This document shows, in pieces, positions 1 to 53,490 of a stretch of 53,490 bases of DNA (position 1 is the first letter of the stretch; every line of letters begins with the position of its first letter). The DNA lies in the NCBI RefSeq assembly GCF_003697815.1, contig NZ_RDQG01000008.1, positions 1-53,490 on the forward strand, in the 5' to 3' direction. The stretch comes from Halalkalicoccus subterraneus (GTDB lineage: Archaea > Halobacteriota > Halobacteria > Halobacteriales > Halalkalicoccaceae). Both the position numbers and the translations under genes were made by a program. The notes under the pieces were generated by a model. It was not told where the DNA came from and did not search any database. It saw only the letters and a program-made list of their open reading frames with translations.

Positions 1-1416
1 GTGATGCCGTACAAGACCTTCCGGCTGAATACTGTGGTTTGTCCGCCGTACAACGCCGACTTCGACGGCGACGAGATGAACATGCACGCGCTGCAGTCAG
101 AGGAGGCGCGCGCGGAAGCGCGCGTGCTGATGCGCGTTCAGGAACAGATCCTTTCGCCCCGGTTCGGCGAGAACATCATCGGGGCGATCCAGGACCACAT
201 CTCGGGGCTGTATCTGCTGACCCACGACAACCCCCAGTTCAACGAGACCCAGGCGCTCGACCTGCTTCGCGGAACGAGCGTCGACGGGCTGCCCGAACCC
301 GACGGTACGGACGAGGACGGGGAGTTCTGGACCGGGCGGACGATCTTCTCCCAACTGCTTCCCGACGGGCTGGATCTGGAGTTTACCTCCTCGGCGGGCG
401 ATACAGTCCTCATCGAGGACGGAACGCTGCTCGAGGGTACCATCGACGAGGACGGGGTCGGTGCCTTCGGCGGCGAGGTCGTCGACCGGCTGGTCAAGGA
501 GTACAGCGGGACGCGCGCACGCGTCTTCGTCAACGAGGTCGCGAGCCTCGCGATGCGTGCAATCATGCACTTTGGCTTCTCGCTGGGGATCGACGACGAG
601 TCGATCCCGGACGCCGCGGGCGAACAGATCGACGAGGCGATCCAGAACGCCTACGACCGGGTACAGGAACTCATCGAGACCTACGAGAACGGCGACCTCG
701 AGAGCCTGCCCGGACGGACGGTCGACGAGACCCTCGAGATGAAGATCATGCAAACCCTCGGAAAGGCCAGAGACAGCGCGGGCGACATCGCGGAGGACCA
801 CTTCGCGGACGACAACCCCGCGGTGATCATGGCCGAATCGGGCGCGCGCGGTTCGCTTCTGAACCTCACGCAGATGGCCGGCTGTGTCGGCCAGCAGGCA
901 GTGCGTGGCGAGCGGATCAACCGCGGTTACGAGGGTCGAACGCTGAGCCACTACCAAGCGGGCGACCTCTCGGCGGAGGCCCACGGGTTCGTCGAGAATT
1001 CCTATCGGGCGGGGCTCACCCCGCGTGAGTTCTTCTTCCACGCGATGGGCGGACGCGAGGGGTTGGTCGACACCGCGGTTCGGACCTCGAAGTCCGGCTA
1101 CCTCCAGCGCCGGCTGATCAACGCGCTCTCGGAACTGGAGACACAGTACGACGGCACGGTACGCGATACGAACGACAAGATCGTCCAGTTCGAGTTCGGC
1201 GAGGACGGCACCTCGCCGGTGAAGGTGTCCTCCAGCGAGGACGGCGACGTCGACGTCGAAGCGATCGCGGATCGCGTCCTCACTGAGGAGTTCAGCTCCG
1301 ACGAGGAGAAACAGGAGTTCCTCGGCCGTCGGGAGCCGCCAACGAACCTCTCGGAGTACGCCGACGCGCGTCGCATGGACAGCCCGATGGAGGAGGGGGT
1401 GAGCTCGGATGACTAG
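1..1416 (+). CDS. rpoA1: DNA-directed RNA polymerase subunit A' (5'-truncated by window edge)
   Basis: Largest-subunit half of archaeal RNA polymerase. Only the C-terminal ~471 residues are visible; the frame is open from base 1 and the family is normally about twice as long, so the apparent start is the window edge and not a real start. The Mg-binding motif [10 protein letters not shown] is at visible residues 18-27. Further on are the conserved block around [13 protein letters not shown] (~280) and the bridge-helix region [17 protein letters not shown] (~338), followed by [15 protein letters not shown]. The protein acts with A'' as one split Rpb1/beta'-like subunit. The stop overlaps the rpoA2 start by 8 bp, as expected in a co-translated RNAP operon. 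Identification is certain; only the 5' end is missing. Confidence 0.98.
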
Positions 1417-2596
1417 CTACGACGTCAGCGACGACGTCGAGGCGATCGTCGAGGACACGGACCTGCCCCGGCGGCTCAAGGAGCGGGTCTACGGAACGAT
1501 CGAGGCCCGCGACGCGAGCATCGAGCAGGCCGACGAGATCGTTCGCGCGGTCGAGAGCCAGTACCTCGACACCCGGGTCGACCCGCTCGACCCCGTCGGG
1601 ACCGTCTCGGCCCAGTCGATCGGCGAGCCCGGGACGCAGATGACGATGAACACGTTCCACTACGCGGGCGTCGCGGAGATCGACGTCACACAGGGGCTTC
1701 CCCGGCTGATCGAGCTGGTCGACGCCCGAAAGACTCCCGATACGCCGATGATGACGGTGTATCTCGATGGCGAGTACGCGACCGACCGCGAGAAGGCCCA
1801 CGAGGTCGTCTGGAACATCGAGGCGACGCGCATCCTCGCGCTGGGCGACGTCTCGACGAACGTCGCGGACATGAACGTCCAGATCGACCTGAACGCCGAC
1901 ACCCTCGAGGAGCGAATGATCACCCCCGAAGAGGTCGCGGAGATCATCGAGGACTCGCTCGGCGTCTCGACGATCCAGCAGGGCACCGGCATCCAGTTCG
2001 GCCCCGAACAGCCGAGCTATCGGGACTTGCTCCAACTGGTCGAGGAACTGCGCGAGATCGTCTTCAAGGGGATCGAGGAGGTCTCCCGGGTCGTCGTCCG
2101 AAAGGAGGACACCGACGAAGGCGAGGAGGACGAGTTCGTCCTCTACACCGAGGGCTCGGAGTTCGGCGATGCGCTCTCGATCGAAGGTGTCGACGCCTCG
2201 CGGACCACCTGTAACAACATCCACGAGATCTACCGCAGCCTCGGCGTCGAGGCCGCCCGCGAGGTCATCATCAACGAGACGATGGATACCCTACGAGAGC
2301 AGGGTCTCGACGACGTAAACATCCGCCACCTGATGCTGGTCGCGGACATCATGACCACCCGAGGAACCATCGAGTCGATCGGTCGCCACGGGATCTCGGG
2401 CAACAAGGACAGCGTGCTGGCGCGTGCGGCCTACGAGGTCACCGTCAACCACCTGCTCGACGCGGCGATCCACGGCGAGGTCGACGACCTCAACGGCGTC
2501 ATCGAGAACGTCATCGTCGGCAAGCCGATCAAGCTCGGGACCGGCGACGTCGACCTACGGATGGGGTCGATCTCTCCGGCAGCCGGCTCGGATTAG
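1409..2596 (+). CDS. rpoA2: DNA-directed RNA polymerase subunit A''
   Basis: 395-residue C-terminal half of the split largest RNAP subunit. Residues ~58-90 hold [20 protein letters not shown] and the following MNTFHYAGV, the trigger-loop region that closes on the incoming NTP. The C-terminal block with [13 protein letters not shown] is also typical. No intein or insertion is seen. A good Shine-Dalgarno-like GGAGGAGGGGGTGA lies 6 bp before the ATG, inside the end of rpoA1, which fits translation of a downstream operon gene and supports this start. The next gene starts directly after its stop. Confidence 0.98.
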
Positions 2597-3016
2597 ATGA
2601 CCAGGACCCTCTCGGACGATGCGCGACGGCATCTCGCGGCCTTCGAAGACGTCACCGACGCGAACGCGGTCGACTGTGTGATCGGCGAGGACCGGCTGGT
2701 GTTCGTCGTCAGCGTCGGAGAGATGGGACAGGCGATCGGACCCGGCGGGAAGACCGTCTCCCGGCTCGAAGACCGGTTCGGTAAGGCGGTCGACCTCGTC
2801 GAGGACGCCGACACGCCCGAGGGGTTCGTCGCGAACGCACTGGCCCCCGCGGCAGTGTATCACGTCACGATCAGCGAGAACGAAACCCTGGTCGCGTACG
2901 CCGAGGTCGCAGAAGAGGACCGGGGCGTCGCGATCGGGACCGAGGGGAGAAACATCGAAACTGCACGCCTGCTCGCGAACCGCCACTTCGACATCGACGA
3001 CATTCAGCTGACGTAA
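2597..3016 (+). CDS. nusA: NusA-like KH-domain transcription termination/antitermination protein
   Basis: 139-residue archaeal NusA homologue made of two KH domains only; the N-terminal RNAP-binding and S1 domains of bacterial NusA are absent, as is normal in archaea. The first KH loop is AIGPGGKT (residues ~47-53), the second is AIGTEGRNI (~112-120), both of GxxG type. The ATG follows the rpoA2 TAG with no spacer, so it belongs to the RNAP operon. Expected to bind RNA and act with RNAP; the archaeal mechanism is poorly defined. Confidence 0.95.
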
Positions 3017-3100
3017 CCCCGATGCGCGACCGCCCCACCGATCCATTCTGCTATCGACGCGCCCTCAGCGTCCCGCTCGCGGGCTGACGGGCGAAAAGGC

Positions 3101-3110
3101 GAGCCTTAAG
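3101..3110 (+). promoter_or_regulatory. Promoter box for rps12-rps7
   Basis: A CCTTAAG box sits ~30 bp before the rps12 ATG at 3138, the spacing for a nearly leaderless archaeal transcript. It suggests the two ribosomal genes can be transcribed apart from the upstream RNAP genes (122 bp gap). Confidence 0.6.
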
Positions 3111-3137
3111 TGGCTTCATCGGATAGAAACCGGTACT

Positions 3138-3566
3138 ATGGGAAACGGCAAGTACGCGGCGCGTAAACTCAAGCGCGACCGCCAGAACCACCGGTGGTCC
3201 GACTCGGAGTACGCCCGCCGGGAGCGCGGTCTGAAGAAGAAGTCCGATCCCCTCGAGGGCGCACCCCAGGGTCGAGGCATCGTCCTCGAGAAGGTCGGTA
3301 TCGAGGCGAAACAGCCCAACTCGGCGATCCGGAAGTGTGTGCGAGTTCAGCTGATCAAGAACGGCAAGCAGGTCACCGCGTTCTGTCCCGGTGACGGCGC
3401 GATCAGCTTCATCGACGAGCACGACGAGGTGACCATCGCGGGGATCGGCGGCGCGAAGGGTCGCGCGATGGGAGACCTCTCGGGCGTGAACTACAAGGTC
3501 GATAAAGTAAACGGCGTGAGCCTGATCGAACTCGTCCGCGGAAACGCGGAGAAACCGGTGCGATAA
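3138..3566 (+). CDS. rps12: 30S ribosomal protein S12 (uS12)
   Basis: 142 residues, the usual archaeal length. It carries the decoding-centre block [15 protein letters not shown] (from residue ~55) and the PGDGA loop, both near-universal in uS12. Part of the 30S subunit, where it monitors codon-anticodon pairing. Its stop overlaps the rps7 start as TAATG, implying coupled translation. The start is supported by the promoter about 30 bp upstream. Confidence 0.98.
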
Positions 3567-4180
3567 TGTCCGAAAGCGAAGCCCCCGAGCCGGAGCAACC
3601 AGCCGGCGCCGAGGACGTCGACACCGACGCACTGCTGTTCGGTCGCTGGGAGACCACGGAGATCGAGTACGCAGACCCAAGCACCAAGCGCTACATCACG
3701 GTCACGCCCATCGCGCACACGATGGGGCGCCATGCCGGAAAACAGTTCCAGAAAAGCGAGATCAGCATCGTCGAGCGGCTGATCAACCGCCTGATGCAGA
3801 CCGAGGAGAACACCGGCAAGAAACAGCAGGCCCTCGGCATCGTCCGTGACGCCTTCGAGACGGTCCATGAGCGCACCGAGGAGAACCCGGTGCAGGTACT
3901 CGTCCACGCCGTCGAGAACGCCGGTCCCCGAGAGGAGACCGTCCGCCTGAAATACGGCGGCATCTCGGTCCCCAAGGCCGTCGACGTCGGCCCCCAACGG
4001 CGCGTCGACCAATCGCTGAAGTTCCTCGCCGAGGGCGCGTACAACGCCTCCTTCAAGACTTCGACGGACGCCAGCGAGGCGCTCGCCCAGCAGTTGATCG
4101 GTGCGGCGGACTACGACGTCCAGACGTACGCGATCAACCAGAAAGAGGAGAAAGAACGCGTCGCCGCCGCCGCCCGCTAA
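3566..4180 (+). CDS. rps7: 30S ribosomal protein S7 (uS7)
   Basis: 204-residue archaeal uS7, which nucleates the head of the 30S subunit. Recognisable from RLINRLMQTEENTGKKQQAL and the later RRVDQSLKFLAEGA. An acidic, low-complexity N-terminal extension (residues 1-30) is typical of haloarchaea. It is the last gene of the str block here: the elongation factor 2 gene, which commonly lies just beyond, does not follow, and the next gene is on the opposite strand. Confidence 0.98.
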   Translation: MSESEAPEPEQPAGAEDVDTDALLFGRWETTEIEYADPSTKRYITVTPIAHTMGRHAGKQFQKSEISIVERLINRLMQTEENTGKKQQALGIVRDAFETVHERTEENPVQVLVHAVENAGPREETVRLKYGGISVPKAVDVGPQRRVDQSLKFLAEGAYNASFKTSTDASEALAQQLIGAADYDVQTYAINQKEEKERVAAAAR

Positions 4181-4242
4181 CGCCTCCTTTCGCTTCGCCT
4201 CTCGATTTTCTCTTCGGTTTGCCACCGGAGGCTCGTCGCGAG

Positions 4243-4998
4243 TCAGTCGGCCGCCGGTGTCGCCGTACCCGTCGCGTAGCTGCGGGTGACCGATACGAGC
4301 GCCTTGCGGTACTCGCTCTCGCCGGGGTCGCTCGTCAGGTCGCGAAACCGGCGTTTGAACGCCTCGAAGTCGACTCCCGGAGCGTCGCGTGCCGCCGCAT
4401 AGGCCAAGTCGTAGAGGCGGTGGTCACCGTCGACGAGGTCGTGGCGCTCGACCAGCGCGAGCGCGAACCCGGCGTTGACGGCCGTGATCTCCGGGTCGGC
4501 GCTCGGTGAGATCCGCTCGGAACCCGGCCGATCGGGGGCTGGCCGGTCGGCAAGCGCCGTCGCCAGCCCGGATTCGAGAAAGGAGACGAGCTTGTCCGTT
4601 GGGCCGAGCGTCAGGGTGATGTCGTCGGCGTAGATGTCCTTCATGTGGTTCGCGATCTGATAGCAATGTACGAGCTTTCGGCGTTCGACCGTTTGCCCCG
4701 AGAGGGCGAGAAACAGCGCCTCCTCGGTCGATTGGGTATGGGATGGATGCTCCCCTTCGTTGCGGAGCATGTGGGCGAACTCGTGGAGGGCGAGTTCGCG
4801 GGCCATCGCGCTCGTGGCGGCCTGCCGGGAGATGTTGAGCACGTGGTACTCACCGGGATGGGCGGTCCAGGTGCGCTCATCGGGGTCCTCGCGGATCCGA
4901 ACGCGCACGGGAAGCGAGAGGTCGTACTCGGTCTCGAAGCGGTCGCGGGCACTCAGAAACGGGGAAGGAGGGGCGGAACCTGTCACTCGAAGGTCCAT
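4243..4998 (-). CDS. Conserved haloarchaeal protein with HExxH motif (DUF5781-like), putative zinc metalloprotease
   Basis: About 251 residues from the start at 4998 (MDLRVTG); in-frame ATGs at 5013 and 5046 are alternatives with no better promoter or RBS. The helix ALHEFAHMLRNEGEHPSH gives a HExxH (HEFAH) zinc site, and a helical block with HCYQIANHMKDIYADD follows. No signal peptide or membrane segment, so cytoplasmic. Family assignment to DUF5781 is from memory; proteolytic activity is only inferred from the motif. It is convergent with rps7. Confidence 0.75.
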   Translation of the reverse strand: MDLRVTGSAPPSPFLSARDRFETEYDLSLPVRVRIREDPDERTWTAHPGEYHVLNISRQAATSAMARELALHEFAHMLRNEGEHPSHTQSTEEALFLALSGQTVERRKLVHCYQIANHMKDIYADDITLTLGPTDKLVSFLESGLATALADRPAPDRPGSERISPSADPEITAVNAGFALALVERHDLVDGDHRLYDLAYAAARDAPGVDFEAFKRRFRDLTSDPGESEYRKALVSVTRSYATGTATPAAD

Positions 4999-5067
4999 GT
5001 GTATTAGACTCATGGGTTCAACGGGCATGACTGTTCCGCCGGCCACCGCGCGGGTGCGGATCGCCCC

Positions 5068-5078
5068 CGCGCTTTTTG
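5068..5078 (+). promoter_or_regulatory. Promoter box for USP gene
   Basis: A GCTTTTTGCC T-run lies about 29 bp before the ATG at 5103, which argues for that ATG as a leaderless start and against the longer upstream frame. Confidence 0.5.
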
Positions 5079-5102
5079 CCGCGGGGCGTCATAGCGATAC
5101 CC

Positions 5103-5510
5103 ATGGTAGAGAGGATCCTCGTCCCGATCGACGATTCGGACCGTTCGACGGAAGCGCTCGAGTTCGCCGTCGAGCGGAACCCCGAGGCGACGTTCGTCGC
5201 ACTGCACGTCCACGAACCCGTCTACGGTGAGGGGTTCGCGTGGCGCGAACGCGATGAGAAGGGAGACGACGACGTCGAGCGGCTGTTCGAACGCGTCGAG
5301 GGCCTCGCCGAGAAGCACGGCATCGCGCTCGAAACCGTGACCAGTGAGGGAAAGCCCTCCGACGAAATCGTCGAGTACGCCGAGGAGAACCCAGTCGACG
5401 CGATCGTCATGGGATCGCACGGCCGAGAGGGAGCTTCGCGCGTGTTGCTGGGCAGCGTCGCCGAAACGGTCACACGGCGCTCGCCCGTCCCGGTGACGGT
5501 GGTCCGCTGA
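5103..5510 (+). CDS. Universal stress protein (UspA family)
   Basis: 135 residues. Starts with MVERILVPIDDSDRSTEAL, the beta1/nucleotide-binding segment of UspA, and ends with the diagnostic MGSHGREGASRVLLGSVAET (G-2x-G-9x-G[S/T] ATP-binding pattern), so a likely ATP-binding USP. The ATG at 5103 is chosen because the family begins here and a T-run promoter sits ~29 bp upstream. A single-gene unit; its precise stress is unknown. Confidence 0.93.
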   Translation: MVERILVPIDDSDRSTEALEFAVERNPEATFVALHVHEPVYGEGFAWRERDEKGDDDVERLFERVEGLAEKHGIALETVTSEGKPSDEIVEYAEENPVDAIVMGSHGREGASRVLLGSVAETVTRRSPVPVTVVR

Positions 5511-5554
5511 GGGGCGAAACAGCCGGAGAGCGCGGGGTTCGTAGGGCAACGACA

Positions 5555-5564
5555 ACGCTTATGC
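5555..5564 (+). promoter_or_regulatory. Promoter box for the RPA gene
   Basis: CGCTTATGCG about 33 bp before the ATG at 5593, a box A-like element giving a very short leader. Confidence 0.45.
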
Positions 5565-5592
5565 GCGCGCCACGACACCCTTTCGAGAGAGA

Positions 5593-7023
5593 ATGGGAGC
5601 GATAGAGGACGTGTACGCGGATCTCGATACCGACGTGGAGTTCGAGGAGTTCGAGGAGGCGGTGGAGGCGAAAGTCGAACAGATGGGCGGCCTGGCCGAC
5701 GAGGAGACCGCCGCGATGCTGATCGCCCACGAGCTACGCGACGAGGAGGTCACCGGGATCAGTGACATCGAACCGGGAATGGACGAGGTGAAGTTCCTCG
5801 CGAAAGTCACCGGCGTCGGCGAACTACGGACCTTCGATCGCGACGAGGAGGACGAAGAGGGCATGGTGATCAACGTCGAGGCCGCCGACGCGACCGGGTC
5901 GGCGCGACTCGCCTTCTGGGACGAGCAGGCCAGAGCAATCGAGACCGAGGGCATGGAGCCCGGGTCCGTCCTCCGGGTGAAGGGCCGCCCCAAGGAGGGC
6001 TACAACGGCCTCGAGGTCAGCGTCACCCAGGCCGAGGAGGACCCCGACGCCGAGGTCGACGTCCGGATCCAGGACACCTACCGGATCGAAGACCTCTCGA
6101 TGGGGCTCTCCGACGTCGACGTTCAGGGAAAAGTGCTCGCGACCGACTCCGTTCGAACGTTCGACCGGGACGACGGCTCCGAGGGACGGGTCGCGAACCT
6201 GACGCTGGGCGACGAAACGGGGAGAATCAGGATCACCCTCTGGGACGAGCGCACCGGGGCGGTCGAGGAGTTCTCGCCCAACCAGTCCGTCGAGATCACC
6301 GACGGCTACGTCCGCGAGCGAAACGGCCAGTTGGAACTCCACGTCGGCAATCGGGGCGCCATCGAGGAAATAGACGAGACGATCGAGTACGTCCCCGAGA
6401 CGACGCCCATCGACGAGCTGGAGATGGAGGACGTCGCGGACATCGGCGGCGTGGTGCGTTCCGCGGATCCGAAGCGCACCTTCGACCGCGACGACGGCTC
6501 CGAGGGACAGGTGCGAAACGTGCGGATCCAGGACGAGACCGGTGACATCCGGGTCGCGATGTGGGGCGAGAAGGCCGACATCGAGTTGGGTCCGGGCGAC
6601 ACCGTCCAGTTCGCCGACGTGGAGATACAGGACGGCTGGCAGGACGACATCGAGGCTTCTGCGGGCTGGCGCTCGACGGTGACGGTCACCGACTCCGGTG
6701 CCGGAGCCGGAACCGGCGGATCGACGGGCGGCGACGATTCGGACTCGGCCGACCTCTCCTCGTTCGGGGACGGAGCGCGGTCCGACGACGAGAGCGCAGC
6801 GGGATCGACGGAGGCGACGGGGACGAACGAGTCGGACGATGACGGGAGCGCCGAGATCGTCGAGTTCACCGGTACGGTAGTCCAGCCGGGCAACCCGGCG
6901 AAGCTCGACAACGGCGAGGAAACAGTTACCGTGCTCACGAGCGAGGAGCTCTCTCTCGGCGAGGAAGTCACGGTTCGGGGGTCGATTCGGGAGGGGCGGA
7001 TCGACGCCGAGAACGTGGTTTAG
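5593..7023 (+). CDS. rpaC: Replication factor A / single-stranded DNA-binding protein with tandem OB folds
   Basis: 476 residues. Three clear OB-fold repeats (about residues 60-145, 165-255, 275-360), each opening with the same signature RTFDRD..EG and continuing into a strand with F/L/MW (AFWDEQA, TLWDERT, AMWGEKA). An acidic, Ser/Gly-rich linker (~365-420) leads to a short C-terminal OB-like module (VEFTGTVVQPG...). No zinc finger is seen. This layout fits the stand-alone haloarchaeal RPA called RpaC/Rpa2, reported as essential in Haloferax. It coats single-stranded DNA in replication and repair. The nearby histone and deacetylase genes place it in a chromatin/DNA-maintenance neighbourhood. 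The symbol is by analogy. Confidence 0.9.
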   Translation: MGAIEDVYADLDTDVEFEEFEEAVEAKVEQMGGLADEETAAMLIAHELRDEEVTGISDIEPGMDEVKFLAKVTGVGELRTFDRDEEDEEGMVINVEAADATGSARLAFWDEQARAIETEGMEPGSVLRVKGRPKEGYNGLEVSVTQAEEDPDAEVDVRIQDTYRIEDLSMGLSDVDVQGKVLATDSVRTFDRDDGSEGRVANLTLGDETGRIRITLWDERTGAVEEFSPNQSVEITDGYVRERNGQLELHVGNRGAIEEIDETIEYVPETTPIDELEMEDVADIGGVVRSADPKRTFDRDDGSEGQVRNVRIQDETGDIRVAMWGEKADIELGPGDTVQFADVEIQDGWQDDIEASAGWRSTVTVTDSGAGAGTGGSTGGDDSDSADLSSFGDGARSDDESAAGSTEATGTNESDDDGSAEIVEFTGTVVQPGNPAKLDNGEETVTVLTSEELSLGEEVTVRGSIREGRIDAENVV

Positions 7024-7057
7024 AACGATTTTTGGGGACCGGGAACGAGTATCGGGT

Positions 7058-8377
7058 ATGTCACAGCAGCGCACGAGGCCGGCAAGCGCGACGCTCGCAC
7101 ACTGGTCGAGCCCCGACGGCGACCCGCCGACGATCGTCGAGGGCGACGGCTGTTATGTGACCGACAGCGAGGGCACCGAGCACCTCGATTTCATCGCGCA
7201 GCTCTACTGTGTGAACGCCGGCCACGGCGAGGAGCGGATCAATGCGGCCATCGAGGAGCAGCTCTCGAAGGTGGCGTACGTCTCCTCGGCGAAGCACAAC
7301 GACACGCGCGACCGGCTGGCCGACGAGCTCGCCGAGATCGCACCCGGGGACCTCTCGAACACGTTCTTCTCGATCTCGGGCAGCGAGGCCAACGAAGCCG
7401 CGGTCCAGATCGCCCGCGAGTACACCGGCGCGCCGAAGGTACTCACCCGGTATCAGTCCTATCACGGCGGGACCTACGGCGCGGGGAGCCTGACGGGCGA
7501 CCCCTCGACGCGAGCCGCACTCGAACCCTACGGCGGGACGGCAACCGGGAAGTTCCTCCCGCCGCTGCCCGAGGCGTTCGACGTCGACGGCGAGGAACTC
7601 GCCGAAAAGGCCGCGAACCACCTGGAGTACGTGATCCGAAACGAGGGCCACGAGACCGTCGGCGCGGTGTTGATGGAGCCGGTCGGAGGCACCAGCGGCG
7701 CCTACCCCGCCCCCGAGGGCTATTTCGAGCGGGTACGGGAGATCTGCGACGAGTACGACGTGCTGTTGATCGCCGACGAGGTGATCACCGGCTTCGGGCG
7801 CTGTGGCGAGTGGTTCGGGATCGAAACCGAAGGCGTCGAGCCGGACATGCTGACGTTCGCGAAGGGCATCACGAGCGCCTACGCCCCGCTTGCGGGCGTG
7901 CTGGTCGGCCCGGAGATCGCCGACAGCGTCCGCGAGGGCGGGTACGACCTGGGCCAGACGTTCGGGGGCCATCCCCTCTCGTGTGCGGCGGGACTGGGCG
8001 CACTCGAGGTCTATCGGGACGGCCTCCTCGAGAACGCCCGGAAGAACGCGGCGTACTTCGAGGAGAAGCTCCGGGAGCTGGAGACCCATGACGCCGTCTC
8101 GGGCGTACGCGGGCGAGGCTTCCTCTGGGGTGTCACGTTCGGGGATGGCGGCGAGCCGTTCGTCGACCCGTGGGCCGACCCCGAGGCCGAGAATCCCGTC
8201 GAGGCGGTCCTCGAGGCGGCCGCCGACAGGAACGTCCTACTGGGCGGGGGGCGCCCGGCGACCCAGGTCATCTGCGCGCCGCCGCTGTGTGCGGGCCGCG
8301 AGGAGATCGACGAGGGAGTGGCGGCGCTCGAAGCGGCGATCGAGAGCGTCTTCGGGCGAAACGACGAAAACGCTTAA
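7058..8377 (+). CDS. Class III (fold-type I) PLP-dependent aminotransferase
   Basis: 439 residues with the full class III signature: LLIADEVITGFGR (Asp for the PLP ring nitrogen, ~residue 240) and TFAKGITSAYAPLAG with the Schiff-base lysine at ~269. An N-terminal YVTDSEGTEHLDFIAQ and SGSEANEAAVQIARE complete the fold. The closest-looking subgroups use beta-alanine/taurine/omega-amino acids with pyruvate, but the substrate cannot be fixed from the sequence. The gene's last 10 bp carry the promoter of the downstream histone gene. Confidence 0.88.
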   Translation: MSQQRTRPASATLAHWSSPDGDPPTIVEGDGCYVTDSEGTEHLDFIAQLYCVNAGHGEERINAAIEEQLSKVAYVSSAKHNDTRDRLADELAEIAPGDLSNTFFSISGSEANEAAVQIAREYTGAPKVLTRYQSYHGGTYGAGSLTGDPSTRAALEPYGGTATGKFLPPLPEAFDVDGEELAEKAANHLEYVIRNEGHETVGAVLMEPVGGTSGAYPAPEGYFERVREICDEYDVLLIADEVITGFGRCGEWFGIETEGVEPDMLTFAKGITSAYAPLAGVLVGPEIADSVREGGYDLGQTFGGHPLSCAAGLGALEVYRDGLLENARKNAAYFEEKLRELETHDAVSGVRGRGFLWGVTFGDGGEPFVDPWADPEAENPVEAVLEAAADRNVLLGGGRPATQVICAPPLCAGREEIDEGVAALEAAIESVFGRNDENA

Positions 8378-8380
8378 GCG
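8371..8380 (+). promoter_or_regulatory. Histone promoter inside the end of the upstream gene
   Basis: CGCTTAAGCG, a palindromic TTAA box centred 26-27 bp before the histone ATG at 8402. It overlaps the aminotransferase stop region and supports a leaderless histone mRNA. Confidence 0.65.
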
Positions 8381-8401
8381 TCCTTGTGGATGGAATTGTG
8401 T

Positions 8402-8833
8402 ATGAGCGTCGAGTTACCGTTCGCGCCGGTGGATTCGATCATTCGGCGCAACGCCGGCGGGTTGCGCGTCAGTGCCGAGGCGGCGGAGGAGCTCGCAGAA
8501 CGGATCCAGCGCCGCGGGGCCGCCCTCGCCGAGCGGGCGACCGAACGGGCCGACGCCGAGGGGAGAAAGACGTTGATGCCGATGGATTTCGGCGTCGAGG
8601 AGGTCGTCGAGCCCGAAACGCTCGAACTACCGATCGCCCCGATCGACCGGATCGCTCGCCTCGATATCAACGACCGGTATCGGGTCTCGATGGATGCGCG
8701 CATCGCGCTCGCACAGCTGCTCGAAACCGACGCCGACGAGATCGCGGAGGCCGCGACGACGCTCGCACACCACGCCGGGCGCAGAACCGTAAAGGCCGAG
8801 GACATCCGGACGTACCTCCAGTTGGTCGAATGA
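8402..8833 (+). CDS. hstA: Archaeal histone, two fused histone folds
   Basis: 143 residues containing two histone folds in one chain: LPFAPVDSIIRRNAGGLRVS... (residues ~4-60) and LPIAPIDRIARLDINDRYRV... (~75-140), each with the typical P-[VI]-xR-[IL] start and an internal helix; the second ends VKAEDIRTYLQL. Such doublets are the normal haloarchaeal form (HstA/HpyA). Very acidic for a histone, as in other haloarchaea, where a role as a transcription regulator has been proposed rather than wholesale packaging. The deacetylase gene follows 19 bp downstream. The start is fixed by the promoter 27 bp upstream. Confidence 0.96.
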   Translation: MSVELPFAPVDSIIRRNAGGLRVSAEAAEELAERIQRRGAALAERATERADAEGRKTLMPMDFGVEEVVEPETLELPIAPIDRIARLDINDRYRVSMDARIALAQLLETDADEIAEAATTLAHHAGRRTVKAEDIRTYLQLVE

Positions 8834-8852
8834 ACAGCGGGGAAGCAGGTCA

Positions 8853-9857
8853 ATGAAATTCGGATACAGCGACACCTGTCTCGAACACGACACCGGAGGA
8901 CGCCACCCCGAGACGCCCGATCGCCTCCGGGCGATCAAGCGCGGGCTCACCCGAAAACACGGCGTCGAGTACGTCGAGGCGGCGCCGGCCAGCGCCAGCG
9001 CCATCGAGGCGGTCCACGACCCCGAGTACGTCGCCGAGGTCGAGGAGTTCTGTGCCTCGGGCGGGGGCAACTGGGACCCCGACACCGTCGCCGTCGAGGA
9101 GACGTGGGACGCCGCACTCCAGAGTGCCGGGCTCGCCCAGTGGGCTGCCGAAACCGCCCTCGCGGGCGATCAGGAGCGAGACACGCCGTTCTCGATCGGC
9201 CGACCGCCGGGCCACCACGCGCTGTCGGACGACGCCATGGGCTTTTGTTTCTTCAACAACGCCGCCGTCGCCGCCCAGGCCGCCCGAGAGGAGGTCGACC
9301 GGGTCGCGATCGTCGACTGGGACGTCCACCACGGCAATGGCACCCAGGAGATCTTCGAGGAGCGCTCGGACGTCCTGTACGCCTCGCTTCACGAGGACGG
9401 CCTCTATCCGGGCACGGGTGATGCCGACGAGATCGGCACCGGCGAGGGCGAGGGAGCGACCTGCAACGTCCCGCTCCCGGCGGGAACCGACGACGGGGGG
9501 TATCTGTACGCCGTCGAGGAGGTGCTGGCTCCGACCATCGAGCGGTTCGATCCCGGACTACTCATCGTGAGCGCCGGTTTCGACGCCCACCGCCACGATC
9601 CCATCTCGCGGATGCGTGTCTCGACGGACGGCTACGGGCACCTAACGATCGCGCTCCGGGAGATCGCTGACGCCGTCGACGCCCCGATCGCGTTCGTTCT
9701 CGAAGGGGGATACGGGCTCGATACCCTCTCTGAGGGGGTGGCTATGGTCCACGAGGTCTTCGACGGACACACTCCCGTCGAGAACGACTCGGCGCCCGAC
9801 GAGGACGTCGAGGAGCTCGTCGCCGAACTCCGGGAGCGTCACGGGCTGGGATCGTAG
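8853..9857 (+). CDS. hdaI: Class II histone deacetylase-family amidohydrolase
   Basis: 334 residues with all catalytic blocks of the HDAC/AcuC family: GRPPGHHAL (His pair), FCFFNNAAVAA, IVDWDVHHGNGTQEIF (zinc Asp/His), SAGFDAHRHDPIS (second zinc Asp) and LEGGYGLDT (transition-state Tyr), so likely an active Zn-dependent deacetylase. Substrate could be acetyl-lysine proteins, including the histone encoded just upstream, or small acetylated amines. A similar gene in Haloferax (hdaI) has been reported as essential. Its 3' end overlaps cca, on the opposite strand, by 19 bp. Confidence 0.93.
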   Translation: MKFGYSDTCLEHDTGGRHPETPDRLRAIKRGLTRKHGVEYVEAAPASASAIEAVHDPEYVAEVEEFCASGGGNWDPDTVAVEETWDAALQSAGLAQWAAETALAGDQERDTPFSIGRPPGHHALSDDAMGFCFFNNAAVAAQAAREEVDRVAIVDWDVHHGNGTQEIFEERSDVLYASLHEDGLYPGTGDADEIGTGEGEGATCNVPLPAGTDDGGYLYAVEEVLAPTIERFDPGLLIVSAGFDAHRHDPISRMRVSTDGYGHLTIALREIADAVDAPIAFVLEGGYGLDTLSEGVAMVHEVFDGHTPVENDSAPDEDVEELVAELRERHGLGS

Positions 9858-11188
9858 TAGCGCGCGAGTTCGGCCCCGAATTCCGGGAGGAGATCGGAGA
9901 AATCGTCGCCGGCGAGCAGGTCGTACTCCGATTCGAGCGCGCGCTCGACGGCCGGACCAAGCGAGACCGAGAACAGCTCGTTTTCCAAACACTCGATTGC
10001 AGCGGTGTATTCGCGCTCGCGCTCGACGACGTAGCGTCCCCCGTCGACGAAGGGGCCGTAGGCGTCGCTTTCGTCGTACTTCTCGTAGAATGCGGCGGCG
10101 TGATCGCGGACGTGGACTGGCGGGCCGGCGTGGCGCTCGACGGCCGGGAGCGAACCGACCGCCGGTTCGATCAGCACGAGCGCCCGGTCGTCGGCGAACG
10201 CCGCGGAGCGAAGAACCGAGAACTCGTGGCGTTCGAGCGCGTCGACGAGGTTCGAGCGGCTCTTCTCGAGTTGGGGGTAGAGCTGGTCGTCGACGATATC
10301 GGGAGCCGCGAATCGGAGCGCTATCGGTGTCGTCCCGCGGCGGGCGAGATGGGGTTCCAGATCCGTCCGAGAAAGCGGGTCGGGCTCGCTCGGCTCGAAG
10401 CGCTCGGCGTCGGGGTCCGCAAGCAGCGTGCGGGCGTGGTGCTGGAACCGTGCGAGGTTGGTACTGGAAAGGACCGCCGCGACGTTTCGCTCGGGGTCGG
10501 TGGGGTCGATGACGACCAGCGGGTCGTCGAAGCTTCGGGTACCGTGATCCACCGGGTCGAGTTCGACCGTAGGATGCCAGTCGACGACCGCCTCGATCAG
10601 GGGGCGAACCCCGCCGAACTCGATGACGAGAAGCTCACAGAGGTATCCCGAAAACCCCTCCGTACGGAGGTCGCTGCCGTAGATCCCGCGGGCGGACAGA
10701 AACGACTTGAGGACGCGCACGTCCGCGGCGAGATCGGGCGTGATCTCGCGTTCGACGTACTCGGTGTGAAAGGGCGTGCGGTCGACCGCCGAGCGAGCCT
10801 CCGCGGCTGATTCGACCCGGAAACAAGGGACCAGATCCACATCGTATCCCTCGAATGTGCCTGTCGTGTAGGGATGTTCGGCGTATTCGGCCCGGCCCTC
10901 CGGGAGGACCGCATGGCCCACATCCAACCCGAGCGATTCGAGTTCCTCGCGGGGGAGGTCGGGCGGAAAGCGCACGAACAGGTCGATGTCCTGATCGCCA
11001 GGGAGCCACGTCCCTCTGGCAGTAGATCCGACCCGGACGAGATCCGTCTCGACGGGGCAGTCGGCGGTCGCGGCCTCGGTGCGCGCGACGAGGCGGTCGG
11101 CCGCCCGCGAGAGGCGTTCGCGTTCCTCGCGTGAAGGAGTCGTCCGCTCGCGAACCGCAGCGAGGACGGAAGCGAGAATGTCGGTCAT
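9839..11188 (-). CDS. cca: CCA-adding enzyme (archaeal class I tRNA nucleotidyltransferase)
   Basis: 449 residues, archaeal length. The nucleotidyltransferase core is GSTARGTWLPGDQDIDLFV (residues 54-72, catalytic Asp67/Asp69), with the third carboxylate in YDVDLVPCF (~118), followed by the central and tail domains. It adds or repairs the 3' CCA of tRNAs, needed here because the tRNA genes in this window do not encode CCA. It sits 95 bp from, and divergent to, the tRNA-Asn gene. Confidence 0.96.
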   Translation of the reverse strand: MTDILASVLAAVRERTTPSREERERLSRAADRLVARTEAATADCPVETDLVRVGSTARGTWLPGDQDIDLFVRFPPDLPREELESLGLDVGHAVLPEGRAEYAEHPYTTGTFEGYDVDLVPCFRVESAAEARSAVDRTPFHTEYVEREITPDLAADVRVLKSFLSARGIYGSDLRTEGFSGYLCELLVIEFGGVRPLIEAVVDWHPTVELDPVDHGTRSFDDPLVVIDPTDPERNVAAVLSSTNLARFQHHARTLLADPDAERFEPSEPDPLSRTDLEPHLARRGTTPIALRFAAPDIVDDQLYPQLEKSRSNLVDALERHEFSVLRSAAFADDRALVLIEPAVGSLPAVERHAGPPVHVRDHAAAFYEKYDESDAYGPFVDGGRYVVEREREYTAAIECLENELFSVSLGPAVERALESEYDLLAGDDFSDLLPEFGAELARYYDPSP

Positions 11189-11249
11189 TGCCGCCGGTTC
11201 CGCCGGAACGGGTGAAAGGGTGTCGATGGGACGGTGGCAAAGCGAAAGC

Positions 11250-11259
11250 CCTATTTGAC
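11250..11259 (+). promoter_or_regulatory. Promoter box of tRNA-Asn
   Basis: CCTATTTGAC with TATTTG 26-31 bp before the tRNA 5' end; the expected box A position. Confidence 0.55.
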
Positions 11260-11282
11260 GAGTGCGGTTAGGTGGGAGTGAA

Positions 11283-11355
11283 GCCGCCGTAGCTCAGTTG
11301 GTAGAGCACCTGGTTGTTACCCAGGTTGTCCCAGGTTCGAGTCCTGGCGGCGGCG
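11283..11355 (+). tRNA. tRNA-Asn (anticodon GTT)
   Basis: 73 nt, intronless, full cloverleaf: acceptor GCCGCCG/CGGCGGC with discriminator G, D stem GCTC/GAGC, anticodon stem CCTGG/CCAGG with loop TTGTTAC, T stem CCAGG/CCTGG with TTCGAGT loop. CCA is not encoded. An AAAAC-GAA-GTTTT hairpin follows directly. Confidence 0.98.
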
Positions 11356-11357
11356 TC

Positions 11358-11400
11358 AAAACGAAGTTTTAACGAGCACACGAGAACCGCTTCGCGGTTC
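11358..11400 (+). terminator. Two triloop hairpins after tRNA-Asn
   Basis: AAAAC-GAA-GTTTT (11358-11370) and GAACCGC-TTC-GCGGTTC (11384-11400), both perfect stems with a 3-nt GAA/TTC loop. The first, with its T-run, could end transcription of the tRNA. Confidence 0.45.
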
Positions 11401-11529
11401 CCGCAATGGCGTGAATTTCCACAGGAAATGCCTCCAAGGTAGAGCCGTCGTTTTCGCCAATGGCGTACCTCCGTCGTGGCCGGAACTATCCGGCAGAATT
11501 TTGGTCGGCGCTTCAGTACCCCGAGACGA

Positions 11530-11604
11530 GGGCCCGTATCTCAGTCAGGTTAGAGAGGTCGGCTCATAACCGACTCGTCCTTGGTTCAAATCCGAGCGGG
11601 CCCA
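11530..11604 (+). tRNA. tRNA with CAT anticodon (elongator Met, or Ile2 read with agmatidine)
   Basis: 75 nt, intronless: acceptor GGGCCCG/CGGGCCC with discriminator A, D stem TCTC/GAGA, anticodon stem GTCGG/CCGAC with loop CTCATAA, T stem CTTGG/CCGAG with one G-T pair and TTCAAAT loop. The G1-C72 pair excludes the archaeal initiator type. From sequence alone the CAT anticodon may be Met or, if modified to agmatidine at C34, Ile(AUA). Degenerate copies of its 3' end lie downstream. Confidence 0.93.
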
Positions 11605-11695
11605 TGAGCGCCGACGAGCGGACGCGAGGAGAAGCGAATGAATCGCGATCGGAGTTGAATGACGGAACGAACGAGCGTGGCGAGCGACGTTCAGG

Positions 11696-11718
11696 TGGTT
11701 CACATCCGAGCGAGCCCA
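11696..11718 (+). repeat. Degenerate copy of the CAT-tRNA 3' end (att-like), copy B
   Basis: A 23-bp stretch starting TGGTTCACATCCGAGC matches 21 of 23 positions of the T-arm/acceptor end of the tRNA at 11582-11604; the two differences break the T-loop and acceptor stem, so it is not a tRNA. Such copies are typical scars of integration at tRNA 3' ends. Confidence 0.75.
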
Positions 11719-11810
11719 TCTTTTCGCTGCGAGCAATCACACGAGCAGCGAGAACTGAATGAGCGAGGGTTTGAAACGGAGAGTGGAGCGACCAAACGGG
11801 AGCGAAACGA

Positions 11811-11834
11811 CCGAGGTTCAAAACCGTCCGGGCC
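11811..11834 (+). repeat. Weaker tRNA 3'-end-like copy C
   Basis: CCGAGGTTCAAAACCG followed by TCCGGGCC resembles the same T-arm/acceptor block with several changes. It may be an older att scar or a remnant of another tRNA. Confidence 0.4.
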
Positions 11835-11875
11835 GACTCCGACGACTCACGGAGGGACTGCCATCACCTCGAAAA

Positions 11876-11886
11876 CATTATATAAC
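11876..11886 (+). promoter_or_regulatory. Strong TATA box upstream of the pilin
   Basis: ATTATATAAC is the clearest TATA element in the window. A start ~27 bp on would lie near 11909, giving a leader of about 105 nt before the pilin ATG, long for a haloarchaeon. Confidence 0.65.
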
Positions 11887-11939
11887 TTAACGGATGCATT
11901 AGGAGACAAGCACGAAAGCACTGCGAAGGAGACGGCCGT

Positions 11940-12000
11940 AGGTGGCCAACCCCACCTGTGGAGGAGTATCACGCCGATACTGCTCGTCGCCACACCACCT
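11940..12000 (+). promoter_or_regulatory. Structured 5' leader of the pilin mRNA with competing pairings
   Basis: AGGTGG (11940-11945) can pair with CCACCT at 11952-11957 or with a second CCACCT at 11995-12000, so the pairings exclude each other. Between them AGTATC-ACGCC-GATACT (11965-11981) forms a perfect 6-bp hairpin. This is what is seen; a switch function is inference. Confidence 0.4.
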
Positions 12001-12013
12001 TTCGCGTAAAAAC

Positions 12014-12424
12014 ATGAGATTGAAAACACTTACACACGAGATGCACAGTCTCCGCGGTGACGACGACCGCGGCGTATCGCCCGTTATCGGTGTTGTCCTA
12101 ATGGTCGCCATCACCGTGATCCTCGCGGCCGTAATCGGGGCGTTCGTCCTCGGACTGGGAGATGGACTCGGAACGAATCCCCAAGCTGGCGTAACTGTCG
12201 AGGGTGATGGGAGCGAGTCCGCCACGGTAACCCTCACGAGTCTGGATAACGCTGATGGAATCGTAATTCGAGATAGTGATGGCGGCGAGGCGGAGGACGG
12301 TGCGCTTTCGACTATTGGTGAAAGTACGACTATCACTGGTCAAAACGAATACTCAGTCGTTGCCACGGATGGGGATGGCAATGAAGCGACTGTTCGTACT
12401 TTCGAACTGACTGATGGAGCATGA
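12014..12424 (+). CDS. Type IV pilin with archaeal pilin N-terminal domain
   Basis: 136 residues. After a short basic leader comes DRGVSPVIGVVLMVAITVIL and the rest of the hydrophobic helix (residues ~18-47), the conserved haloarchaeal PilA-type class III signal, cut by prepilin peptidase around Gly20-Val21. The exposed part is acidic and Thr/Ser-rich, with a probable beta-sandwich. Expected in adhesion pili assembled by a PilB/PilC system that is not in this window. The base composition is clearly more AT-rich than neighbouring genes and the gene lies among tRNA scars, so recent transfer is likely. An ATG at 12041 is an alternative start. Confidence 0.9.
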   Translation: MRLKTLTHEMHSLRGDDDRGVSPVIGVVLMVAITVILAAVIGAFVLGLGDGLGTNPQAGVTVEGDGSESATVTLTSLDNADGIVIRDSDGGEAEDGALSTIGESTTITGQNEYSVVATDGDGNEATVRTFELTDGA

Positions 12425-12536
12425 ACAGTAGAAGCGCGGAAGTAAGCCCTTTATAGTCCATTCTACGTACCGATTGGACCCGTTTCGTTCACGTACATCC
12501 CTGTTTTCGAGCCCCTCACTGACTGTTTGGAGGAGT
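12425..12536. other. Intergenic gap between pilin and the convergent small gene
   Basis: 112 bp between convergent genes, AT-richer than average; no tRNA, repeat or clear hairpin terminator was recognised. Confidence 0.4.
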
Positions 12537-12773
12537 TCACTCGTGGGTGAACAGGAAGAGCCGCCCGTCCTCGCCGGTGACCGTACAGAGGTTCATCACC
12601 TTCCCGAGCGAGAGGCTGGTTTCCGACTGTTTGCAGACCACGAGATAGTCGAAGGACTCCTCGCAGACCGGACACGAGATCGAGGTCGTGTTCTGGTAGC
12701 TGGCTGTCATCTCGTTTTCCTCGCGCGGCGTGAGGTAGCTTTTCATCTCGTCGATGTTCTCGATGTTGGCCAT
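12537..12773 (-). CDS. Small cysteine-containing (zinc-finger-like) protein, 78 aa
   Basis: 78 residues: MANIENIDEMKSYLTPREE then a CPVCEESFDYLVVCKQ segment (residues ~34-49) and NLC at ~62. Three to four cysteines could bind one zinc, but the second CxxC pair is incomplete. No membrane segment. A similar small family is labelled 'flagella cluster protein' in some haloarchaeal genomes (weak recollection); its presence beside a pilin gene makes a link to surface filaments possible but unproven. A T-run promoter lies ~27 bp upstream, supporting this start. Confidence 0.75.
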   Translation of the reverse strand: MANIENIDEMKSYLTPREENEMTASYQNTTSISCPVCEESFDYLVVCKQSETSLSLGKVMNLCTVTGEDGRLFLFTHE

Positions 12774-12794
12774 GCGGGGAGAGGTGGGCGCGAG

Positions 12795-12804
12795 GAAATA
12801 AAAC
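12795..12804 (-). promoter_or_regulatory. Promoter box of the 78-aa gene
   Basis: On the minus strand GTTTTATTTC about 27 bp before the ATG at 12773; leaderless arrangement. Confidence 0.6.
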
Positions 12805-12905
12805 TAGCTCCGAATCGAACGCAAAGCGGACGGCCTCTCGTCGACTCGAACCGGTTCGAGTACTCGCCGAAGTGCGAGTAGTAGGGATCTAACCGACACC
12901 GGTCG

Positions 12906-12917
12906 CCTATATATATC
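12906..12917 (+). promoter_or_regulatory. TATA box upstream of the zinc-ribbon membrane protein
   Basis: CTATATATATCT, a strong TATA element. Transcription would begin near 12940, leaving ~110 nt of leader before the ATG at 13052. Confidence 0.55.
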
Positions 12918-13051
12918 TCCTAGAAAATACTTTGCCCGTCTCGGACGAACGACCAGTACGGGCAAACGACCATGAAAGGACCAAATTCAGGCGTCCAACG
13001 GTGTCGGTTCGATATAGTCCCGTCGCGGTACGGAAGAACGAGGGCGACGAG

Positions 13052-13405
13052 ATGACCGAAATCGAAGGAGAGACCGAGCCGGCTACATATCTCGAACGGG
13101 ATCGGGCACCGTGCAAACGGTGCGGGACCGAGATCGACGCCGACGTGGCGGCCTGCCCGCACTGTGGGAACCAGCCCGCAGCCGCGATCAAGCTCGCGAG
13201 CGTCGGTGCGATGCTCGTCGGAGCGATCCTCGCCGTCACGACGAGCAACGTCCCGCTGGCGTTCTGGTTGGCCCCACTCATTGGGGTCGGTTCGTTCGTC
13301 GGTGGAGCCGGCGTCTACTGGATCGTCACGGATCGGTACAGCCCGACGAAGTACGACTCGGGGGCGCGGATCGGACACCGCGACTCGGAATCGGCGGGCC
13401 ACTGA
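13052..13405 (+). CDS. Zinc-ribbon protein with two membrane helices
   Basis: 117 residues from the ATG at 13052; codons further upstream in this frame look non-coding. A rubredoxin-type zinc ribbon CKRCGTEIDADVAACPHCG (about residues 20-38) is followed by two hydrophobic segments (~45-63 and ~66-86) and a polar tail. A zinc-ribbon-plus-TM layout is common in archaeal membrane proteins of unknown function. It is convergent with the next gene; no partner is evident. Confidence 0.75.
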   Translation: MTEIEGETEPATYLERDRAPCKRCGTEIDADVAACPHCGNQPAAAIKLASVGAMLVGAILAVTTSNVPLAFWLAPLIGVGSFVGGAGVYWIVTDRYSPTKYDSGARIGHRDSESAGH

Positions 13406-13445
13406 TCGCGAGAATGGATTCGACGAGCGCGAGGAGGGGGTTGGT

Positions 13446-13874
13446 TCAGGGGGTACCGACGTGCTGGCGCCGTCGGTACAGGTAGTACGCCGCGATGGCG
13501 ACGCCGACGAACGGGGCTGCGAGGAAGTTGAGGACACCGACCAGCCCGTAGAGAACCGGATCGGGGTCCCATGCCAGCGTCGAGTCGGCGATCGACTTCG
13601 CGTCGAGATACAGCGCGACCGGGAGCCCAATGGTGAGGACGAGCCCTGCCAGTGCGTAGACCGCTGCGCCGCCGACGAGGAGGACCAGGGCGATTCCGAC
13701 CAGCGGGGTGAACGTACCGGGTTCGGCGGTTGCAGTGTCCTCGACGGCGATCACGGGGACGAACACGGTGGTAGCGAGGGCGGCCGCCGCGATCAGGAGC
13801 GGGATCGAAAGCAGCGTGTAGATCGGGTAGGCCGCGATCCAGTACCACCATCGCGATTCCTCGGGCACGCCCAT
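13446..13874 (-). CDS. Multi-pass membrane protein, unknown function
   Basis: 142 residues from the ATG at 13874 (MGVPEESRWWYW). Four hydrophobic segments: residues ~11-40, ~55-85 (broad), ~98-115 and ~118-130. A longer frame opening at 13949 is disfavoured because a TATA box at 13921-13927 would lie inside it. No recognised family. Probably part of the variable tRNA-bounded segment. Confidence 0.7.
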   Translation of the reverse strand: MGVPEESRWWYWIAAYPIYTLLSIPLLIAAAALATTVFVPVIAVEDTATAEPGTFTPLVGIALVLLVGGAAVYALAGLVLTIGLPVALYLDAKSIADSTLAWDPDPVLYGLVGVLNFLAAPFVGVAIAAYYLYRRRQHVGTP

Positions 13875-13918
13875 GGAAGTCTCGTGTCCCCGTAGCTCGT
13901 TCGTCGAGTCGTTCACGT

Positions 13919-13928
13919 CACTATATAG
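13919..13928 (-). promoter_or_regulatory. TATA box for the membrane protein
   Basis: ACTATATAGT, near-palindromic, 47-53 bp before the ATG at 13874, so a leader of about 20-25 nt. It decides the start in favour of 13874. Confidence 0.6.
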
Positions 13929-13983
13929 TCGTCTGAAAGCATAAAACAACCGAGTAGCAGCCTGAATCCACCATCGTCAGGAT

Positions 13984-14001
13984 GGCGCGACGGATGTGAA
14001 C
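13984..14001 (-). repeat. Degenerate copy of the tRNA-Arg 3' end (att-like)
   Basis: On the plus strand GGCGCGACGGATGTGAAC matches GGCGCGACGGGATTTGAAC of tRNA-Arg (14259-14277) with one deletion and one change. It lies ~260 bp beyond the tRNA 3' end in the same orientation. A weaker third match begins at 14091 (CGCGACGGGA). It suggests past integration at tRNA-Arg. Confidence 0.65.
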
Positions 14002-14002
14002 A

Positions 14003-14029
14003 ACGACGGCGAATGAAGCGAGCCGTCGT
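14003..14029. repeat. 8-bp inverted repeat next to the att-like copy
   Basis: ACGACGGC and GCCGTCGT separated by 11 bp, directly beside the tRNA-Arg-like copy. Function unknown. Confidence 0.4.
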
Positions 14030-14256
14030 CTGCTTCAAATACGGTGGTGTCGTTGCTGGCGCTCGCGACGTCGCTTGCAGCAGAGACGAACGCGACGGGA
14101 CTGCCGCGGGCCATGTAGGACCGAAGTCTGCGGGGATCTCCGATTTCCGCGAGCCCGAAAACGCGAAGCGTTTTCGAGAAGTCCCACTGGAAACCGGCGG
14201 CTTCGCCGCTGGTGCCGAAGCGAGTGCCAGTCAGAAGCGCACGAGAGTGAAACGAG
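14030..14256. other. Non-coding segment between tRNA-Arg and its 3'-end copy
   Basis: About 227 bp without a credible gene. It holds two triloop hairpins and a weak third tRNA-like match; apparent frames are translations of tRNA or palindromes. The full gene-free stretch from 13929 to 14256 is ~330 bp. Confidence 0.6.
14156..14176 (-). terminator. 9-bp GAA-loop hairpin downstream of tRNA-Arg
   Basis: CGAAAACGC-GAA-GCGTTTTCG, a perfect stem with a triloop. A second GCGGC-TTC-GCCGC hairpin lies near 14204. On the minus strand both follow tRNA-Arg, and the first ends in a short T-run; a terminator or a small dispersed palindrome. Confidence 0.4.
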
Positions 14257-14329
14257 CGGGCGCGACGGGATTTGAACCCGCGGCATCTTGGTCCGGAACC
14301 AAGGACTCTGTCCACTGAGCTACGCGCCC
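14257..14329 (-). tRNA. tRNA-Arg (anticodon CCG)
   Basis: 73 nt, intronless on the minus strand: acceptor GGGCGCG/CGCGCCC, discriminator G, D stem GCTC/GAGT (one G-T), anticodon stem CTTGG/CCAAG with loop TTCCGGA, T stem GCGGG/CCCGT (one G-T) with TTCAAAT. CCA is not encoded. Degenerate copies of its 3' end lie downstream. Confidence 0.97.
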
Positions 14330-14353
14330 CCGGAATCCCACTACCGGAGGTGC

Positions 14354-14363
14354 GAATTTAACG
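14354..14363 (-). promoter_or_regulatory. Promoter box of tRNA-Arg
   Basis: On the minus strand CGTTAAATTC about 29 bp before the tRNA 5' end. Confidence 0.55.
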
Positions 14364-14377
14364 GTTGTGAAGCGCGC

Positions 14378-15853
14378 TCAGACCCCACGGCCCGGTGTCG
14401 GTCGTTCCTCCTCGACGATCGACTCCTTCCAGGTGCCACGCAGGAACCACCCGACCGAGAGCACCGCACCGACGACGTGGCCGAGGGTCATCCCGACCCA
14501 GATCCCCGTCGGTCCCCAGCCGGCGGTAAAGGCGAGCAGATACACGGCAGGCACGCGCACGCCCCAGAGGTTGAGCCACGACAGCGCCATCGCGGTCTTC
14601 GTGTTGCCCGCACCACGGAAAGCCCCGAGAACGACCTGCATCACGCCGATGAAGGCGAACTCGGCGGAGCGGATCCGCAGGTAGTCGGTCGCGAGCGCGA
14701 TGGTTTCTGCCGCACCGGGCACGTCCGAACCGAGGAAGACGGCGTTGATCGGGCGGGCGAAGACCACCGCGACCGCGGCGACACCGATCATCACCCCGCC
14801 ACCCGCGCCGGCCGCGAGCCGCACGGCCCGTTCGGCACGTTCGGGTTTCTCGGCCCCCAGGTTCTGCCCGACGATCGTCTCGGTGGCCTTCGACAGGCCC
14901 AACGCGGGCAGGAAGACCAGCGAGATCAGACGGTTGCCGAGCCCGTAGGCCGCGACTACAGGCGGCGCGAAGGAGGCGACCATCGCGGTCAGGGCCACGA
15001 GCGCAAGCGCGTTCGCGGACTGCTCGAGGGAGGTCGGAACGCCGAGGCGAACGATCTCGCGGATGTTCTCGGGGTCGAGGCGCAGGTGCGAAAGCGAGAG
15101 GTCGGGACCGGAGGAGGTCCGAAAGAGGACGTAGAAGGCGAGCACGCTGGCGACACCCCGCGAGAAGACGGTCGCGATCGCCGCCCCCTCGATGCCGTAG
15201 CCCGAAAATCCCGTCAGGGAAAACAGCAGGAATTCGAGCGAGGACAGCGAGAGCCACTCGAAGAGCGGGTTGCCGTCGAACCCGAAGATCAGGAAGGGGT
15301 CGATGGCGACGTTGAGCACGACGCTAATGAACATGAGTCGCATCGGCAGGCGGGTGTTGCCCGACCCGCGCATCAGCGCCTCGAAGACGTAAAACCCGAA
15401 GAGGAAGGGCAGACCGAGGAAGAACACCCGCATGTAATCGGCCGCGAGCGGGATCACCCGCGCAGTCGTCTCCGGGTCGCTCGGGAGCAAGGAGAGGGCG
15501 GGTGCGGTGTAGAAGTATCCGATCAGCCCCAAGAGGGTCGCGAGCAGGCCGACGAACGCCAGCGTCTGTCCCGCGAACAGTCCCGCCGACTCGTCGCTCT
15601 CGGCGCCGGTGTACTGGGCGACGAGGATGCTGCCGGCGGTCGTGAAGCCGGCGGCGATCGCGATCAAGAGAAAGACGAGCGGGAAGGCGAGGCTGATCGC
15701 GCCGACGGCGTCCGCGGAAAGCTGGCCGAGCCAGAGCGTGTCGGCGAGGTTGTAGGCGACCTGCAGGACCTGAAAGACGACGATGGGCCAGGCCAGTCGG
15801 GCCATCGGGCGGATCAGCCCGCCGCTGGTGAGGGTGCTCTCGGAATCGACCAC
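14378..15853 (-). CDS. MATE family multidrug/toxin efflux transporter
   Basis: 491 residues in two homologous halves of six hydrophobic helices each (12 in total). N-terminal half: LIRPMARLAWPIVVFQVLQVAYNLADTLWLGQLS, typical of MATE proteins; second half begins around VRLGVPTSLEQSANALALVALTAMVASF. Expected to export organic cations or metabolites using a Na+ or H+ gradient; the substrate is unknown. It has no close operon partner, and the ferredoxin gene upstream is 45 bp away on the same strand. Confidence 0.92.
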   Translation of the reverse strand: MVDSESTLTSGGLIRPMARLAWPIVVFQVLQVAYNLADTLWLGQLSADAVGAISLAFPLVFLLIAIAAGFTTAGSILVAQYTGAESDESAGLFAGQTLAFVGLLATLLGLIGYFYTAPALSLLPSDPETTARVIPLAADYMRVFFLGLPFLFGFYVFEALMRGSGNTRLPMRLMFISVVLNVAIDPFLIFGFDGNPLFEWLSLSSLEFLLFSLTGFSGYGIEGAAIATVFSRGVASVLAFYVLFRTSSGPDLSLSHLRLDPENIREIVRLGVPTSLEQSANALALVALTAMVASFAPPVVAAYGLGNRLISLVFLPALGLSKATETIVGQNLGAEKPERAERAVRLAAGAGGGVMIGVAAVAVVFARPINAVFLGSDVPGAAETIALATDYLRIRSAEFAFIGVMQVVLGAFRGAGNTKTAMALSWLNLWGVRVPAVYLLAFTAGWGPTGIWVGMTLGHVVGAVLSVGWFLRGTWKESIVEEERPTPGRGV

Positions 15854-15898
15854 TACGTTTCGAAACGGAGGGGAGCGCGAAGAAGGTACTGAAACCGG

Positions 15899-16477
15899 TC
15901 AGGGCGTCTCGTTGGTCTCGATGGAAAACTCCCCGCGCGGGTAGGCCACGCAGGTCAGGGTGTAACCCTCGCCGATCTCGTTCTCGTCGAGCATCTGCTG
16001 GTTGTCGTGTTCGACGTAGTCCTCGGAGGGGCCATCCGCGATGCGGCCACCACAGGAGACACACTGGCCCTGCCGGCAGGCGTACGGCAGGTCCCAGCCC
16101 TGCTCCTCGCCCTGATCGAGGATCGGTTCGTTGTTCGCGAGTTCGATCGTCTCGCCCTGCTTGACGAACTCAACCTCGTAGTACTCGATCTCGTCCTCGG
16201 GGATGTCGCCCGGTCCCGCGGCGTCCTCCTCGCCACCCTCCTCGAGTTCGCCCTCGCTTTCGCCACCGCCGACGGCCGCGGCGGCCCCGCCACCGCCGCC
16301 GATCGCGCGGTTCATCGGTTCGGGGAAGTCGGTCTCGGGGACGGTCGCCGCGCGCCGTTCGAGGACCTCATCTGTGATGTCGTCGGGGGCCACCCGCTCG
16401 GTGCCCCTCGCGTAGTGGAGCGCGACCGCGGTGAGGGCCAGAAGGGTCCCGATCGAGAGCGAGAATACGTCTACCAT
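15899..16477 (-). CDS. Membrane-anchored plant-type [2Fe-2S] ferredoxin
   Basis: 192 residues from the ATG at 16477. An N-terminal hydrophobic segment (MVDVFSLSIGTLLALTAVAL) is followed by a charged region, a Gly/Ala/Glu-rich linker (~residues 55-85) and a C-terminal ferredoxin domain with YACRQGQCVSCGG and LTCVAY, the C-x4-C-x2-C...C set of plant-type [2Fe-2S] proteins. Probably a membrane-tethered electron carrier. A GTG start at 16522 is possible but would place the promoter box inside the gene. The redox partner is not evident from neighbours. Confidence 0.88.
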   Translation of the reverse strand: MVDVFSLSIGTLLALTAVALHYARGTERVAPDDITDEVLERRAATVPETDFPEPMNRAIGGGGGAAAAVGGGESEGELEEGGEEDAAGPGDIPEDEIEYYEVEFVKQGETIELANNEPILDQGEEQGWDLPYACRQGQCVSCGGRIADGPSEDYVEHDNQQMLDENEIGEGYTLTCVAYPRGEFSIETNETP

Positions 16478-16498
16478 ATGCGCGGGAGTACGGAAGGG

Positions 16499-16508
16499 TG
16501 GGTTAAGG
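16499..16508 (-). promoter_or_regulatory. Promoter box of the ferredoxin gene
   Basis: On the minus strand CCTTAACCC ~27 bp before the ATG at 16477; leaderless spacing, used to choose that start. Confidence 0.55.
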
Positions 16509-16534
16509 ATATTGTGATCCACCCGGTTGCGGGG

Positions 16535-17719
16535 CTATTCGACGGTGCGAACGAGGATCGCGCTCGCGAGGAAACAACAGATCAGCCCGGCGTAGGCCGT
16601 CCCGTAGCTCGCGTACTGGGCGACGAGACCCGTATAGACCGGGCCCAGGCTGCCCGCACCGAAGAAGACGCCCCGACTCAACCCGTAATCCCCGCCCAGC
16701 GAGTCGGGGGCGAGCCGGGCCATCAGATACGCGTTCATCACCGGCCAGAAGCTCATCAGCCCGACGGCGAAGAGGACGATCCCCAGCCCCACAAGAGGCC
16801 CGCTCGCGACGACGAGCACCGAGAGACCGAGCGCGCCGACGAGTGGGGCGCTCCCGCCGACACGGCGATGGCCGAAACGGTCGCCGAGGTCGCCGATCGT
16901 GGGGCTGATCACGAGCCCGATCAGGAACACCGCGACGAACGCGCCGTTTGCCAGCGCCGGCGAGAGACCCTTTTCGAGTCGGAGAAAGGTCGGCAGGAAG
17001 CCGATGGCCGCCTGCCAGACGAACATGTAGAGACAGAACAGCCCGAGCAGCCGGCGGATCGACGGCGAGTCGAACAGCCGACCGACCGTCGGACGGGGAT
17101 CGAGTGAGGCTCGCGAGAGGACGTACGGCTCGCGGCTCCAGCGGTGGACACCCGCGCCGACGCAGGCGAGGCCCACGAGAACCGGAAGGAAGGCAAGGCG
17201 CCAGCTCGCGAGGGCGACCGCGAGCGTCGCGAACCCGCCGGCCAGAGCACTGCCGAAGCTGTAGGAGGCGGCGATGACGCCGAGCGCGCGCCCGCGCCGA
17301 TCGCCGAAGGACTCGAAGACCAGCGCCATGTTCGCCGGCTCGTAGAGCCCGACACCGATCCCGGCGACCGCGAGGCCCCCGAGAAAGGCGAGAAACGTCG
17401 GGGCGCTGGCCGCGACGAGAAAGCCGACGACGAGCACCGCGACGCTCGCGACCAGCACCGTCTTTCGCGAGAGGAGATCGGAGGACCGGCCGCCGGGGAA
17501 CATCGCGAGGGCGCCGCAGGCCCACATGACCGTCAGTCCGACGCCGGCCTGCGAGGGCGCGATTTCGAACTCGGCGATGATCGCCGGCAACGCGGGCGCG
17601 ATCACCAGCTGGCCCGCGAGCAGAGCCGCGACGCCGACCGACAGGACCGCGAGCATCCGGCCACGCCCGCCGTCGAAGGCGACCGAGCCGAACGCGGGGG
17701 TGGAGGGCGAATCATTCAC
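16535..17719 (-). CDS. MFS transporter
   Basis: 394 residues, 12 predicted membrane helices. The major-facilitator loop 2-3 motif is GGRSSDLLSRKTVL (residues ~76-89) and a second copy GDLGDRFGHRRV lies in the C-terminal half (~255-266), so both halves keep the family signature. Substrate unknown. The gene is divergent from the DJ-1/PfpI gene with ~79 bp between them. Confidence 0.9.
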   Translation of the reverse strand: MNDSPSTPAFGSVAFDGGRGRMLAVLSVGVAALLAGQLVIAPALPAIIAEFEIAPSQAGVGLTVMWACGALAMFPGGRSSDLLSRKTVLVASVAVLVVGFLVAASAPTFLAFLGGLAVAGIGVGLYEPANMALVFESFGDRRGRALGVIAASYSFGSALAGGFATLAVALASWRLAFLPVLVGLACVGAGVHRWSREPYVLSRASLDPRPTVGRLFDSPSIRRLLGLFCLYMFVWQAAIGFLPTFLRLEKGLSPALANGAFVAVFLIGLVISPTIGDLGDRFGHRRVGGSAPLVGALGLSVLVVASGPLVGLGIVLFAVGLMSFWPVMNAYLMARLAPDSLGGDYGLSRGVFFGAGSLGPVYTGLVAQYASYGTAYAGLICCFLASAILVRTVE

Positions 17720-17798
17720 AGACGATAGATGTGATATGAAGGTGTTTCGGCGTTTCGTTTCGGGGAACCGCTATGGGGGCCCTCCGCGAACCCGACGC

Positions 17799-18446
17799 AT
17801 GGAGATAGAGATCCTGCTGTACGAGGGGTTCGACGAACTCGACGCGATCGGGCCCTACGAGGTCTTTCGAACCGCGGCCGAGGCCGGCGGTGCTCTCGGC
17901 GTCTCGCTGGTGGCCCACGACCCCGCCGAGCGGATCACGGCGAGCCACGGCCTGCGTGTGGAGCCGGACGGTGAACTGGGCGAGCCCGATCTGCTCGTGG
18001 TGCCCGGCGGCGGGTGGAGTTCGAGGGACGACCGGGGGACGTGGGGCGAGTACGAGCGAAACGACCTTCCCCCGCTGATCGCCGAGCGGCACGACCAGGG
18101 GGCGACCGTCGCGTCGGTCTGTACGGGGGCGATGCTGCTCGAACGGGCGGGACTGCTCGACGGCCGGCCCGCCGTGACCCACGCGGGCGCTCTCGATGAC
18201 CTGCGGGGGACGGCGGCCGAGGTGGTCGGAACCCACGCCGTGGACAGCGAGGACCGTGGTTCCTCCGGCCGTACGAACGAGGCGGTGCCTCGCGTCGTGG
18301 ACGACGGCGACGTCCTGACGGCGGGCGGCGTCACCTCGGGGATCGACCTCGCGCTGTGGCTCGTCGAACGGGAGAGCGGCGAGGGGCTCGCCGGGAGCGT
18401 GGCGACGACCCTCGAATACGAACGGAGCGCGGTCTATCGGTCCTGA
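17799..18446 (+). CDS. DJ-1/PfpI family protein (class I glutamine amidotransferase-like)
   Basis: 215 residues. MEIEILLYEGFDELDAIGPYEVFR opens the family fold (read as two parts), VVPGGGWSS lies in the middle, and ASVCTGAMLLERAGLLDGRPAVTH gives the nucleophile-elbow cysteine followed by the conserved TH. Closest in style to the N-terminal domain of GATase1-AraC regulators and to isonitrile hydratase-like proteins, but there is no DNA-binding domain. Likely a cytoplasmic hydrolase/glyoxalase-type enzyme of unknown substrate. The ATG at 17799 is chosen because homology begins there. Confidence 0.87.
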   Translation: MEIEILLYEGFDELDAIGPYEVFRTAAEAGGALGVSLVAHDPAERITASHGLRVEPDGELGEPDLLVVPGGGWSSRDDRGTWGEYERNDLPPLIAERHDQGATVASVCTGAMLLERAGLLDGRPAVTHAGALDDLRGTAAEVVGTHAVDSEDRGSSGRTNEAVPRVVDDGDVLTAGGVTSGIDLALWLVERESGEGLAGSVATTLEYERSAVYRS

Positions 18447-18520
18447 TCCCGCCGAGCGGCCTCTATTCTCGGCTCCGATGTCGCCGCTCGCCCTGTCGTC
18501 GCTCTCGATCGTTCGCGTGC

Positions 18521-19423
18521 TCACTCCCTGCGAGCGACCTCGTGTCGGCCGAAGCCGTAGCGGAGCCGGTTCGCGAGTCGCCGGGAGAACCGCCCCTCCT
18601 CGGGGGCACGCGAGCCGAAGCGCTCCGAGAGCGCCTGGTAGATGATCGGCAGCGCGATCTCCTGTTCGAGGGCCTCCTGGACCGTCCACGTTCCGGTCGA
18701 ACCGCCGGCGACGTAGTCGTCGACGTCGCCCAGATCCGTCCCTTCCTCGCGGAACGCCTCCTCGCAGAGTTCGAGCAGCCAGGATCGAATCACCGCACCG
18801 TGGTTCCACGTCCGGGCGACGCTCTCCAGATCGAGGTCGTACCGGCCCTCACTGAGTAGCTCGAACCCTTCCCCATACGCTTGCATCAGCGCGTATTCGA
18901 CGCCGTTGTGGACCATTTTCACGTAGTGGCCCGCGCCCGAGGGGCCCATCCGGTCGTGGCCCGCAGGGCCGGTGGCGACGGCGTCGAACGCCGGGGCGAA
19001 CTCGTCGTAGGCCCATTGGGGCCCGCCGACCATCAGCGAGAAGCCCGCCTCGGCGCTGGCGGGCCCGCCCGAGGTCCCGCAGTCGAGGTAGGCCGCGTCG
19101 GTCGCCTCGCTTCGCTCGACAGAGCGTTCGAAATGCGAGTTGCCCCCGTCGACGACGATATCGTTCTCTCCGAGGTGAGGATCCAAGTCCGAGAGCGTGG
19201 CGTCGACGGCCTTGCCGGCGGGGACCATCAGCCAGATCCGTTTCTCCTCGCCAAGTGTTTCCGCGAGATCCTCGACGGAATCGGCGGGGGTAGCTCCCGC
19301 CTCCGCGGCGCGCCCGACCGCCTCGCTGTCCAGATCGTAGGCCACCACGTCGTGGCCCGCGTCCATGAGTCGGTCCGCGACGATCAGCCCCATCCGTCCG
19401 AGTCCGATGACGCCAAGTTGCAT
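18521..19423 (-). CDS. gndA: 6-phosphogluconate dehydrogenase (decarboxylating), short GndA type
   Basis: 300 residues from the ATG at 19423 (MQLGVIGLGRMG). Rossmann GxGxxG at residues ~5-10; DGGNSHF; substrate loop CGTSGGPASAEAGFSLMVGG (~115-134); and the catalytic lysine region GHYVKMVHNGVEYALMQ (~168-184). The C-terminal GGSTGTWTVQEALE is typical of this short, tetrameric form. It makes ribulose 5-phosphate and CO2; the Haloferax counterpart works in an oxidative pentose phosphate pathway. An upstream in-frame ATG (19450) gives a Pro-rich extension unlike the family. Confidence 0.92.
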   Translation of the reverse strand: MQLGVIGLGRMGLIVADRLMDAGHDVVAYDLDSEAVGRAAEAGATPADSVEDLAETLGEEKRIWLMVPAGKAVDATLSDLDPHLGENDIVVDGGNSHFERSVERSEATDAAYLDCGTSGGPASAEAGFSLMVGGPQWAYDEFAPAFDAVATGPAGHDRMGPSGAGHYVKMVHNGVEYALMQAYGEGFELLSEGRYDLDLESVARTWNHGAVIRSWLLELCEEAFREEGTDLGDVDDYVAGGSTGTWTVQEALEQEIALPIIYQALSERFGSRAPEEGRFSRRLANRLRYGFGRHEVARRE

Positions 19424-19484
19424 GGGAGGTGGTCGAAAGGGCGCGGGCATACCGGTTGCGGTTCGCCGGGAGCCGGGACGCGAA

Positions 19485-19494
19485 CCTTTATCAA
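19485..19494 (+). promoter_or_regulatory. Promoter box of the leader ORF/valS transcript
   Basis: CCTTTATCAA with TTTATC at 19487-19492. Its centre is 27 bp before the ATG at 19517 and 120 bp before the valS ATG, so transcription should begin at the leader ORF. Confidence 0.7.
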
Positions 19495-19516
19495 AAGCCG
19501 GTCGCTCCCACTACGT

Positions 19517-19558
19517 ATGAGCGTGGTTCCGCGGGCGGTACGCGTAGTACGTCGGTAG
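19517..19558 (+). CDS. Candidate valine-rich leader peptide upstream of valS
   Basis: 13 codons plus TAG: MSVVPRAVRVVRR. Five of 13 residues are Val (codons GTG, GTT, GTA, GTA, GTA) and four are Arg. The ATG stands exactly where the -27 promoter box would start the mRNA, so it would be translated leaderlessly. It stops 51 bp before valS. Between the two, CGTAA-TTCAC-TTACG can fold as a small hairpin. Composition, position and promoter together suggest a leader whose translation reports charged tRNA-Val; no archaeal precedent of this exact kind is known to me, and chance cannot be excluded. Confidence 0.5.
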   Translation: MSVVPRAVRVVRR

Positions 19559-19609
19559 TTCTCGTTTCGACAACGTAATTCACTTACGCTCACTGGAGAG
19601 ACTCACCAC

Positions 19610-22225
19610 ATGGACGATAGTTACGACCCCGGCGCCGTCGAGCCCCGGTGGCGCGAGCGCTGGGCCGAGGAGGAGGTGTATCGATACGAAGGCGACGAAC
19701 AGCGTCCGGAGTACGTCATCGACACGCCGCCGCCGTACCCCACGGGCAACCTCCACATCGGCAACGCGCTCGGCTGGTGTTACATGGACTTCGCCGCCCG
19801 CTTCCAGCGCCTGCAGGGCAAGGACGTGCTCTACCCGCAGGGCTGGGACTGCCACGGCCTGCCAACGGAGGTGAAGGTCGAGGAGAACCACGGCATCCAC
19901 CGCACGGACGTCTCGCGCGAGGAGTTCCGCGAGCTGTGTGTCGAACACACAGAATCCCAGATCGACGCGATGAAGGAGACGATGGGACTGTTGGGCTTCT
20001 CGCAGGACTGGGACCACGAGTTCCGCACGATGGACTCCTCCTACTGGGGCAAAACCCAGAAGTCGTTCGTCGAGATGGCCGAGGACGACTACGTCTACCG
20101 GGACGAACACCCGGTCAACTGGTGTCCGCGCTGCGAGACGGCGATCGCGGACGCCGAGGTCGAAAACGAGGATCGCGGGGGCACCCTCTTTACGATCCGG
20201 TTCGATGGAGCCGACAACGACGCGATCGAGATCGCCACCACGCGGCCCGAACTGCTCGCGGCCTGCGTCGCGGTCGCGGTCGACCCCGACGACGAGCGCT
20301 ACGAGGGACGGGTCGGCGAGAGCTTCGAGGTACCGATCTTCGGCCAGGAGGTCGAACTCATCTCGGACGCGGACGTCGACTCGGAGTTCGGCACCGGCGC
20401 GGTGATGATCTGTACGTTCGGGGACAAACAGGACGTCGACTGGTGGGCCGAGTACGACCTCCCCCTCAGAACCGTGCTGACCGAGGACGGCCGGCTGAAC
20501 GAGCGCGCCGGCGAGTTCGAGGGGCTGACCGTCGACGAGGCCAAAGACGAGATCGCCTCGGCGCTCCAGAAGGGCGGCTACCTCCAGGACGAGGAGCCCG
20601 TCGAGCAGTCGGTCGGCACCTGCTGGCGATGTGATACCCCCATCGAGATCCTCTCGAAGGAGCAGTGGTTCATCCGCGTCGACGGGGAGGAGATCCTCGA
20701 GAAAGCTCGAGAGATCGAGTGGATCCCCGAGCACATGTACGCCCGACTGGAGGAGTGGACCGAGGGCATGGAGTGGGACTGGGTGATCAGCCGCCAGCGC
20801 GTCTTCGCCACCCCGATCCCGGCGTGGTTCTGCGAGGAGTGCGGGCACGTCCACGTCGCCGAGAGCGAGGACCTACCGGTCAAACCCACCAGCGAGGATC
20901 CCGAGATCACGTGTCCCGAGTGCGGTGCCGAGGACTGGACCGGCGAGACCGACGTGATGGACACGTGGATGGACTCGTCGATCTCGGCGCTGCACGTCGC
21001 GGGCTGGCCCGACGAGGAGTTCTCGCCCGTGCAACTGCGCGAGCAGGGCCACGACATCATCCGGACGTGGGCGTTCTACACGATCCTGCGGACCGCCGCC
21101 CTCGAGGACGAGATCCCCTGGGAGCAGGCGCTGATCAACGGAATGGTCTTCGGCGAGGACGGCAACAAGATGTCCAAATCGCGGGGCAACTTCGTCCAGC
21201 CCGAGGAGGTGGTGGAGGAACACGGGGCCGACGCGTTCCGGCAGGCGATCGCGCTCGGCGGCCAGCCCGGCTCGGACATCCAGTTCCAGTCGAAGGAGGT
21301 CACGAGTGCCTCTCGATTCCTCACCAAACTCTGGAACATCAGCCGGTTCGCCGACGGACATCTCGACGAGGACACCCCCACCGTCGACGCACCAGCCTAC
21401 CGCGACGCCGACCGGTGGATCCTCACCGAGCTCGACTCGGTGGCCCGTGATGTCGAAGCAGACATGGAGGCCTATCGGTTCGACGCCGCACTCAGGAAGA
21501 TCCGCGAGTTCGTCTGGCACGACCTGGCCGACGACTACCTCGAACTGATCAAGGGCCGGCTCTACGAGGGCCGCCCCGGCGAGCGCGACGCCGCCCGTCA
21601 TGCCCTTTATACGACGCTCTCGGGCTCGCTCCGAATGCTCGCGCCCTTCTCGCCCTTCTTCACCGAGGAGCTCTATCGGGAGCTTCCGGGCACCGAGGGC
21701 AGCGTCCACGTCGCGGGGTGGCCGGCGGTCGAGGCCGACTGGAACCGCGAGGAAGCCATCACGGACGGCGAACTGATCGCCGACGCCGCGAGCACGATCC
21801 GTGGGTGGAAATCCGACTCGGGGATGGCGCTCAACGCCGACCTCGACCGGATCGAGCTCTACGCCGACGGCGAGGTCGAAGGACTCGACACCTACGACCT
21901 GAGCGAGGCTGTCAACGGCCCCGTCTACATCGAGGCGGGCCGCCCCGACGTCGAACTCGTGCCCGTCGAGGTCGAACCGGATCAGAGCGTCATCGGCCCC
22001 GAGTTCCGCGACCGGGCGGGTGCGGTGCTCGGTGCGCTCTCGGAGGCCGACCCCGCCGAGATCAGAGCTCAACGGGAAACGGGCGAGATCGAACTCGATG
22101 TCGATGGTGAAACCGTCACGCTCTCGCCGGAAGCCGTCGAGATCCGCGAGGAACGCCGCGCGGAAAGCGGCGAGGAGGTCGCGGTGCTCGAAGCCGAGCA
22201 CGCGACCGTGCTCGTGTTCCCGTGA
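19610..22225 (+). CDS. valS: Valyl-tRNA synthetase
   Basis: 871 residues, class I synthetase. HIGH motif as [13 protein letters not shown] (HIGN at ~49-52), the inserted editing (CP1) domain with zinc-binding CPRCE and CWRCDTPIE pairs, a zinc knuckle CEECGHVH...CPECGAEDW, and [10 protein letters not shown] (~519-528). It charges tRNA-Val and edits mischarged Thr. The start is set by homology ([14 protein letters not shown]); a GGAG lies 11 bp upstream. The leader region, 93 nt from the predicted transcription start, is unusually long for this genome. Single-gene unit closed by a hairpin. Confidence 0.97.
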
Positions 22226-22243
22226 TCGGTGACCGACCACGGG
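22219..22243 (+). terminator. Hairpin at the end of valS
   Basis: CCCGTGATCGG-TGA-CCGACCACGGG, a 10-11 bp stem with one mismatch, overlapping the stop codon. A second inverted repeat (GTTCCCGTGA ... TCACGGGGGCGGGAAC, 22275-22315) follows. Probable 3' end of the transcript. Confidence 0.5.
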
Positions 22244-22408
22244 AGCAGGGAGTGAAGCGCAGCGAAACGGCCGCGTTCCCGTGAGCCGTAGTGCCCCGAT
22301 TCACGGGGGCGGGAACGAAGCCGGTCGGTGGAGTGGCTGTGGTCCCGTACCCAGCGACACCGGCCTATCGACCGGCGCGTTTTTGGCCCCGCTGTGCGCG
22401 TTTCTCGC

Positions 22409-23500
22409 ATGGACGAACGAGTTCACGAGCACGCCGAGGTGCTGGTCGACTGGAGCGCGCGCGTCGAGGCCGGCGACGACGTCGTGCTCTCGGTCGCGGA
22501 GGGGACACACGATCTGGCAGTAGCGGTTGCCGAGGAACTCGGCGACCGCGGTGCGAACCTCCTCACGACCTACGACTCCGACGAGGTGGCCCGCGCGTAT
22601 CTCCGGGCACACGACGGGGGGTTCAGTACGGGGGAACACGAACTCACGATGGTCGAGAACGCGGACGTCTACCTACGGCTGGGCGGCGGACGAAACACCA
22701 GCGCGCTTGCGGACGTGCCCAGCACGGCCCGCCAGAAGTACGCCACGGCGACGGCGGAGCTTCGCGAGGCACGCATGGCGACCGACTGGGTTTCGACCGT
22801 GCATCCCACTCGCTCGCTCGCCCAGCAGGCCGGCATGGCCTACGAGGAGTACCGGAACTTCGCCTACAGCGCGATCCTGCGCGACTGGGAGGCGCTCGCC
22901 GGGGAGATGGCCGGGATGAAGGAGCTGCTCGATTCGGGGAGCGAGGTCCGCATCGAAAAGGAGAGGACGGACCTCACGATGTCGGTCGAAGGGCGTACGG
23001 CGGTGAACAGCGCCGCCTCGGTGTCCTACGACTCGCACAACCTGCCCTCGGGGGAGGTCTTCACCGCACCCCACGCGACCGAGGGCGAGGTGTTCTTCGA
23101 CGTACCGATGACGATCAACGGCAAGCGACTGCGGGACGTTTCGCTCACCTTCGAGGGCGGCGAAGTCGTCGACTTCTCTGCCGGAGCCAACGAGGGCGAA
23201 CTCGAAACGATCCTCGATACCGACGACGGCGCGCGCCGATCGGGAGAACTCGGCATCGGTATGAACCGCGGAATCGACCGCTTTACCGACAACATCCTCT
23301 TCGACGAGAAGATGGGCGATACGATCCATCTGGCGCTCGGACGGGCCTACGATGCCTGTCTGCCCGACGGCGAGGCAGGCAACGCCTCGGCGGTTCACGT
23401 CGACCTGATCACCGACATGAGCGAGGGCGTGATGGAAATCGACGGCGAAGTGGTTCAGCGAAACGGCGTCTTCCGATGGGAAGAGGGATTTGAGAGGTGA
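22409..23500 (+). CDS. M29-family metalloaminopeptidase
   Basis: 363 residues from the ATG at 22409. Signature stretches of the aminopeptidase T/AmpS family: SYDSHNLPSGEVFTAPHATEGE (read in two parts; the Glu is a metal ligand) around residues 210-230, and GELGIGMNRGIDRFTDNILF then DEKMGDTIHLALGRAY near 280-315, with metal-binding Glu/His residues. A cytoplasmic peptidase that removes N-terminal residues. Codons upstream of 22409 in this frame are not family-like. A GTTTTTGG run 30 bp upstream may be the promoter. Confidence 0.9.
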   Translation: MDERVHEHAEVLVDWSARVEAGDDVVLSVAEGTHDLAVAVAEELGDRGANLLTTYDSDEVARAYLRAHDGGFSTGEHELTMVENADVYLRLGGGRNTSALADVPSTARQKYATATAELREARMATDWVSTVHPTRSLAQQAGMAYEEYRNFAYSAILRDWEALAGEMAGMKELLDSGSEVRIEKERTDLTMSVEGRTAVNSAASVSYDSHNLPSGEVFTAPHATEGEVFFDVPMTINGKRLRDVSLTFEGGEVVDFSAGANEGELETILDTDDGARRSGELGIGMNRGIDRFTDNILFDEKMGDTIHLALGRAYDACLPDGEAGNASAVHVDLITDMSEGVMEIDGEVVQRNGVFRWEEGFER

Positions 23501-23668
23501 GGTGATGAACGGGCGGTTACCGGCTCCCGAACGGTTTTGTGTCGGGACAGTACTCCCATAGCGAACGGCGTTCGACCGCTGCCGACAGCGCGGGGGGTGT
23601 GCCGAATCGAGTGCTCGCCACGAGGGATCACCGACGAGGACCGTGAGAGCCCGTACGAACCACGGCGA

Positions 23669-24346
23669 TTACTGAACCGCCTCCGCGACCGGGGCGACCC
23701 GGACGTGGCGGGCGACGTCCTCGGGCAGCGAGACGCGGCCGTCCGCGGTGCTGACGGTCACCATCCCGAACGGGGCGACCTCCTCGACGGACAGGGAGAC
23801 GCCGGGGTTGACCCCGCGTTCCGAGAGGTATTCGAGGACGGTGGGGTCCCGATCGCTCACTTCGCGGACCTCGACGGTTTCGCCCTCGCCGCACTCGGCG
23901 AGCGCCTCGCCGGTCGGCTCGGCGGGCGGCTCTAAGTCCGCGTTCGGGATCGGCGCGCCGTGGGGATCGACCGTCGGATCCTCGAGAGTCGCCGCCACAC
24001 GCTCCTCGAAGACCTCGCTGATGTGGTGTTCGAGCCGATCGGCCTCGTCGTGGACCTCGCTCCACGTGAAATCGAGGTGCTCGGTGAGGTACGCTTCGAG
24101 CAGCCGGTGGTGGCGGACCACTTCGAGGGCGACGCGCTCGCCGTCGGTCGTGAGGGTCACGCCCTTGTACTTCTCGCGGTCGGCCAGTCCCCGCTCCGCG
24201 AGTTTCGAGAGCATACTCGTCACCGTCGGCGGCGTCACGTCGAGGTGTTCGGCGATCGCCGACGTTCGCACGCGCTCGCCGTCCCCACCGTCTTGGAGCT
24301 GGTAGATGGCCTTGAGGTAGTCCTCCATGACGGCACTGAGCATCAT
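23669..24346 (-). CDS. DtxR/MntR-family metal-dependent transcriptional regulator
   Basis: 225 residues. Winged helix at residues ~7-70 (VMEDYLKAIYQLQ ... TPPTVTSMLSKLAERGL), dimerisation/metal domain with HHRLLEAYLTEHL, HDEADRLEHHIS (~80-120), and a C-terminal SH3-like/FeoA domain (~150-225). Haloarchaeal relatives (SirR, Idr1/2) control iron or manganese uptake. A linker of acidic and Pro residues separates the domains. It has its own promoter overlapping a TTAG...CTAA pair, which could serve autoregulation. No metal transporter is adjacent, so targets lie elsewhere. Confidence 0.92.
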   Translation of the reverse strand: MMLSAVMEDYLKAIYQLQDGGDGERVRTSAIAEHLDVTPPTVTSMLSKLAERGLADREKYKGVTLTTDGERVALEVVRHHRLLEAYLTEHLDFTWSEVHDEADRLEHHISEVFEERVAATLEDPTVDPHGAPIPNADLEPPAEPTGEALAECGEGETVEVREVSDRDPTVLEYLSERGVNPGVSLSVEEVAPFGMVTVSTADGRVSLPEDVARHVRVAPVAEAVQ

Positions 24347-24354
24347 CGCTCGTA

Positions 24355-24390
24355 TTAGACGCGCCGAAATCCTAAGTCTATCGACGTCGA
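24355..24390 (-). promoter_or_regulatory. Promoter/operator region of the DtxR-type gene
   Basis: Minus-strand GACTTAGGA sits ~27 bp before the ATG at 24346. It forms half of TTAG-N13-CTAA (24355-24375), and a perfect palindrome TCGACGTCGA lies at 24381-24390. Either could be an operator; only the promoter spacing is convincing. Confidence 0.4.
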
Positions 24391-24485
24391 ATCGAGGTCC
24401 GCAGTCTCGCTGGCGACCGTAAACAGCGCCACACCACGACGCTCGTCGGTTTCACTGACTACGATCGGTTTCGACTCGGGAAGGT

Positions 24486-24883
24486 ACGGCTGAGGGGAGT
24501 AAGCCCCCTTCTGTTCGGCCCGGCATTCGGCTGAGCGCGCGCGCCCGTGTCCGGGCTACCATACGACGCTCTCGCATCGGGGCGCGGGCTTGCACCGTCG
24601 AGGATGGCCGTTCCATCCGTTCTCCGCCGTCGGCATTCGGTCGGTGACTCCCCTCCCTCACGGGTCGGGTTCGCGGACCTCATCACTCGGGCGAAGCGGT
24701 ATCGTTTCTGTTCCAGTGCCAGCGCTCTCGCGCTCCGGGTTTGCACCCGGTCGACTGCCCGGACGGTGGGGGGACTTTCCTCGTTTGCGTGCCCGTAGGA
24801 CACGAGACGGAGGAGGGATAGCCCTCCCGCGTGCAGTCGCGTCCGGCGGGTCATGCCACGGTGGCCGGGCTCCCTCTGCCGGG
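24486..24883 (-). ncRNA. rnpB: RNase P RNA (archaeal type A)
   Basis: ~398 nt on the minus strand. CR-I is GAGGAAAGTCCCCCC (24782 down to 24768) and CR-V is ACAGAAGGGGGCTTACT (24514 down to 24498), the two universal motifs that build helix P4. The ends pair as P1: GGCAGAGGG at the 5' end with CCCTCAGCC at the 3' end, one A-A mismatch. The catalytic RNA matures tRNA 5' ends. Ends are estimated from P1 and may be off by a few bases. All open frames across it are spurious. Confidence 0.95.
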
Positions 24884-24901
24884 TTATTCTACTCGGCTGG
24901 C

Positions 24902-24912
24902 GCGAATAAGTC
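24902..24912 (-). promoter_or_regulatory. Promoter box of RNase P RNA
   Basis: Minus-strand GACTTATTCGC ~25 bp before the predicted RNA 5' end near 24883. Confidence 0.6.
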
Positions 24913-24985
24913 GTTCGCTCGGGGGTCGTCAGACGCATCGGCCGGAACAGAAGGTTTCAAGTCCGATACTCCCGACATACGGGAT

Positions 24986-25594
24986 ATGTCCGAGGCCCAG
25001 GCCGTACGCCTGAACTACGAGGACGGTCTTCGAGCCGTCGAGTTGGCGCGCGAAGCGATCGAGTCATACGTCTGTCATGGCCAGCGCGAACAGCCCGGTA
25101 GCATGCGCGAGGCGTTCTACCAGCGGACGGGCGCGCTCGTGCGCATCGAATCCACCCGCGGGCGGGGAAGCCTGCGGGGCTGTGCCGGTTCGTACCAGAC
25201 CGACGAGCAGTTGGGCCACGCGATCGTCGACGCCGCGATCACCGCCGCCAGCGACGACTCCTGTGGATCCGAGCTCAACGCGTCGGAACTCAACAGCGTG
25301 GTCGTCTCGACCTGTATCGTCCGGGACGTGCTGTTGACCGACGACCCGCTTGCCGACCTCGAACTCGGCACCCACGGCGTCGCGATCGACGCCGGCGATC
25401 GCGGCGGGTGGCTCTACCCGACGATCCCCGTCGAGAACGACTGGAGCGCCCGCGAGTACCTCGAGCGGGCCTGCCGGAAGGCCCGCCTCCCGCCGACCGC
25501 CTGGCAGGACGAGGACGTGATGGTCGTCCTGTTCAGCGGCGAGGTCTTCCGCGAGCGCGAGCCCAACGGTTCGATCGAGCACCTCTCCCTATAG
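24986..25594 (+). CDS. AMMECR1-domain protein
   Basis: 202 residues. The diagnostic blocks are LRGCAGSYQTDEQLGHAIVDAA (conserved LRGCxG, ~residues 66-87), DDPLADLELGTHGVAI and LYPTIPVENDWSAREYLERA, a match to the AMMECR1 family found in all archaea. Biochemical function is not established; partners with Memo-like or radical-SAM proteins occur elsewhere but not here. The ATG at 24986 is chosen because the family begins here; the longer frame runs through the RNase P RNA. Its last 6 bp overlap pncB on the opposite strand. Confidence 0.9.
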   Translation: MSEAQAVRLNYEDGLRAVELAREAIESYVCHGQREQPGSMREAFYQRTGALVRIESTRGRGSLRGCAGSYQTDEQLGHAIVDAAITAASDDSCGSELNASELNSVVVSTCIVRDVLLTDDPLADLELGTHGVAIDAGDRGGWLYPTIPVENDWSAREYLERACRKARLPPTAWQDEDVMVVLFSGEVFREREPNGSIEHLSL

Positions 25595-26728
25595 AACGCG
25601 CTCCGCGTCCGCCCGTATCCGTTCTTCCGCCGCCTCGATACCGAACTCCCGAGCGACTTCGCCGCCCTCGACCAGTGGCTCCAACAGCGCCTCGCCCTCG
25701 GGTCCCTCGCGGTCCGCTAGGGCGACGTGGTGGCCTCCGTCGTCGGTTCTGTAGACCTCCTTCACTCCGGGGAGTTTCCCCCGCTTGGAGATCGACTCGC
25801 TCTCGATCTCGACGATGTCGAGCGCGAAGTCGACCGGGTCGGCACTCGTGATCGCCCCGCCGACGCCGAACCCCTCGGCGACCCCCCGAAGTTCGCGCAG
25901 GTCCCCCGGACCGAGCCCGCCCGAAGCGAAGATCCCGACGTCCTCGTAGCCCCGCGAGTCGAGATGCCAGCGCAGCTCCCTGAGGATGTGTTCGAAATCG
26001 CCGCGCCGAGACCCGGTAGTGTCGATCCGGACGCTGTCCAGGTCGTCGCCCAGCGCCTCGATCGCCCCGAGCACCTCCTCGATCTCGTCCGAGAAGGTAT
26101 CACAGAGCGCGATTCGTGGGACCTCCTCGGGGACGGCCTCGTCGAAGGCCCGGAAGGCTTCCTCTTGGTTGCCCCGACCGAAACAGAGCAACAGGGCGTG
26201 GGGCATCGTGCCGCCGGCCTCCCGTCCCAGGACTTCGCCGGCGGCCACGTGCGAGAACCCGTCGAGTCCGGCGACCAGCGCCGCACGCTCGACGGTCGGC
26301 GCGAGCATCGGGTGGAGGTGGCGCGCGCCGAACGAGAGCACCTGCGAGTCGGGGGCCGCCCGCCGCACATCGAGGGCGGCCGTGAGGAACGCGCTCGCCT
26401 GCGAGAGGAAGCCGAGAATCGAGGTCTCGTAGCGCGCGAACTCGAGATACGGCCCCTCGATACGCATCACCGGGCCGCCGTCGAACAGCCGGCCCTCGCG
26501 GATCGCGTACGCGTCGATGTCGAGCCCCGAAAGGAGGTGTGCGACGTCCTTCACGCCGCCAACGGCCTCGAACTCGCCGGTGGGGAACTGGTCGGCGGTC
26601 ACCTCGGCGACGACGTGAGGGTTTTTGTTAGCGTGTTCGAGCGTCGTCTCCGTGCGAAGGAAGTAGGCGTCGGTCGCGGTTCCCTCGCGGATCGCCTCCG
26701 GGGAGAGCGTCTCGAAGGGGTTGTCCAT
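25589..26728 (-). CDS. pncB: Nicotinate phosphoribosyltransferase
   Basis: 379 residues. Family features: ATDAYFLRTETTLEH at the N-terminus, the SFGARHLHP block (~residue 130), RIDTTGSRRGDFEHI with the PRPP-side residues (~230), and FASGGLGPGDLREL (~260). It converts nicotinate and PRPP to nicotinate mononucleotide in NAD salvage. The short archaeal form lacks the N-terminal extension of bacterial PncB. A cysteine hydrolase that could supply nicotinate lies 1.7 kb away. A T-run promoter is 27 bp upstream. Confidence 0.9.
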   Translation of the reverse strand: MDNPFETLSPEAIREGTATDAYFLRTETTLEHANKNPHVVAEVTADQFPTGEFEAVGGVKDVAHLLSGLDIDAYAIREGRLFDGGPVMRIEGPYLEFARYETSILGFLSQASAFLTAALDVRRAAPDSQVLSFGARHLHPMLAPTVERAALVAGLDGFSHVAAGEVLGREAGGTMPHALLLCFGRGNQEEAFRAFDEAVPEEVPRIALCDTFSDEIEEVLGAIEALGDDLDSVRIDTTGSRRGDFEHILRELRWHLDSRGYEDVGIFASGGLGPGDLRELRGVAEGFGVGGAITSADPVDFALDIVEIESESISKRGKLPGVKEVYRTDDGGHHVALADREGPEGEALLEPLVEGGEVAREFGIEAAEERIRADAERVL

Positions 26729-26750
26729 ACGGCGAGTTCGGTGGGCGACC

Positions 26751-26760
26751 TCGAAAAAAC
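26751..26760 (-). promoter_or_regulatory. Promoter box of pncB
   Basis: Minus-strand GGTTTTTTCG ~27 bp before the ATG at 26728; leaderless. Confidence 0.55.
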
Positions 26761-26767
26761 CACGTGG

Positions 26768-28330
26768 TTAGCGCCGTCGGACGAGGAGGTAGGCCGCGAT
26801 TGCCAGTGTAGCGAGCGCGACCGGGATCCCGAACCCGGGCAACGCGTCGCCCGTGTCTTCCGCGTCGTCCCCATCGCCGTCCTCGCGTGTGGGTTCGTCG
26901 GCGGTCTCGCCCGGACTCCCCCCGGTTCCGGGCCGGGCGTCCCCGGAAACCGCCGCGAGCGCGTCGACCGTGGGCGCGTGGGTGATCGTCACCGTCTCCT
27001 CGTCGACGGTCACGTGGTAGGCTCCCTCGTAGCCGCCGTCGTCGATACGGTAGGTGTCGGGTTCGACCCGCTCGCCGCCCCAGTAGGCGAGCAGGTCGTC
27101 GAACCCGGCGGCGAAGGTGTCGGCATCGTCGGGTGAGTCCCACGCCAGCCTCCAGACGTAGCCGATCTCCTCACTGTTCTCGTAGACGTGCAGTCGGTCG
27201 CCGTCCCAGCCGGTGGCGTACTCGTGGCCGTACTCGAAGGCGCCGTAGGCCGGCGGTTCGGACCCCTCGTAGGTGAACCACTCGTCCGCGGGGATCACCC
27301 AGTCCTGTCCGCCGCTGTCGTAGAGGGGGTTGATGAACATCGTCGTGACGGCGGCCATTCCGAGCCGGTCGTAGTCGGGGCCGGTGTCGGGTTCGAGACG
27401 CTCCCAGTCGCCCGAGTTGGTGTCCTCGATCGCCACGTCGCGGGGCTGGTCGGCCGGGTAGGCCGCGGGGTCGATCACCTGCTCGGTAGTCACGGGTGGT
27501 TCGTCGTAGAGATCGTTGACGGCCGCCCAACCACCGGCCTCGTGAACCGACTCGATGAACGTCGGGCCCGAGTCGTAGGGGTAGAAATCGAGCAGGAGCA
27601 ACCCGAGGTTCGCGGGCTGGTCGGGCTGTTCGCCCTCGCCGGGTTCGGCGTCGGCCGGAATCAGACACTCCCACTCCTCGCCACAGCGCTGTTCGTAGAG
27701 CGTCTCGAGGTAGACCGCGTCGCCCTCGATCAGCCCGAGTTCGGCGCTCGACCCGTCCTGTGTGCGGCTGTCGTAGCCCGCGAGGCCCCACTCCTGATCC
27801 TGGTAGGCGTGAACGAGCTCGTGGGCGAGCGTGAGTTCGTTTACCCGTGGTTCCTCCGCGTTCGAGACGAGGACGATCTCGGCGGTTTCCGAGGAGTAGA
27901 AGCCGGCGACCGCGGTGTCCATGTTCTCGTTTTGGACCGCGGTGGCGTTCTCGTCGCCCCCGACGAGAAACAGCGCTCGAAGCTTCGCGTTCTCGAAGGC
28001 GGCGCGGTCTTCGGGGGGGTTCGCGCCCAGTCCCGCGTACTCGCTCCGGAACTCCTCGCGGGTGACGACCGTCACGGACGGGCGCTCCTCGAACTCGACG
28101 CCCCGGATCGACTCGATGCGAACCATCGAACGCTCGACGACGGCTTCGAGTTCGGCGTCGGAGAGGCCCTCGTCCGCACTGAGCCCGAGTTCGTCGTCGG
28201 CGTCGGCCCCGGCCCCGCGCCAGTCGGCGTCAGTTTGGGCCGCGGCGGGTTCGCTCGGCGCGAGCGGCGCGCCGGTGGCGACGACCACCACACAGAGGGT
28301 GAGGACGACGAGGGCGATGGGGCGGCGCAT
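26768..28330 (-). CDS. Secreted surface protein with HExxH motif and PGF-CTERM anchor (Hvo_1808-like)
   Basis: 520 residues from the ATG at 28330. Sec-type signal MRRPIALVVLTLCVVVVATG. A helix with TLAHELVHAYQDQEWG (HExxH, ~residues 168-183) is followed ~25 residues later by GLIEGDAVYLE, whose Glu could be the third zinc ligand. The tail is an acidic, Gly/Thr-rich stalk, then PGFGIPVALATLAIAAYL and three Arg: the PGF-CTERM signal processed by archaeosortase for lipid attachment. So a probable cell-surface zinc peptidase; only the family name Hvo_1808 is recalled, activity is inferred. Confidence 0.85.
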   Translation of the reverse strand: MRRPIALVVLTLCVVVVATGAPLAPSEPAAAQTDADWRGAGADADDELGLSADEGLSDAELEAVVERSMVRIESIRGVEFEERPSVTVVTREEFRSEYAGLGANPPEDRAAFENAKLRALFLVGGDENATAVQNENMDTAVAGFYSSETAEIVLVSNAEEPRVNELTLAHELVHAYQDQEWGLAGYDSRTQDGSSAELGLIEGDAVYLETLYEQRCGEEWECLIPADAEPGEGEQPDQPANLGLLLLDFYPYDSGPTFIESVHEAGGWAAVNDLYDEPPVTTEQVIDPAAYPADQPRDVAIEDTNSGDWERLEPDTGPDYDRLGMAAVTTMFINPLYDSGGQDWVIPADEWFTYEGSEPPAYGAFEYGHEYATGWDGDRLHVYENSEEIGYVWRLAWDSPDDADTFAAGFDDLLAYWGGERVEPDTYRIDDGGYEGAYHVTVDEETVTITHAPTVDALAAVSGDARPGTGGSPGETADEPTREDGDGDDAEDTGDALPGFGIPVALATLAIAAYLLVRRR

Positions 28331-28408
28331 ACTCGATGCAGGGAGGCCCACGTGAAAAACGTATCCGCCAGCCCGTACAGTTAGGGCGATCGACACCCAA
28401 CACGGGAT

Positions 28409-28981
28409 ATGGAGTTCGATCCCGAATCGACGGTGCTGATCGTCGTCGACATGCAGAACGGCTTCTGTCACGAGGAGGGGAGCCTGTACGCGCCCGCGAG
28501 CGGGGCGGCGATCGACCCGGTAGGGGAGGTCATCGAGACCGTCCGCGAAGCGGGCGCACAGGTGCTCTACACGCGGGACGTCCACCCGCCCGGCCAGTTC
28601 GACGGGAACCACTACTACGACGAGTTCGACCGCTGGGGCGAGCACGTCCTCGAAGGGTCGTGGGAGGCGGAAATCGTCGCGGAGCTCGCTCCTGACGAGG
28701 AGGATCATGTCGTCGAGAAACACACCTACGACGCCTTCCACGACACCGAACTGGAGGGATGGCTCCGTGCCCGAGGTATCGACGACCTGCTGATCTGTGG
28801 CACGCTGGCGAACGTCTGCGTCCTTCATACGGCCGGCAGCGCCGGGTTGCGGGACTTCAGGCCGGTCGTGATCGAGGATTCGTTGGGGTACATCGAGGAG
28901 GACCACCGGGAGTACGCCGTCGAGCACTCCGAATGGCTGTTCGGCGAGGCGATGAGAAGGGCCGACATCGAGTTCGAGTGA
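28409..28981 (+). CDS. Isochorismatase-family cysteine hydrolase (nicotinamidase-like)
   Basis: 190 residues. Catalytic triad: Asp14 in VVDMQNGF, Lys in VEKHTYDAF (~99), and Cys in CGTLANVCVLHTA (~136). Metal-site residues resemble nicotinamidase (Asp and His in TRDVHPPGQ). Near pncB this is a reasonable nicotinamidase (PncA) candidate: nicotinamide to nicotinate, then to NaMN. Other isochorismatase-fold amidases have the same triad, so the substrate is not certain. Divergent from the Hvo_1808-like gene. Confidence 0.87.
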   Translation: MEFDPESTVLIVVDMQNGFCHEEGSLYAPASGAAIDPVGEVIETVREAGAQVLYTRDVHPPGQFDGNHYYDEFDRWGEHVLEGSWEAEIVAELAPDEEDHVVEKHTYDAFHDTELEGWLRARGIDDLLICGTLANVCVLHTAGSAGLRDFRPVVIEDSLGYIEEDHREYAVEHSEWLFGEAMRRADIEFE

Positions 28982-29032
28982 GGGGAAGGGAAACGGACAT
29001 CCACGCCGGCTGGCGGCGGTTCGTGCCGACGG

Positions 29033-29488
29033 TCAGTCGGCACGGAACAGCCGGTAGGCGCCCTGACCGGTCGCGATGGGGGCGCGCCCCTCCGGCGTCT
29101 CGCTCTCGACGGTGATCTCGCTCACCCCGACGCTCCCCCCGGCGCGGATCACCTCCGCCGTGGCCGTGAGGTCGCTGGTCGCGCGTTCGAGGTAGTTGAC
29201 GTTCAGGTTGATCGTCGCCACGCCGCCCTCGAAGGGGTCGTCGAGGGTCGTCCGCAGCGCTAGCCCGCCGGCGGTATCGACCAGCGTGGCGGCGACCCCG
29301 CCGTTGATCTCCGGGCGGACGTCGCGGCCCTCCGGGTGGGCGTTGGTGAGCTTGTCGTCATACGGGATCGACATGACCATCCGGCCCTCCTCGAGGGAAT
29401 CGACGCGCGCGCCGAGCCACGAGAGGAACTCGTGGTGGTCGTCGATGTACGCTTGGAGGAACCCGCTGTCGACGGCGAGGTCGGTCAT
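29033..29488 (-). CDS. PaaI-type hotdog thioesterase
   Basis: 151 residues. Hotdog fold with GGVAATLVDTAGGLALRT (central helix, ~residues 63-80) and TINLNVNYLERATSDLTATA, typical of the PaaI/YbgC-like 4HBT group. Expected to hydrolyse acyl-CoA thioesters; the acyl group cannot be told. It is followed 30 bp downstream on the minus side by no further gene; the M23-like gene lies just upstream (31 bp) and they may be co-transcribed. Confidence 0.87.
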   Translation of the reverse strand: MTDLAVDSGFLQAYIDDHHEFLSWLGARVDSLEEGRMVMSIPYDDKLTNAHPEGRDVRPEINGGVAATLVDTAGGLALRTTLDDPFEGGVATINLNVNYLERATSDLTATAEVIRAGGSVGVSEITVESETPEGRAPIATGQGAYRLFRAD

Positions 29489-29518
29489 ACGTCACGTCCA
29501 GAGCCCGAGGACTTGTAC

Positions 29519-30337
29519 TCACCGGCATCGGATCTCGACTTCGACCCGGTCGCCGATCGAGAGGTCGTGACCCGGACGGACGAGTTTCGCGCCCAGCGTC
29601 TCCCGGCCGGCAGAGAGAGAAATCCCGGTGATCTCCTCGCCGTTGGCTCGCACCTCGATGGGGTTCCACTTGATGTGCCGCCCCGTCGCGGTGCCGATCC
29701 GCTCGCCGAGCAGCGAGACGGGCCCCGACGCGCCCGCGAACGCCCCGCCGCCCTCGTAGTGGGGGAGCCCACCATCGAGCGCCGTCTCTCCCGAGTCGTC
29801 GGCGATCCCCGCGAAGCGCTCGCCGGGGGAAGGGTGGGCGGGCGAATCGAGCACGGCGAAGGTCTCGCCGACGGCGTTGACGCGCCCGGTGCCGTCCCAC
29901 GCCACCGGTTCGACCGCACAGTCGAGGTCGATGGGGAGCGATCCGGAGGCTCGATACGGGTTCGCGTCGGGCGCGCGAAAGCCCAGATGGACGTGGTCGT
30001 CGACCCACGGAGCGAAAAAGCCCGCGCGAACGGTGGTTCCCAGCGGATCGCCGATTTCGACGTGCTCGCCCGCCGAAACGACGGGATCGACGTGGAGGAT
30101 CCGGGCGACGTGCTCCCCGCAGTCGATCAGGATCAGGTGGTCGTGATCGGGCGCGTAGGGTTTCGGCGGCGCGCGGACGGTCCGGACGTCGATCACCTCG
30201 CCGGAAACGGGACTCGGCGCGCCCTCCGCGGGATAGAGGTCGATCGCACGGCCCCGGTCGTGGGCGGCGTACGGGGAGTTGTAGAGGCTGAGCCGGGGAT
30301 ACCGCGCGAGGAGTTCGTGCGAGAGGGTGACGGACAT
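29519..30337 (-). CDS. M23/LytM-like beta-rich protein, probably enzymatically inactive or specialised
   Basis: 272 residues, no signal peptide. YAAHDRGRAIDLYP (~residues 24-37) resembles the HxxxxxD zinc motif and DDHVHLGFRAP (~113-123) the HxH motif of M23 (LytM) peptidases; between them SPVSGEVIDV and VSAGEHVEIGDPLG are the usual biotinyl/lipoyl-like hairpins. Archaea lack murein, so a role in cell-wall peptide cleavage is unlikely, and the protein seems cytoplasmic. The C-terminal half is a separate unknown beta domain. Function unknown. Confidence 0.7.
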   Translation of the reverse strand: MSVTLSHELLARYPRLSLYNSPYAAHDRGRAIDLYPAEGAPSPVSGEVIDVRTVRAPPKPYAPDHDHLILIDCGEHVARILHVDPVVSAGEHVEIGDPLGTTVRAGFFAPWVDDHVHLGFRAPDANPYRASGSLPIDLDCAVEPVAWDGTGRVNAVGETFAVLDSPAHPSPGERFAGIADDSGETALDGGLPHYEGGGAFAGASGPVSLLGERIGTATGRHIKWNPIEVRANGEEITGISLSAGRETLGAKLVRPGHDLSIGDRVEVEIRCR

Positions 30338-30355
30338 GCTCGGGGGTTCGGGCGC

Positions 30356-30366
30356 GAGGGTTTAGC
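30356..30366 (+). promoter_or_regulatory. Promoter box of the lipoate ligase gene
   Basis: GAGGGTTTAGC ~27 bp before the ATG at 30389. Confidence 0.5.
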
Positions 30367-30388
30367 CCCGTCGCCTTCTATCCTACCT

Positions 30389-31075
30389 ATGCGCGTGCTT
30401 CGGGGGCGGGCGGAGTCGATCGAGGCGGACCGTCGGGTGACGGCGGGGATGCTCGAACGGGCCGGCGAAACCCGCAAGCCAGCGGTCCGGGTCTGGACGC
30501 CCCATCGCCAGCTCGCCTTCGGTCGCCGGGACGCGAACGAACCGGACTACGGCGAAGCCTACGAAATCGCCGAGAAACGAGGGTTTCCGCCGGTGGAGCG
30601 AAGCGTCGGCGGCCGGGCGGTCGCCTACACCGGGACGACGCTCGCGTTCGCCCATGTGATCCCCATCGACGACCCCCGTGAGGGATTGAACGCCCGGTAC
30701 GACGGGGCGAGCGAGCGGGTGCGGGAGGCGCTCGCCAGCCTCGGCGTCACCGTCGAGCGCGGCGAACCCCCCGAGAGCTTCTGTCCGGGCGCCCACTCGC
30801 TGAGTACGGACGGAAAGATCGTCGGGATCGCCCAGCGCGTTACCAGTAGAACCGCGCTCGTCTCGGGGATCGTCGTCGTCGCCGACCGCGGGGAGATCGC
30901 GGGCGTGCTTTCTCCCGTGTACAATGCCCTCTCGATCTCCTTCGATCCCGACTCGGTGGGTAGCGTCGCACGGGCGGGCGGGCCGGATGACCCCGAGCGG
31001 GTCGCCCGGGCGATCGAGGACCGCTTGGTCGACGGCACTCCACAGAAGATCGAGCGGATCGACCGAAAGCCGTAG
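30389..31075 (+). CDS. Lipoate-protein ligase A-like (BPL/LplA family)
   Basis: 228 residues. Typical order: RVWTPHRQLAFGRRDA (ligand loop, ~residues 34-49), VERSVGGRAVAYTGTTLAFAH (RRxxGG-like, here RSVGG, ~68-88), and KIVGIAQRVTSRTALVSGI (conserved Lys, ~140-158). It should attach lipoate or octanoate to E2/GcvH proteins, or act as an octanoyltransferase. It is 24 bp before pyrC but that is probably chance. The first Arg of the RRxGGG motif is replaced, so activity should be treated as likely but not proven. Confidence 0.8.
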   Translation: MRVLRGRAESIEADRRVTAGMLERAGETRKPAVRVWTPHRQLAFGRRDANEPDYGEAYEIAEKRGFPPVERSVGGRAVAYTGTTLAFAHVIPIDDPREGLNARYDGASERVREALASLGVTVERGEPPESFCPGAHSLSTDGKIVGIAQRVTSRTALVSGIVVVADRGEIAGVLSPVYNALSISFDPDSVGSVARAGGPDDPERVARAIEDRLVDGTPQKIERIDRKP

Positions 31076-31099
31076 GCCGCGGGGCACAAGAGGGGAGGT

Positions 31100-32395
31100 A
31101 TGCTCATCGCGAACGCCACGCTGGCCGACGGGCGGACGGTCGACGTCCGGGTCGAGGGCGAGCGGATCGACGCCGTAGAGCCCTCGCTTCCGGGCGAGGC
31201 CGACGTCGACGCCGACGGGAAGCTCCTCCTGCCGGGCGCGATCGACGCCCACGTCCACTTCCGCGAACCGGGATTTCCCCACAAGGAGACGTGGAAAACG
31301 GGCTCGAGGAGCGCCGCCGCGGGCGGGGTCACGACCGTGGTGGATCAGCCCAACACCGACCCGCCGACTACTGATGGGGCAGGCTTCGACGCGAAGGCCG
31401 AACTAGCTCGAAAATCGCTGGTCGACTACGGGATCAACGGCGGCGTGATCGAGGACTGGAATCCCGACGAACTGTTCTCCCGCCCGGTCCTCGCGCTCGG
31501 GGAGGTCTTCCTCGCCGATTCGACCGGCGGGATGGGGATCGGGCGCGAGTCCTTCGAGGAGGCGGTCTCGCGGGCCGCTCGGGAGGGCGTGACCGTGACC
31601 GTCCACGCCGAGGACGCCACGCTGTTCGACGAGGAGACGCTCGAACGCGCAGGCGAGAAGGTCGGCCGGGAGGCCGACGCCGACGCCTGGAGCGGGTTTC
31701 GCACTGCTGAGGCCGAGGCCGCGGCGGTCGAACTCGCCTGCGAGGTCGGCGGCCGGAGCGACGCCGAGATCCACGTCGCCCACACATCGACGCCCGAAGG
31801 AATCGACATCGCCACGGAGGCCGGCGCGACCTGCGAGGTCTGCCCGCACCACCTCTTCCTCTCGCGGGCGGACCTCGACGAGTTGGGTACGTTCGGAAGA
31901 ATGAACCCGCCGCTCAGGAGCGAGGAGCGCAGGGAAGCGGTCGCAGAGCGGGTGCAGGACGGTACCGTCGACGTCGTCGCGACAGATCACGCCCCCCACA
32001 CCCGCGAGGAGAAGGAGGCCGGGGTGCGCGAGGCCCCGAGCGGCGTCCCCGGCGTCGAGACGATGGTCCCCCTCCTGCTGGCGGCGGCCGAACGCGGCGA
32101 ACTGACCCGCGAGCGGGTGCGCGACCTGGTCGCCGCGAACCCCGCTCGGGTGTTCGATCTACCGCGGAAAGGGGAAGTCAGGGAAGGGATGGACGCGGAT
32201 CTGGCGCTCTACGACCCCGAGCAGGTCGAGACGATCCGCGGGGAGACGCTGCACTCGAAGGCGGGATGGACGCCCTTCGAGGGTCACGAGGGCGTCTTCC
32301 CCGAGGTGACGCTGGTTCGGGGATCGATCGTCTACGAGCGCGGTTCGGGCGGGGAGCGGTTCGGCGAGGCGGTCGGGCGGAACGTACGGGAGTGA
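31100..32395 (+). CDS. pyrC: Dihydroorotase
   Basis: 431 residues. Metal-binding DAHVHFREPG (HVH at 51-53), later HAEDATLF, HVAHTSTPEG, VCPHHLFLS and the catalytic Asp in DVVATDHAPHTREEKE (~residues 290-305). Amidohydrolase fold. It closes N-carbamoyl-aspartate to dihydroorotate in pyrimidine synthesis. A GGGGAGGT touches the ATG with almost no spacer, too close for a normal ribosome-binding site, so initiation is unclear. No other pyr gene is adjacent. Confidence 0.93.
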   Translation: MLIANATLADGRTVDVRVEGERIDAVEPSLPGEADVDADGKLLLPGAIDAHVHFREPGFPHKETWKTGSRSAAAGGVTTVVDQPNTDPPTTDGAGFDAKAELARKSLVDYGINGGVIEDWNPDELFSRPVLALGEVFLADSTGGMGIGRESFEEAVSRAAREGVTVTVHAEDATLFDEETLERAGEKVGREADADAWSGFRTAEAEAAAVELACEVGGRSDAEIHVAHTSTPEGIDIATEAGATCEVCPHHLFLSRADLDELGTFGRMNPPLRSEERREAVAERVQDGTVDVVATDHAPHTREEKEAGVREAPSGVPGVETMVPLLLAAAERGELTRERVRDLVAANPARVFDLPRKGEVREGMDADLALYDPEQVETIRGETLHSKAGWTPFEGHEGVFPEVTLVRGSIVYERGSGGERFGEAVGRNVRE

Positions 32396-32402
32396 TCGCG
32401 GA

Positions 32403-33032
32403 CTACTCCAGTTCCTCGCCACAGTGCGGGCAGGTTTCGTGGTCGTGGCCGGTCTCCTCGGCGCGAAAGCGCTCGCTCGAACGCCGAACGTCGCGCATCA
32501 CCTCCGAAATGCGGTCCTCGACGTCGAGTTCGTCGTTCGCGGCCAGATCCGCGCCCTCGACTTCGAGCAGGAACTTCGCGACCTCCGTGACCTCGTACAT
32601 CAGGTCGTCGAGCTCCTCGGCGGTGAAAAAGCCGCTCATCGCGCCGTAGAGGAAGGTCGCGCCGGATTTGGTGACCTTCTCCTCGAAGGAGGCCCGGGCC
32701 TGATTGACGGCTTGGGGCGAGTAGGTATCGGTCATGAAGGGCACCAGTTCGGGCAGGTTCTCCCCGATCTTGGTCATCTCGACGCCGGTCTCAGTACGGA
32801 AGTCCGCACACAGCCGGGCGATGGCCCACTCGCGGGCGGTAACGTAGGTGCGGTCCCGGAGGAAGCCGTTGACCCGGTCGTAGGCCGCCCCGTCCATCTT
32901 GGTGAAGCGAGCGTAGCGGCGCACGTCGTCCGGGGTATCCGAGTCGTCCGTCGAGGGTGCCGATCCGGCCGTCTCGTCCGTGCCGGTCGGTTCGTCGTCG
33001 GTCTCGGGATCGGAGGACGAAGGGTTGGGCAT
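32403..33032 (-). CDS. Conserved haloarchaeal protein with C-terminal zinc half-motif (DUF5806-like)
   Basis: 209 residues. Acidic disordered N-terminus (1-38), a helical core with RYARFTKMDGAAYDRVNGFL, VTAREWAIARLCADFRTETG and FMTDTYSPQAVNQAR, and a tail ETCPHCGEELE (a single CxxC). No membrane segment. The family name DUF5806 is from memory; function unknown. Promoter T-run 27 bp upstream of the ATG at 33032. It converges 7 bp from pyrC. Confidence 0.8.
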   Translation of the reverse strand: MPNPSSSDPETDDEPTGTDETAGSAPSTDDSDTPDDVRRYARFTKMDGAAYDRVNGFLRDRTYVTAREWAIARLCADFRTETGVEMTKIGENLPELVPFMTDTYSPQAVNQARASFEEKVTKSGATFLYGAMSGFFTAEELDDLMYEVTEVAKFLLEVEGADLAANDELDVEDRISEVMRDVRRSSERFRAEETGHDHETCPHCGEELE

Positions 33033-33054
33033 GGGGTGGGTTTCGGAGCCGGGG

Positions 33055-33063
33055 GAAAAAACG
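33055..33063 (-). promoter_or_regulatory. Promoter box of the DUF5806-like gene
   Basis: Minus-strand CGTTTTTTCC ~27 bp before the ATG at 33032. Confidence 0.5.
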
Positions 33064-33107
33064 TATCGCCCGGTAGGCTTTTGCGAGGAGGCCTCGAACG
33101 CCGGATC

Positions 33108-33476
33108 ATGAAACTGCTGTTGGGTATCGGTGGTAGCGACGACTCCTGGCGGGCGCTCTCGCGGACCGCCGAACGCGCCGCGGAGGCGGACGACTCGCTC
33201 ACCGTCGCTATCCTCGAAAACCCCGACTCGGAGATGTCCCCCGAAGAGATCGAGGGAAAGGTCGAAAAGACCCTCTCGGAGCACGACGTCGAGGCCGAGA
33301 TCCGTCACGTCGAGGGCGATCCCGGCGCGATGCTCGTCGAGATCGGCGACGGTGAGGGCTACGACCAGATCGTCCTCGGGGGCGGTCAGCGAAGCCCGAT
33401 GGGGAAGATCAGTGTCGGACAGGTCGCGGAGTTCGTCGTGTTGAACGCCGAAACCAGCGTCACGTTGGTCAGATAG
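33108..33476 (+). CDS. Universal stress protein-like, ATP motif degenerate
   Basis: 122 residues: MKLLLGIGGSDDSWRALSRT at the start and VLGGGQRSPMGKISVGQVAEF near the end, where the family has G-2x-G-9x-G-[ST]; the first glycines are kept but the pattern is altered. Shorter than usual USPs. The GNAT gene begins at the base right after its stop, so the two are surely co-expressed. Function unknown; possibly a non-ATP-binding USP. Confidence 0.82.
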   Translation: MKLLLGIGGSDDSWRALSRTAERAAEADDSLTVAILENPDSEMSPEEIEGKVEKTLSEHDVEAEIRHVEGDPGAMLVEIGDGEGYDQIVLGGGQRSPMGKISVGQVAEFVVLNAETSVTLVR

Positions 33477-34061
33477 ATGACCGACTACGACTACCCCGAG
33501 GAGGTCACCGGCCCGTTCGACGCGCCCCCCATCGCGTTCGAGGACCGCGAGGACCGGCCCATCGAGATCAGGGTATACGACGAGGCACAGTTCGACGCTC
33601 TCTGTGAGATGTACGACACCTTCGACCCCGCGGACCGCGCCCAGGGGATCCCGCCGGCCCGCGAGGAGCGGGTGCGAAGTTGGCTCGACGTGATCCTCAA
33701 CGAGGGCCAGGACGTCATCGCGGTCGATATCTCCGGAAGCGACGGACCCGGAGACCAACCGGAGGCGGATACGCCCGGTGAGACGGACGGGGAACGGGTC
33801 GTCGGTCACGCCACCCTCGTCCCCGACGGGGACGACGCGACCGAACTCGCCATCTTCGTCCACCAGGACTACCAGGGCGCGGGGATCGGCTCGCGACTCA
33901 TCCGCGCGCTGTTGGGCTACGGCGCCGAGCAAGGGATCGAGAAGGTCTGGCTGACCGTCGAGCGCTGGAACCACCCGGCGGTGAACCTCTACGAGTCGGT
34001 CGGGTTCGAGTCCAGTAGCGTCGAAAGTTTCGAACTCGAGATGGCGCTGCGGTTGAACTAG
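33477..34061 (+). CDS. GNAT family N-acetyltransferase
   Basis: 194 residues. The acetyl-CoA pyrophosphate loop is VHQDYQGAGIGSRLIRALLG (~residues 123-142; the Q/RxxGxG/A core is QGAGIG), with the following WLTVERWNHPAVNLYESVGF strand-helix. A 60-residue N-terminal part with PPAREERVRSWLDVIL precedes the core, and an acidic insertion (~88-108) is haloarchaeal. The acceptor may be a protein or small amine. It starts with no gap after the USP-like gene and its end overlaps the next, convergent USP by 4 bp. Confidence 0.88.
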   Translation: MTDYDYPEEVTGPFDAPPIAFEDREDRPIEIRVYDEAQFDALCEMYDTFDPADRAQGIPPAREERVRSWLDVILNEGQDVIAVDISGSDGPGDQPEADTPGETDGERVVGHATLVPDGDDATELAIFVHQDYQGAGIGSRLIRALLGYGAEQGIEKVWLTVERWNHPAVNLYESVGFESSSVESFELEMALRLN

Positions 34062-34510
34062 GTCGAGAGGACGGGCTGGCTCGCATACAGCAGGACGTAC
34101 TCCGCGGCGCGTTCGAGGACGTCGCCAGGGCCGTCGGTCGAGGGTTCGCGCGGGATGACGAGGAAGTCGGCGTCGACCTCCTCGGCACAATCGAGGACGG
34201 CGCTGCCGGGGTGGCGGGTCTTCTGGGTGGTCGAAAACCCGTAGGCGGAGGAGGAGGTGACCTCGACGTCGGTTCCCGCCGCGGTCTCGGCGGCGGTCCG
34301 GGCGAAGGCCTCGGTGTCGCTCGCGACGGCCTCGCGATCGATCGTGTCGGTCTCGATCCCGCGGACGAGTTCCTCGCCGAGGACGTGGACGACGTGGACC
34401 GAGGCCTCGTACTTCTCGGCGATCGCAACGGCGTACTCGATCGCGGTGACCGACTCGTCGCTCCCGTCGACCGGGACGAGGACGGTCTCGACGGACAGTG
34501 GCTCGCTCAT
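34058..34510 (-). CDS. Universal stress protein (UspA family)
   Basis: 150 residues from the ATG at 34510. VETVLVPVDGSDESVTAIEYA is the first USP block; the C-terminal region VIPREPSTDGPGDVLERAAE lacks the G-2x-G-9x-G motif, so ATP binding is doubtful. Head-to-head with the next USP gene, with ~79 bp between the starts, so both may answer one signal. Confidence 0.87.
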   Translation of the reverse strand: MSEPLSVETVLVPVDGSDESVTAIEYAVAIAEKYEASVHVVHVLGEELVRGIETDTIDREAVASDTEAFARTAAETAAGTDVEVTSSSAYGFSTTQKTRHPGSAVLDCAEEVDADFLVIPREPSTDGPGDVLERAAEYVLLYASQPVLST

Positions 34511-34557
34511 AGCTACCCCTGTGTCACCCCGCATCAAAAACCCACCTCCCAACGGGT

Positions 34558-34567
34558 GGTTTTATTC
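34558..34567 (+). promoter_or_regulatory. Promoter box of the third USP gene
   Basis: GGTTTTATTC ~27 bp before the ATG at 34590; leaderless. Confidence 0.6.
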
Positions 34568-34589
34568 TCGCGGGCGCAGTACCCCCGCC

Positions 34590-35033
34590 ATGTTCGACAC
34601 CGTCGTCATCGCCACCGACGGCTCCGAGAGCGTCGATCGGGCCGTCAGCGTCGCGCTCGATTTCGCCGCGCGCTTCGATGCGACCGTCCACGCGCTCTAC
34701 GTCGTCGACTCCACGGAGGTCGATTCCTCTCCCGGGGAGCTTCAGGAAGACCTCCACGACGCCCTCGAGCGACAGGGCGAGCGCGCGCTCGAACGCATCG
34801 ACGCCGCGGCCGACGACGTCGTCACCAGCGTCCGGGAGGGGCGACCCGTCGCCGAGGTCTGTGCGTACGCCCTCGAACACGACGCCGACGTGGTCGCGAC
34901 CGGAACCCGCGGGCGCCACGGCGAGAATCGCCTCCTGTTGGGAAGCGTCGCGGAGGGAGTCGTGCGCACCTGCTCGGTGCCCGTCCTCACCGTCCGCCAG
35001 CTCGACGACGGAGGCGAGACGGCCCCGGCCTGA
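34590..35033 (+). CDS. Universal stress protein (UspA family), ATP-binding type
   Basis: 147 residues. MFDTVVIATDGSESVDRAV opens the fold and ATGTRGRHGENRLLLGSVAE keeps the full G-2x-G-9x-GS ATP pattern (here GTRGRHGENRLLLGS). Third USP within 2 kb. 48 bp before the DHH phosphoesterase gene, on the same strand. Confidence 0.93.
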   Translation: MFDTVVIATDGSESVDRAVSVALDFAARFDATVHALYVVDSTEVDSSPGELQEDLHDALERQGERALERIDAAADDVVTSVREGRPVAEVCAYALEHDADVVATGTRGRHGENRLLLGSVAEGVVRTCSVPVLTVRQLDDGGETAPA

Positions 35034-35081
35034 GGGCCGGAAAACCGGGGCTCCTTTCCCCCCGCACGCTCTGGATCGTGC

Positions 35082-36182
35082 ATGGACGAATCCCTCATCG
35101 AGGACGATCTGGCTCTCCCGCGCAAGTCGATCCTGCCGGGCGCGGGCTTTTTCTACCCCGACGAGTTCGAGGAGGCCGCCGAGGACGCCGCCGCCGAGGA
35201 GGTGCTCGACGGCGTCGAGACCGCAGTCATCGCCGACCCCGACGCCGACGGGCTGGCCTGCGTCGCGATCCTTCGAGAAGTGTACGGCGCGGCCGCACTG
35301 CTCCCGACGAGCCCACACGAGATCGAGGATTCACTGGAGCGGGTCGCCGAGTACGCCGACGAGGGGGTCAGGCTGTTCGTCTGTGACCTCTGTCCGGACA
35401 AGTACGAGTACGTCGACGAGGAGCTCGACGCCGCGATCGACACCGCAAGCGACGTGCGCTGGTTCGACCACCACCAGTGGGGCGACGAGGTCGCAGAACA
35501 GGTCCGTGCGGCCGGTGCGGACCTCGTCGTCGGCGATAGCGACGAGGAGTGTACCGCCGACGTGGCGGTGCGCGCCCTCGATTCCGAGATCCCCCGCCAC
35601 CTCGTCGAACTGGCGGCCGTCACGCGCGATCACGACCTCTGGCTTCGCGAGGACCCCCGCAGCGACGATCTGGCCGATTTCTCCTACTGGTCGGACCCCG
35701 AGGACTACGTGGAGATCGTCGCCGAACACGGGCCGGATCTGCCCGAAGACGTGCTCGACTTTCTCGCCGAGAAACGCGTCGAGAAGGAGGCGTTGATCGA
35801 ACTGGCGGTCAAACGAAGCGAGCTGAAGGAGGTCGGCCCGTGGACCGTCGGCGTCACCTACGGGCGCTGCTCGCAGAACGAGGTCGCGGAAGCCATGCGC
35901 GAGCAGGGTGCCGACGCCTCGGTGATCGTCAAACCCGCGGGGTCGGCCTCCATTCGCGGCACGGAAGCGTTCCAGCGATGTCACGAGGTCGCGGGGCAGG
36001 TCAACGGCGGTGGTCACCCGAAGGCGGCGGGCTGCAAGCCCGACATCTACGAGGACATGCTGGATTACGCCCACCACTGGACGACCCGCGGCGCGACCAC
36101 CAAACGGGTGATCCTCGACGCGTTTCTGAACCTCGAAGGCGACCACGGGACGGAAGCCGACGGGGAGTCACTCGAGGCGTGA
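35082..36182 (+). CDS. DHH/DHHA1 family phosphoesterase
   Basis: 366 residues. DHH-domain motifs: ADPDADGLAC (~51-60), CDLCPD, VRWFDHHQWG (~125-134) and the later DHDLW. DHHA1: QVNGGGHPKAAGCKPD (~306-321). Related archaeal proteins include RecJ-like nucleases and oligonucleotide/cyclic-dinucleotide phosphodiesterases; the length and lack of OB/zinc additions suggest a small phosphoesterase of unknown substrate. Its 3' end overlaps the opposite GNAT gene by 15 bp. Confidence 0.9.
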   Translation: MDESLIEDDLALPRKSILPGAGFFYPDEFEEAAEDAAAEEVLDGVETAVIADPDADGLACVAILREVYGAAALLPTSPHEIEDSLERVAEYADEGVRLFVCDLCPDKYEYVDEELDAAIDTASDVRWFDHHQWGDEVAEQVRAAGADLVVGDSDEECTADVAVRALDSEIPRHLVELAAVTRDHDLWLREDPRSDDLADFSYWSDPEDYVEIVAEHGPDLPEDVLDFLAEKRVEKEALIELAVKRSELKEVGPWTVGVTYGRCSQNEVAEAMREQGADASVIVKPAGSASIRGTEAFQRCHEVAGQVNGGGHPKAAGCKPDIYEDMLDYAHHWTTRGATTKRVILDAFLNLEGDHGTEADGESLEA

Positions 36183-36755
36183 TCGGCCGGCCGCGAGCGC
36201 GCGCTCGATAGTGGATCCGGCGAGTGCCGGATACGGCGTCGGCGGATCGGGATCGGCCGGACGCTCGCAAAGGCGCTTTTCGTACCACCGGACGTCGTGC
36301 CAGGAACCGTTCTTGTAGCCGACGCCACGGTAGGTCCCGACGGGTTCGAACCCCGCCGACTCGTGAAAGCCCGTGCTCGCGGGATTCGGAAGTGCGATCC
36401 CCGCGTAGGCGGTGACGAACCCCTGTTCGCGAAGGAGCGCGAACAGCGCGCCATACAGCCCACGGGCGATCCCCCGGCGATGATGGGCCGGATCGACGTA
36501 GACCGAGACGTCGGCCGACCAGCGGTACGCCTCGCGATCACGATGGGCGCCGGCGGAGGCGTACCCGACGATCCCGTCGGCCTCGCAGACGAGCCACGGG
36601 TGGTGTTCGGTGGTGGTGGCGATCCGCGTGCCGATCTCCGCCTCGGCCGGCGGGTGGGTTTCGAAGGAGACGGCCGAGTCCTCGACGAACGGGGCGTAAA
36701 TCCGGGCGATTTCGGGGGCGTCCTCGGCGGTCGCGGGCCGCAACGTCGTCGTCAT
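36168..36755 (-). CDS. GNAT acetyltransferase, phosphinothricin/methionine-sulfoximine-acetyltransferase-like
   Basis: 195 residues. N-terminal LRPATAEDAPEIARIYAPFVEDSAVSFET is typical of the Pat/YncA group, with SVYVDPAHHRRGIARGLYGAL (acetyl-CoA loop, HRRGIA, ~residues 88-108) and GIALPNPASTGFHESAGFEPVG. Substrate may be an amino-acid analogue or a protein N-terminus. The last 5 codons overlap the DHH gene antisense. Confidence 0.9.
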   Translation of the reverse strand: MTTTLRPATAEDAPEIARIYAPFVEDSAVSFETHPPAEAEIGTRIATTTEHHPWLVCEADGIVGYASAGAHRDREAYRWSADVSVYVDPAHHRRGIARGLYGALFALLREQGFVTAYAGIALPNPASTGFHESAGFEPVGTYRGVGYKNGSWHDVRWYEKRLCERPADPDPPTPYPALAGSTIERALAAGRSRLE

Positions 36756-36776
36756 ACCGGTTCATCGAAACGGGGG

Positions 36777-36786
36777 AGCAAAAACG
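36777..36786 (-). promoter_or_regulatory. Promoter box of the GNAT gene
   Basis: Minus-strand CGTTTTTGCT ~26 bp before the ATG at 36755. Confidence 0.5.
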
Positions 36787-36792
36787 TCGTGC

Positions 36793-37488
36793 TTACTCCC
36801 GGCGGGCGAGCAGTCGGAGGACGATCTGGAGGACGTGGACGAACACACCCATCACGGCGATGTAGACCCCGATCCCGGCGAGCGCAGCCGGGAGGTCACG
36901 ACGGGCGCGAACGCGCCAGATCTCCCAGCCGAGCCGAAAGAAAAAGCCCACGAAGACGAGGACGAACCCCACAAGCAGGAGGGTGGGGGCGACGAACGTA
37001 CCGATGGCGATGGCTACGGTCCCGAGCAGGAAGGCGACCGTCGAGTACGTCGACCACCGGTCGAAGGACTTCGAGCGGGCGTAGACGTAGAGGGCGACGA
37101 GTAGGGTCAGCCCGCCGGTGACGGCACCGGTGATCGCGAGCGCGGGGACCCGCAGGTCGGGCGGCGCAAACGAGAGGACGCCCGCGCCGAAGGTGCCGAA
37201 CGCACCCTGTAGGATCACCACCCCGACGAACGCCAGCGGGCCGTTCCCGGTCGTGACGCCGCGTTCCGCGACCCACTGGCCGACGAACAGCGCCACGCCG
37301 TAGACGAGCACGCCGAGGATCGGCGCCGAAAAGAGCGTCGCGTTTATCGCCGCGATCGACGTCGTCGCGAGGAGGGCCATCAGCGCGACGTTGATCACCA
37401 CTAAGGCGGTTGCGATGAGGACGGCTTTCCACTCGCGCGTCGAGAGCAGCAGGCCGCGGCGGGTCTCAGCGCGCGTCTCGTGGGACAT
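36793..37488 (-). CDS. Seven-helix membrane protein, Bax inhibitor-1-like
   Basis: 231 residues with about seven hydrophobic segments starting at residue ~20. Layout (6-7 closely spaced helices and a final GIGVYIAVMGVFVHVLQIVL followed by a basic tail) resembles the BI-1/YccA family of ion-leak membrane proteins, but no signature residue was verified, so the family is tentative. Located 37 bp upstream of the GNAT gene on the same strand. Confidence 0.65.
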   Translation of the reverse strand: MSHETRAETRRGLLLSTREWKAVLIATALVVINVALMALLATTSIAAINATLFSAPILGVLVYGVALFVGQWVAERGVTTGNGPLAFVGVVILQGAFGTFGAGVLSFAPPDLRVPALAITGAVTGGLTLLVALYVYARSKSFDRWSTYSTVAFLLGTVAIAIGTFVAPTLLLVGFVLVFVGFFFRLGWEIWRVRARRDLPAALAGIGVYIAVMGVFVHVLQIVLRLLARRE

Positions 37489-37564
37489 AGCAGTACTACC
37501 GGTCGGAGTCGAATAGGCCTCTCGGCCGAGCGCTCGTCGACGTCGACGGGCTACGCGAACGCGA

Positions 37565-37574
37565 GGCTTAACCG
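37565..37574 (+). promoter_or_regulatory. Promoter box of the BtpA gene
   Basis: GGCTTAACCG ~27 bp before the ATG at 37596. Confidence 0.55.
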
Positions 37575-37595
37575 CCGACCCCCGTATCGCCGTGT

Positions 37596-38417
37596 ATGCA
37601 CCTCGACGCGATCGGTTCCGATAAGCCGATCATCGGTATGGTTCACCTCCCGGCACTACCCGGCGCGCCGGCGTACGACGGCGACTTCGAGGCGGTCCGC
37701 GAGGCCGCCGTGCGCGACGCGCGCCGGCTCGAATCGGGCGGCGTCGACGCCCTGATGGTCGAGAACTTCGGGGACGCACCCTTCTACCCCGAGGACGTCC
37801 CGAAACACGTGGTCGCGTCGATGACCCGGGTGGCAGGCGATCTCCGGGAGGCGGTCGACCTCCCGCTGGGGATCAACGTCCTGCGAAACGACGCCGCGGC
37901 CGCCCTCTCGGTCGCGAACGCGGCCGGCGCCGGGTTCGTCCGGGTGAACGTCCACGTCGGCGCGCGGGTGACCGATCAAGGGATCGTCGAGGGGCGGGCA
38001 CACGAGACCATGCGCCTGCGCGAGCGTCTCGAAAGCGACGTCGCCGTCCTCGCCGATATCGACGTGAAACACTCCGCGCCGCTTGCCGAGCGCGCACCCG
38101 ACGAGCCGGAAGGGGAGGAGGTGGCCGAAGCGATCGAGCGCGGGCTCGCCGAGGGGCTCGTCGTCAGCGGCGCCGGCACGGGCCACGCCGTCGCCGGCGA
38201 TCACCTCTCGGCGACGGTCGCGGCCCGCGACGAGCGGGGGCTGGACGCGCCGGTGTTCGTCGGGAGCGGCGTCACCGCCGAAACGGTCGCCGAGGTGCTC
38301 GACGCCGCGGACGGGGCCATCGTCGGCACCGCGCTCAAGGAGGGCGGCGAGACGACCGCTCCCGTGGACGAGGAGCGAGTCAGGGAACTCGTGGCCGTCG
38401 CCGACGAGGCCCGCTGA
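37596..38417 (+). CDS. BtpA/SgcQ family TIM-barrel protein
   Basis: 273 residues. KPIIGMVHLPALPGAPAYDG (~residues 9-28), VDALMVENFGDAPFY (~50-64), GINVLRNDAAAALSVANAAG and GTALKEGG are the family blocks. In cyanobacteria BtpA affects photosystem I stability; in other organisms SgcQ-type homologues sit with sugar genes and probably act on a phosphorylated sugar or nucleoside. The pfkB-type kinase gene ends only 3 bp away, on the other strand, so a shared pathway is possible. Confidence 0.88.
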   Translation: MHLDAIGSDKPIIGMVHLPALPGAPAYDGDFEAVREAAVRDARRLESGGVDALMVENFGDAPFYPEDVPKHVVASMTRVAGDLREAVDLPLGINVLRNDAAAALSVANAAGAGFVRVNVHVGARVTDQGIVEGRAHETMRLRERLESDVAVLADIDVKHSAPLAERAPDEPEGEEVAEAIERGLAEGLVVSGAGTGHAVAGDHLSATVAARDERGLDAPVFVGSGVTAETVAEVLDAADGAIVGTALKEGGETTAPVDEERVRELVAVADEAR

Positions 38418-38420
38418 GGT

Positions 38421-39344
38421 CTAACGGGAGTCCAGAAAGCTCCGGACGTCGGAGGCGCTCGCCAGGCCGCCGCGTGCCCCCTCCGCGGTACAGTTGCACG
38501 CCGCGGTCGCCGCGGCGAACCGCCCCGCCTCGGCCGCGGGTTGTCCCTCAAGCAGCCACGCGTGGATCAGCCCTGCGGTGAAGGCGTCGCCCGCACCGGT
38601 CGTGTCGACGACGTCGACCTCGAAGGCGTCGATCTCCGTTACCGCCGCCCCGTCGAACAGCAGGGCACCGTCCGCGCCGCGGGTGATCGCGGCCCGCCGG
38701 ACGCCGCGTTCACGGAGCTCGCGGATCGACCCGCGCGGGCCGGCATCCAGATACGACCGGGCCGAGACCTCGTTCATCACGAGGAGGTCACAGTGCGCAG
38801 CGAGGTCGTCGATAGTCGCCGGCCGGGTCGCGCGGCCGTCGAGCTCCGACAGCGGCCCCGGGAGATCGCACACCAGCGGCGGTAACGTATGAGCGGCCGC
38901 GAGCTCGCGGGTCACCCGATCGGGGGCATACGCGCTGGTGAAGATCACGTCGGCCCGCCGGAGGTACTCGTAGTCGCCCTCGCGGAGCCGGAGGTTGGGG
39001 ACGCTTTCGCCCCCTGCGACGATCATCCGCTCGCCGTCGGGATCGCGCAGGATCATCGAATAGGAGGTCGGTTCGTCGCCGCGGCGGACCCGGCTGGCGT
39101 CGACTCCACGCTCGCGGAGGTCCGCGAGCACCCGGTCGCCGTCGGCGTCGTCGCCGACGCGCGAGACCACGCCCGCGTCGCGACCCAGCCGCGCGAGCGC
39201 GCTCGCCACGTTCGCGGCGACGCCACCGAACGCGGTGGTCTCCCCGCGGACGAACGCGCCGCCGTCGGGCTCGGGGAGGTTCGACAGCGCGTAGAGCCGG
39301 TCCACGAGCGCGCTCCCGACCGCCACCACTTCGAGGTCGCTCAT
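38421..39344 (-). CDS. PfkB-family carbohydrate/nucleoside kinase
   Basis: 307 residues. N-terminal GGVAANVASALARLG (~residues 36-50) and C-terminal VVDTTGAGDAFTAGLIHAW with the catalytic Asp in GAGD (~250). Ribokinase-like. Substrate could be a sugar, nucleoside or a sugar acid; the sequence does not decide. It converges with btpA with a 3-bp gap and is ~90 bp from the DUF5807-like gene upstream. Confidence 0.91.
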   Translation of the reverse strand: MSDLEVVAVGSALVDRLYALSNLPEPDGGAFVRGETTAFGGVAANVASALARLGRDAGVVSRVGDDADGDRVLADLRERGVDASRVRRGDEPTSYSMILRDPDGERMIVAGGESVPNLRLREGDYEYLRRADVIFTSAYAPDRVTRELAAAHTLPPLVCDLPGPLSELDGRATRPATIDDLAAHCDLLVMNEVSARSYLDAGPRGSIRELRERGVRRAAITRGADGALLFDGAAVTEIDAFEVDVVDTTGAGDAFTAGLIHAWLLEGQPAAEAGRFAAATAACNCTAEGARGGLASASDVRSFLDSR

Positions 39345-39434
39345 CGGGCTGATGGAGGGGGCCCGCCGATAAACGGGTTGCGAGGACGGATCAGGAACGG
39401 GCGCGGGACCGCCAGTAGCCGGGATTCGACGGGC

Positions 39435-39854
39435 TCAGCGCTCGCCGGCGACCCAGCGGTCGGAAAAAGCGGTGCCACAGCCACACTGGGCGTAGGCGTG
39501 GATCACGTCGCCCTCGGCGTAGATGCCGCCGACCTCCTCGTTTTCCGCCTCGGCGAAGGCGAACGTGAATCGGACGTCATCCGAACCGCAGGCCGGACAC
39601 GCTCCCCTGGCGAGGTCGGCGTCGATCGCGCCCTCGGCGTCCATCGCCTCCTTCGCGAACGCCATCGCGTCCGTGCCGGCGACTTTTGAGAAGGCGTTAC
39701 GCCCGCTCTCGCCGGGGACGACCAACACGATCCCGTCCCCCGCGTCCTCGCCGTACTCGGCGAGCTTGCCGAGATCGTCGACGACGTCCTCGGCGAGATG
39801 GATCGCGACGTCCTCGGGGCGCTCGCCCGCGAGGAACTCCTCGAGGCGGCTCAT
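39435..39854 (-). CDS. Conserved haloarchaeal protein with zinc ribbon (DUF5807-like)
   Basis: 139 residues from the ATG at 39854. MSRLEEFLAGERPEDVAIHL opens an alpha/beta domain, and a C-terminal zinc ribbon has CPACGSDDVRF and QCGCGTAF (~86-130). Third gene of the eS6 operon: its ATG overlaps the stop of the upstream gene as ATGA. Family name from memory; function unknown, but the operon suggests a link to translation. Confidence 0.8.
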   Translation of the reverse strand: MSRLEEFLAGERPEDVAIHLAEDVVDDLGKLAEYGEDAGDGIVLVVPGESGRNAFSKVAGTDAMAFAKEAMDAEGAIDADLARGACPACGSDDVRFTFAFAEAENEEVGGIYAEGDVIHAYAQCGCGTAFSDRWVAGER

Positions 39855-40273
39855 GAGTCCTCCAGATCGCGGGCGATGTTCGCGAGGCTCTCCTTGGGTT
39901 TCTCGACGGCCTCGTAGACGACCTCCTCGCCGGGTTTTCGCAGACCGTAGGCGAACTCGGGCTCGATGGTGTCGAGCAACACCGAGCCGCCGACCGGGCG
40001 GCCCGCTTCTTCGAGCCACTCCCCGAGGCGGTTCGTTCCCGAGCCCTCGCGGGCCATGTCGGGGCCGTCGTACGCGCCGCTTACGTGGGGACCGTCAGCG
40101 AACCCGCCCTCGACCTTCGCATGATAGGTCGTTCCGTCGATGACGAGGCGGACGACCTCACCCGCTGGCAGCGAGCCCTCGGGCAGGTCGATCCGTTTTC
40201 GGCGCGCGCCGTGACGGGCGACCGTGGCGCGCAGCGTCTCGACTGCCGGGTTCTCGCTCGAAATTCGGTCCAT
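39851..40273 (-). CDS. Conserved haloarchaeal protein (DUF7112-like)
   Basis: 140 residues, no cysteines, acidic, all-beta-looking start RKRIDLPEGSLPAGEVVRLV, then TYHAKVEGGFADGPHVSGAY and FAYGLRKPGEEVVYEAVEKP. Second gene of the eS6 operon, 12 bp after eS6. No catalytic motif seen. DUF number is a recollection. Confidence 0.8.
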   Translation of the reverse strand: MDRISSENPAVETLRATVARHGARRKRIDLPEGSLPAGEVVRLVIDGTTYHAKVEGGFADGPHVSGAYDGPDMAREGSGTNRLGEWLEEAGRPVGGSVLLDTIEPEFAYGLRKPGEEVVYEAVEKPKESLANIARDLEDS

Positions 40274-40285
40274 GGGAAGGGGGAG

Positions 40286-40702
40286 TTACTCGTCGTCGTC
40301 GTCGTCGTCTTCGTCGTCGCCGTCCTCGCTGAACAGGTCCTCGACGCTCTCGTCGCCGTAGGCGCTGATCTTGGCGTTGATCTGAACGACTTCCTCGCTG
40401 ATCTCGCGCCCGCGGACGGTGACGCGCTTTCGCTCGCCGTCGCGCTGGGGCTTGTAGCCGGTGCCACCGGTGAGAAGCACCTGCTTGAGAGCGGGGCCCG
40501 AGACGTCCGAGCGAAGGGGACGGCCGGCGGTGTCCGAGCCGCCGGTGAGTTCGAGCGAGTAGTCGGAGAGGCCGACAGCGCCTCCGTCGACCTCGTCGCC
40601 GAGGTCCCGACCGAGGAACCGGTTCGCGTCTTGACCATCTACGTCGCGCTGGTAGGTCGCACCCGTTTCGGGGTCCGAGACGACGACCTTGAAGTCTGCC
40701 AT
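40286..40702 (-). CDS. rps6e: 30S ribosomal protein S6e (eS6)
   Basis: 138 residues from the ATG at 40702. [34 protein letters not shown] and [22 protein letters not shown] are diagnostic of eS6. The C-terminal tail is a long run of Asp/Glu (last ~15 residues), extreme even for a haloarchaeon. First gene of a three-gene operon with two unknown haloarchaeal proteins. T-run promoter 28 bp upstream. Confidence 0.96.
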
Positions 40703-40725
40703 GGCCGAAATCAGACGGGCGCGGG

Positions 40726-40735
40726 TAAAAAGGGT
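40726..40735 (-). promoter_or_regulatory. Promoter box of the eS6 operon
   Basis: Minus-strand CTTTTTACC ~28 bp before the ATG at 40702. Confidence 0.6.
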
Positions 40736-40810
40736 GTTGAACCGGCCGCGCACCCCGAGAACGGCTCGCGTATCGACGGGCACAAACCGCCCCAATTCCG
40801 AGGGAGGGTA

Positions 40811-42163
40811 ATGGATATCGAGTTCCTCGGCGGAGCCGGGGAGATCGGCCGCAGCGCGGTCCTCGTCACCGGAGACGACGGGACGCTGCTGCTCGATTTC
40901 GGGATGAGCACCGACAACCCGCCGCGCCTACCCCTCGACTGTGACCCCGACGCCGTCGTCGTCTCACATGGCCACCTCGACCACGCCGGGGCGGTGCCCG
41001 CGCTGCTCTCGGGCGAAGCGCGCCCGCCGGTTCACTGGACGCCCCCCACACGGGAGCTCGCGACGACGCTCGCACGCGATACGCTGAAACTCCACGGAGG
41101 GAGCTACCGGTGTCCGTTCACCGAAACCGACGTCGCGCGGCTCACGCAGGTCTCACGGACCCACGGCTACCGCGAGCCATTCGAGGCCGCCGGCTTCGAG
41201 GTGACGCTGTACAACGCCGGTCACATCCCCGGCAGTGCCCATGTGATAGTGGACGAAGCGGGCCGGAGTCCCGCCAGCAGCCGGACGCAGTCCGGCGACA
41301 ACGGGGGGACACGCCTGCTGTACACCGGCGATTTCCACGTCGACGAGCGGGAACCGTCGGCCGGGACGAGTGACCACGATGGCCCCTACGGACAGCGCCT
41401 CGTCGCGGGCTCGACCGCCCGGCCCGAGGCGGACCTCGTGATCTGTGAGAGCACCTACTCGGACGTGAGCCACGATCCGCGCGCCGAGGTCGAACGCCGG
41501 TTCGCAGAGAGCGTCAGAACCACGCTCTGGGAGGGCGGCGCCGTCGTCGTGCCCGCGTTCGCCATCGGGCGAACCCAGGAGCTGCTGCTGGTCTGTGCGG
41601 AGTACGACATTCCCTGTTACGTCGACGGGATGGGCAAAGGGGTGACGCGAATGCTTCGGCGCCATCCCGAGTTCGTCCGCGACCCCGAGGCGCTCAAACG
41701 CGCGACCTCCCACGCGCGGTTCGTCACCGGCCGGGACGGCCAGCGAAAGCGGATCGCCGAGCAGAACGCGGCGATCGTCACCACCAGCGGGATGCTTTCG
41801 GGGGGGCCGGCGATGACGTACATTCCAGAGATCCGGCGGAATCCGACCAACAAGATCGCGATGACGGGCTATCAGGTCGAGGGCACGCCCGGACGCGAAC
41901 TGCTCGATACCGGGAGCGCCGAGATAGATAGACGGGTACTGCCCGTCGCGGCACGGGTCGAATCGTACGACTTCTCGGCGCATACGGATCGCGGGGGTCT
42001 GTTCGAGTTCCTCGCGAACTACGAGGACACCCCGATACTGGTGAACCACGGCGACCGCTGTGAGGCGTTCGCGGCGGAGCTTCGCGAGGAGGACTACGAG
42101 GCGAGCGCGCCCGAACTCGGCGAGACGATCAGAGCACCGTCGTCCACGCGAGCACGACGATGA
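40811..42163 (+). CDS. Beta-CASP metallo-beta-lactamase RNA nuclease (CPSF2-like, no KH domain)
   Basis: 450 residues. MBL motifs: [15 protein letters not shown] (HxHxDH, 53-58), [22 protein letters not shown]; beta-CASP motifs: [30 protein letters not shown] and [10 protein letters not shown], then LVNHGD. The N-terminal KH domain of archaeal CPSF1-type factors is absent, so it is the smaller aCPSF2/RNase J-like class. Likely an endo- or exoribonuclease in mRNA 3'-end processing or decay. A short Ser/Arg-rich insertion (~150-163) precedes the metal-binding TGDFHVD. SD-like GGGAGGG sits just before the ATG. Confidence 0.92.
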
Positions 42164-42311
42164 AGACGCCGATCACGACCGCCGAGAGGACGTCCAGCGC
42201 GAACCCGCTCTCCCCGCGGATGTCGCGGGTCGTAAAGGCGAGCGCGAGCAGTCCCCCCACCGTCACGAGCAACACGAGCGCGACGTACACGAGATCGAGC
42301 AGTCCTGCCAT
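42129..42311 (-). CDS. Small two-helix membrane protein
   Basis: 60 residues, almost entirely two hydrophobic helices (LLDLVYVALVLLVTVGGLLALAF and [20 protein letters not shown], each read in part) joined by a short acidic/basic turn TTRDIRGESG. Overlaps the end of the nuclease gene antisense by 35 bp. A clean two-TM pattern makes it a probable real gene, but no family is known. Confidence 0.6.
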   Translation of the reverse strand: MAGLLDLVYVALVLLVTVGGLLALAFTTRDIRGESGFALDVLSAVVIGVFIVVLAWTTVL

Positions 42312-42387
42312 GTTCGCGCTATCGACGGGCCGTCACTAAGCGTTTCGGGAGCACAACGGTAATGGCACCCCACGGAGTAGCCCGACC

Positions 42388-42786
42388 ATGCGAATGGAAC
42401 TGCGGGTGTGCAAACACTGCTTCAACGGCGAGCACGGCAACCCGTCGAAGACGGCCGTCACCCAGGACATGGTCGAGTGCGCCAAGCAGGTCCGCGAGTA
42501 CAAGGACCTCATCGGCCTCGAGAGCCTGTACATCACGATGGTCGAGGAGGGAGATACGGGCGGCGCGGAGGCGCTTCCGGCCATCGTCGCGAGCATCGAG
42601 GGCAACCGGGTGAACCTCTCGGACACCCAACTCGTAATGGAGGACGCAGAGGGCAACATGCTCGTCTACCCCGAGCCCGAGGACATCCTCGAGGTCCTGA
42701 CGCGTAACCTGGATCAGATCGACGGGCAGACCCGAAACGACGTGATGGTCGACCTCTCGGAGGACTCGACCGAACTGGTCGGTTAG
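42388..42786 (+). CDS. Conserved haloarchaeal protein, N-terminal CxxC
   Basis: 132 residues: MRMELRVCKHCFNGEHGN (CxxC at 8-11) then an alpha/beta domain with ESLYITMVEEGD, NLSDTQLVMEDAEGNMLVYP and EDILEVLTRNLDQI. A single CKHC pair plus His could bind a metal as a dimer. ATG codons at 42388 and 42394 are both possible. Function unknown. Confidence 0.75.
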   Translation: MRMELRVCKHCFNGEHGNPSKTAVTQDMVECAKQVREYKDLIGLESLYITMVEEGDTGGAEALPAIVASIEGNRVNLSDTQLVMEDAEGNMLVYPEPEDILEVLTRNLDQIDGQTRNDVMVDLSEDSTELVG

Positions 42787-42879
42787 GGACGATCACGGCG
42801 ATCGGATTCTCCCATCCCAACCCCAGGGGCGGCGTTCGACGCGGAGGCCGGCGATCGGCCTTGCGAGCGCGGGGCGAGG

Positions 42880-42890
42880 GCCTTTACCTG
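42880..42890 (+). promoter_or_regulatory. Promoter box of the DUF4112 gene
   Basis: GGCCTTTACC ~27 bp before the ATG at 42910. Confidence 0.5.
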
Positions 42891-42909
42891 CACCGCATAT
42901 AGAACGGGT

Positions 42910-43350
42910 ATGGAAACCAACGCTGGTGACGACGGCGGCGACCGGATCGACGAGGGAGTCGACTGGAACGACGACGAGCAGTTCGAGTGGAGCGTCGAGG
43001 ACCTCCCGTTATCGGGCGACATAGATGCGACCCTCGAACGCATCGAGTGGGTAGGTGACCTGCTCGACGAGGCGATCCCGGTGCCGGGGACGGACTACCG
43101 CATCGGCCTCGATCCCCTCCTCGGGATCGTTCCCGTGGGCGGTGACGCCATCGCGACGGTGATCTCACTGTACATCATCGGGGAAGCCGCCCGCGTCGGC
43201 GTCTCGAAATCGACGCTCGGCCTCATGATCGGGCTGGTCGCCGTCGACGCCATCGTCGGTTCGATCCCGGTCATCGGGACGGTGTTCGACGCCGTCTGGA
43301 AGTCGAACAAGTGGAACGTCGAACTGCTCAAGCGGGAACTCGACGCCTAA
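42910..43350 (+). CDS. DUF4112 domain membrane protein
   Basis: 146 residues. Charged N-terminus, then LLDEAIPVPGTDYRIGLDPLLG, PVGGDAIATVISLYI and VDAIVGSIPVIGTVFDAVWKSN (parts), the usual DUF4112 arrangement with two to three membrane segments. Found in bacteria and archaea; function unknown. Stand-alone gene with its own promoter. Confidence 0.85.
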   Translation: METNAGDDGGDRIDEGVDWNDDEQFEWSVEDLPLSGDIDATLERIEWVGDLLDEAIPVPGTDYRIGLDPLLGIVPVGGDAIATVISLYIIGEAARVGVSKSTLGLMIGLVAVDAIVGSIPVIGTVFDAVWKSNKWNVELLKRELDA

Positions 43351-43469
43351 CGACGGACGGTACTCCCGTCTCACCGTCCGGTTTTTCGACGTCTCCTCGG
43401 TACGTCGAGAACACTCCTATAGAGTCGTGACGACGGTTGAAAGGGAAACGGGATTCAACGCGAGCGCGG

Positions 43470-44465
43470 TCAGTCGTCCGTCCTACCGCCGTCCGTCGCG
43501 GCCGTGCGAGCCTCCTGGCGGCGCTGGCGCATGTAGCGCGCCCGGAGGACGTTACCGTACATCGAGAGGAAGAGGCCGATGAAGAGGACGAGGACCCCGA
43601 TGTTGATGCCGACGGTACGGAGGAGACTCCCCTCGCCGAAGACGATCGTCTGACTGATGGGGTAGCCGCCGTAGCTCATGCTCGCCAGCAGGATGCTCAC
43701 GACCCCGATGATCGTGAGCACGCCCATGACGTTGGTCACCCAGCCCCAACTGGGTTTCAGCCGGAGGCGCTCGATGCCGGTCACCGACTCGGACTCGGCG
43801 TCGCCGTGATACTCGGGCGTGTCGGATTTCGGGAGAAAGGCCTTCATCTCGACGGGGTAGAACGCCGGATGGAAGCCGTGTTCGAAGGTGTGAAACATCA
43901 CTCCCATCATCATGATCACGCCCAGCGCGCCGTGGAACGCGACGAACGCGATGACGACCGACTGTGAGTTGTAGAAGTCGATCAGCATCGTCTTCTGCCA
44001 GATGAGGAGCCCCGAAACCATCAACAACAGCAGTTCGACGGCGAAGATGGCGATCACACCCTTGCCCACGTAGGAGAGCAGCGGGATCTCGTCGGCCGAA
44101 TAGCCCGCGAACTGTCGGGCGTTGGGGTGGCGTTCGTCGGCCATGCCGGCCGCGAACTTCATGTCCTGGACGAACGCGGCGACGTCGCCGGGGGTCGGCA
44201 ACACTGCGGTGAGGCTGACCGAACCGCCCGCGCGCAGGAGCATGTAGAAGACCCAGAAGGCCGTCAGGAAGATCAGCGCGAAGCCCGCGACCCGGTGGAC
44301 CGCGAGCACGCCCGTGTTGCCGCCCATGAGTTCGACGAGCCACCACAGTTCGTCGTTGAACGCGACGGCGTAACCCGTGAAGAAGAGCAGGAACACCGTC
44401 AGCGCGAGCAGCGAGTGAAACATCGTCGTCACGCGGGAGAACTTCCCGTGGTCGAGGGAGGTCAT
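43470..44465 (-). CDS. Cytochrome b subunit of a formate dehydrogenase-type complex
   Basis: 331 residues, about seven hydrophobic segments. SRVTTMFHSLLALTVFLLFFTGY, LAVHRVAGFALIFLTAFWVFY and FVAFHGALGVIMMMGVMFHTFEH supply the membrane histidines expected for two b hemes (FdnI/HybB-like fold). It should pass electrons from the Fe-S subunit to menaquinone. Two extra C-terminal helices (~residues 255-310) extend beyond the 4-helix core. Its ATG overlaps the preceding gene as ATGA, so it is translated together with the Fe-S and catalytic subunits. Confidence 0.85.
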   Translation of the reverse strand: MTSLDHGKFSRVTTMFHSLLALTVFLLFFTGYAVAFNDELWWLVELMGGNTGVLAVHRVAGFALIFLTAFWVFYMLLRAGGSVSLTAVLPTPGDVAAFVQDMKFAAGMADERHPNARQFAGYSADEIPLLSYVGKGVIAIFAVELLLLMVSGLLIWQKTMLIDFYNSQSVVIAFVAFHGALGVIMMMGVMFHTFEHGFHPAFYPVEMKAFLPKSDTPEYHGDAESESVTGIERLRLKPSWGWVTNVMGVLTIIGVVSILLASMSYGGYPISQTIVFGEGSLLRTVGINIGVLVLFIGLFLSMYGNVLRARYMRQRRQEARTAATDGGRTDD

Positions 44466-44938
44466 TCGGCGTCACCCCCACAGGTGGTGTCGCTCGCGGA
44501 GTCGGATCGCTCGCCCCCGTCCGTCGCGACCGCGTCGCTGTTTCGGCGCGGGGCTCCGTGCGGGCGCATGCGCGCGGCGAGCCGGCGGAAGGCGATCCAG
44601 TGCATGAAGATCATCACGAGGATGAACACGCCCATCAGCACGTCCGCGAAGTGGATCAGCGTGATCAGCCAGTCCAGGGCCGGCTTCGTGTTGCCCTGGA
44701 TCCACCCCGCGCCGACGCCGCCGCCCTCGACGGTCGGGCGCACGCGCTGGAGCGCCTCGAACTGGATCGCCCGGACGCCGATCAGCCAGACCGATCCGAC
44801 CGCGAGCGCCAGCGAGAGGACGGCGCTGATCCAGAAGGCCGCCCGATCCGAGAGCCCGCGGTTCCCGCCGTCGGACTCCGTACGCTCGTCGGCAACGTGA
44901 TCGGAGTCGCCGCCGGTCTCGGGGTCCGTGTCGCTCAT
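44462..44938 (-). CDS. Small membrane subunit between Fe-S and cytochrome b genes
   Basis: 158 residues from the ATG at 44938. Acidic N-terminus (1-30), then two hydrophobic segments: FWISAVLSLALAVGSVWLIG (~residues 36-55) and the longer LDWLITLIHFADVLMGVFIL (~92-111) continuing to VMIFMHWIAFRRL. Two histidines (LIHFAD, FMHWIAF) inside the helices could be heme ligands. ATGA overlaps on both sides show it is part of the operon. No family recognised. Confidence 0.8.
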   Translation of the reverse strand: MSDTDPETGGDSDHVADERTESDGGNRGLSDRAAFWISAVLSLALAVGSVWLIGVRAIQFEALQRVRPTVEGGGVGAGWIQGNTKPALDWLITLIHFADVLMGVFILVMIFMHWIAFRRLAARMRPHGAPRRNSDAVATDGGERSDSASDTTCGGDAE

Positions 44939-45609
44939 CTGTCGAACATCCCCGTGTCGTCGCCGAAGATGATCTCCATGGCGGTGTCGTTGAAGAACGC
45001 ACCGCTGTCGCGTTTCTCCAACTCGTCCGCGATCTCGCCGGAGGAACCCACGAGGATGGCGTCGGTCGCACACTCCTCGGCGCAGGCGGGTCCCTTCCCG
45101 ACGTCCTGGCGCTCCTCACAGCCCGTACACTTGTCCATCGTCCCCCCCGATCCGACGACCGCGGTCAGCCCCTCGTTCGATTCGGGGAACTGGGGCGCGC
45201 CGAACGGACAGGCCGAGAGACAGTACTGACAGCCGATACAGAGGTCGTCGACGACCTCGACGAAGCCGTTGTCCTTCTTCTGGAGGGCGTTGGTCGGACA
45301 GACCGACACGCAGGGGGCGTTCTCGCAGTGATAACACTGCATCGGGAGGCTCGTCTCGCCGGGGCTCATCCCCTCCTCGATCGCGCTGACCTGCTGACCG
45401 TTGAACCCGCTCTCGCCCTCGACGCCCTCGAGCATCGTCGTGATGTCGATACGCTGGTCGTCGACCGGGACGTCCCAGGTACGCTTGCAGGCGACCACGC
45501 AGCCGCCACAGTCGATACACGCCTCGACGTCGGGGAAGATCCGCATCCCCTCGCCGGTACTCATGACGCCCTGACCGAGTCGCTCTTGGGTCGATTCGTT
45601 CGCTGACAT
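44935..45609 (-). CDS. Formate dehydrogenase Fe-S subunit (four-cluster ferredoxin type)
   Basis: 224 residues. CIDCGGCVVACKRTW (~31-45), CYHCENAPCVSVCPTNAL (~92-109), CIGCQYCLSACPFGAP (~123-138) and CTGCEERQ...CAEECATDAI (~160-185) provide the four [4Fe-4S] sites of an FdnH/DmsB-like electron-transfer subunit. No Tat signal of its own; probably co-exported with the catalytic subunit. A 1-bp gap separates it from the catalytic gene and its stop overlaps the next ATG as ATGA. Confidence 0.92.
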   Translation of the reverse strand: MSANESTQERLGQGVMSTGEGMRIFPDVEACIDCGGCVVACKRTWDVPVDDQRIDITTMLEGVEGESGFNGQQVSAIEEGMSPGETSLPMQCYHCENAPCVSVCPTNALQKKDNGFVEVVDDLCIGCQYCLSACPFGAPQFPESNEGLTAVVGSGGTMDKCTGCEERQDVGKGPACAEECATDAILVGSSGEIADELEKRDSGAFFNDTAMEIIFGDDTGMFDR

Positions 45610-45610
45610 T

Positions 45611-48600
45611 CTAGTCGTCCCCCGTCTGTGGTTGCATGCTCTGGTTTCTGACGTCCCACTCGTAGGAGTCGCCGAGTCCGGCCTCCTCCTGTGGGTAGTC
45701 GATGACCTCCATGTTCAGTTCCTCGATGCGCTGTTCGGTCGCCTTCTCGACCCGGACGAGTCCCGCCTTGGTCTCCTGCATCTGCGTCTCGGCGTCGAAC
45801 CCACTGGAGGTGACGAAGTTCGCGCTGTCGCCGATCGCGAGCGGCTTCGATCCCTCGGGGTACTTGTCGCTCATGTTCTGCCCGTGGGCGATCCCGCCCC
45901 AGTGATACGGCAGGAAGACCTCGTTACCGCCCTGTGGGCGGTAGGTGACCTTCGCTTTCACGAGAATCGAGCCCTTGTCGGCGTCGGCGGAGGTGATGAT
46001 GACGTGGTCCTCGCCGCCGACCAGATCGAGGTCCTCGGCCATGTCGGGGTGGATCTCCGCGTACATGTGGGGCTGGAGGTCGGCCGTATAGGGGTTGTTC
46101 CGCGTCTCGGCGCCCCCGCCCTGATGTTCGACCTGTCGCCCCGATGTGAGGATCGTGTCGATCCCCTGGTCGTAGGCGCGCTGGGTCGCCTCCTGCTGGG
46201 TCGCGGCGTTGTTCTGATCGAGCCGGAAGAAGTTGGTCTGCTGGCCGTTTGCGGGCCACTGCTCGGCCAGATCGGGCCGCGGGCTCTGGATCGGTTCGCG
46301 GTGTTTCGGGACCGTATCGATGAAGTTCCAGACGACCGCCCGTGCCCGGCCGCGTCCGGTCGGCGGGTCAGGTTGGGCGTTGTCGTACTGCTCGTAGAAC
46401 GCCAAGTTGTGGTCGTGGTCCCGCTGTTCGTTCAGCGCGGCCGCACAGTCGTAGATCGAGACGTCCTCGCGCAGCGCGTATTCCATCGGAATCGTCAACG
46501 AGGAGGCATCGGCCGGGTCCTCCGGCAGCGTCGTCGTGAAGCCCGGATACTGCGGGACACCGATGACCTCGCCGTCGAACCAATCGGGCTGATAGGACTC
46601 GCGAAGCATGTCCAGGCCCGCCTCGCCCTCCTGCTCGTAGGTCTCGGCGAGCGGGTACTCCTTGTCGACGCCCGTCGCCTCCCACTCCTCGGGCGTCGGG
46701 GCGTCGATACCCCAGTTCGCGCGGAAGTCGTGACCACCCTCGGCCGGATGGACGTCGTCGCGCCAGATGATCGGCGTCCCGGGATGCTCGTCGCCCCAAC
46801 AGGGCCACGGCAGCCCCCAGAACTCGCCGCTGACCGGCAGTCCCTCGCTGTCGGCCCGCAGCGTCTCGGTGCTGAAGGCGTCGTCGTGTTCCTTCTGGCG
46901 CTGGAGGCGTTCGGGACTCTGCTGGTAGCCGACCGTGCGCACCCCGAGGTTGATCTCCCGCAGCACGTCCTCGTAGGTGCTCTTACCGTTGTAGAGTTCG
47001 GGACCGCTCCCCCAGTCGAAGTGCTCGCCGAAGCCGAAGCGTCCGGCCAGTTCCTGCATGATCTGCAGGTCGGGCTTGGAGGCGTGGGCCGGCGAGGCGA
47101 CGGGTTCGCTCCACTGGACGGAGCGATGGGAGTTGGTCACCGAGCGGTGGTGCTCGTACTGGCTCGATACCGGCAGCAACAGGACGTTGTCGGCGTCGGC
47201 GTCCTCAAGCGTGCCGGCGACGGCGGGGAAGAGGTCGACGACCACCAGCAGGTCGAGCGCCTCCATCGCCTTCTTCATCTTGTCCATCTCGGTGATGGAG
47301 TTGGCCGAGTGGCCCCAGAAGAAGGCCATCTTCAACGGGTCGGGCTGGTAGAGGGTCGACTCGTGGAGCCGGTCCTCCTGCTGGAGGGCGGCCTCGTACC
47401 AGCGGGCGACCGACAGCCCGTCCTGGAGCATCATCGTCCGCGGGTCGATCTGGCGTTGAGAGCCGCCGTCCTCGGAGCTGCCCTGATCGGCGCCGCCGTC
47501 CCCACCCGACCCCCCTTGGGCAGCGGGATCGCCCGTCTGCGAGTCGGCCTCGGTTGGGGACTGGGAGTTCGGACCCGCGCCGGTGTCCTCGGCCTGCGAG
47601 ACGTCCTCGACGGCGTCGCTCTGTTCGGTCTCCGCCGATTGGAGTTCGCTTGCGGCGGGCGGGCCGCCACCGCCCGCGGAGAGCTGCTGCCAGATGTCGT
47701 CAGGCATCGTCGCGAAACGGTCGTGAAGGTCCCAGAAATCCGTCGAGCCGCTCGTCCACGGGCTCCGGTTCCAGACGTTCGTCCAGTGGACCCACGAGCC
47801 GGCCGCCGACACGGAGTAGTAGCCCGGTAGGATGGTGCTGTCGACGCCCAGATCGGTCGCACCCTGGACGTTGGCGTGTCCACGCATCACCTGCAGGCCG
47901 CCGCCGCTGCGGGCGGCGCTGCCCGAGGCAAGCGAGTGCAGCGCGTACGAGCGGATGTTCTGGGTACCGTTGTTGTGCTGGGTGCCGCCCATCGCCCACT
48001 CGATCTGGATGTTGGGCTTGTTCTCGATGATCAGGTCGCCGAGCTCTTGGAGCTGCTCGACGTCGATCCAGGTGATGTCGGCGACCGTCTCGAGGTCGTA
48101 CTGTTCGAGTTCGGCCTCGGCGTCGGGCCAGCCGTTGACCCGTTCGGAGAGCATCTCGTCGTCGAGTTCGCCCTGCTGCTCGAGGTAGTTCATCAGCCCC
48201 ATCAGCAGCGCCACGTCGGTACCCGGACGCATCCGGTAGTAGTTGTCGGCGTGCGAGGAGGTCTTCGTGTATCGGGGGTCGATCGAGACGACGGTCCCGT
48301 CCCTCGCTTGCCCCTCGAGGATGTGCTGCATCGCGATCGGGTGGGACTCGGCGGGGTTCTGCCCGCAGATGATGAGCAGATCGAAATTCCGGTAGTCGTT
48401 GATCGTGTTGGTCATCGCCCCGTAGCCCCACGTGTTCGAAAGGCCCGTGACGGTCGGGGAGTGACAGATCCGCGCCTGGTGATCGCAGTTGTTCGTCCCC
48501 ATGAAGGCCGAGAGCTTCCGGAAGGCGTAGGCCTCCTCGTTTGCGTGGTGGGCGCTTCCCATCATCATGACGCTCTCGGGGGTGTACTCCTCGATGATCT

Positions 48601-49009
48601 CGGCGTACTTCTCTTCGATGATGTCGTAGGCCTCGCTCCACGAGATCGTCTCCCACCCGCCGTCGACCCGGTGCATCGGCCGTTTCAACCGACGATCCGA
48701 GTGCTCGGTCTCGAGGATCCCCGCGCCCTTCGAACAGAGCGAACCGTTGTTGATCGGGTTCTCGTGCCACGGCTCCATACCGACGAAGGAATCACCCTCG
48801 GTGACGCCGCGAAAGCCACAGCCGACCGCACAGTAGTTACAGATCGTCTTGGTCATCTCGCCGTCCGGGGTGGTACCTTCGTCCTCGTCGTCGTTCTGGG
48901 CGAGGGTCTGCCCCGCCGCGCCGCCGCCGAGCGCGACCGCGCCCGCGAGCGCGCTCGCCTTCAGGAACGACCGCCGGTCGAGATCCAGAGAGACGGGCTC
49001 CGCACTCAT
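45611..49009 (-). CDS. Formate dehydrogenase catalytic subunit (Mo/W-bis-MGD, Tat-exported)
   Basis: 1132 residues. Tat signal DRRSFLKASALAGAVALGGG (residues 11-30). [4Fe-4S] ligands C57, C60, C64 (CNYCAVGC) and C92. The metal site is DHQARICHSPTVTG: Cys182 replaces selenocysteine, followed by His183, the FDH signature. C-terminal molybdopterin-binding domain with HGQNMSDKYPEG and VTSSGFD. Oxidises formate to CO2 outside the membrane and passes electrons to the Fe-S and cytochrome b subunits. Odd: an acidic Ser/Gly/Gln-rich insertion (~443-516) in the middle, and overall length ~300 above a typical FDH core. It follows a 24-codon ORF with an ATGA overlap. Confidence 0.93.
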   Translation of the reverse strand: MSAEPVSLDLDRRSFLKASALAGAVALGGGAAGQTLAQNDDEDEGTTPDGEMTKTICNYCAVGCGFRGVTEGDSFVGMEPWHENPINNGSLCSKGAGILETEHSDRRLKRPMHRVDGGWETISWSEAYDIIEEKYAEIIEEYTPESVMMMGSAHHANEEAYAFRKLSAFMGTNNCDHQARICHSPTVTGLSNTWGYGAMTNTINDYRNFDLLIICGQNPAESHPIAMQHILEGQARDGTVVSIDPRYTKTSSHADNYYRMRPGTDVALLMGLMNYLEQQGELDDEMLSERVNGWPDAEAELEQYDLETVADITWIDVEQLQELGDLIIENKPNIQIEWAMGGTQHNNGTQNIRSYALHSLASGSAARSGGGLQVMRGHANVQGATDLGVDSTILPGYYSVSAAGSWVHWTNVWNRSPWTSGSTDFWDLHDRFATMPDDIWQQLSAGGGGPPAASELQSAETEQSDAVEDVSQAEDTGAGPNSQSPTEADSQTGDPAAQGGSGGDGGADQGSSEDGGSQRQIDPRTMMLQDGLSVARWYEAALQQEDRLHESTLYQPDPLKMAFFWGHSANSITEMDKMKKAMEALDLLVVVDLFPAVAGTLEDADADNVLLLPVSSQYEHHRSVTNSHRSVQWSEPVASPAHASKPDLQIMQELAGRFGFGEHFDWGSGPELYNGKSTYEDVLREINLGVRTVGYQQSPERLQRQKEHDDAFSTETLRADSEGLPVSGEFWGLPWPCWGDEHPGTPIIWRDDVHPAEGGHDFRANWGIDAPTPEEWEATGVDKEYPLAETYEQEGEAGLDMLRESYQPDWFDGEVIGVPQYPGFTTTLPEDPADASSLTIPMEYALREDVSIYDCAAALNEQRDHDHNLAFYEQYDNAQPDPPTGRGRARAVVWNFIDTVPKHREPIQSPRPDLAEQWPANGQQTNFFRLDQNNAATQQEATQRAYDQGIDTILTSGRQVEHQGGGAETRNNPYTADLQPHMYAEIHPDMAEDLDLVGGEDHVIITSADADKGSILVKAKVTYRPQGGNEVFLPYHWGGIAHGQNMSDKYPEGSKPLAIGDSANFVTSSGFDAETQMQETKAGLVRVEKATEQRIEELNMEVIDYPQEEAGLGDSYEWDVRNQSMQPQTGDD

Positions 49010-49080
49010 CCGCTCGCCTCACCCCGTGGCGAACGGCTCACGGCCCGCTCGGTCTGATAGATCGTGATAGTTCTACGCAT
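49006..49080 (-). CDS. 24-residue leaderless ORF upstream of the formate dehydrogenase gene
   Basis: ATG at 49080, TGA at 49008-49006, sharing the ATGA overlap with the FDH catalytic gene. Begins MRRTITIYQTERAVSR and is basic (4-5 Arg) with no Cys. The FDH gene is in another frame, so this is not an N-terminal extension. A TTAATTG promoter box is centred 28 bp before the ATG, so this ORF, not the FDH start, is the first codon of the mRNA. It probably drives translational coupling into the FDH gene or is a small protein in its own right. Confidence 0.6.
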   Translation of the reverse strand: MRRTITIYQTERAVSRSPRGEASG

Positions 49081-49102
49081 GCTACAGTCCTACTGAACAG
49101 AC

Positions 49103-49112
49103 GACAATTAAC
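49103..49112 (-). promoter_or_regulatory. Promoter box of the formate dehydrogenase operon
   Basis: Minus-strand GTTAATTGTC, centre 28 bp before the ATG at 49080. It lies within an inverted repeat ACAATTAACGTTGT, possibly an operator. Confidence 0.65.
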
Positions 49113-49198
49113 GTTGTGCTTTCTGTGAAAAAACAGGCCAGGGCGTCGTGTTTCGTGCGGGCGCAAGACCTTTCCGCACCCCTCACTACCCACCGCCA

Positions 49199-51334
49199 AT
49201 GAAGACCGGTGCGTTCGTCTGCTCGTGTGCTGGTACCTGCGAGGTCGATCTCGAGGACGCCCGCGAGGGGATCGAGGGGGTCGACGTCGCCGCCAGCTCC
49301 GAGCTGCTCTGTGGGGAGAAAAAGGGGCTGCCGGCGATGGAGCAGGTCATCGAGGAATACGAACTCGACCAGCTTCTCGTGACCTGTCCCGAACCGGGAG
49401 TCCAGGATAAACTCGGCGGCGTCGCGGAGGACCACGGCCTCCATCCCGAGGCGGTCTCTTTCGTCGACCAGCGCGAGGCTGCGGGCTGGGTCCATCCCGA
49501 GGAAGAGGCGACCGACAAGACCTCGAGAATGGTCAACGCCCGTCGGGCGGGCCTCGAGGAGGAGGCGATCGCGCGCTCGATCTCGCGCGAAGCCGGCGAG
49601 CGCGTCGCGGTCGTCGGCGACGCGGAGGCCGCCGCCACTCTCTCGGAAGACGCCGAGGTGACGCTGATCGCCGACGGAAAGGAGTTCGCCGGCGTCGACG
49701 GGTTGGAGGACGTGACCATCGAGCGCGGGCGGGTCACGGGCGTCGCCGGCGAGTTCGGCGACTTCTCGGTCGGGCTCGAAGCCCGCGTGAGCGACGAGTG
49801 CATCTCGTGTATGAAGTGCGTCCACGAGGGTCCCGATGGACTGGTTACACGCCGGCCGGTCGACATCGCGCCCGATGCACCCGAGGGCGAATGGACCGAC
49901 GTCTGCCCGACCGACGCCATTGAGATGGACGGCGTCAAAAGGGATTTGGAGGTCGACCAGGTGGTCCACCCGGGCGGTGATTCGAAGGCACGCGGCGGGC
50001 GTATCGGCTACTACACCGACGCGGGGCCGGCGACGATGGCCGCCGCAGAGAGCCTTCTCGGAGGGATCGAAAAGCCCGACTTCCTCGACTTCGAGATGGA
50101 CGTCTGCGCCTCCGGCGAGTCGAACCAGGAGGGCTGTCGGGCCTGCTACGACGCCTGCCCGCACGATGCGGTCGCGAAACCCCGCCCCGACGAGGTCGAC
50201 ATCGACCCGATCGCCTGTCAGAACTGCGGGGCCTGCACCAGCGCCTGCCCGACCGGCGCGGTGAGCCTGCGCGAACCGTCGAACGAGCGCATCGCCCGCG
50301 AGGTCGAGGCGCTGCTCGGAACCGGCGCCGACCAGGGCGGCTGGTTGTCGAGAGCGTCCGGCATCGAGAAACCCATAATCGCCTTCACCTGCGGCGAGCG
50401 CGCCGACGACGCCCTGAGCGAGTTCGGTAAACGCGCCGCTTCCGGGGAGGAAATCGAGTACCCGCCGATCCTGCCCGTCTCGGTGAACTGTGCCGACACC
50501 GTCGGCGAATCCCACGTCGCCCACGCGCTGGCCTGCGGCGCGGCCGGCGTCGCGATACTGGGCTGTGGCTGTGACTGTCGTCACTCGGGGGCCGACCCGA
50601 AAGAGGAACTCGTCGAGCGGCTCAACCAAGCCACGCGGGACATGGGGCTCGGCGAACGGGTGGGCTTCTTCGCGCCCGAAGCCGGCGAGCCCGGAGGATT
50701 CGTCGAGTCGCTGTCGGCGTTCGAGGAATCGTTAGAGCCCTCGCCGGTCCCGGAGGGCGACCACCGCGCCGACGGAACGTTGCTCCACAGCGACCACGAA
50801 AATCAGGAGTTCTATAACCACGGCTGGACCCTCGAGAGCGTCCGGGCGATCCTCGAACACGTCGAACCCGATCGGGAGGTGATCCGCGGCCTTTCGGACT
50901 TCGGCCGGATGGAGGTCTCGGATGCCTGTACGCTGACCCCCACCTGCTCGAACCTCTGTCCGACCGACGCGATCAGGAGGACCGAGTGGGGTCTGGAGTT
51001 CAACCACGAGAAATGCGTCAACTGCGGGCTCTGTGAGGAGGGGTGTCCCGAGAGCGCGATCACGATGAGGGATGGGTTAGACCTCTCGCTGCTGCCGGAG
51101 AACCGCGCCGAGGAAACCGAGGAAGGCGAGGATCCCGCCTGGACGCAGACGTTCGAGGGCGAGATGCTCGAGTGTGCCCGGTGTGGCGACCCGTTCACGA
51201 GCGAGCGCTCGGCCGCGAAGATCGAGGAGGAGGTCGGCGATCTGGTTGCCGGACTGGCCCCGAGCGCCGAGGAGAGCGTCTTCAACTACTGCCCGGACTG
51301 CCGGGCGTACCTGCTCTACGACCGGGGGAACTGA
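49199..51334 (+). CDS. HdrA-like/MvhD-like multi-cluster Fe-S protein lacking the flavin domain
   Basis: 711 residues, cytoplasmic. In order: an HdrA-like N-terminus with CSCAGTC (8-14), LLCGEK, CPEPG and WVHPEEEATDKTSRMVNA (~96-113); a ~60-residue remnant VAVVGDAEAAATL where HdrA has its FAD domain; a [4Fe-4S] motif CISCMKC...CPTDA (~200-240); a 2[4Fe-4S] ferredoxin CRACYDACPHDA and CQNCGACTSACPTGA (~315-355); an MvhD-like domain IIAFTCGER...YPPILPVSVNC...ILGCGCDCRHSG (~394-465); a second ferredoxin CTLTPTCSNLCP, CVNCGLCEEGCP (~577-622); and a final zinc ribbon CARCG...CPDC (~658-700). Divergent from FDH and joined to a TorD-like chaperone. No known function; see findings. Confidence 0.85.
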   Translation: MKTGAFVCSCAGTCEVDLEDAREGIEGVDVAASSELLCGEKKGLPAMEQVIEEYELDQLLVTCPEPGVQDKLGGVAEDHGLHPEAVSFVDQREAAGWVHPEEEATDKTSRMVNARRAGLEEEAIARSISREAGERVAVVGDAEAAATLSEDAEVTLIADGKEFAGVDGLEDVTIERGRVTGVAGEFGDFSVGLEARVSDECISCMKCVHEGPDGLVTRRPVDIAPDAPEGEWTDVCPTDAIEMDGVKRDLEVDQVVHPGGDSKARGGRIGYYTDAGPATMAAAESLLGGIEKPDFLDFEMDVCASGESNQEGCRACYDACPHDAVAKPRPDEVDIDPIACQNCGACTSACPTGAVSLREPSNERIAREVEALLGTGADQGGWLSRASGIEKPIIAFTCGERADDALSEFGKRAASGEEIEYPPILPVSVNCADTVGESHVAHALACGAAGVAILGCGCDCRHSGADPKEELVERLNQATRDMGLGERVGFFAPEAGEPGGFVESLSAFEESLEPSPVPEGDHRADGTLLHSDHENQEFYNHGWTLESVRAILEHVEPDREVIRGLSDFGRMEVSDACTLTPTCSNLCPTDAIRRTEWGLEFNHEKCVNCGLCEEGCPESAITMRDGLDLSLLPENRAEETEEGEDPAWTQTFEGEMLECARCGDPFTSERSAAKIEEEVGDLVAGLAPSAEESVFNYCPDCRAYLLYDRGN

Positions 51335-51335
51335 G

Positions 51336-51959
51336 ATGAGCGACGAGGAGATCTACGCCGCCCGACTCGAACTGGTCGACTTCCTGATCGAGGCGCTGTG
51401 GGACGCGCCGAGCGAGGAGTTCGTCGGAACCCTGCTGTCGGGCGAGATCCGAACCCCCGAGAGCGTCGACGAGGACCTCGATACGGGCTTCGAGGAGCTG
51501 CGGACCTTCGTCGAGGAAAACGAGGGGCGCGACGTAGCGGCGGTCCAGCGGGAGTTGAACCGCGAGTACACCCGCGTGTTCGTTGGCCCCCGACCCCCGG
51601 TGATGGCCCACGAGAGCTACTACCGCGAGGACATGGACTTCTTGGGGACTGGCAAGGCCGAGGTCGAGGCGAGTTACGGCGCCGCGGGCTGGACCCCATC
51701 CGAGGACTACCCCGAGGAGGGCGACTTCGTCGCCGTCGAACTCGCCTTTCTCAGACATTTAATCGAGCGCCAGCGCAGGGGCGCCGAGGAGGCGTTCGGC
51801 TACGAGCGGGTCTTCGTCGAGGAACACATGACCCACTGGATCGACGACTGCGCGGACGACATCATCGAGTACGCCGACGGCGCGTTCTACGAGGCGGTCG
51901 GTCACCTCCTCGCGGGCGTCGTCGAGTTCGAGGCCGAACTCGCCGGCCAGATGGCCTGA
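51336..51959 (+). CDS. TorD/DmsD/NarJ-type molybdoenzyme chaperone
   Basis: 207 residues, all-helical. EYTRVFVGPRPPVMAHESYY (~residues 70-89), with the E-Y-x-R-[LV]F-x-G and P...ES[VY]Y pattern of the family, and FLRHLIERQRRG plus FVEEHMTHWIDDCADDI. Such chaperones hold the apo-catalytic subunit and its Tat signal until the Mo/W cofactor is inserted. The obvious client is the Tat-exported formate dehydrogenase encoded 2.3 kb away. Its ATG is 1 bp after the stop of the HdrA/MvhD-like gene, so the two are co-translated. Confidence 0.88.
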   Translation: MSDEEIYAARLELVDFLIEALWDAPSEEFVGTLLSGEIRTPESVDEDLDTGFEELRTFVEENEGRDVAAVQRELNREYTRVFVGPRPPVMAHESYYREDMDFLGTGKAEVEASYGAAGWTPSEDYPEEGDFVAVELAFLRHLIERQRRGAEEAFGYERVFVEEHMTHWIDDCADDIIEYADGAFYEAVGHLLAGVVEFEAELAGQMA

Positions 51960-51965
51960 AGGCAC

Positions 51966-51976
51966 AACGTTTTTGC
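51966..51976 (+). promoter_or_regulatory. Promoter box of the 86-aa membrane gene
   Basis: AACGTTTTTGC ~28 bp before the ATG at 52000. Confidence 0.5.
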
Positions 51977-51999
51977 GCGAGACACGCCCTGAACGAAAT

Positions 52000-52260
52000 A
52001 TGGCGCTCAAGACCGCGCTCGAGCACAACCCCGTGCTCACGGTCGCGTTCCTGCTCTTCGGCGGGTGGCTCGCGATCACGACGCTGAACGTCGCCTCGAG
52101 CATGGGACCCGTGATGGGTGCCGACTGGATCGGTCACTCGGGGCCCGGTGGAGTCGTGGGACTGGCCGTGATGATCGCCCTCGGGGTCCTGCTGGTCTAC
52201 GTCTACGCCGAACTCGCCGAATCGGACCCCGCACCCGATAGCTTCCCGCCCGAACGCTGA
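52000..52260 (+). CDS. Small two-helix membrane protein, 86 aa
   Basis: 86 residues with two hydrophobic segments: LTVAFLLFGGWLAITTLNVA (~13-32) and VGLAVMIALGVLLVYVYAEL (~52-71), plus GPVMGADWIGHSGPGG between them. Its stop overlaps the next ATG as TGATG. No family recognised; may belong to the formate dehydrogenase gene set, but its own promoter makes that uncertain. Confidence 0.75.
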   Translation: MALKTALEHNPVLTVAFLLFGGWLAITTLNVASSMGPVMGADWIGHSGPGGVVGLAVMIALGVLLVYVYAELAESDPAPDSFPPER

Positions 52261-52580
52261 TGGCCGGAACCAGCGAGCCGATCGAGATCGAACCGAGCGA
52301 GCGCTTTCTCGCGGCCGCCGGCGAGTGGGGAGAGCGCCGAATGCTCGACGACGAGGAGGCGATCCGCGCGAAGGCAGAACAGGCGCTCTTGGAGATCGAA
52401 CACCTCGTGTCGGGTGCCACCGAAGTCGAATTCGACGTCGAGGACGGAGTCGTGCGGTACGAACCGAGCGAGGAACTGGCGACGTTCCTCGACGAACAGG
52501 CGGCTCTCGCCGGAATCGAACGCGGACTGGTCCTCGAACTGTACGTGAACCTCTTCTCGCGGGTCTTCCTCGAGGAGTAG
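52260..52580 (+). CDS. Hypothetical helical protein, 106 aa
   Basis: 106 residues, acidic, mostly helical, no Cys or membrane segment: EIEPSERFLAAAGEWGERRM, then DDEEAIRAKAEQALLEIEHL, a short beta hairpin EVEFDVEDGVVRYEP, and a C-terminal helix LVLELYVNLFSRVFLEE. Overlaps the upstream gene as TGATG, so co-translated. Unknown function. Confidence 0.75.
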   Translation: MAGTSEPIEIEPSERFLAAAGEWGERRMLDDEEAIRAKAEQALLEIEHLVSGATEVEFDVEDGVVRYEPSEELATFLDEQAALAGIERGLVLELYVNLFSRVFLEE

Positions 52581-52592
52581 GGCCAGGGACAG

Positions 52593-52601
52593 GGTATAAG
52601 C
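52593..52601 (+). promoter_or_regulatory. TATA box of the 57-aa gene
   Basis: GGTATAAGC, ~27 bp before the ATG at 52625; leaderless. Confidence 0.6.
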
Positions 52602-52624
52602 CGATCGAGCGGCACTGTCGAGAT

Positions 52625-52798
52625 ATGACACACGAGATCGAGAAGACCGACCTGCGGACCCGCCCGACGATCGAGGAGATCGACGGCCACGAGACGTGGT
52701 CGCACACCGGCCCACACGTGATCAACACCGGCGTCGTCGACGGCGACGTCTCCTTCGACCTCGATCCCGAGGACCGCGAGGACGGAAACGAGGACTAA
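52625..52798 (+). CDS. Hypothetical small acidic protein, 57 aa
   Basis: 57 residues: MTHEIEKTDLRTRPTIEEID then GHETWSHTGPHVINTGVVDG and an acidic tail. Four histidines, no Cys. A clean TATA box 27 bp upstream supports the start. Its last bases overlap the stop of the opposite gene by 4 bp. Function unknown. Confidence 0.65.
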   Translation: MTHEIEKTDLRTRPTIEEIDGHETWSHTGPHVINTGVVDGDVSFDLDPEDREDGNED

Positions 52799-53490
52799 TC
52801 GAGCTCCCACCCGGCCTTTTCGGCGGCCGTTTCGATGGGAACGAACTCCCAACCCGCCTCCTCTGCGATCCACTCCTCTCCTTTGCAGCCCAGCAGGGCC
52901 ATTCGCTCGGCGAAGAACATCGACATCTCGGTGATCTCCGCGAGTCGTTCACTTGGCCCAGTACCGGTGCCGTTGAAGAAGTCCGCGTCGATCCCCTTGG
53001 AGCGCTGGAAGGTGGTAATGACGTGGGCGTCGACCTCGCCGACGATGCCGATCCAGTCGGCAAAGGTCGCGCCCGCGAGGACGGACGCCGGGTCCGCGAG
53101 GCGTTTCGCCGCCTCGTAGGTGACCGCCATCGTCATCTCGTCGGCCCCGCCACCGTGGGGGCCCGAGGCGTCCTCGGGGACCCCGCCCTCGCGGTCGCGC
53201 TCGGCGGCCGCCTCGCGCGCGGAGGTACCACCCGCCCCGCCCTGCTCCTCGGGGAGGCCGACCGGTTTGTCCCGGTTCTCGTGGGGAACGTGGGGCGTCG
53301 ACGCGTCGGCGGGGTCCGGCTCCGAAACGGCCTCGCGCGCCGATCCGGTTGGAGGGCCGGAATCGCTTCCCGATTCGGAGACGGACCCCGACGCGGCGGA
53401 ATCGCTCTCGGTCGCCACACCTTCCTCGTCGGGGTCGCCCTCACCGCGCCAGAACCAGTCGCCGCGGTTGGGCTGGGGTTCCTCGTCGGG
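52795..53490 (-). CDS. Conserved haloarchaeal protein (DUF7124-like), 5'-truncated by the window edge
   Basis: Open on the minus strand from the stop at 52795 to base 53490, 231 codons. The first visible part reads PNRGDWFWRGEGDPDEEG, so the gene continues past the window; a GTG at 53418 would only be an internal alternative. A long Ser/Gly/Asp/Glu-rich region is followed by TMAVTYEAAKRLADPASVLAG and a domain with DWIGIVGEVDAHVITTFQRS and ITEMSMFFAERMALLGCKGEEW (parts). The family name is a recollection; function unknown. Confidence 0.75.
   Translation of the reverse strand, partial: PDEEPQPNRGDWFWRGEGDPDEEGVATESDSAASGSVSESGSDSGPPTGSAREAVSEPDPADASTPHVPHENRDKPVGLPEEQGGAGGTSAREAAAERDREGGVPEDASGPHGGGADEMTMAVTYEAAKRLADPASVLAGATFADWIGIVGEVDAHVITTFQRSKGIDADFFNGTGTGPSERLAEITEMSMFFAERMALLGCKGEEWIAEEAGWEFVPIETAAEKAGWELD

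Follow-up and report, generated by a model that had tools for sequence, protein, structure and literature searches.

FdhD is the known sulfurtransferase of formate dehydrogenases (FDH). These enzymes require a sulfido ligand, and a 2023 review describes as an open question how the FdhD-less haloarchaea load and sulfurate the FDH cofactor (PMC10609526). Accessory proteins have been described for other Tat-exported molybdoenzymes: NapF, a cytosolic four-cluster protein, is needed in Rhodobacter for the Fe-S assembly of NapA, and FdhM is a TorD homologue that serves the exported FDH of Campylobacter, its operon also containing fdhD (PMC10609526). Proteobacterial clusters with TorD and FDH3 genes include a "4Fe-4S binding protein" gene, fer4 (Bay et al. 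2015, PMC4464133); no description of a function for it was found in the literature searched, subscription journals lying mostly outside that search. Type Ia HdrA is the name given to fusions of HdrA and MvhD (PMC12054007).

The window analysed here, the whole 53,490-nucleotide stretch from Halalkalicoccus subterraneus, carries two divergent gene units. Reading the ORFs of the window confirmed their places and showed all of the described genes to be open. The reverse strand encodes the FDH alpha subunit (45611-49009; 1132 aa), the beta subunit (44935-45609), a small membrane protein with about two transmembrane helices (44462-44938), and a cytochrome b membrane subunit (Ni_hydr_CYTB, PF01292; 43470-44465). 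Across a 189-bp intergenic region (49010-49198), presumed to be a shared promoter region, the forward strand encodes a 711-aa cytosolic iron-sulfur protein derived from HdrA and MvhD (49199-51334), for whose family we have coined the name HdrFer4, and a TorD/NarJ-family chaperone (51336-51959) which matches PF02613 (Nitrate_red_del) at 89.7 bits, above the curated cut-off of 22.2. The HdrFer4 stop lies one base ahead of the chaperone start codon. The preliminary description of both units is thus accurate in its genes, on the agreement of ORFs, domains and motifs, and also in coupling the chaperone gene to the HdrA/MvhD-like gene and in assigning the two products to different compartments, a Tat signal being present on the FDH and no export signal on the 711-aa protein. 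The divergent arrangement is not a matter of chance, since it recurs in dozens of genomes.

The Tat-exported alpha subunit has a Cys-type active site. Pfam searches detected PF00384, PF04879 and PF01568 together with a weak Tat-signal match; the Tat motif reads DRRSFLK, and both the FDH active-site Cys182-His (ICHS) and the conserved arginine motif RGHANVQG are present, so that the sequence marks of a respiratory formate dehydrogenase of the FDH3/FDH-N type are all found. Its best NCBIfam match is TIGR01591, at 417 bits against a curated equivalog cut-off of 666, and that of the beta subunit, a ferredoxin-type electron-transfer protein, is NF038355 (FDH3 beta), at 146 bits against a cut-off of 240; a RefSeq protein annotated as FDH3 alpha likewise falls under the equivalog cut-off, at 460 bits. 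The small membrane protein has no Pfam match and is conserved across those type I FDH operons that were inspected (the types are described below). Once exported, the finished enzyme would hand electrons from formate to quinone by way of beta and cytochrome b. About 70 acidic, low-complexity residues inserted near positions 450-520 of alpha split the alignments with its relatives.

In HdrFer4, Pfam identifies FlpD/MvhD (PF02662) and ferredoxin domains. Sequence and profile searches place HdrA matches in the N-domain (about residues 1-140) and around residues 298-374, followed by an MvhD-matching region at 393-519, in which the FlpD/MvhD domain spans 393-513; beyond residue 560 the matches are to ferredoxins or to HycF. 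There are two ferredoxin diclusters (Cys 303-350 and 577-616) and, at 659-701, a C-terminal CxxC-CxxC ribbon with cysteines 659, 662, 698 and 701. The best relative of solved structure is HdrA, by sequence as well as by fold: for the AlphaFold model (mean pLDDT 69, pTM 0.69, with low-confidence stretches at 212-244, 524-539, 638-652 and 688-711), the top PDB matches are HdrA chains (E from 1.6e-14 to 1e-10), followed by MvhD-type chains. The HdrA N-domain, HdrA C-terminal ferredoxin dicluster and MvhD domain follow the same order as in type Ia HdrA. Unlike that protein, HdrFer4 has a shortened, decayed FAD domain in which VVGDAEAAAT replaces the GxGxxG motif, and it adds the HycF-like dicluster and the CxxC ribbon at its C-terminus; no HdrBC lies nearby, neither HdrB nor HdrC being found among the genes of the window locus, and the genomic partner is instead an exported enzyme.

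An alignment of 43 relatives separates what is kept in this family from what has been lost. The FAD motif is gone in nearly all of them, with none intact among the haloarchaeal sequences and GGGAVG in a single archaeal one. The cysteines of both diclusters occur in all 43, save Cys303 in one sequence, and the C-terminal CxxC pairs in all but one, a 468-aa protein. Haloarchaeal types I-III and many other archaea retain the MvhD-type cysteines 398, 431, 456 and 460, which the bacterial and type IV proteins lack. One ligand position of the second dicluster is Thr580 in types I-III and Cys in bacteria and type IV, which suggests that this cluster may be three-iron in the former. The best explanation for the whole is an ancestral HdrA-MvhD fusion whose FAD site was lost while its chain of Fe-S clusters was retained; the label "HdrA/MvhD-like" used earlier holds as a statement of ancestry and is misleading as one of function.

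As judged from sequence, HdrFer4 is a full-length relative of the uncharacterised proteobacterial fer4 protein, the relatedness extending over residues 1-711 at 24-27% identity. The two have in common a nearby TorD gene, an FDH3-type enzyme, the invariant dicluster cysteines and the C-terminal CxxC pairs. The bacterial form differs in lacking the MvhD cysteines and in its companions, DUF3305/DUF3306, FdhX and, in many cases, FdhD; no such gene was seen at the window locus. HycF (7z0s_F, formate hydrogenlyase subunit 6) aligns from residue 38 to 162 with HdrFer4 profile positions 555-678, the dicluster and C-terminal region, but it belongs to a membrane hydrogenase complex as one of its subunits and shares just this one domain. 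By analogy, the closest functional precedent is NapF, which is likewise cytosolic, has four [4Fe-4S] sites and is dedicated to a Tat-exported molybdoenzyme (PMC10609526); it is much smaller and has no HdrA or MvhD domains, and the homology so far is limited to ferredoxin folds. FdhM resembles the window chaperone as a TorD-family protein dedicated to a Tat-exported FDH, the difference being that the haloarchaea have no fdhD.

To follow the two genes, 341 haloarchaeal genomes were searched for HdrFer4 and FDH alpha, a genome being counted as FDH-positive when its FDH alpha relative had E < 1e-120 (after an E-value gap, the next matches lie near 1e-72). A single-sequence search found HdrFer4 in 89 of the 341, and divergent copies were recognized in G052, G182 and G282. 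In the cross table, filled by hand from the genome lists, 89 genomes have both genes, one has FDH alone (G129), three have HdrFer4 alone and 248 have neither; HdrFer4 is thus present in 89/90 FDH-positive versus 3/251 FDH-negative genomes (Fisher p about 2e-77, for genomes that are related and so not independent). Because of that relatedness the lists were also read by genus: 24 genera mix FDH-positive and FDH-negative species, and on this manual reading HdrFer4 tracks FDH in every one. For most FDH-negative genomes, absence means absence in a single-sequence search that scored few candidates; a more sensitive profile, applied to 21 of them, found none. The preliminary description had tied the FDH to the HdrA/MvhD-like gene and named frequent genomes with either one alone as grounds for dropping the link; FDH alone occurs in one genome and the HdrA/MvhD-like gene alone in three, and the link stands.

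In the three genomes with HdrFer4 alone (G160, G212 and G285), the gene is found next to that of a different Tat-exported molybdoenzyme or next to TorD. FDH and HdrFer4 lie about 20 kb apart in G256 and about 0.6 Mb apart in G317, and G263 has a single HdrFer4 for two FDH copies; since both are nonetheless present, the link is not only physical. G129, a genome in one contig, has an FDH locus with an NrfD-like anchor and TorD (L177, G129:C1:1182000-1201900), yet HdrFer4 was found nowhere in it, so HdrFer4 is not strictly required.

Four arrangements were recognized in the haloarchaea. Type I is the divergent layout of the window. In type II, HdrFer4 is near a different FDH, usually no more than a few kb away, and TorD ends the FDH operon. 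Type III has the order MopA-MopB-NrfD-TorD-HdrFer4; here MopA scores nearest to PhsA and related families and shows a Tat motif but no FDH active-site motif, and the beta subunit scores nearest to ArrB. Such Psr/Arr-like operons with TorD and HdrFer4 were seen at four loci (L034, L042, L044 and L071), and in Natronorubrum bangense arsenic-resistance genes come after the operon; the enzyme is possibly one of arsenic or sulfur respiration. HdrFer4 is missing from seven genomes that have 45-48% identical relatives of the type III enzyme. Type IV has the order FDH-TorD-HdrFer4, its HdrFer4 showing about 30% identity. TorD adjoins HdrFer4 in types I, III and IV and at most loci of other Halobacteriota, where a Tat-exported FDH is usually present as well. 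In a tree of 43 HdrFer4 sequences, type II groups with types I and III (100/99), whereas in a tree of 27 FDH alpha sequences it groups with type IV (100/99), a disagreement that makes HdrFer4 unlike a fixed enzyme subunit.

Outside the haloarchaea the partner varies further. Among the other Halobacteriota, at L216 (5535-11417), a single locus at which no TorD was seen, HdrFer4 is flanked by TatA and by a Tat-exported [NiFe] hydrogenase that has its maturation protease alongside; at L222 (8366-13460), also a single locus, the neighbours of the short 468-aa HdrFer4 and TorD are an aldehyde ferredoxin oxidoreductase (AOR) and a Tat-exported Fe-S protein. The L217 operon, also archaeal, strings FDH together with maturation genes, in the order FDH alpha, beta, small protein, cytochrome b, MobA, HdrFer4, TorD, small protein, cysteine desulfurase, FdhD. 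The bacterial loci, taken from a scan with a bacterial-only alignment, are essentially all from Betaproteobacteria: all 49 of the long ones have TorD and DUF3305/DUF3306 near HdrFer4, 44 have FDH and 28 have FdhD, while five (L101, L103, L108, L111 and L114) have HdrFer4, TorD and DUF3305/3306 with no FDH within 10 kb. A twin-arginine motif was present on every partner enzyme whose N-terminus was inspected. What stays constant is the set of HdrFer4, a TorD-type chaperone (L216 excepted) and a Tat-exported cofactor enzyme, the last varying in class.

This constancy beside a changing enzyme fits maturation before export better than it fits an electron-transfer subunit of any one enzyme and, as relatives of the pair accompany exported metal enzymes in archaea and bacteria alike, makes assembly machinery the most likely role. 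HdrFer4 is probably a cytosolic maturation partner of TorD, working in the manner of NapF; like all functional statements made here about HdrFer4, this one is drawn from gene context. TorD would hold apo-FDH alpha ahead of Tat export, and HdrFer4, remaining in the cytosol with this partner, would contact the apo-enzyme and give it the Fe-S clusters and/or electrons required for loading or activation of the metal cofactor, the item delivered being perhaps a cluster, electrons or sulfur. Counting against maturation are G129, the seven genomes with type III relatives and no HdrFer4 and the five betaproteobacterial loci without FDH, and HdrFer4 is far larger than NapF, with haloarchaeal MvhD-type cysteines that look like an electron wire. 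Those cysteines, kept in types I-III and many archaea, and the clear HdrA and MvhD ancestry would also suit a cytosolic electron-transfer partner through which FDH (or the quinone side) and cytosolic carriers exchange low-potential electrons. HdrA-MvhD carries out such an exchange in the HdrABC-FdhAB complexes of methanogens, and its fusions are an established type. Bifurcation of the Hdr kind is ruled out by the loss of the FAD motif, and even simple electron transfer seems unlikely: the exported FDH has a beta and a cytochrome b of its own, the MvhD cysteines are missing in bacteria and type IV, HdrB and HdrC are not nearby and some partner enzymes are not FDHs. Among the three links suggested in the preliminary description, maturation is therefore now favoured and the cytoplasmic low-potential route disfavoured. 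"Hydrogenase iron-sulfur subunit" annotations beside haloarchaeal FDH genes probably denote parts of neither a hydrogenase nor a bifurcating Hdr.

A narrower proposal concerns sulfur. A search for FdhD, positive in 8/14 reference genomes used as a control, found it in 0/341 haloarchaea, that of the window included, which agrees with the gap stated in the review and makes the HdrFer4/TorD pair a concrete candidate for filling it (PMC10609526). A gene pair that tracks FDH almost perfectly, with a defined family and an invariant set of cysteines, makes the question testable. HdrFer4, with TorD, might replace FdhD in haloarchaea by bringing sulfur to bis-MGD through the CxxC-CxxC ribbon or an Fe-S cluster, in keeping with the need for a sulfido ligand, the conserved cysteines of the ribbon and the cysteine desulfurase in the L217 operon. 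Bacterial clusters and L217, however, hold HdrFer4 and FdhD together, so that HdrFer4 is no simple FdhD substitute everywhere, and G129 has FDH with neither; direct replacement has accordingly been lowered to a decidedly unlikely reading. It is highly improbable that HdrFer4 delivers nothing and is a redox or oxygen sensor gating TorD release and export as quality control: the many, probably labile clusters, the ribbon domain and the tie to TorD rather than to one enzyme, with Tat partners of several classes, would suit a sensor, but diclusters nearly invariant across distant phyla suggest electron or cluster traffic over sensing alone. Returning to maturation, its broadest form, unlikely as it stands, would make HdrFer4 and TorD a general pre-export activating system, tamed from a bifurcating HdrA-MvhD, that serves Tat-exported FDH, Psr/Arr-like, [NiFe] hydrogenase and AOR clusters and, in haloarchaea without FdhD, carries out FdhD's cofactor activation step.

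Downstream of the chaperone on the forward strand lie genes for a small membrane protein of 86 aa (52000-52260), an uncharacterised protein of 106 aa (52260-52580) and an acidic protein of 57 aa (52625-52798), the first and last of which adjoin most type I FDH loci. The 106-aa gene was found in 7/7 type I FDH genomes tested, twice in G118, which holds two FDH loci, and in 0/29 other genomes tested, including type II, type IV and FDH-negative ones. The three look like a haloarchaeal accessory set specific to type I FDH. A DUF7124 protein follows at 52795-53418, and an extra copy is found beside most type I and II FDH loci; as an FDH-specific partner it is ruled out by the presence of the domain in 341/341 haloarchaea. 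Elsewhere in the window, at 11001-13000, the G+C content falls to 0.55-0.61 in a stretch adjoining tRNA-Asn and tRNA-Met genes, possibly an integrated element.

Follow-up and report, generated by a model that had tools for sequence, protein, structure and literature searches.

The fdh locus and its upstream interval

The window analysed here is a stretch of 53,490 nucleotides from Halalkalicoccus subterraneus (contig NZ_RDQG01000008.1), and the genes and features under discussion are collected in Table 1. The operon of interest lies on the minus strand and is headed by a gene that we call fdh. Among NCBIfam models its product is nearest to formate dehydrogenase alpha, though the score falls below the model cut-off (417 vs 666 bits). 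The protein possesses a long low-complexity, acidic, Ser/Gly-rich insert in its molybdopterin domain (window positions 47420-47680, approximately residues 445-530), and the homologues of other families align only on the flanks of this insert. A divergent operon on the plus strand (49199-52580) encodes a large Fe-S protein with an FlpD domain, a TorD/NarJ-type chaperone, and two small unassigned proteins, which are likely maturation or electron transfer partners.

Immediately upstream of fdh one finds a short ORF that consists of the ATG at 49080, 23 further sense codons, and a TGA (49008-49006). The fdh start codon (49009-49007) shares bases with this TGA, giving the sequence ATGA, and the two are read in different frames. 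A preliminary description of this DNA had pointed to a 24-codon ORF joined to fdh by ATGA and out of frame with it, preceded by a TTAATTG box 28 nt from its ATG; inspection of the sequence bears out both the ORF (49080-49006) and the box (49111-49105, centred at 49108). Its mention of two further ATGA overlaps within the operon is also correct (44938-44935 and 44465-44462), with the qualification that the junction between fdh and fdhB itself is of another kind, the fdhB start following the fdh stop after a 1-nt gap. The ORF should not be taken for an in-frame extension of fdh, since its frame is a different one and that of fdh closes 12 nt upstream.

Table 1. Positions of the fdh operon and of the features upstream of it, in window coordinates
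Feature	Position	Strand	Remarks
Likely BRE (ACAACG)	49112..49117	-	Genus-conserved, upstream of the TATA box; A/T peak near -34
TATA box (TTAATTG)	49105..49111	-	Centre 28 nt from the upstream ATG; matches the A/T peak at -28
Upstream ORF, putatively leaderless	49006..49080	-	24 codons plus TGA; peptide MRRTITIYQTERAVSRSPRGEASG
Possible hairpin with SD-like motif in loop	49010..49036	-	Arms 49036-49028 and 49018-49010; uncertain
SD-like GGTGA inside the upstream ORF	49019..49023	-	9 nt before the fdh ATG
ATGA stop/start overlap of upstream ORF and fdh	49006..49009	-	Seen in the sequence; ATGA/GTGA in 56/93 homologues
Formate-dehydrogenase-like molybdopterin oxidoreductase (fdh)	45611..49009	-	1132 aa, Tat signal
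4Fe-4S subunit (FdhB-like)	44935..45609	-	Starts 1 nt past the fdh stop (TAG A ATG)
Membrane subunit candidate	44462..44938	-	ATGA overlap with fdhB
Cytochrome b561-type subunit	43470..44465	-	ATGA overlap with the preceding gene

Conservation of the coupled frame

An upstream ORF was counted as coupled if it started with ATG, comprised at least 12 codons, remained open to the fdh start, and ended in ATGA or GTGA; gene starts in the other genomes were assigned by rule, and the 12-codon limit excludes shorter candidates with the same junction (e.g., MIQQ and MWGESK). All seven available Halalkalicoccus genomes, that is, the source and the six congeners searched, possess an out-of-frame ORF of exactly 24 codons ending in ATGA, with a TATA box approximately 28 nt upstream of it. 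These ORFs differ pairwise at about 44% of their nucleotides. Their coupled frame is free of stops throughout, whereas stops interrupt the +1 frame of every genome and the +2 frame of five. As the congeners are related, their agreement should not be read as seven independent tests; the closest named record with the fdh gene is that of H. paucihalophilus (93%), which is congener G004.

Across the order, 56 of 93 distinct fdh upstream regions carry a coupled ORF, compared with 9 and 11 in the other two frames and 11.0 ± 2.7 in shuffled sequences. After dereplication the ORF is found in 36 of 66 regions (control frames, 7 and 9; shuffled, 7.6 ± 2.5), an enrichment of roughly fivefold over the control frames, though the genomes of the order are related, and the counts are therefore non-independent to a degree that dereplication and frame controls lessen but do not abolish. 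Six families are positive (f1, 7/7; f4, 13/18; f5, 10/19; f6, 3/3; f7, 3/3; f8, 11/15), and two are nearly or entirely without the ORF (f13, 0/9; f17, 1/9), which indicates that fdh can be expressed in its absence. Eight of ten further named records also have it, and the genera represented among such records include Natronococcus, Halobiforma, Haloterrigena, Natrinema, Natrialba, and Halorubrum. In families other than that of the window, the ORFs are mostly 16 to 25 codons long and encode unrelated peptides, and the overlap is retained whether fdh begins with ATGAGY, ATGACG, or GTGAGC. The preliminary description had named a closed interval in homologues as one observation that would speak against it; the frame is open in all members of the genus and enriched across families.

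The base rate of such arrangements was estimated from 800 kb of one congener, in which 108 predicted genes combine an NTGA start with 130 nt or more of free upstream sequence. Nineteen of these are preceded by an ORF in the coupled frame, compared with 8 and 15 in the other frames. This enrichment is modest; coupled ORFs are therefore not a general property of haloarchaeal gene starts, and the signal at fdh is specific. Taken with the control frames and the shuffled sequences, the base rate rules out an open frame arising by chance.

Two leaders of family f4, L124 and L129, may contain two-step junctions. In L129, which has the same leader as L024, the first ORF ends in TAATG and is followed by a two-codon ATGGTATGA that ends at the fdh start. 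Near-palindromes such as ACGCGTG...CACGCGT lie downstream of the inferred start and ahead of fdh in four leaders (L044, L094, L140, and L141).

Peptide, promoter, and leader structure

The preliminary description had offered, as one option, that the ORF encodes a small subunit of the dehydrogenase. It heads the operon and occurs in every congener, as one would expect of a functional small protein. For the seven Halalkalicoccus ORFs, however, the dN/dS ratio (pN/pS, Nei-Gojobori) is 1.03 (codon bootstrap, 0.87-1.24), and the amino acid sequence shows no sign of purifying selection. The wrong frames of the same ORFs give 0.99 and 1.08, whereas fdh codons 2-20 of the same genomes give 0.046; the peptide is thus not what is being conserved. 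It differs in every genome, has no match in Pfam, is in other families an unrelated sequence, mostly of 16 to 25 codons, and carries a net positive charge, which is unlike typical haloarchaeal proteins. We regard a small protein of this kind, including a small subunit, as extremely improbable, the subunit reading having been discarded on the dN/dS value and the unconserved peptide. The arginine content that had been remarked upon is real, but it is no more than base composition predicts (99 Arg observed vs 100.8 expected in 36 homologous peptides) and can be dismissed as a signal. The same 36 peptides contain moderately more Thr, Val, and Ile than expected, an excess that may come from shared ancestry. 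Judged from these comparisons, it is the linkage that is conserved, while the peptide sequence is not.

Aligning the upstream regions on the ATG of the small ORF gives A/T peaks near -34 and -28, as expected of a BRE and TATA box, and the peaks fall at the same positions in 350 reference genes of a congener aligned on their start codons. When the ORF-bearing genomes are instead aligned on the fdh ATG no such peak appears, and A/T content there is low. From the position of the promoter we infer that transcription begins at or beside ATG 49080. In family f13, which lacks the coupled ORF, it is the fdh ATG that has a TATA-like box roughly 30 nt upstream.

Within the genus, conservation of the leader is highest in a CTATCACGG-like motif at window positions 49063-49071 (columns 10-18 of alignment A1), 10-18 nt past the inferred start, in which CAC is invariant. 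It could serve as an operator or as an early-elongation signal.

Haloarchaea also have a route of initiation on leadered transcripts that is independent of Shine–Dalgarno (SD) motifs, by which fdh might initiate unaided. The small ORF would then be an unused by-product, and fdh would be read from its own start codon, either on a leadered transcript or on one begun at a second transcription start that escaped detection. The families without the ORF, and the box before fdh in f13, are consistent with this, as is the existence of leadered transcripts in haloarchaea (Babski et al. 2016; PMC4983044). Such a by-product should not, however, show a frame-specific enrichment of about fivefold; ORF-bearing genomes have no promoter signal at leaderless distance before the fdh ATG, and an out-of-frame AUG at the 5' terminus is expected to capture ribosomes. 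We consider an idle ORF improbable.

An SD-like 4-mer is present between -20 and -3 of fdh in 26 of the 36 ORF-bearing homologues, compared with 17.6 ± 2.8 in shuffled sequences, an excess that fits the coupled reading set out below. A different possibility is that the leader is a conditional switch, akin to an attenuator or riboswitch, in which translation speed, the nascent peptide, or a ligand gates the fdh start and a hairpin sequesters the SD motif until the passage of a ribosome. Regulation is to be expected for a gene such as fdh; the last 35 nt before it fold better than shuffled sequences within the genus (mean z -1.8), the SD motif sits in a loop in several species, and the excess of Thr, Val, and Ile codons could be read in the same direction. 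However, the gain in stability does not extend to the order (mean z about -0.2), and the whole leader is no more stable than its shuffles. The hairpin catches the eye in three species, but its helices occupy different alignment columns and its covariation is that of shuffled sequences (254 of 500 reach the score); the structure just before fdh should therefore be treated as uncertain at best, and we set it aside. Neither a conserved covarying RNA structure nor an Rfam match, by which a riboswitch or structured leader is recognized, was found in the leader, and the ORF peptides contain neither the amino acid runs nor the conserved arrest peptide of a leader-peptide attenuator. A switch is, on this evidence, unlikely.

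Probable termination-reinitiation at fdh and related systems

The reading that we prefer, and hold to be probable, is that a leaderless ORF occupies the interval and supplies fdh with ribosomes by termination-reinitiation. Transcription would start at or next to ATG 49080. Using the leaderless mode of initiation customary in haloarchaea, a ribosome would begin at the 5'-terminal AUG, translate 24 codons of arbitrary sequence, and stop at the TGA overlapping with the fdh start codon. Having terminated there, it would reinitiate on fdh, perhaps aided by the internal GGTGA. What selection would maintain is the open frame with its start and its overlap, and not the peptide. Because selection on the peptide is not detectable, the small-subunit idea fails and translational coupling, the other option of the preliminary description, is favoured; the kept frame and a promoter spaced for the small ORF and not for fdh also argue for it. 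Both the translation of the ORF and the dependence of fdh on it are deduced from these sequence features.

The separate steps have precedents in Haloferax volcanii. Of its protein-coding transcripts, 72% are leaderless (Babski et al. 2016; PMC4983044). All nine overlapping gene pairs tested in this organism were strictly coupled, and SD motifs within the upstream gene often aided reinitiation (Huber et al. 2019; PMC6728339), while SD motifs had no role in driving initiation at 5'-UTRs (PMC3986360). The fdh junction has the overlapping stop and start codons of such a termination-reinitiation pair, and it shares with the H. volcanii pairs the ATGA overlap, an SD-like motif inside the upstream ORF, and a haloarchaeal host. 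It differs in that the upstream ORF, 24 codons long, encodes a leader peptide without conservation and is not a genuine gene, and in that coupling is predicted.

The closest match is provided by the leaderless small ORFs of mycobacteria (Shell et al. 2015; PMC4633059), for which reason the arrangement at fdh is not categorically new. In both, a short unannotated ORF places its TGA over the downstream start, here as there in the form RTGA, and the linkage is kept while the peptide is not. The present case is archaeal, has a BRE/TATA promoter with a leaderless start predicted from its position, and concerns one gene family traced over several families of an order. Two other sets of upstream ORFs are less similar. 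Those of H. volcanii (PMC4983044) are also haloarchaeal small ORFs (15-31 aa) before normal genes; they were sought only in leaders of 150-250 nt and read as small proteins of low pI, and, unlike at fdh, neither ATGA coupling nor conservation is described in the available part of that report. In Escherichia coli (Beck et al. 2016; PMC4965119), a 5'-terminal AUG likewise opens a short ORF able to influence the downstream gene, but these are bacterial leadered mRNAs with an SD-driven start of their own, and the abstract reports no conserved stop/start overlap.

Our search of the open-access literature turned up no earlier account of archaeal leader ORFs that are conserved and coupled by ATGA. 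The fdh leader would represent, in archaea, a conserved instance of natural selection preserving both the translation of a short reading frame and the precise point at which it meets an enzyme gene, with no regard for the peptide. If this is true, expression will be misjudged wherever haloarchaeal annotations or promoter fusions leave such ORFs out, and the translation of leadered haloarchaeal genes without SD initiation can be tested directly on natural, comparable leaders.

It is conceivable, though we hold it with some doubt, that leaderless, sequence-free leader ORFs joined by ATGA are a recurrent haloarchaeal means of controlling selected genes, including those of the molybdenum enzymes Fdh and NasA, with output hanging on leaderless initiation and reinitiation and tunable by either. 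In a comparison of two congeners, 11 orthologous gene pairs had starts that could be compared; two of the pairs have a coupled ORF in both genomes, compared with none in the control frames. These two, nasA and a phosphoglycerate dehydrogenase-like gene, suggest a class, albeit on small numbers.

The gene nasA encodes the assimilatory nitrate reductase (NCBIfam NF041323, above cut-off), and in six Halalkalicoccus genomes (L182-L187; the G000 copy is at G000:C17:31904) a coupled ORF ends in ATGA at its start. This ORF has 18 codons in five of the genomes and 23 in the sixth, and its dN/dS is 0.96 with a wide interval. We found no published transcription start for the nasA gene of H. mediterranei in the literature. 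Candidate nasA-coupled ORFs occur in other families too. The phosphoglycerate dehydrogenase-like gene (L151, approximately 14111 on the plus strand) is preceded by an ATGA-coupled ORF of 14 codons, MTQGLTPTRGSSLA, and congener G003 has a counterpart of the same length, MTQALTSTGGTSRT.

Follow-up and report, generated by a model that had tools for sequence, protein, structure and literature searches.

A conserved archaeal HdrA2 relative, apparently without a flavin site, that accompanies TorD and Tat-exported enzymes

The HDRL gene and its surroundings

The window, a stretch of 53,490 nucleotides from Halalkalicoccus subterraneus (contig NZ_RDQG01000008.1), carries a gene for a multi-cluster iron-sulfur protein, here called HDRL, in the company of genes for a TorD-family chaperone and a formate dehydrogenase (FDH) (Table 1). 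The reading frame is unbroken from the ATG at 49199 to the stop codon at 51332-51334 (711 aa) and the position of the start codon is kept in relatives. A pseudogene, a frameshift or an assembly error was considered and rejected, since the frame is open in relatives and the cysteines are conserved. The protein is named 'hydrogenase iron-sulfur subunit' by NCBI, a misleading annotation which is corrected here.

Table 1. Coordinates of HDRL, its domains and the neighbouring genes in the window
Feature	Position	Strand	Remarks
HDRL gene	49199..51334	+	711 aa; FAD-less HdrA-MvhD-ferredoxin-zinc-ribbon protein
HdrA-like N-terminal Fe-S domain	49199..49573	+	aa 1-125; C8, C10, C38
Degenerate beta-alpha-beta, putative FAD/Rossmann remnant	49589..49678	+	aa 131-160, VAVVGDAEAAATL...VTLIAD; without GxGxxG
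Inserted single-cluster ferredoxin	49787..49933	+	aa 197-245; C201, C204, C207, C236
Short tail of second half of FAD domain	49934..50092	+	aa 246-298
HdrA C-terminal double-cluster ferredoxin	50093..50326	+	aa 299-376; C303/C313/C316/C320, C340/C343/C346/C350
MvhD/FlpD domain	50375..50746	+	aa 393-516; C398, C431, C456, C460
Extra ferredoxin, foreign to HdrA2	50912..51070	+	aa 572-624; T580 where Cys expected
C-terminal zinc-ribbon-like CxxC...CxxC	51161..51313	+	aa 655-705; C659/C662/C698/C701
TorD/NarJ-family chaperone	51336..51959	+	1 bp past HDRL; Pfam PF02613, E 2.3e-25
Formate dehydrogenase alpha-like catalytic subunit	45611..49009	-	Tat signal RRSFLK; divergent from HDRL
Multi-cluster Fe-S subunit, FdhB/DmsB-like	44935..45609	-	
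Conserved 158-aa FDH-operon protein	44462..44938	-	no Pfam match
Cytochrome b561-type membrane subunit	43470..44465	-	
Conserved 130-aa CxxC protein c9	42394..42786	+	MELRVCKHCFNGEHG..., no Pfam match

The first-pass annotation had read the HDRL chain as an HdrA-like start, an MvhD-like domain, ferredoxins and a terminal zinc ribbon, and all of these parts were located by profile matches or by invariant cysteines. Residues 2-113 match HdrA 5-123 in 9sfi_A (i-E 2.7e-6), residues 298-374 match HdrA 572-651, and the Pfam FlpD model matches residues 393-513 (E 1.6e-16, 60.8 bits against a cut-off of 22.3). This last region resembles the MvhD/FlpD subunit of Hdr-Mvh/Fdh complexes (7bkb_F), with four cysteines invariant in haloarchaea, but in HDRL the domain is buried inside a longer chain and is followed by more clusters downstream. 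A sequence-based check revealed no export signal, twin arginine or membrane segment in HDRL.

Among 53 haloarchaeal sequences, C14 and C63 are the only cluster cysteines that are not invariant or nearly so. Complete conservation is observed for C201/C204/C207/C236 of the inserted ferredoxin, for the eight cysteines of the C-terminal HdrA ferredoxin (C303-C350), for C398/C431/C456/C460 of the MvhD domain, for C577/C583/C587/C606/C609/C612/C616 of the extra ferredoxin and for C659/C662/C698/C701 of the ribbon (each 53/53), and the N-terminal C8/C10/C38 are present in 52/53. For the C-terminal HdrA ferredoxin, the extra ferredoxin and the ribbon, the invariance of the cysteines extends to 20 non-haloarchaeal and 5-6 divergent relatives. 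The original inventory had comprised two double-cluster ferredoxins and had overlooked the inserted single-cluster module, which carries eight cysteines (two clusters) in 15/20 non-haloarchaeal relatives. Both double-cluster modules are present (303-350 and 577-616), but the last is short of one ligand: position 580 (50936-50938) is Thr in 53/53 main-family haloarchaea and Cys in 20/20 non-haloarchaeal relatives. In haloarchaea the T580 site is predicted as likely to hold a [3Fe-4S] instead of a [4Fe-4S] cluster, the second cluster of the module being a predicted [4Fe-4S]. By inference from the conserved ligands, haloarchaeal HDRL would contain a zinc site and about seven clusters, including one of [3Fe-4S] type. 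One ligand of the HdrA N-terminal cluster is supplied by the FAD domain of a partner subunit (PMC9012536), and in HDRL C14 (47/53 haloarchaea) or C63 (20/20 non-haloarchaea) may be the replacement fourth ligand. A divergent branch, c20, has lost the N-terminal and MvhD cysteines with its operon place unchanged.

The FDH catalytic subunit of the window contains a low-complexity insert rich in Gln, Ser, Asp and Gly at residues ~445-525 (roughly 47435-47677, minus strand), and matches to many FDH alpha relatives break at this insert.

Relationship to HdrA2 and the flavin site

HDRL was compared with HdrA2, represented by 17 full-length HdrA-MvhD fusions from other genomes of the same phylum. In profile-profile alignment, residues 1-523 of the HDRL family are colinear with the complete HdrA2, residues 1-781 (probability 100, E 7e-45), with the FAD block missing. 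About 230 residues (HdrA2 ~325-555), which include most of the FAD domain, are deleted, and a second gap affects the stretch past the first beta-alpha-beta, where HdrA2 carries a CSIC motif at 191. The GxGxxG motif is found in 16/17 HdrA2 and in 1/63 HDRL-type proteins. The deletion of the flavin domain, as originally claimed, is borne out by both results. Its remnant had been put at ~60 residues; in fact about 165 (roughly 131-298) separate the N-domain from the C-terminal ferredoxin, and consist of the degenerate beta-alpha-beta, the inserted single-cluster ferredoxin and a short tail. The lone HDRL-type protein with GxGxxG, L146, reads IVGGGAVGIKVA with an intact GGGAVGIKVA, and the remaining FAD domain is missing; judged from its sequence, it is a plausible intermediate of flavin-site loss.

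HDRL has the colinear N-terminal Fe-S domain and the inserted and C-terminal ferredoxins of HdrA, but its thioredoxin-reductase-like FAD domain is incomplete, without GxGxxG or the K409/E356 region. These two residues, which contact flavin N5 in the HdrA of M. thermolithotrophicus, belong to a region covered by the deleted block (~405-410 and 350-357 in L102). The score of HDRL against the NCBIfam HdrA2 model NF040770 is 118 bits, below the cut-off of 1100. The domain order from the N-terminus through MvhD is identical to that of HdrA2 (type Ia HdrA; NF040770). HDRL differs in the missing FAD block and GxGxxG, in its extra C-terminal ferredoxin and zinc ribbon (residues 525-711 have no counterpart in HdrA2) and, in haloarchaea, in the single cluster of the inserted ferredoxin. 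Since HDRL is colinear with HdrA2 minus the FAD block, it is, as read from this alignment, a descendant of HdrA2 (type Ia, HdrA-MvhD fusion) stripped of its flavin site, and not a new assembly of parts. With the FAD-binding part lost, this chain is unlikely to carry out flavin-based bifurcation; the same had been concluded at first reading, and the loss of the motif and the position of the flavin-N5-contacting block within the deletion agree with it.

HdrA and MvhD had also been described as separate proteins in methanogens. This is only partly true: many methanogens have a type Ia HdrA, in which MvhD is part of the same chain (PMC12054007). The idea that the HdrA-MvhD fusion is itself new was rejected, as type Ia fusions are already well known (PMC12054007), and because such fusions are common in methanogens it is the flavin loss and the C-terminal extension, not the fusion, that are unusual in HDRL. 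In a survey of ANME HdrA, the FAD-contacting residues were kept in all of its HdrA groups (PMC9012536). In a general reading of the scanned window genes and of the conserved neighbours of 80 loci, no hdrB or hdrC was recognised. HDRL would illustrate how an enzyme of electron bifurcation can be put to a different use once its flavin is lost.

Distribution, neighbours and changing partners

HDRL is present in 111/391 Halobacteria genomes, representing 43/86 genera, and full-length relatives occur in other classes of the phylum (E down to 1e-118). A plasmid search with HDRL returned two haloarchaeal matches, and a pattern scan of genome contigs gave matches in haloarchaea and in euryarchaeal MAGs. 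The FDH alpha of the window has a strong match in 87 Halobacteria genomes, and HDRL is present in 87/87 of them (Fisher p 3e-64, uncorrected for phylogeny); likewise, 26/26 sampled non-Halobacteria genomes with a Tat-type FDH alpha have an HDRL-type protein (again uncorrected for phylogeny). No HDRL-type protein was found in most genomes whose only FdhA is a ~40%-identical protein of ~690 aa. A Tat motif is present on 39/48 and 15/16 of the FDH alpha sequences, and the misses that were inspected resemble open reading frames called too short. Two genomes have two copies each, and there HDRL, TorD, FDH alpha, the Fe-S subunit and cytochrome b share the same cross-genus pairing (79-91% against 61-73%). 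This common pairing of all the members indicates that the module is inherited as a unit.

Gene neighbourhoods were read at around 80 HDRL loci. Haloarchaeal loci usually have, in this order and on the same strand, cytochrome b, the 158-aa protein, the Fe-S subunit and FDH alpha, with a divergent HDRL-TorD pair. TorD directly adjoins HDRL in 67/79 loci (49/59 in Halobacteria and 18/20 outside). In Halobacteria all such pairs are on the same strand, 43 with a gap of 10 bp or less and 32 overlapping. TorD may lie upstream or downstream of HDRL; the persistence of the adjacency while gene order varies argues for a functional pair. The remaining 10/59 haloarchaeal HDRL genes do not adjoin TorD, and some of these are in genomes with a second type of FDH further away. 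L042, L093, L058 and L059, described below, belong to these exceptions too, and so does L057 (G167:C42:20099-20308), where what is left of TorD is a fragment that overlaps the beginning of a shortened HDRL, an arrangement suggestive of a torD-hdrl pair in decay.

The other partners of HDRL change from locus to locus. For example, a few haloarchaea have a Tat PSR-type molybdoenzyme with NrfD, followed by HDRL-TorD and then by Mrp and/or MobA. On a Natronorubrum bangense plasmid (L183), TorD-HDRL follows a PSR-like molybdoenzyme and is flanked by ArsR and ArsDA, a context which suggests a respiratory arsenic enzyme. At L154 (7965-9953) HDRL has TatA on one side and a Tat [NiFe]-hydrogenase on the other, and the hydrogenase is followed by HycI, a CobW/HypB-type GTPase, HypF and HypA. 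At L058 and L059 it lies beside Sco1, a redoxin, a CcdA-looking protein and a heavy-metal P-ATPase, all genes for the assembly of exported copper sites. TatA or TatC is encoded near several FDH loci. Tat export and cofactor maturation are common to these settings, which share no single electron donor, quinone site or membrane subunit. At L042 and L093 HDRL is nearly solitary and accompanied only by c9; this small protein recurs at most haloarchaeal HDRL loci and is found beside HDRL at these two loci, where FDH is absent.

A possible role in the maturation of exported enzymes

The reading judged best, with a probability of roughly 0.55, is that HDRL is a soluble protein of the cytoplasm and works beside TorD, in a NapF-like role, in the Fe-S maturation of enzymes bound for Tat export. 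HDRL has no signal of its own and is coupled to TorD, and FDH alpha carries a Tat signal; HDRL would therefore meet FDH alpha before export. Together with TorD it would act on the catalytic subunit that has not yet been exported; in some lineages its clients would include other molybdoenzymes, or hydrogenases, that leave by the Tat route. It could provide electrons, Fe-S clusters or both, or else probe the redox state, in a step that would precede passage of the folded enzyme through the Tat translocase. The cytoplasmic maturation role is inferred, as would be any choice among cluster donation, reduction and proofreading. Against this reading count the ten haloarchaeal HDRL genes that do not adjoin TorD, the nearly solitary copies at L042 and L093, and a predicted number of clusters higher than that of NapF.

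Several known helpers invite comparison. NapF is far smaller than HDRL and is not derived from HdrA; the HydN/YsaA proteins are small, serve a cytoplasmic FDH and are likewise not HdrA-derived. NapF is a cytoplasmic protein reportedly required for Fe-S assembly of NapA before Tat export and, like HDRL, a cytoplasmic polyferredoxin encoded in the operon of a Tat-exported molybdoenzyme, with four clusters against about seven predicted in HDRL (PMC10609526). This likeness is functional and no homology is claimed. HDRL is genetically linked to a Tat enzyme and its chaperone, and its cytoplasmic location is judged from sequence. HydN/YsaA of E. coli, which enhance the activity of formate dehydrogenase H (PMC6004506), are ferredoxin-like helpers of an FDH, as is proposed for HDRL.

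FdhE and FdhD are also FDH accessory proteins, and HDRL belongs to neither family, as its Pfam matches include none to FdhD or FdhE. FdhE is associated with periplasmic FDH only (PMC10609526). FdhE (PF04216) was detected in 0/73 genomes, with the E. coli positive control detected, and FdhD (PF02634) in 0/58 haloarchaea. A 2023 review noted that halobacteria often have formate dehydrogenase without fdhD and left the proteins for cofactor insertion and sulfuration as an open question (PMC10609526). Replacement of FdhD by HDRL was rejected as the sole explanation: FdhD is present in 22/22 non-haloarchaeal HDRL genomes, and because the two coexist there HDRL is not a simple FdhD substitute. HDRL is nonetheless the companion that has been kept where genomes lack FdhE throughout and, in haloarchaea, FdhD as well. 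A named, conserved protein that is always present with exported FDH thus bears on the open FdhD question. If the maturation reading is true, HDRL could account for maturation of exported FDH in archaea without FdhE and, in part, in haloarchaea without FdhD. A wider proposal, made tentatively and at somewhat below even odds, is that flavin-stripped bifurcases of this kind form a new class of metalloenzyme maturation factor which, with TorD, would load or reduce Tat-exported molybdo- and tungsto-enzymes and hydrogenases. What is new is a conserved and apparently flavin-less descendant of HdrA2 with links to TorD and Tat export. No prior description of the HDRL-type family was found in the literature searched, which left out most subscription journals, and two papers on formate-using haloarchaea mention neither heterodisulfide reductase nor TorD.

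An electron-transfer role is the main rival. HDRL would then serve, on the cytoplasmic side, as redox partner to the membrane FDH complex or to quinol at the cytochrome b, and exchange electrons with soluble ferredoxin in either direction without bifurcation. A row of seven predicted clusters would suit such a wire, all the more as they include the MvhD [2Fe-2S] site, which in Hdr complexes takes electrons from hydrogenase or FDH; moreover, the perfect co-occurrence of HDRL and FDH fits a partner at the cytoplasmic face of the mature enzyme too. However, the FDH catalytic subunit is Tat-exported and HDRL has no membrane anchor, HDRL tracks TorD while the membrane subunits vary (cytochrome b, NrfD/PsrC-like and others), and the c20 branch occupies the same operon place without its N-terminal and MvhD cysteines. 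HDRL is thus probably not a respiratory wire, and this explanation seems doubtful as a whole. The first-pass annotation had offered 'wire or scaffold'; scaffold comes near the maturation reading preferred here, and the respiratory wire is disfavoured by the missing signal and membrane segment, by TorD being the constant partner in place of any one electron-transfer or membrane subunit, and by the presence of HDRL in an operon for hydrogenase maturation.

HDRL as a sensor, reporting electron or metal status and regulating expression or export of the FDH module, would be in keeping with its predicted [3Fe-4S]-type site, its C-terminal zinc ribbon and the lack of any recognised remaining enzyme domain. 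This is the least probable of the readings considered, since a domain scan of HDRL found no DNA-binding or signalling domain and the coupled neighbour of the protein is TorD, not a regulator. Electrons might instead enter HDRL from a nearby AOR-like tungsten enzyme, in the way that Bam or AOR complexes use HdrA/MvhD-like subunits, and most of the haloarchaeal regions around HDRL do contain an AOR-like gene (39 genes in cluster c6). Such a partnership is very improbable, as this gene is usually several genes away from HDRL, was not recognised in non-haloarchaeal loci and encodes a protein without the cysteine ligands of the AOR [4Fe-4S] cluster.

The AOR-like protein deserves a remark of its own. 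At L098 it is encoded downstream of DUF7124, past the right end of the window, and with its 34 relatives it has lost both the CxxC..C ligands and the distal cysteine. With these ligands gone, it may bind tungsten or molybdenum but lack the usual [4Fe-4S] cluster.
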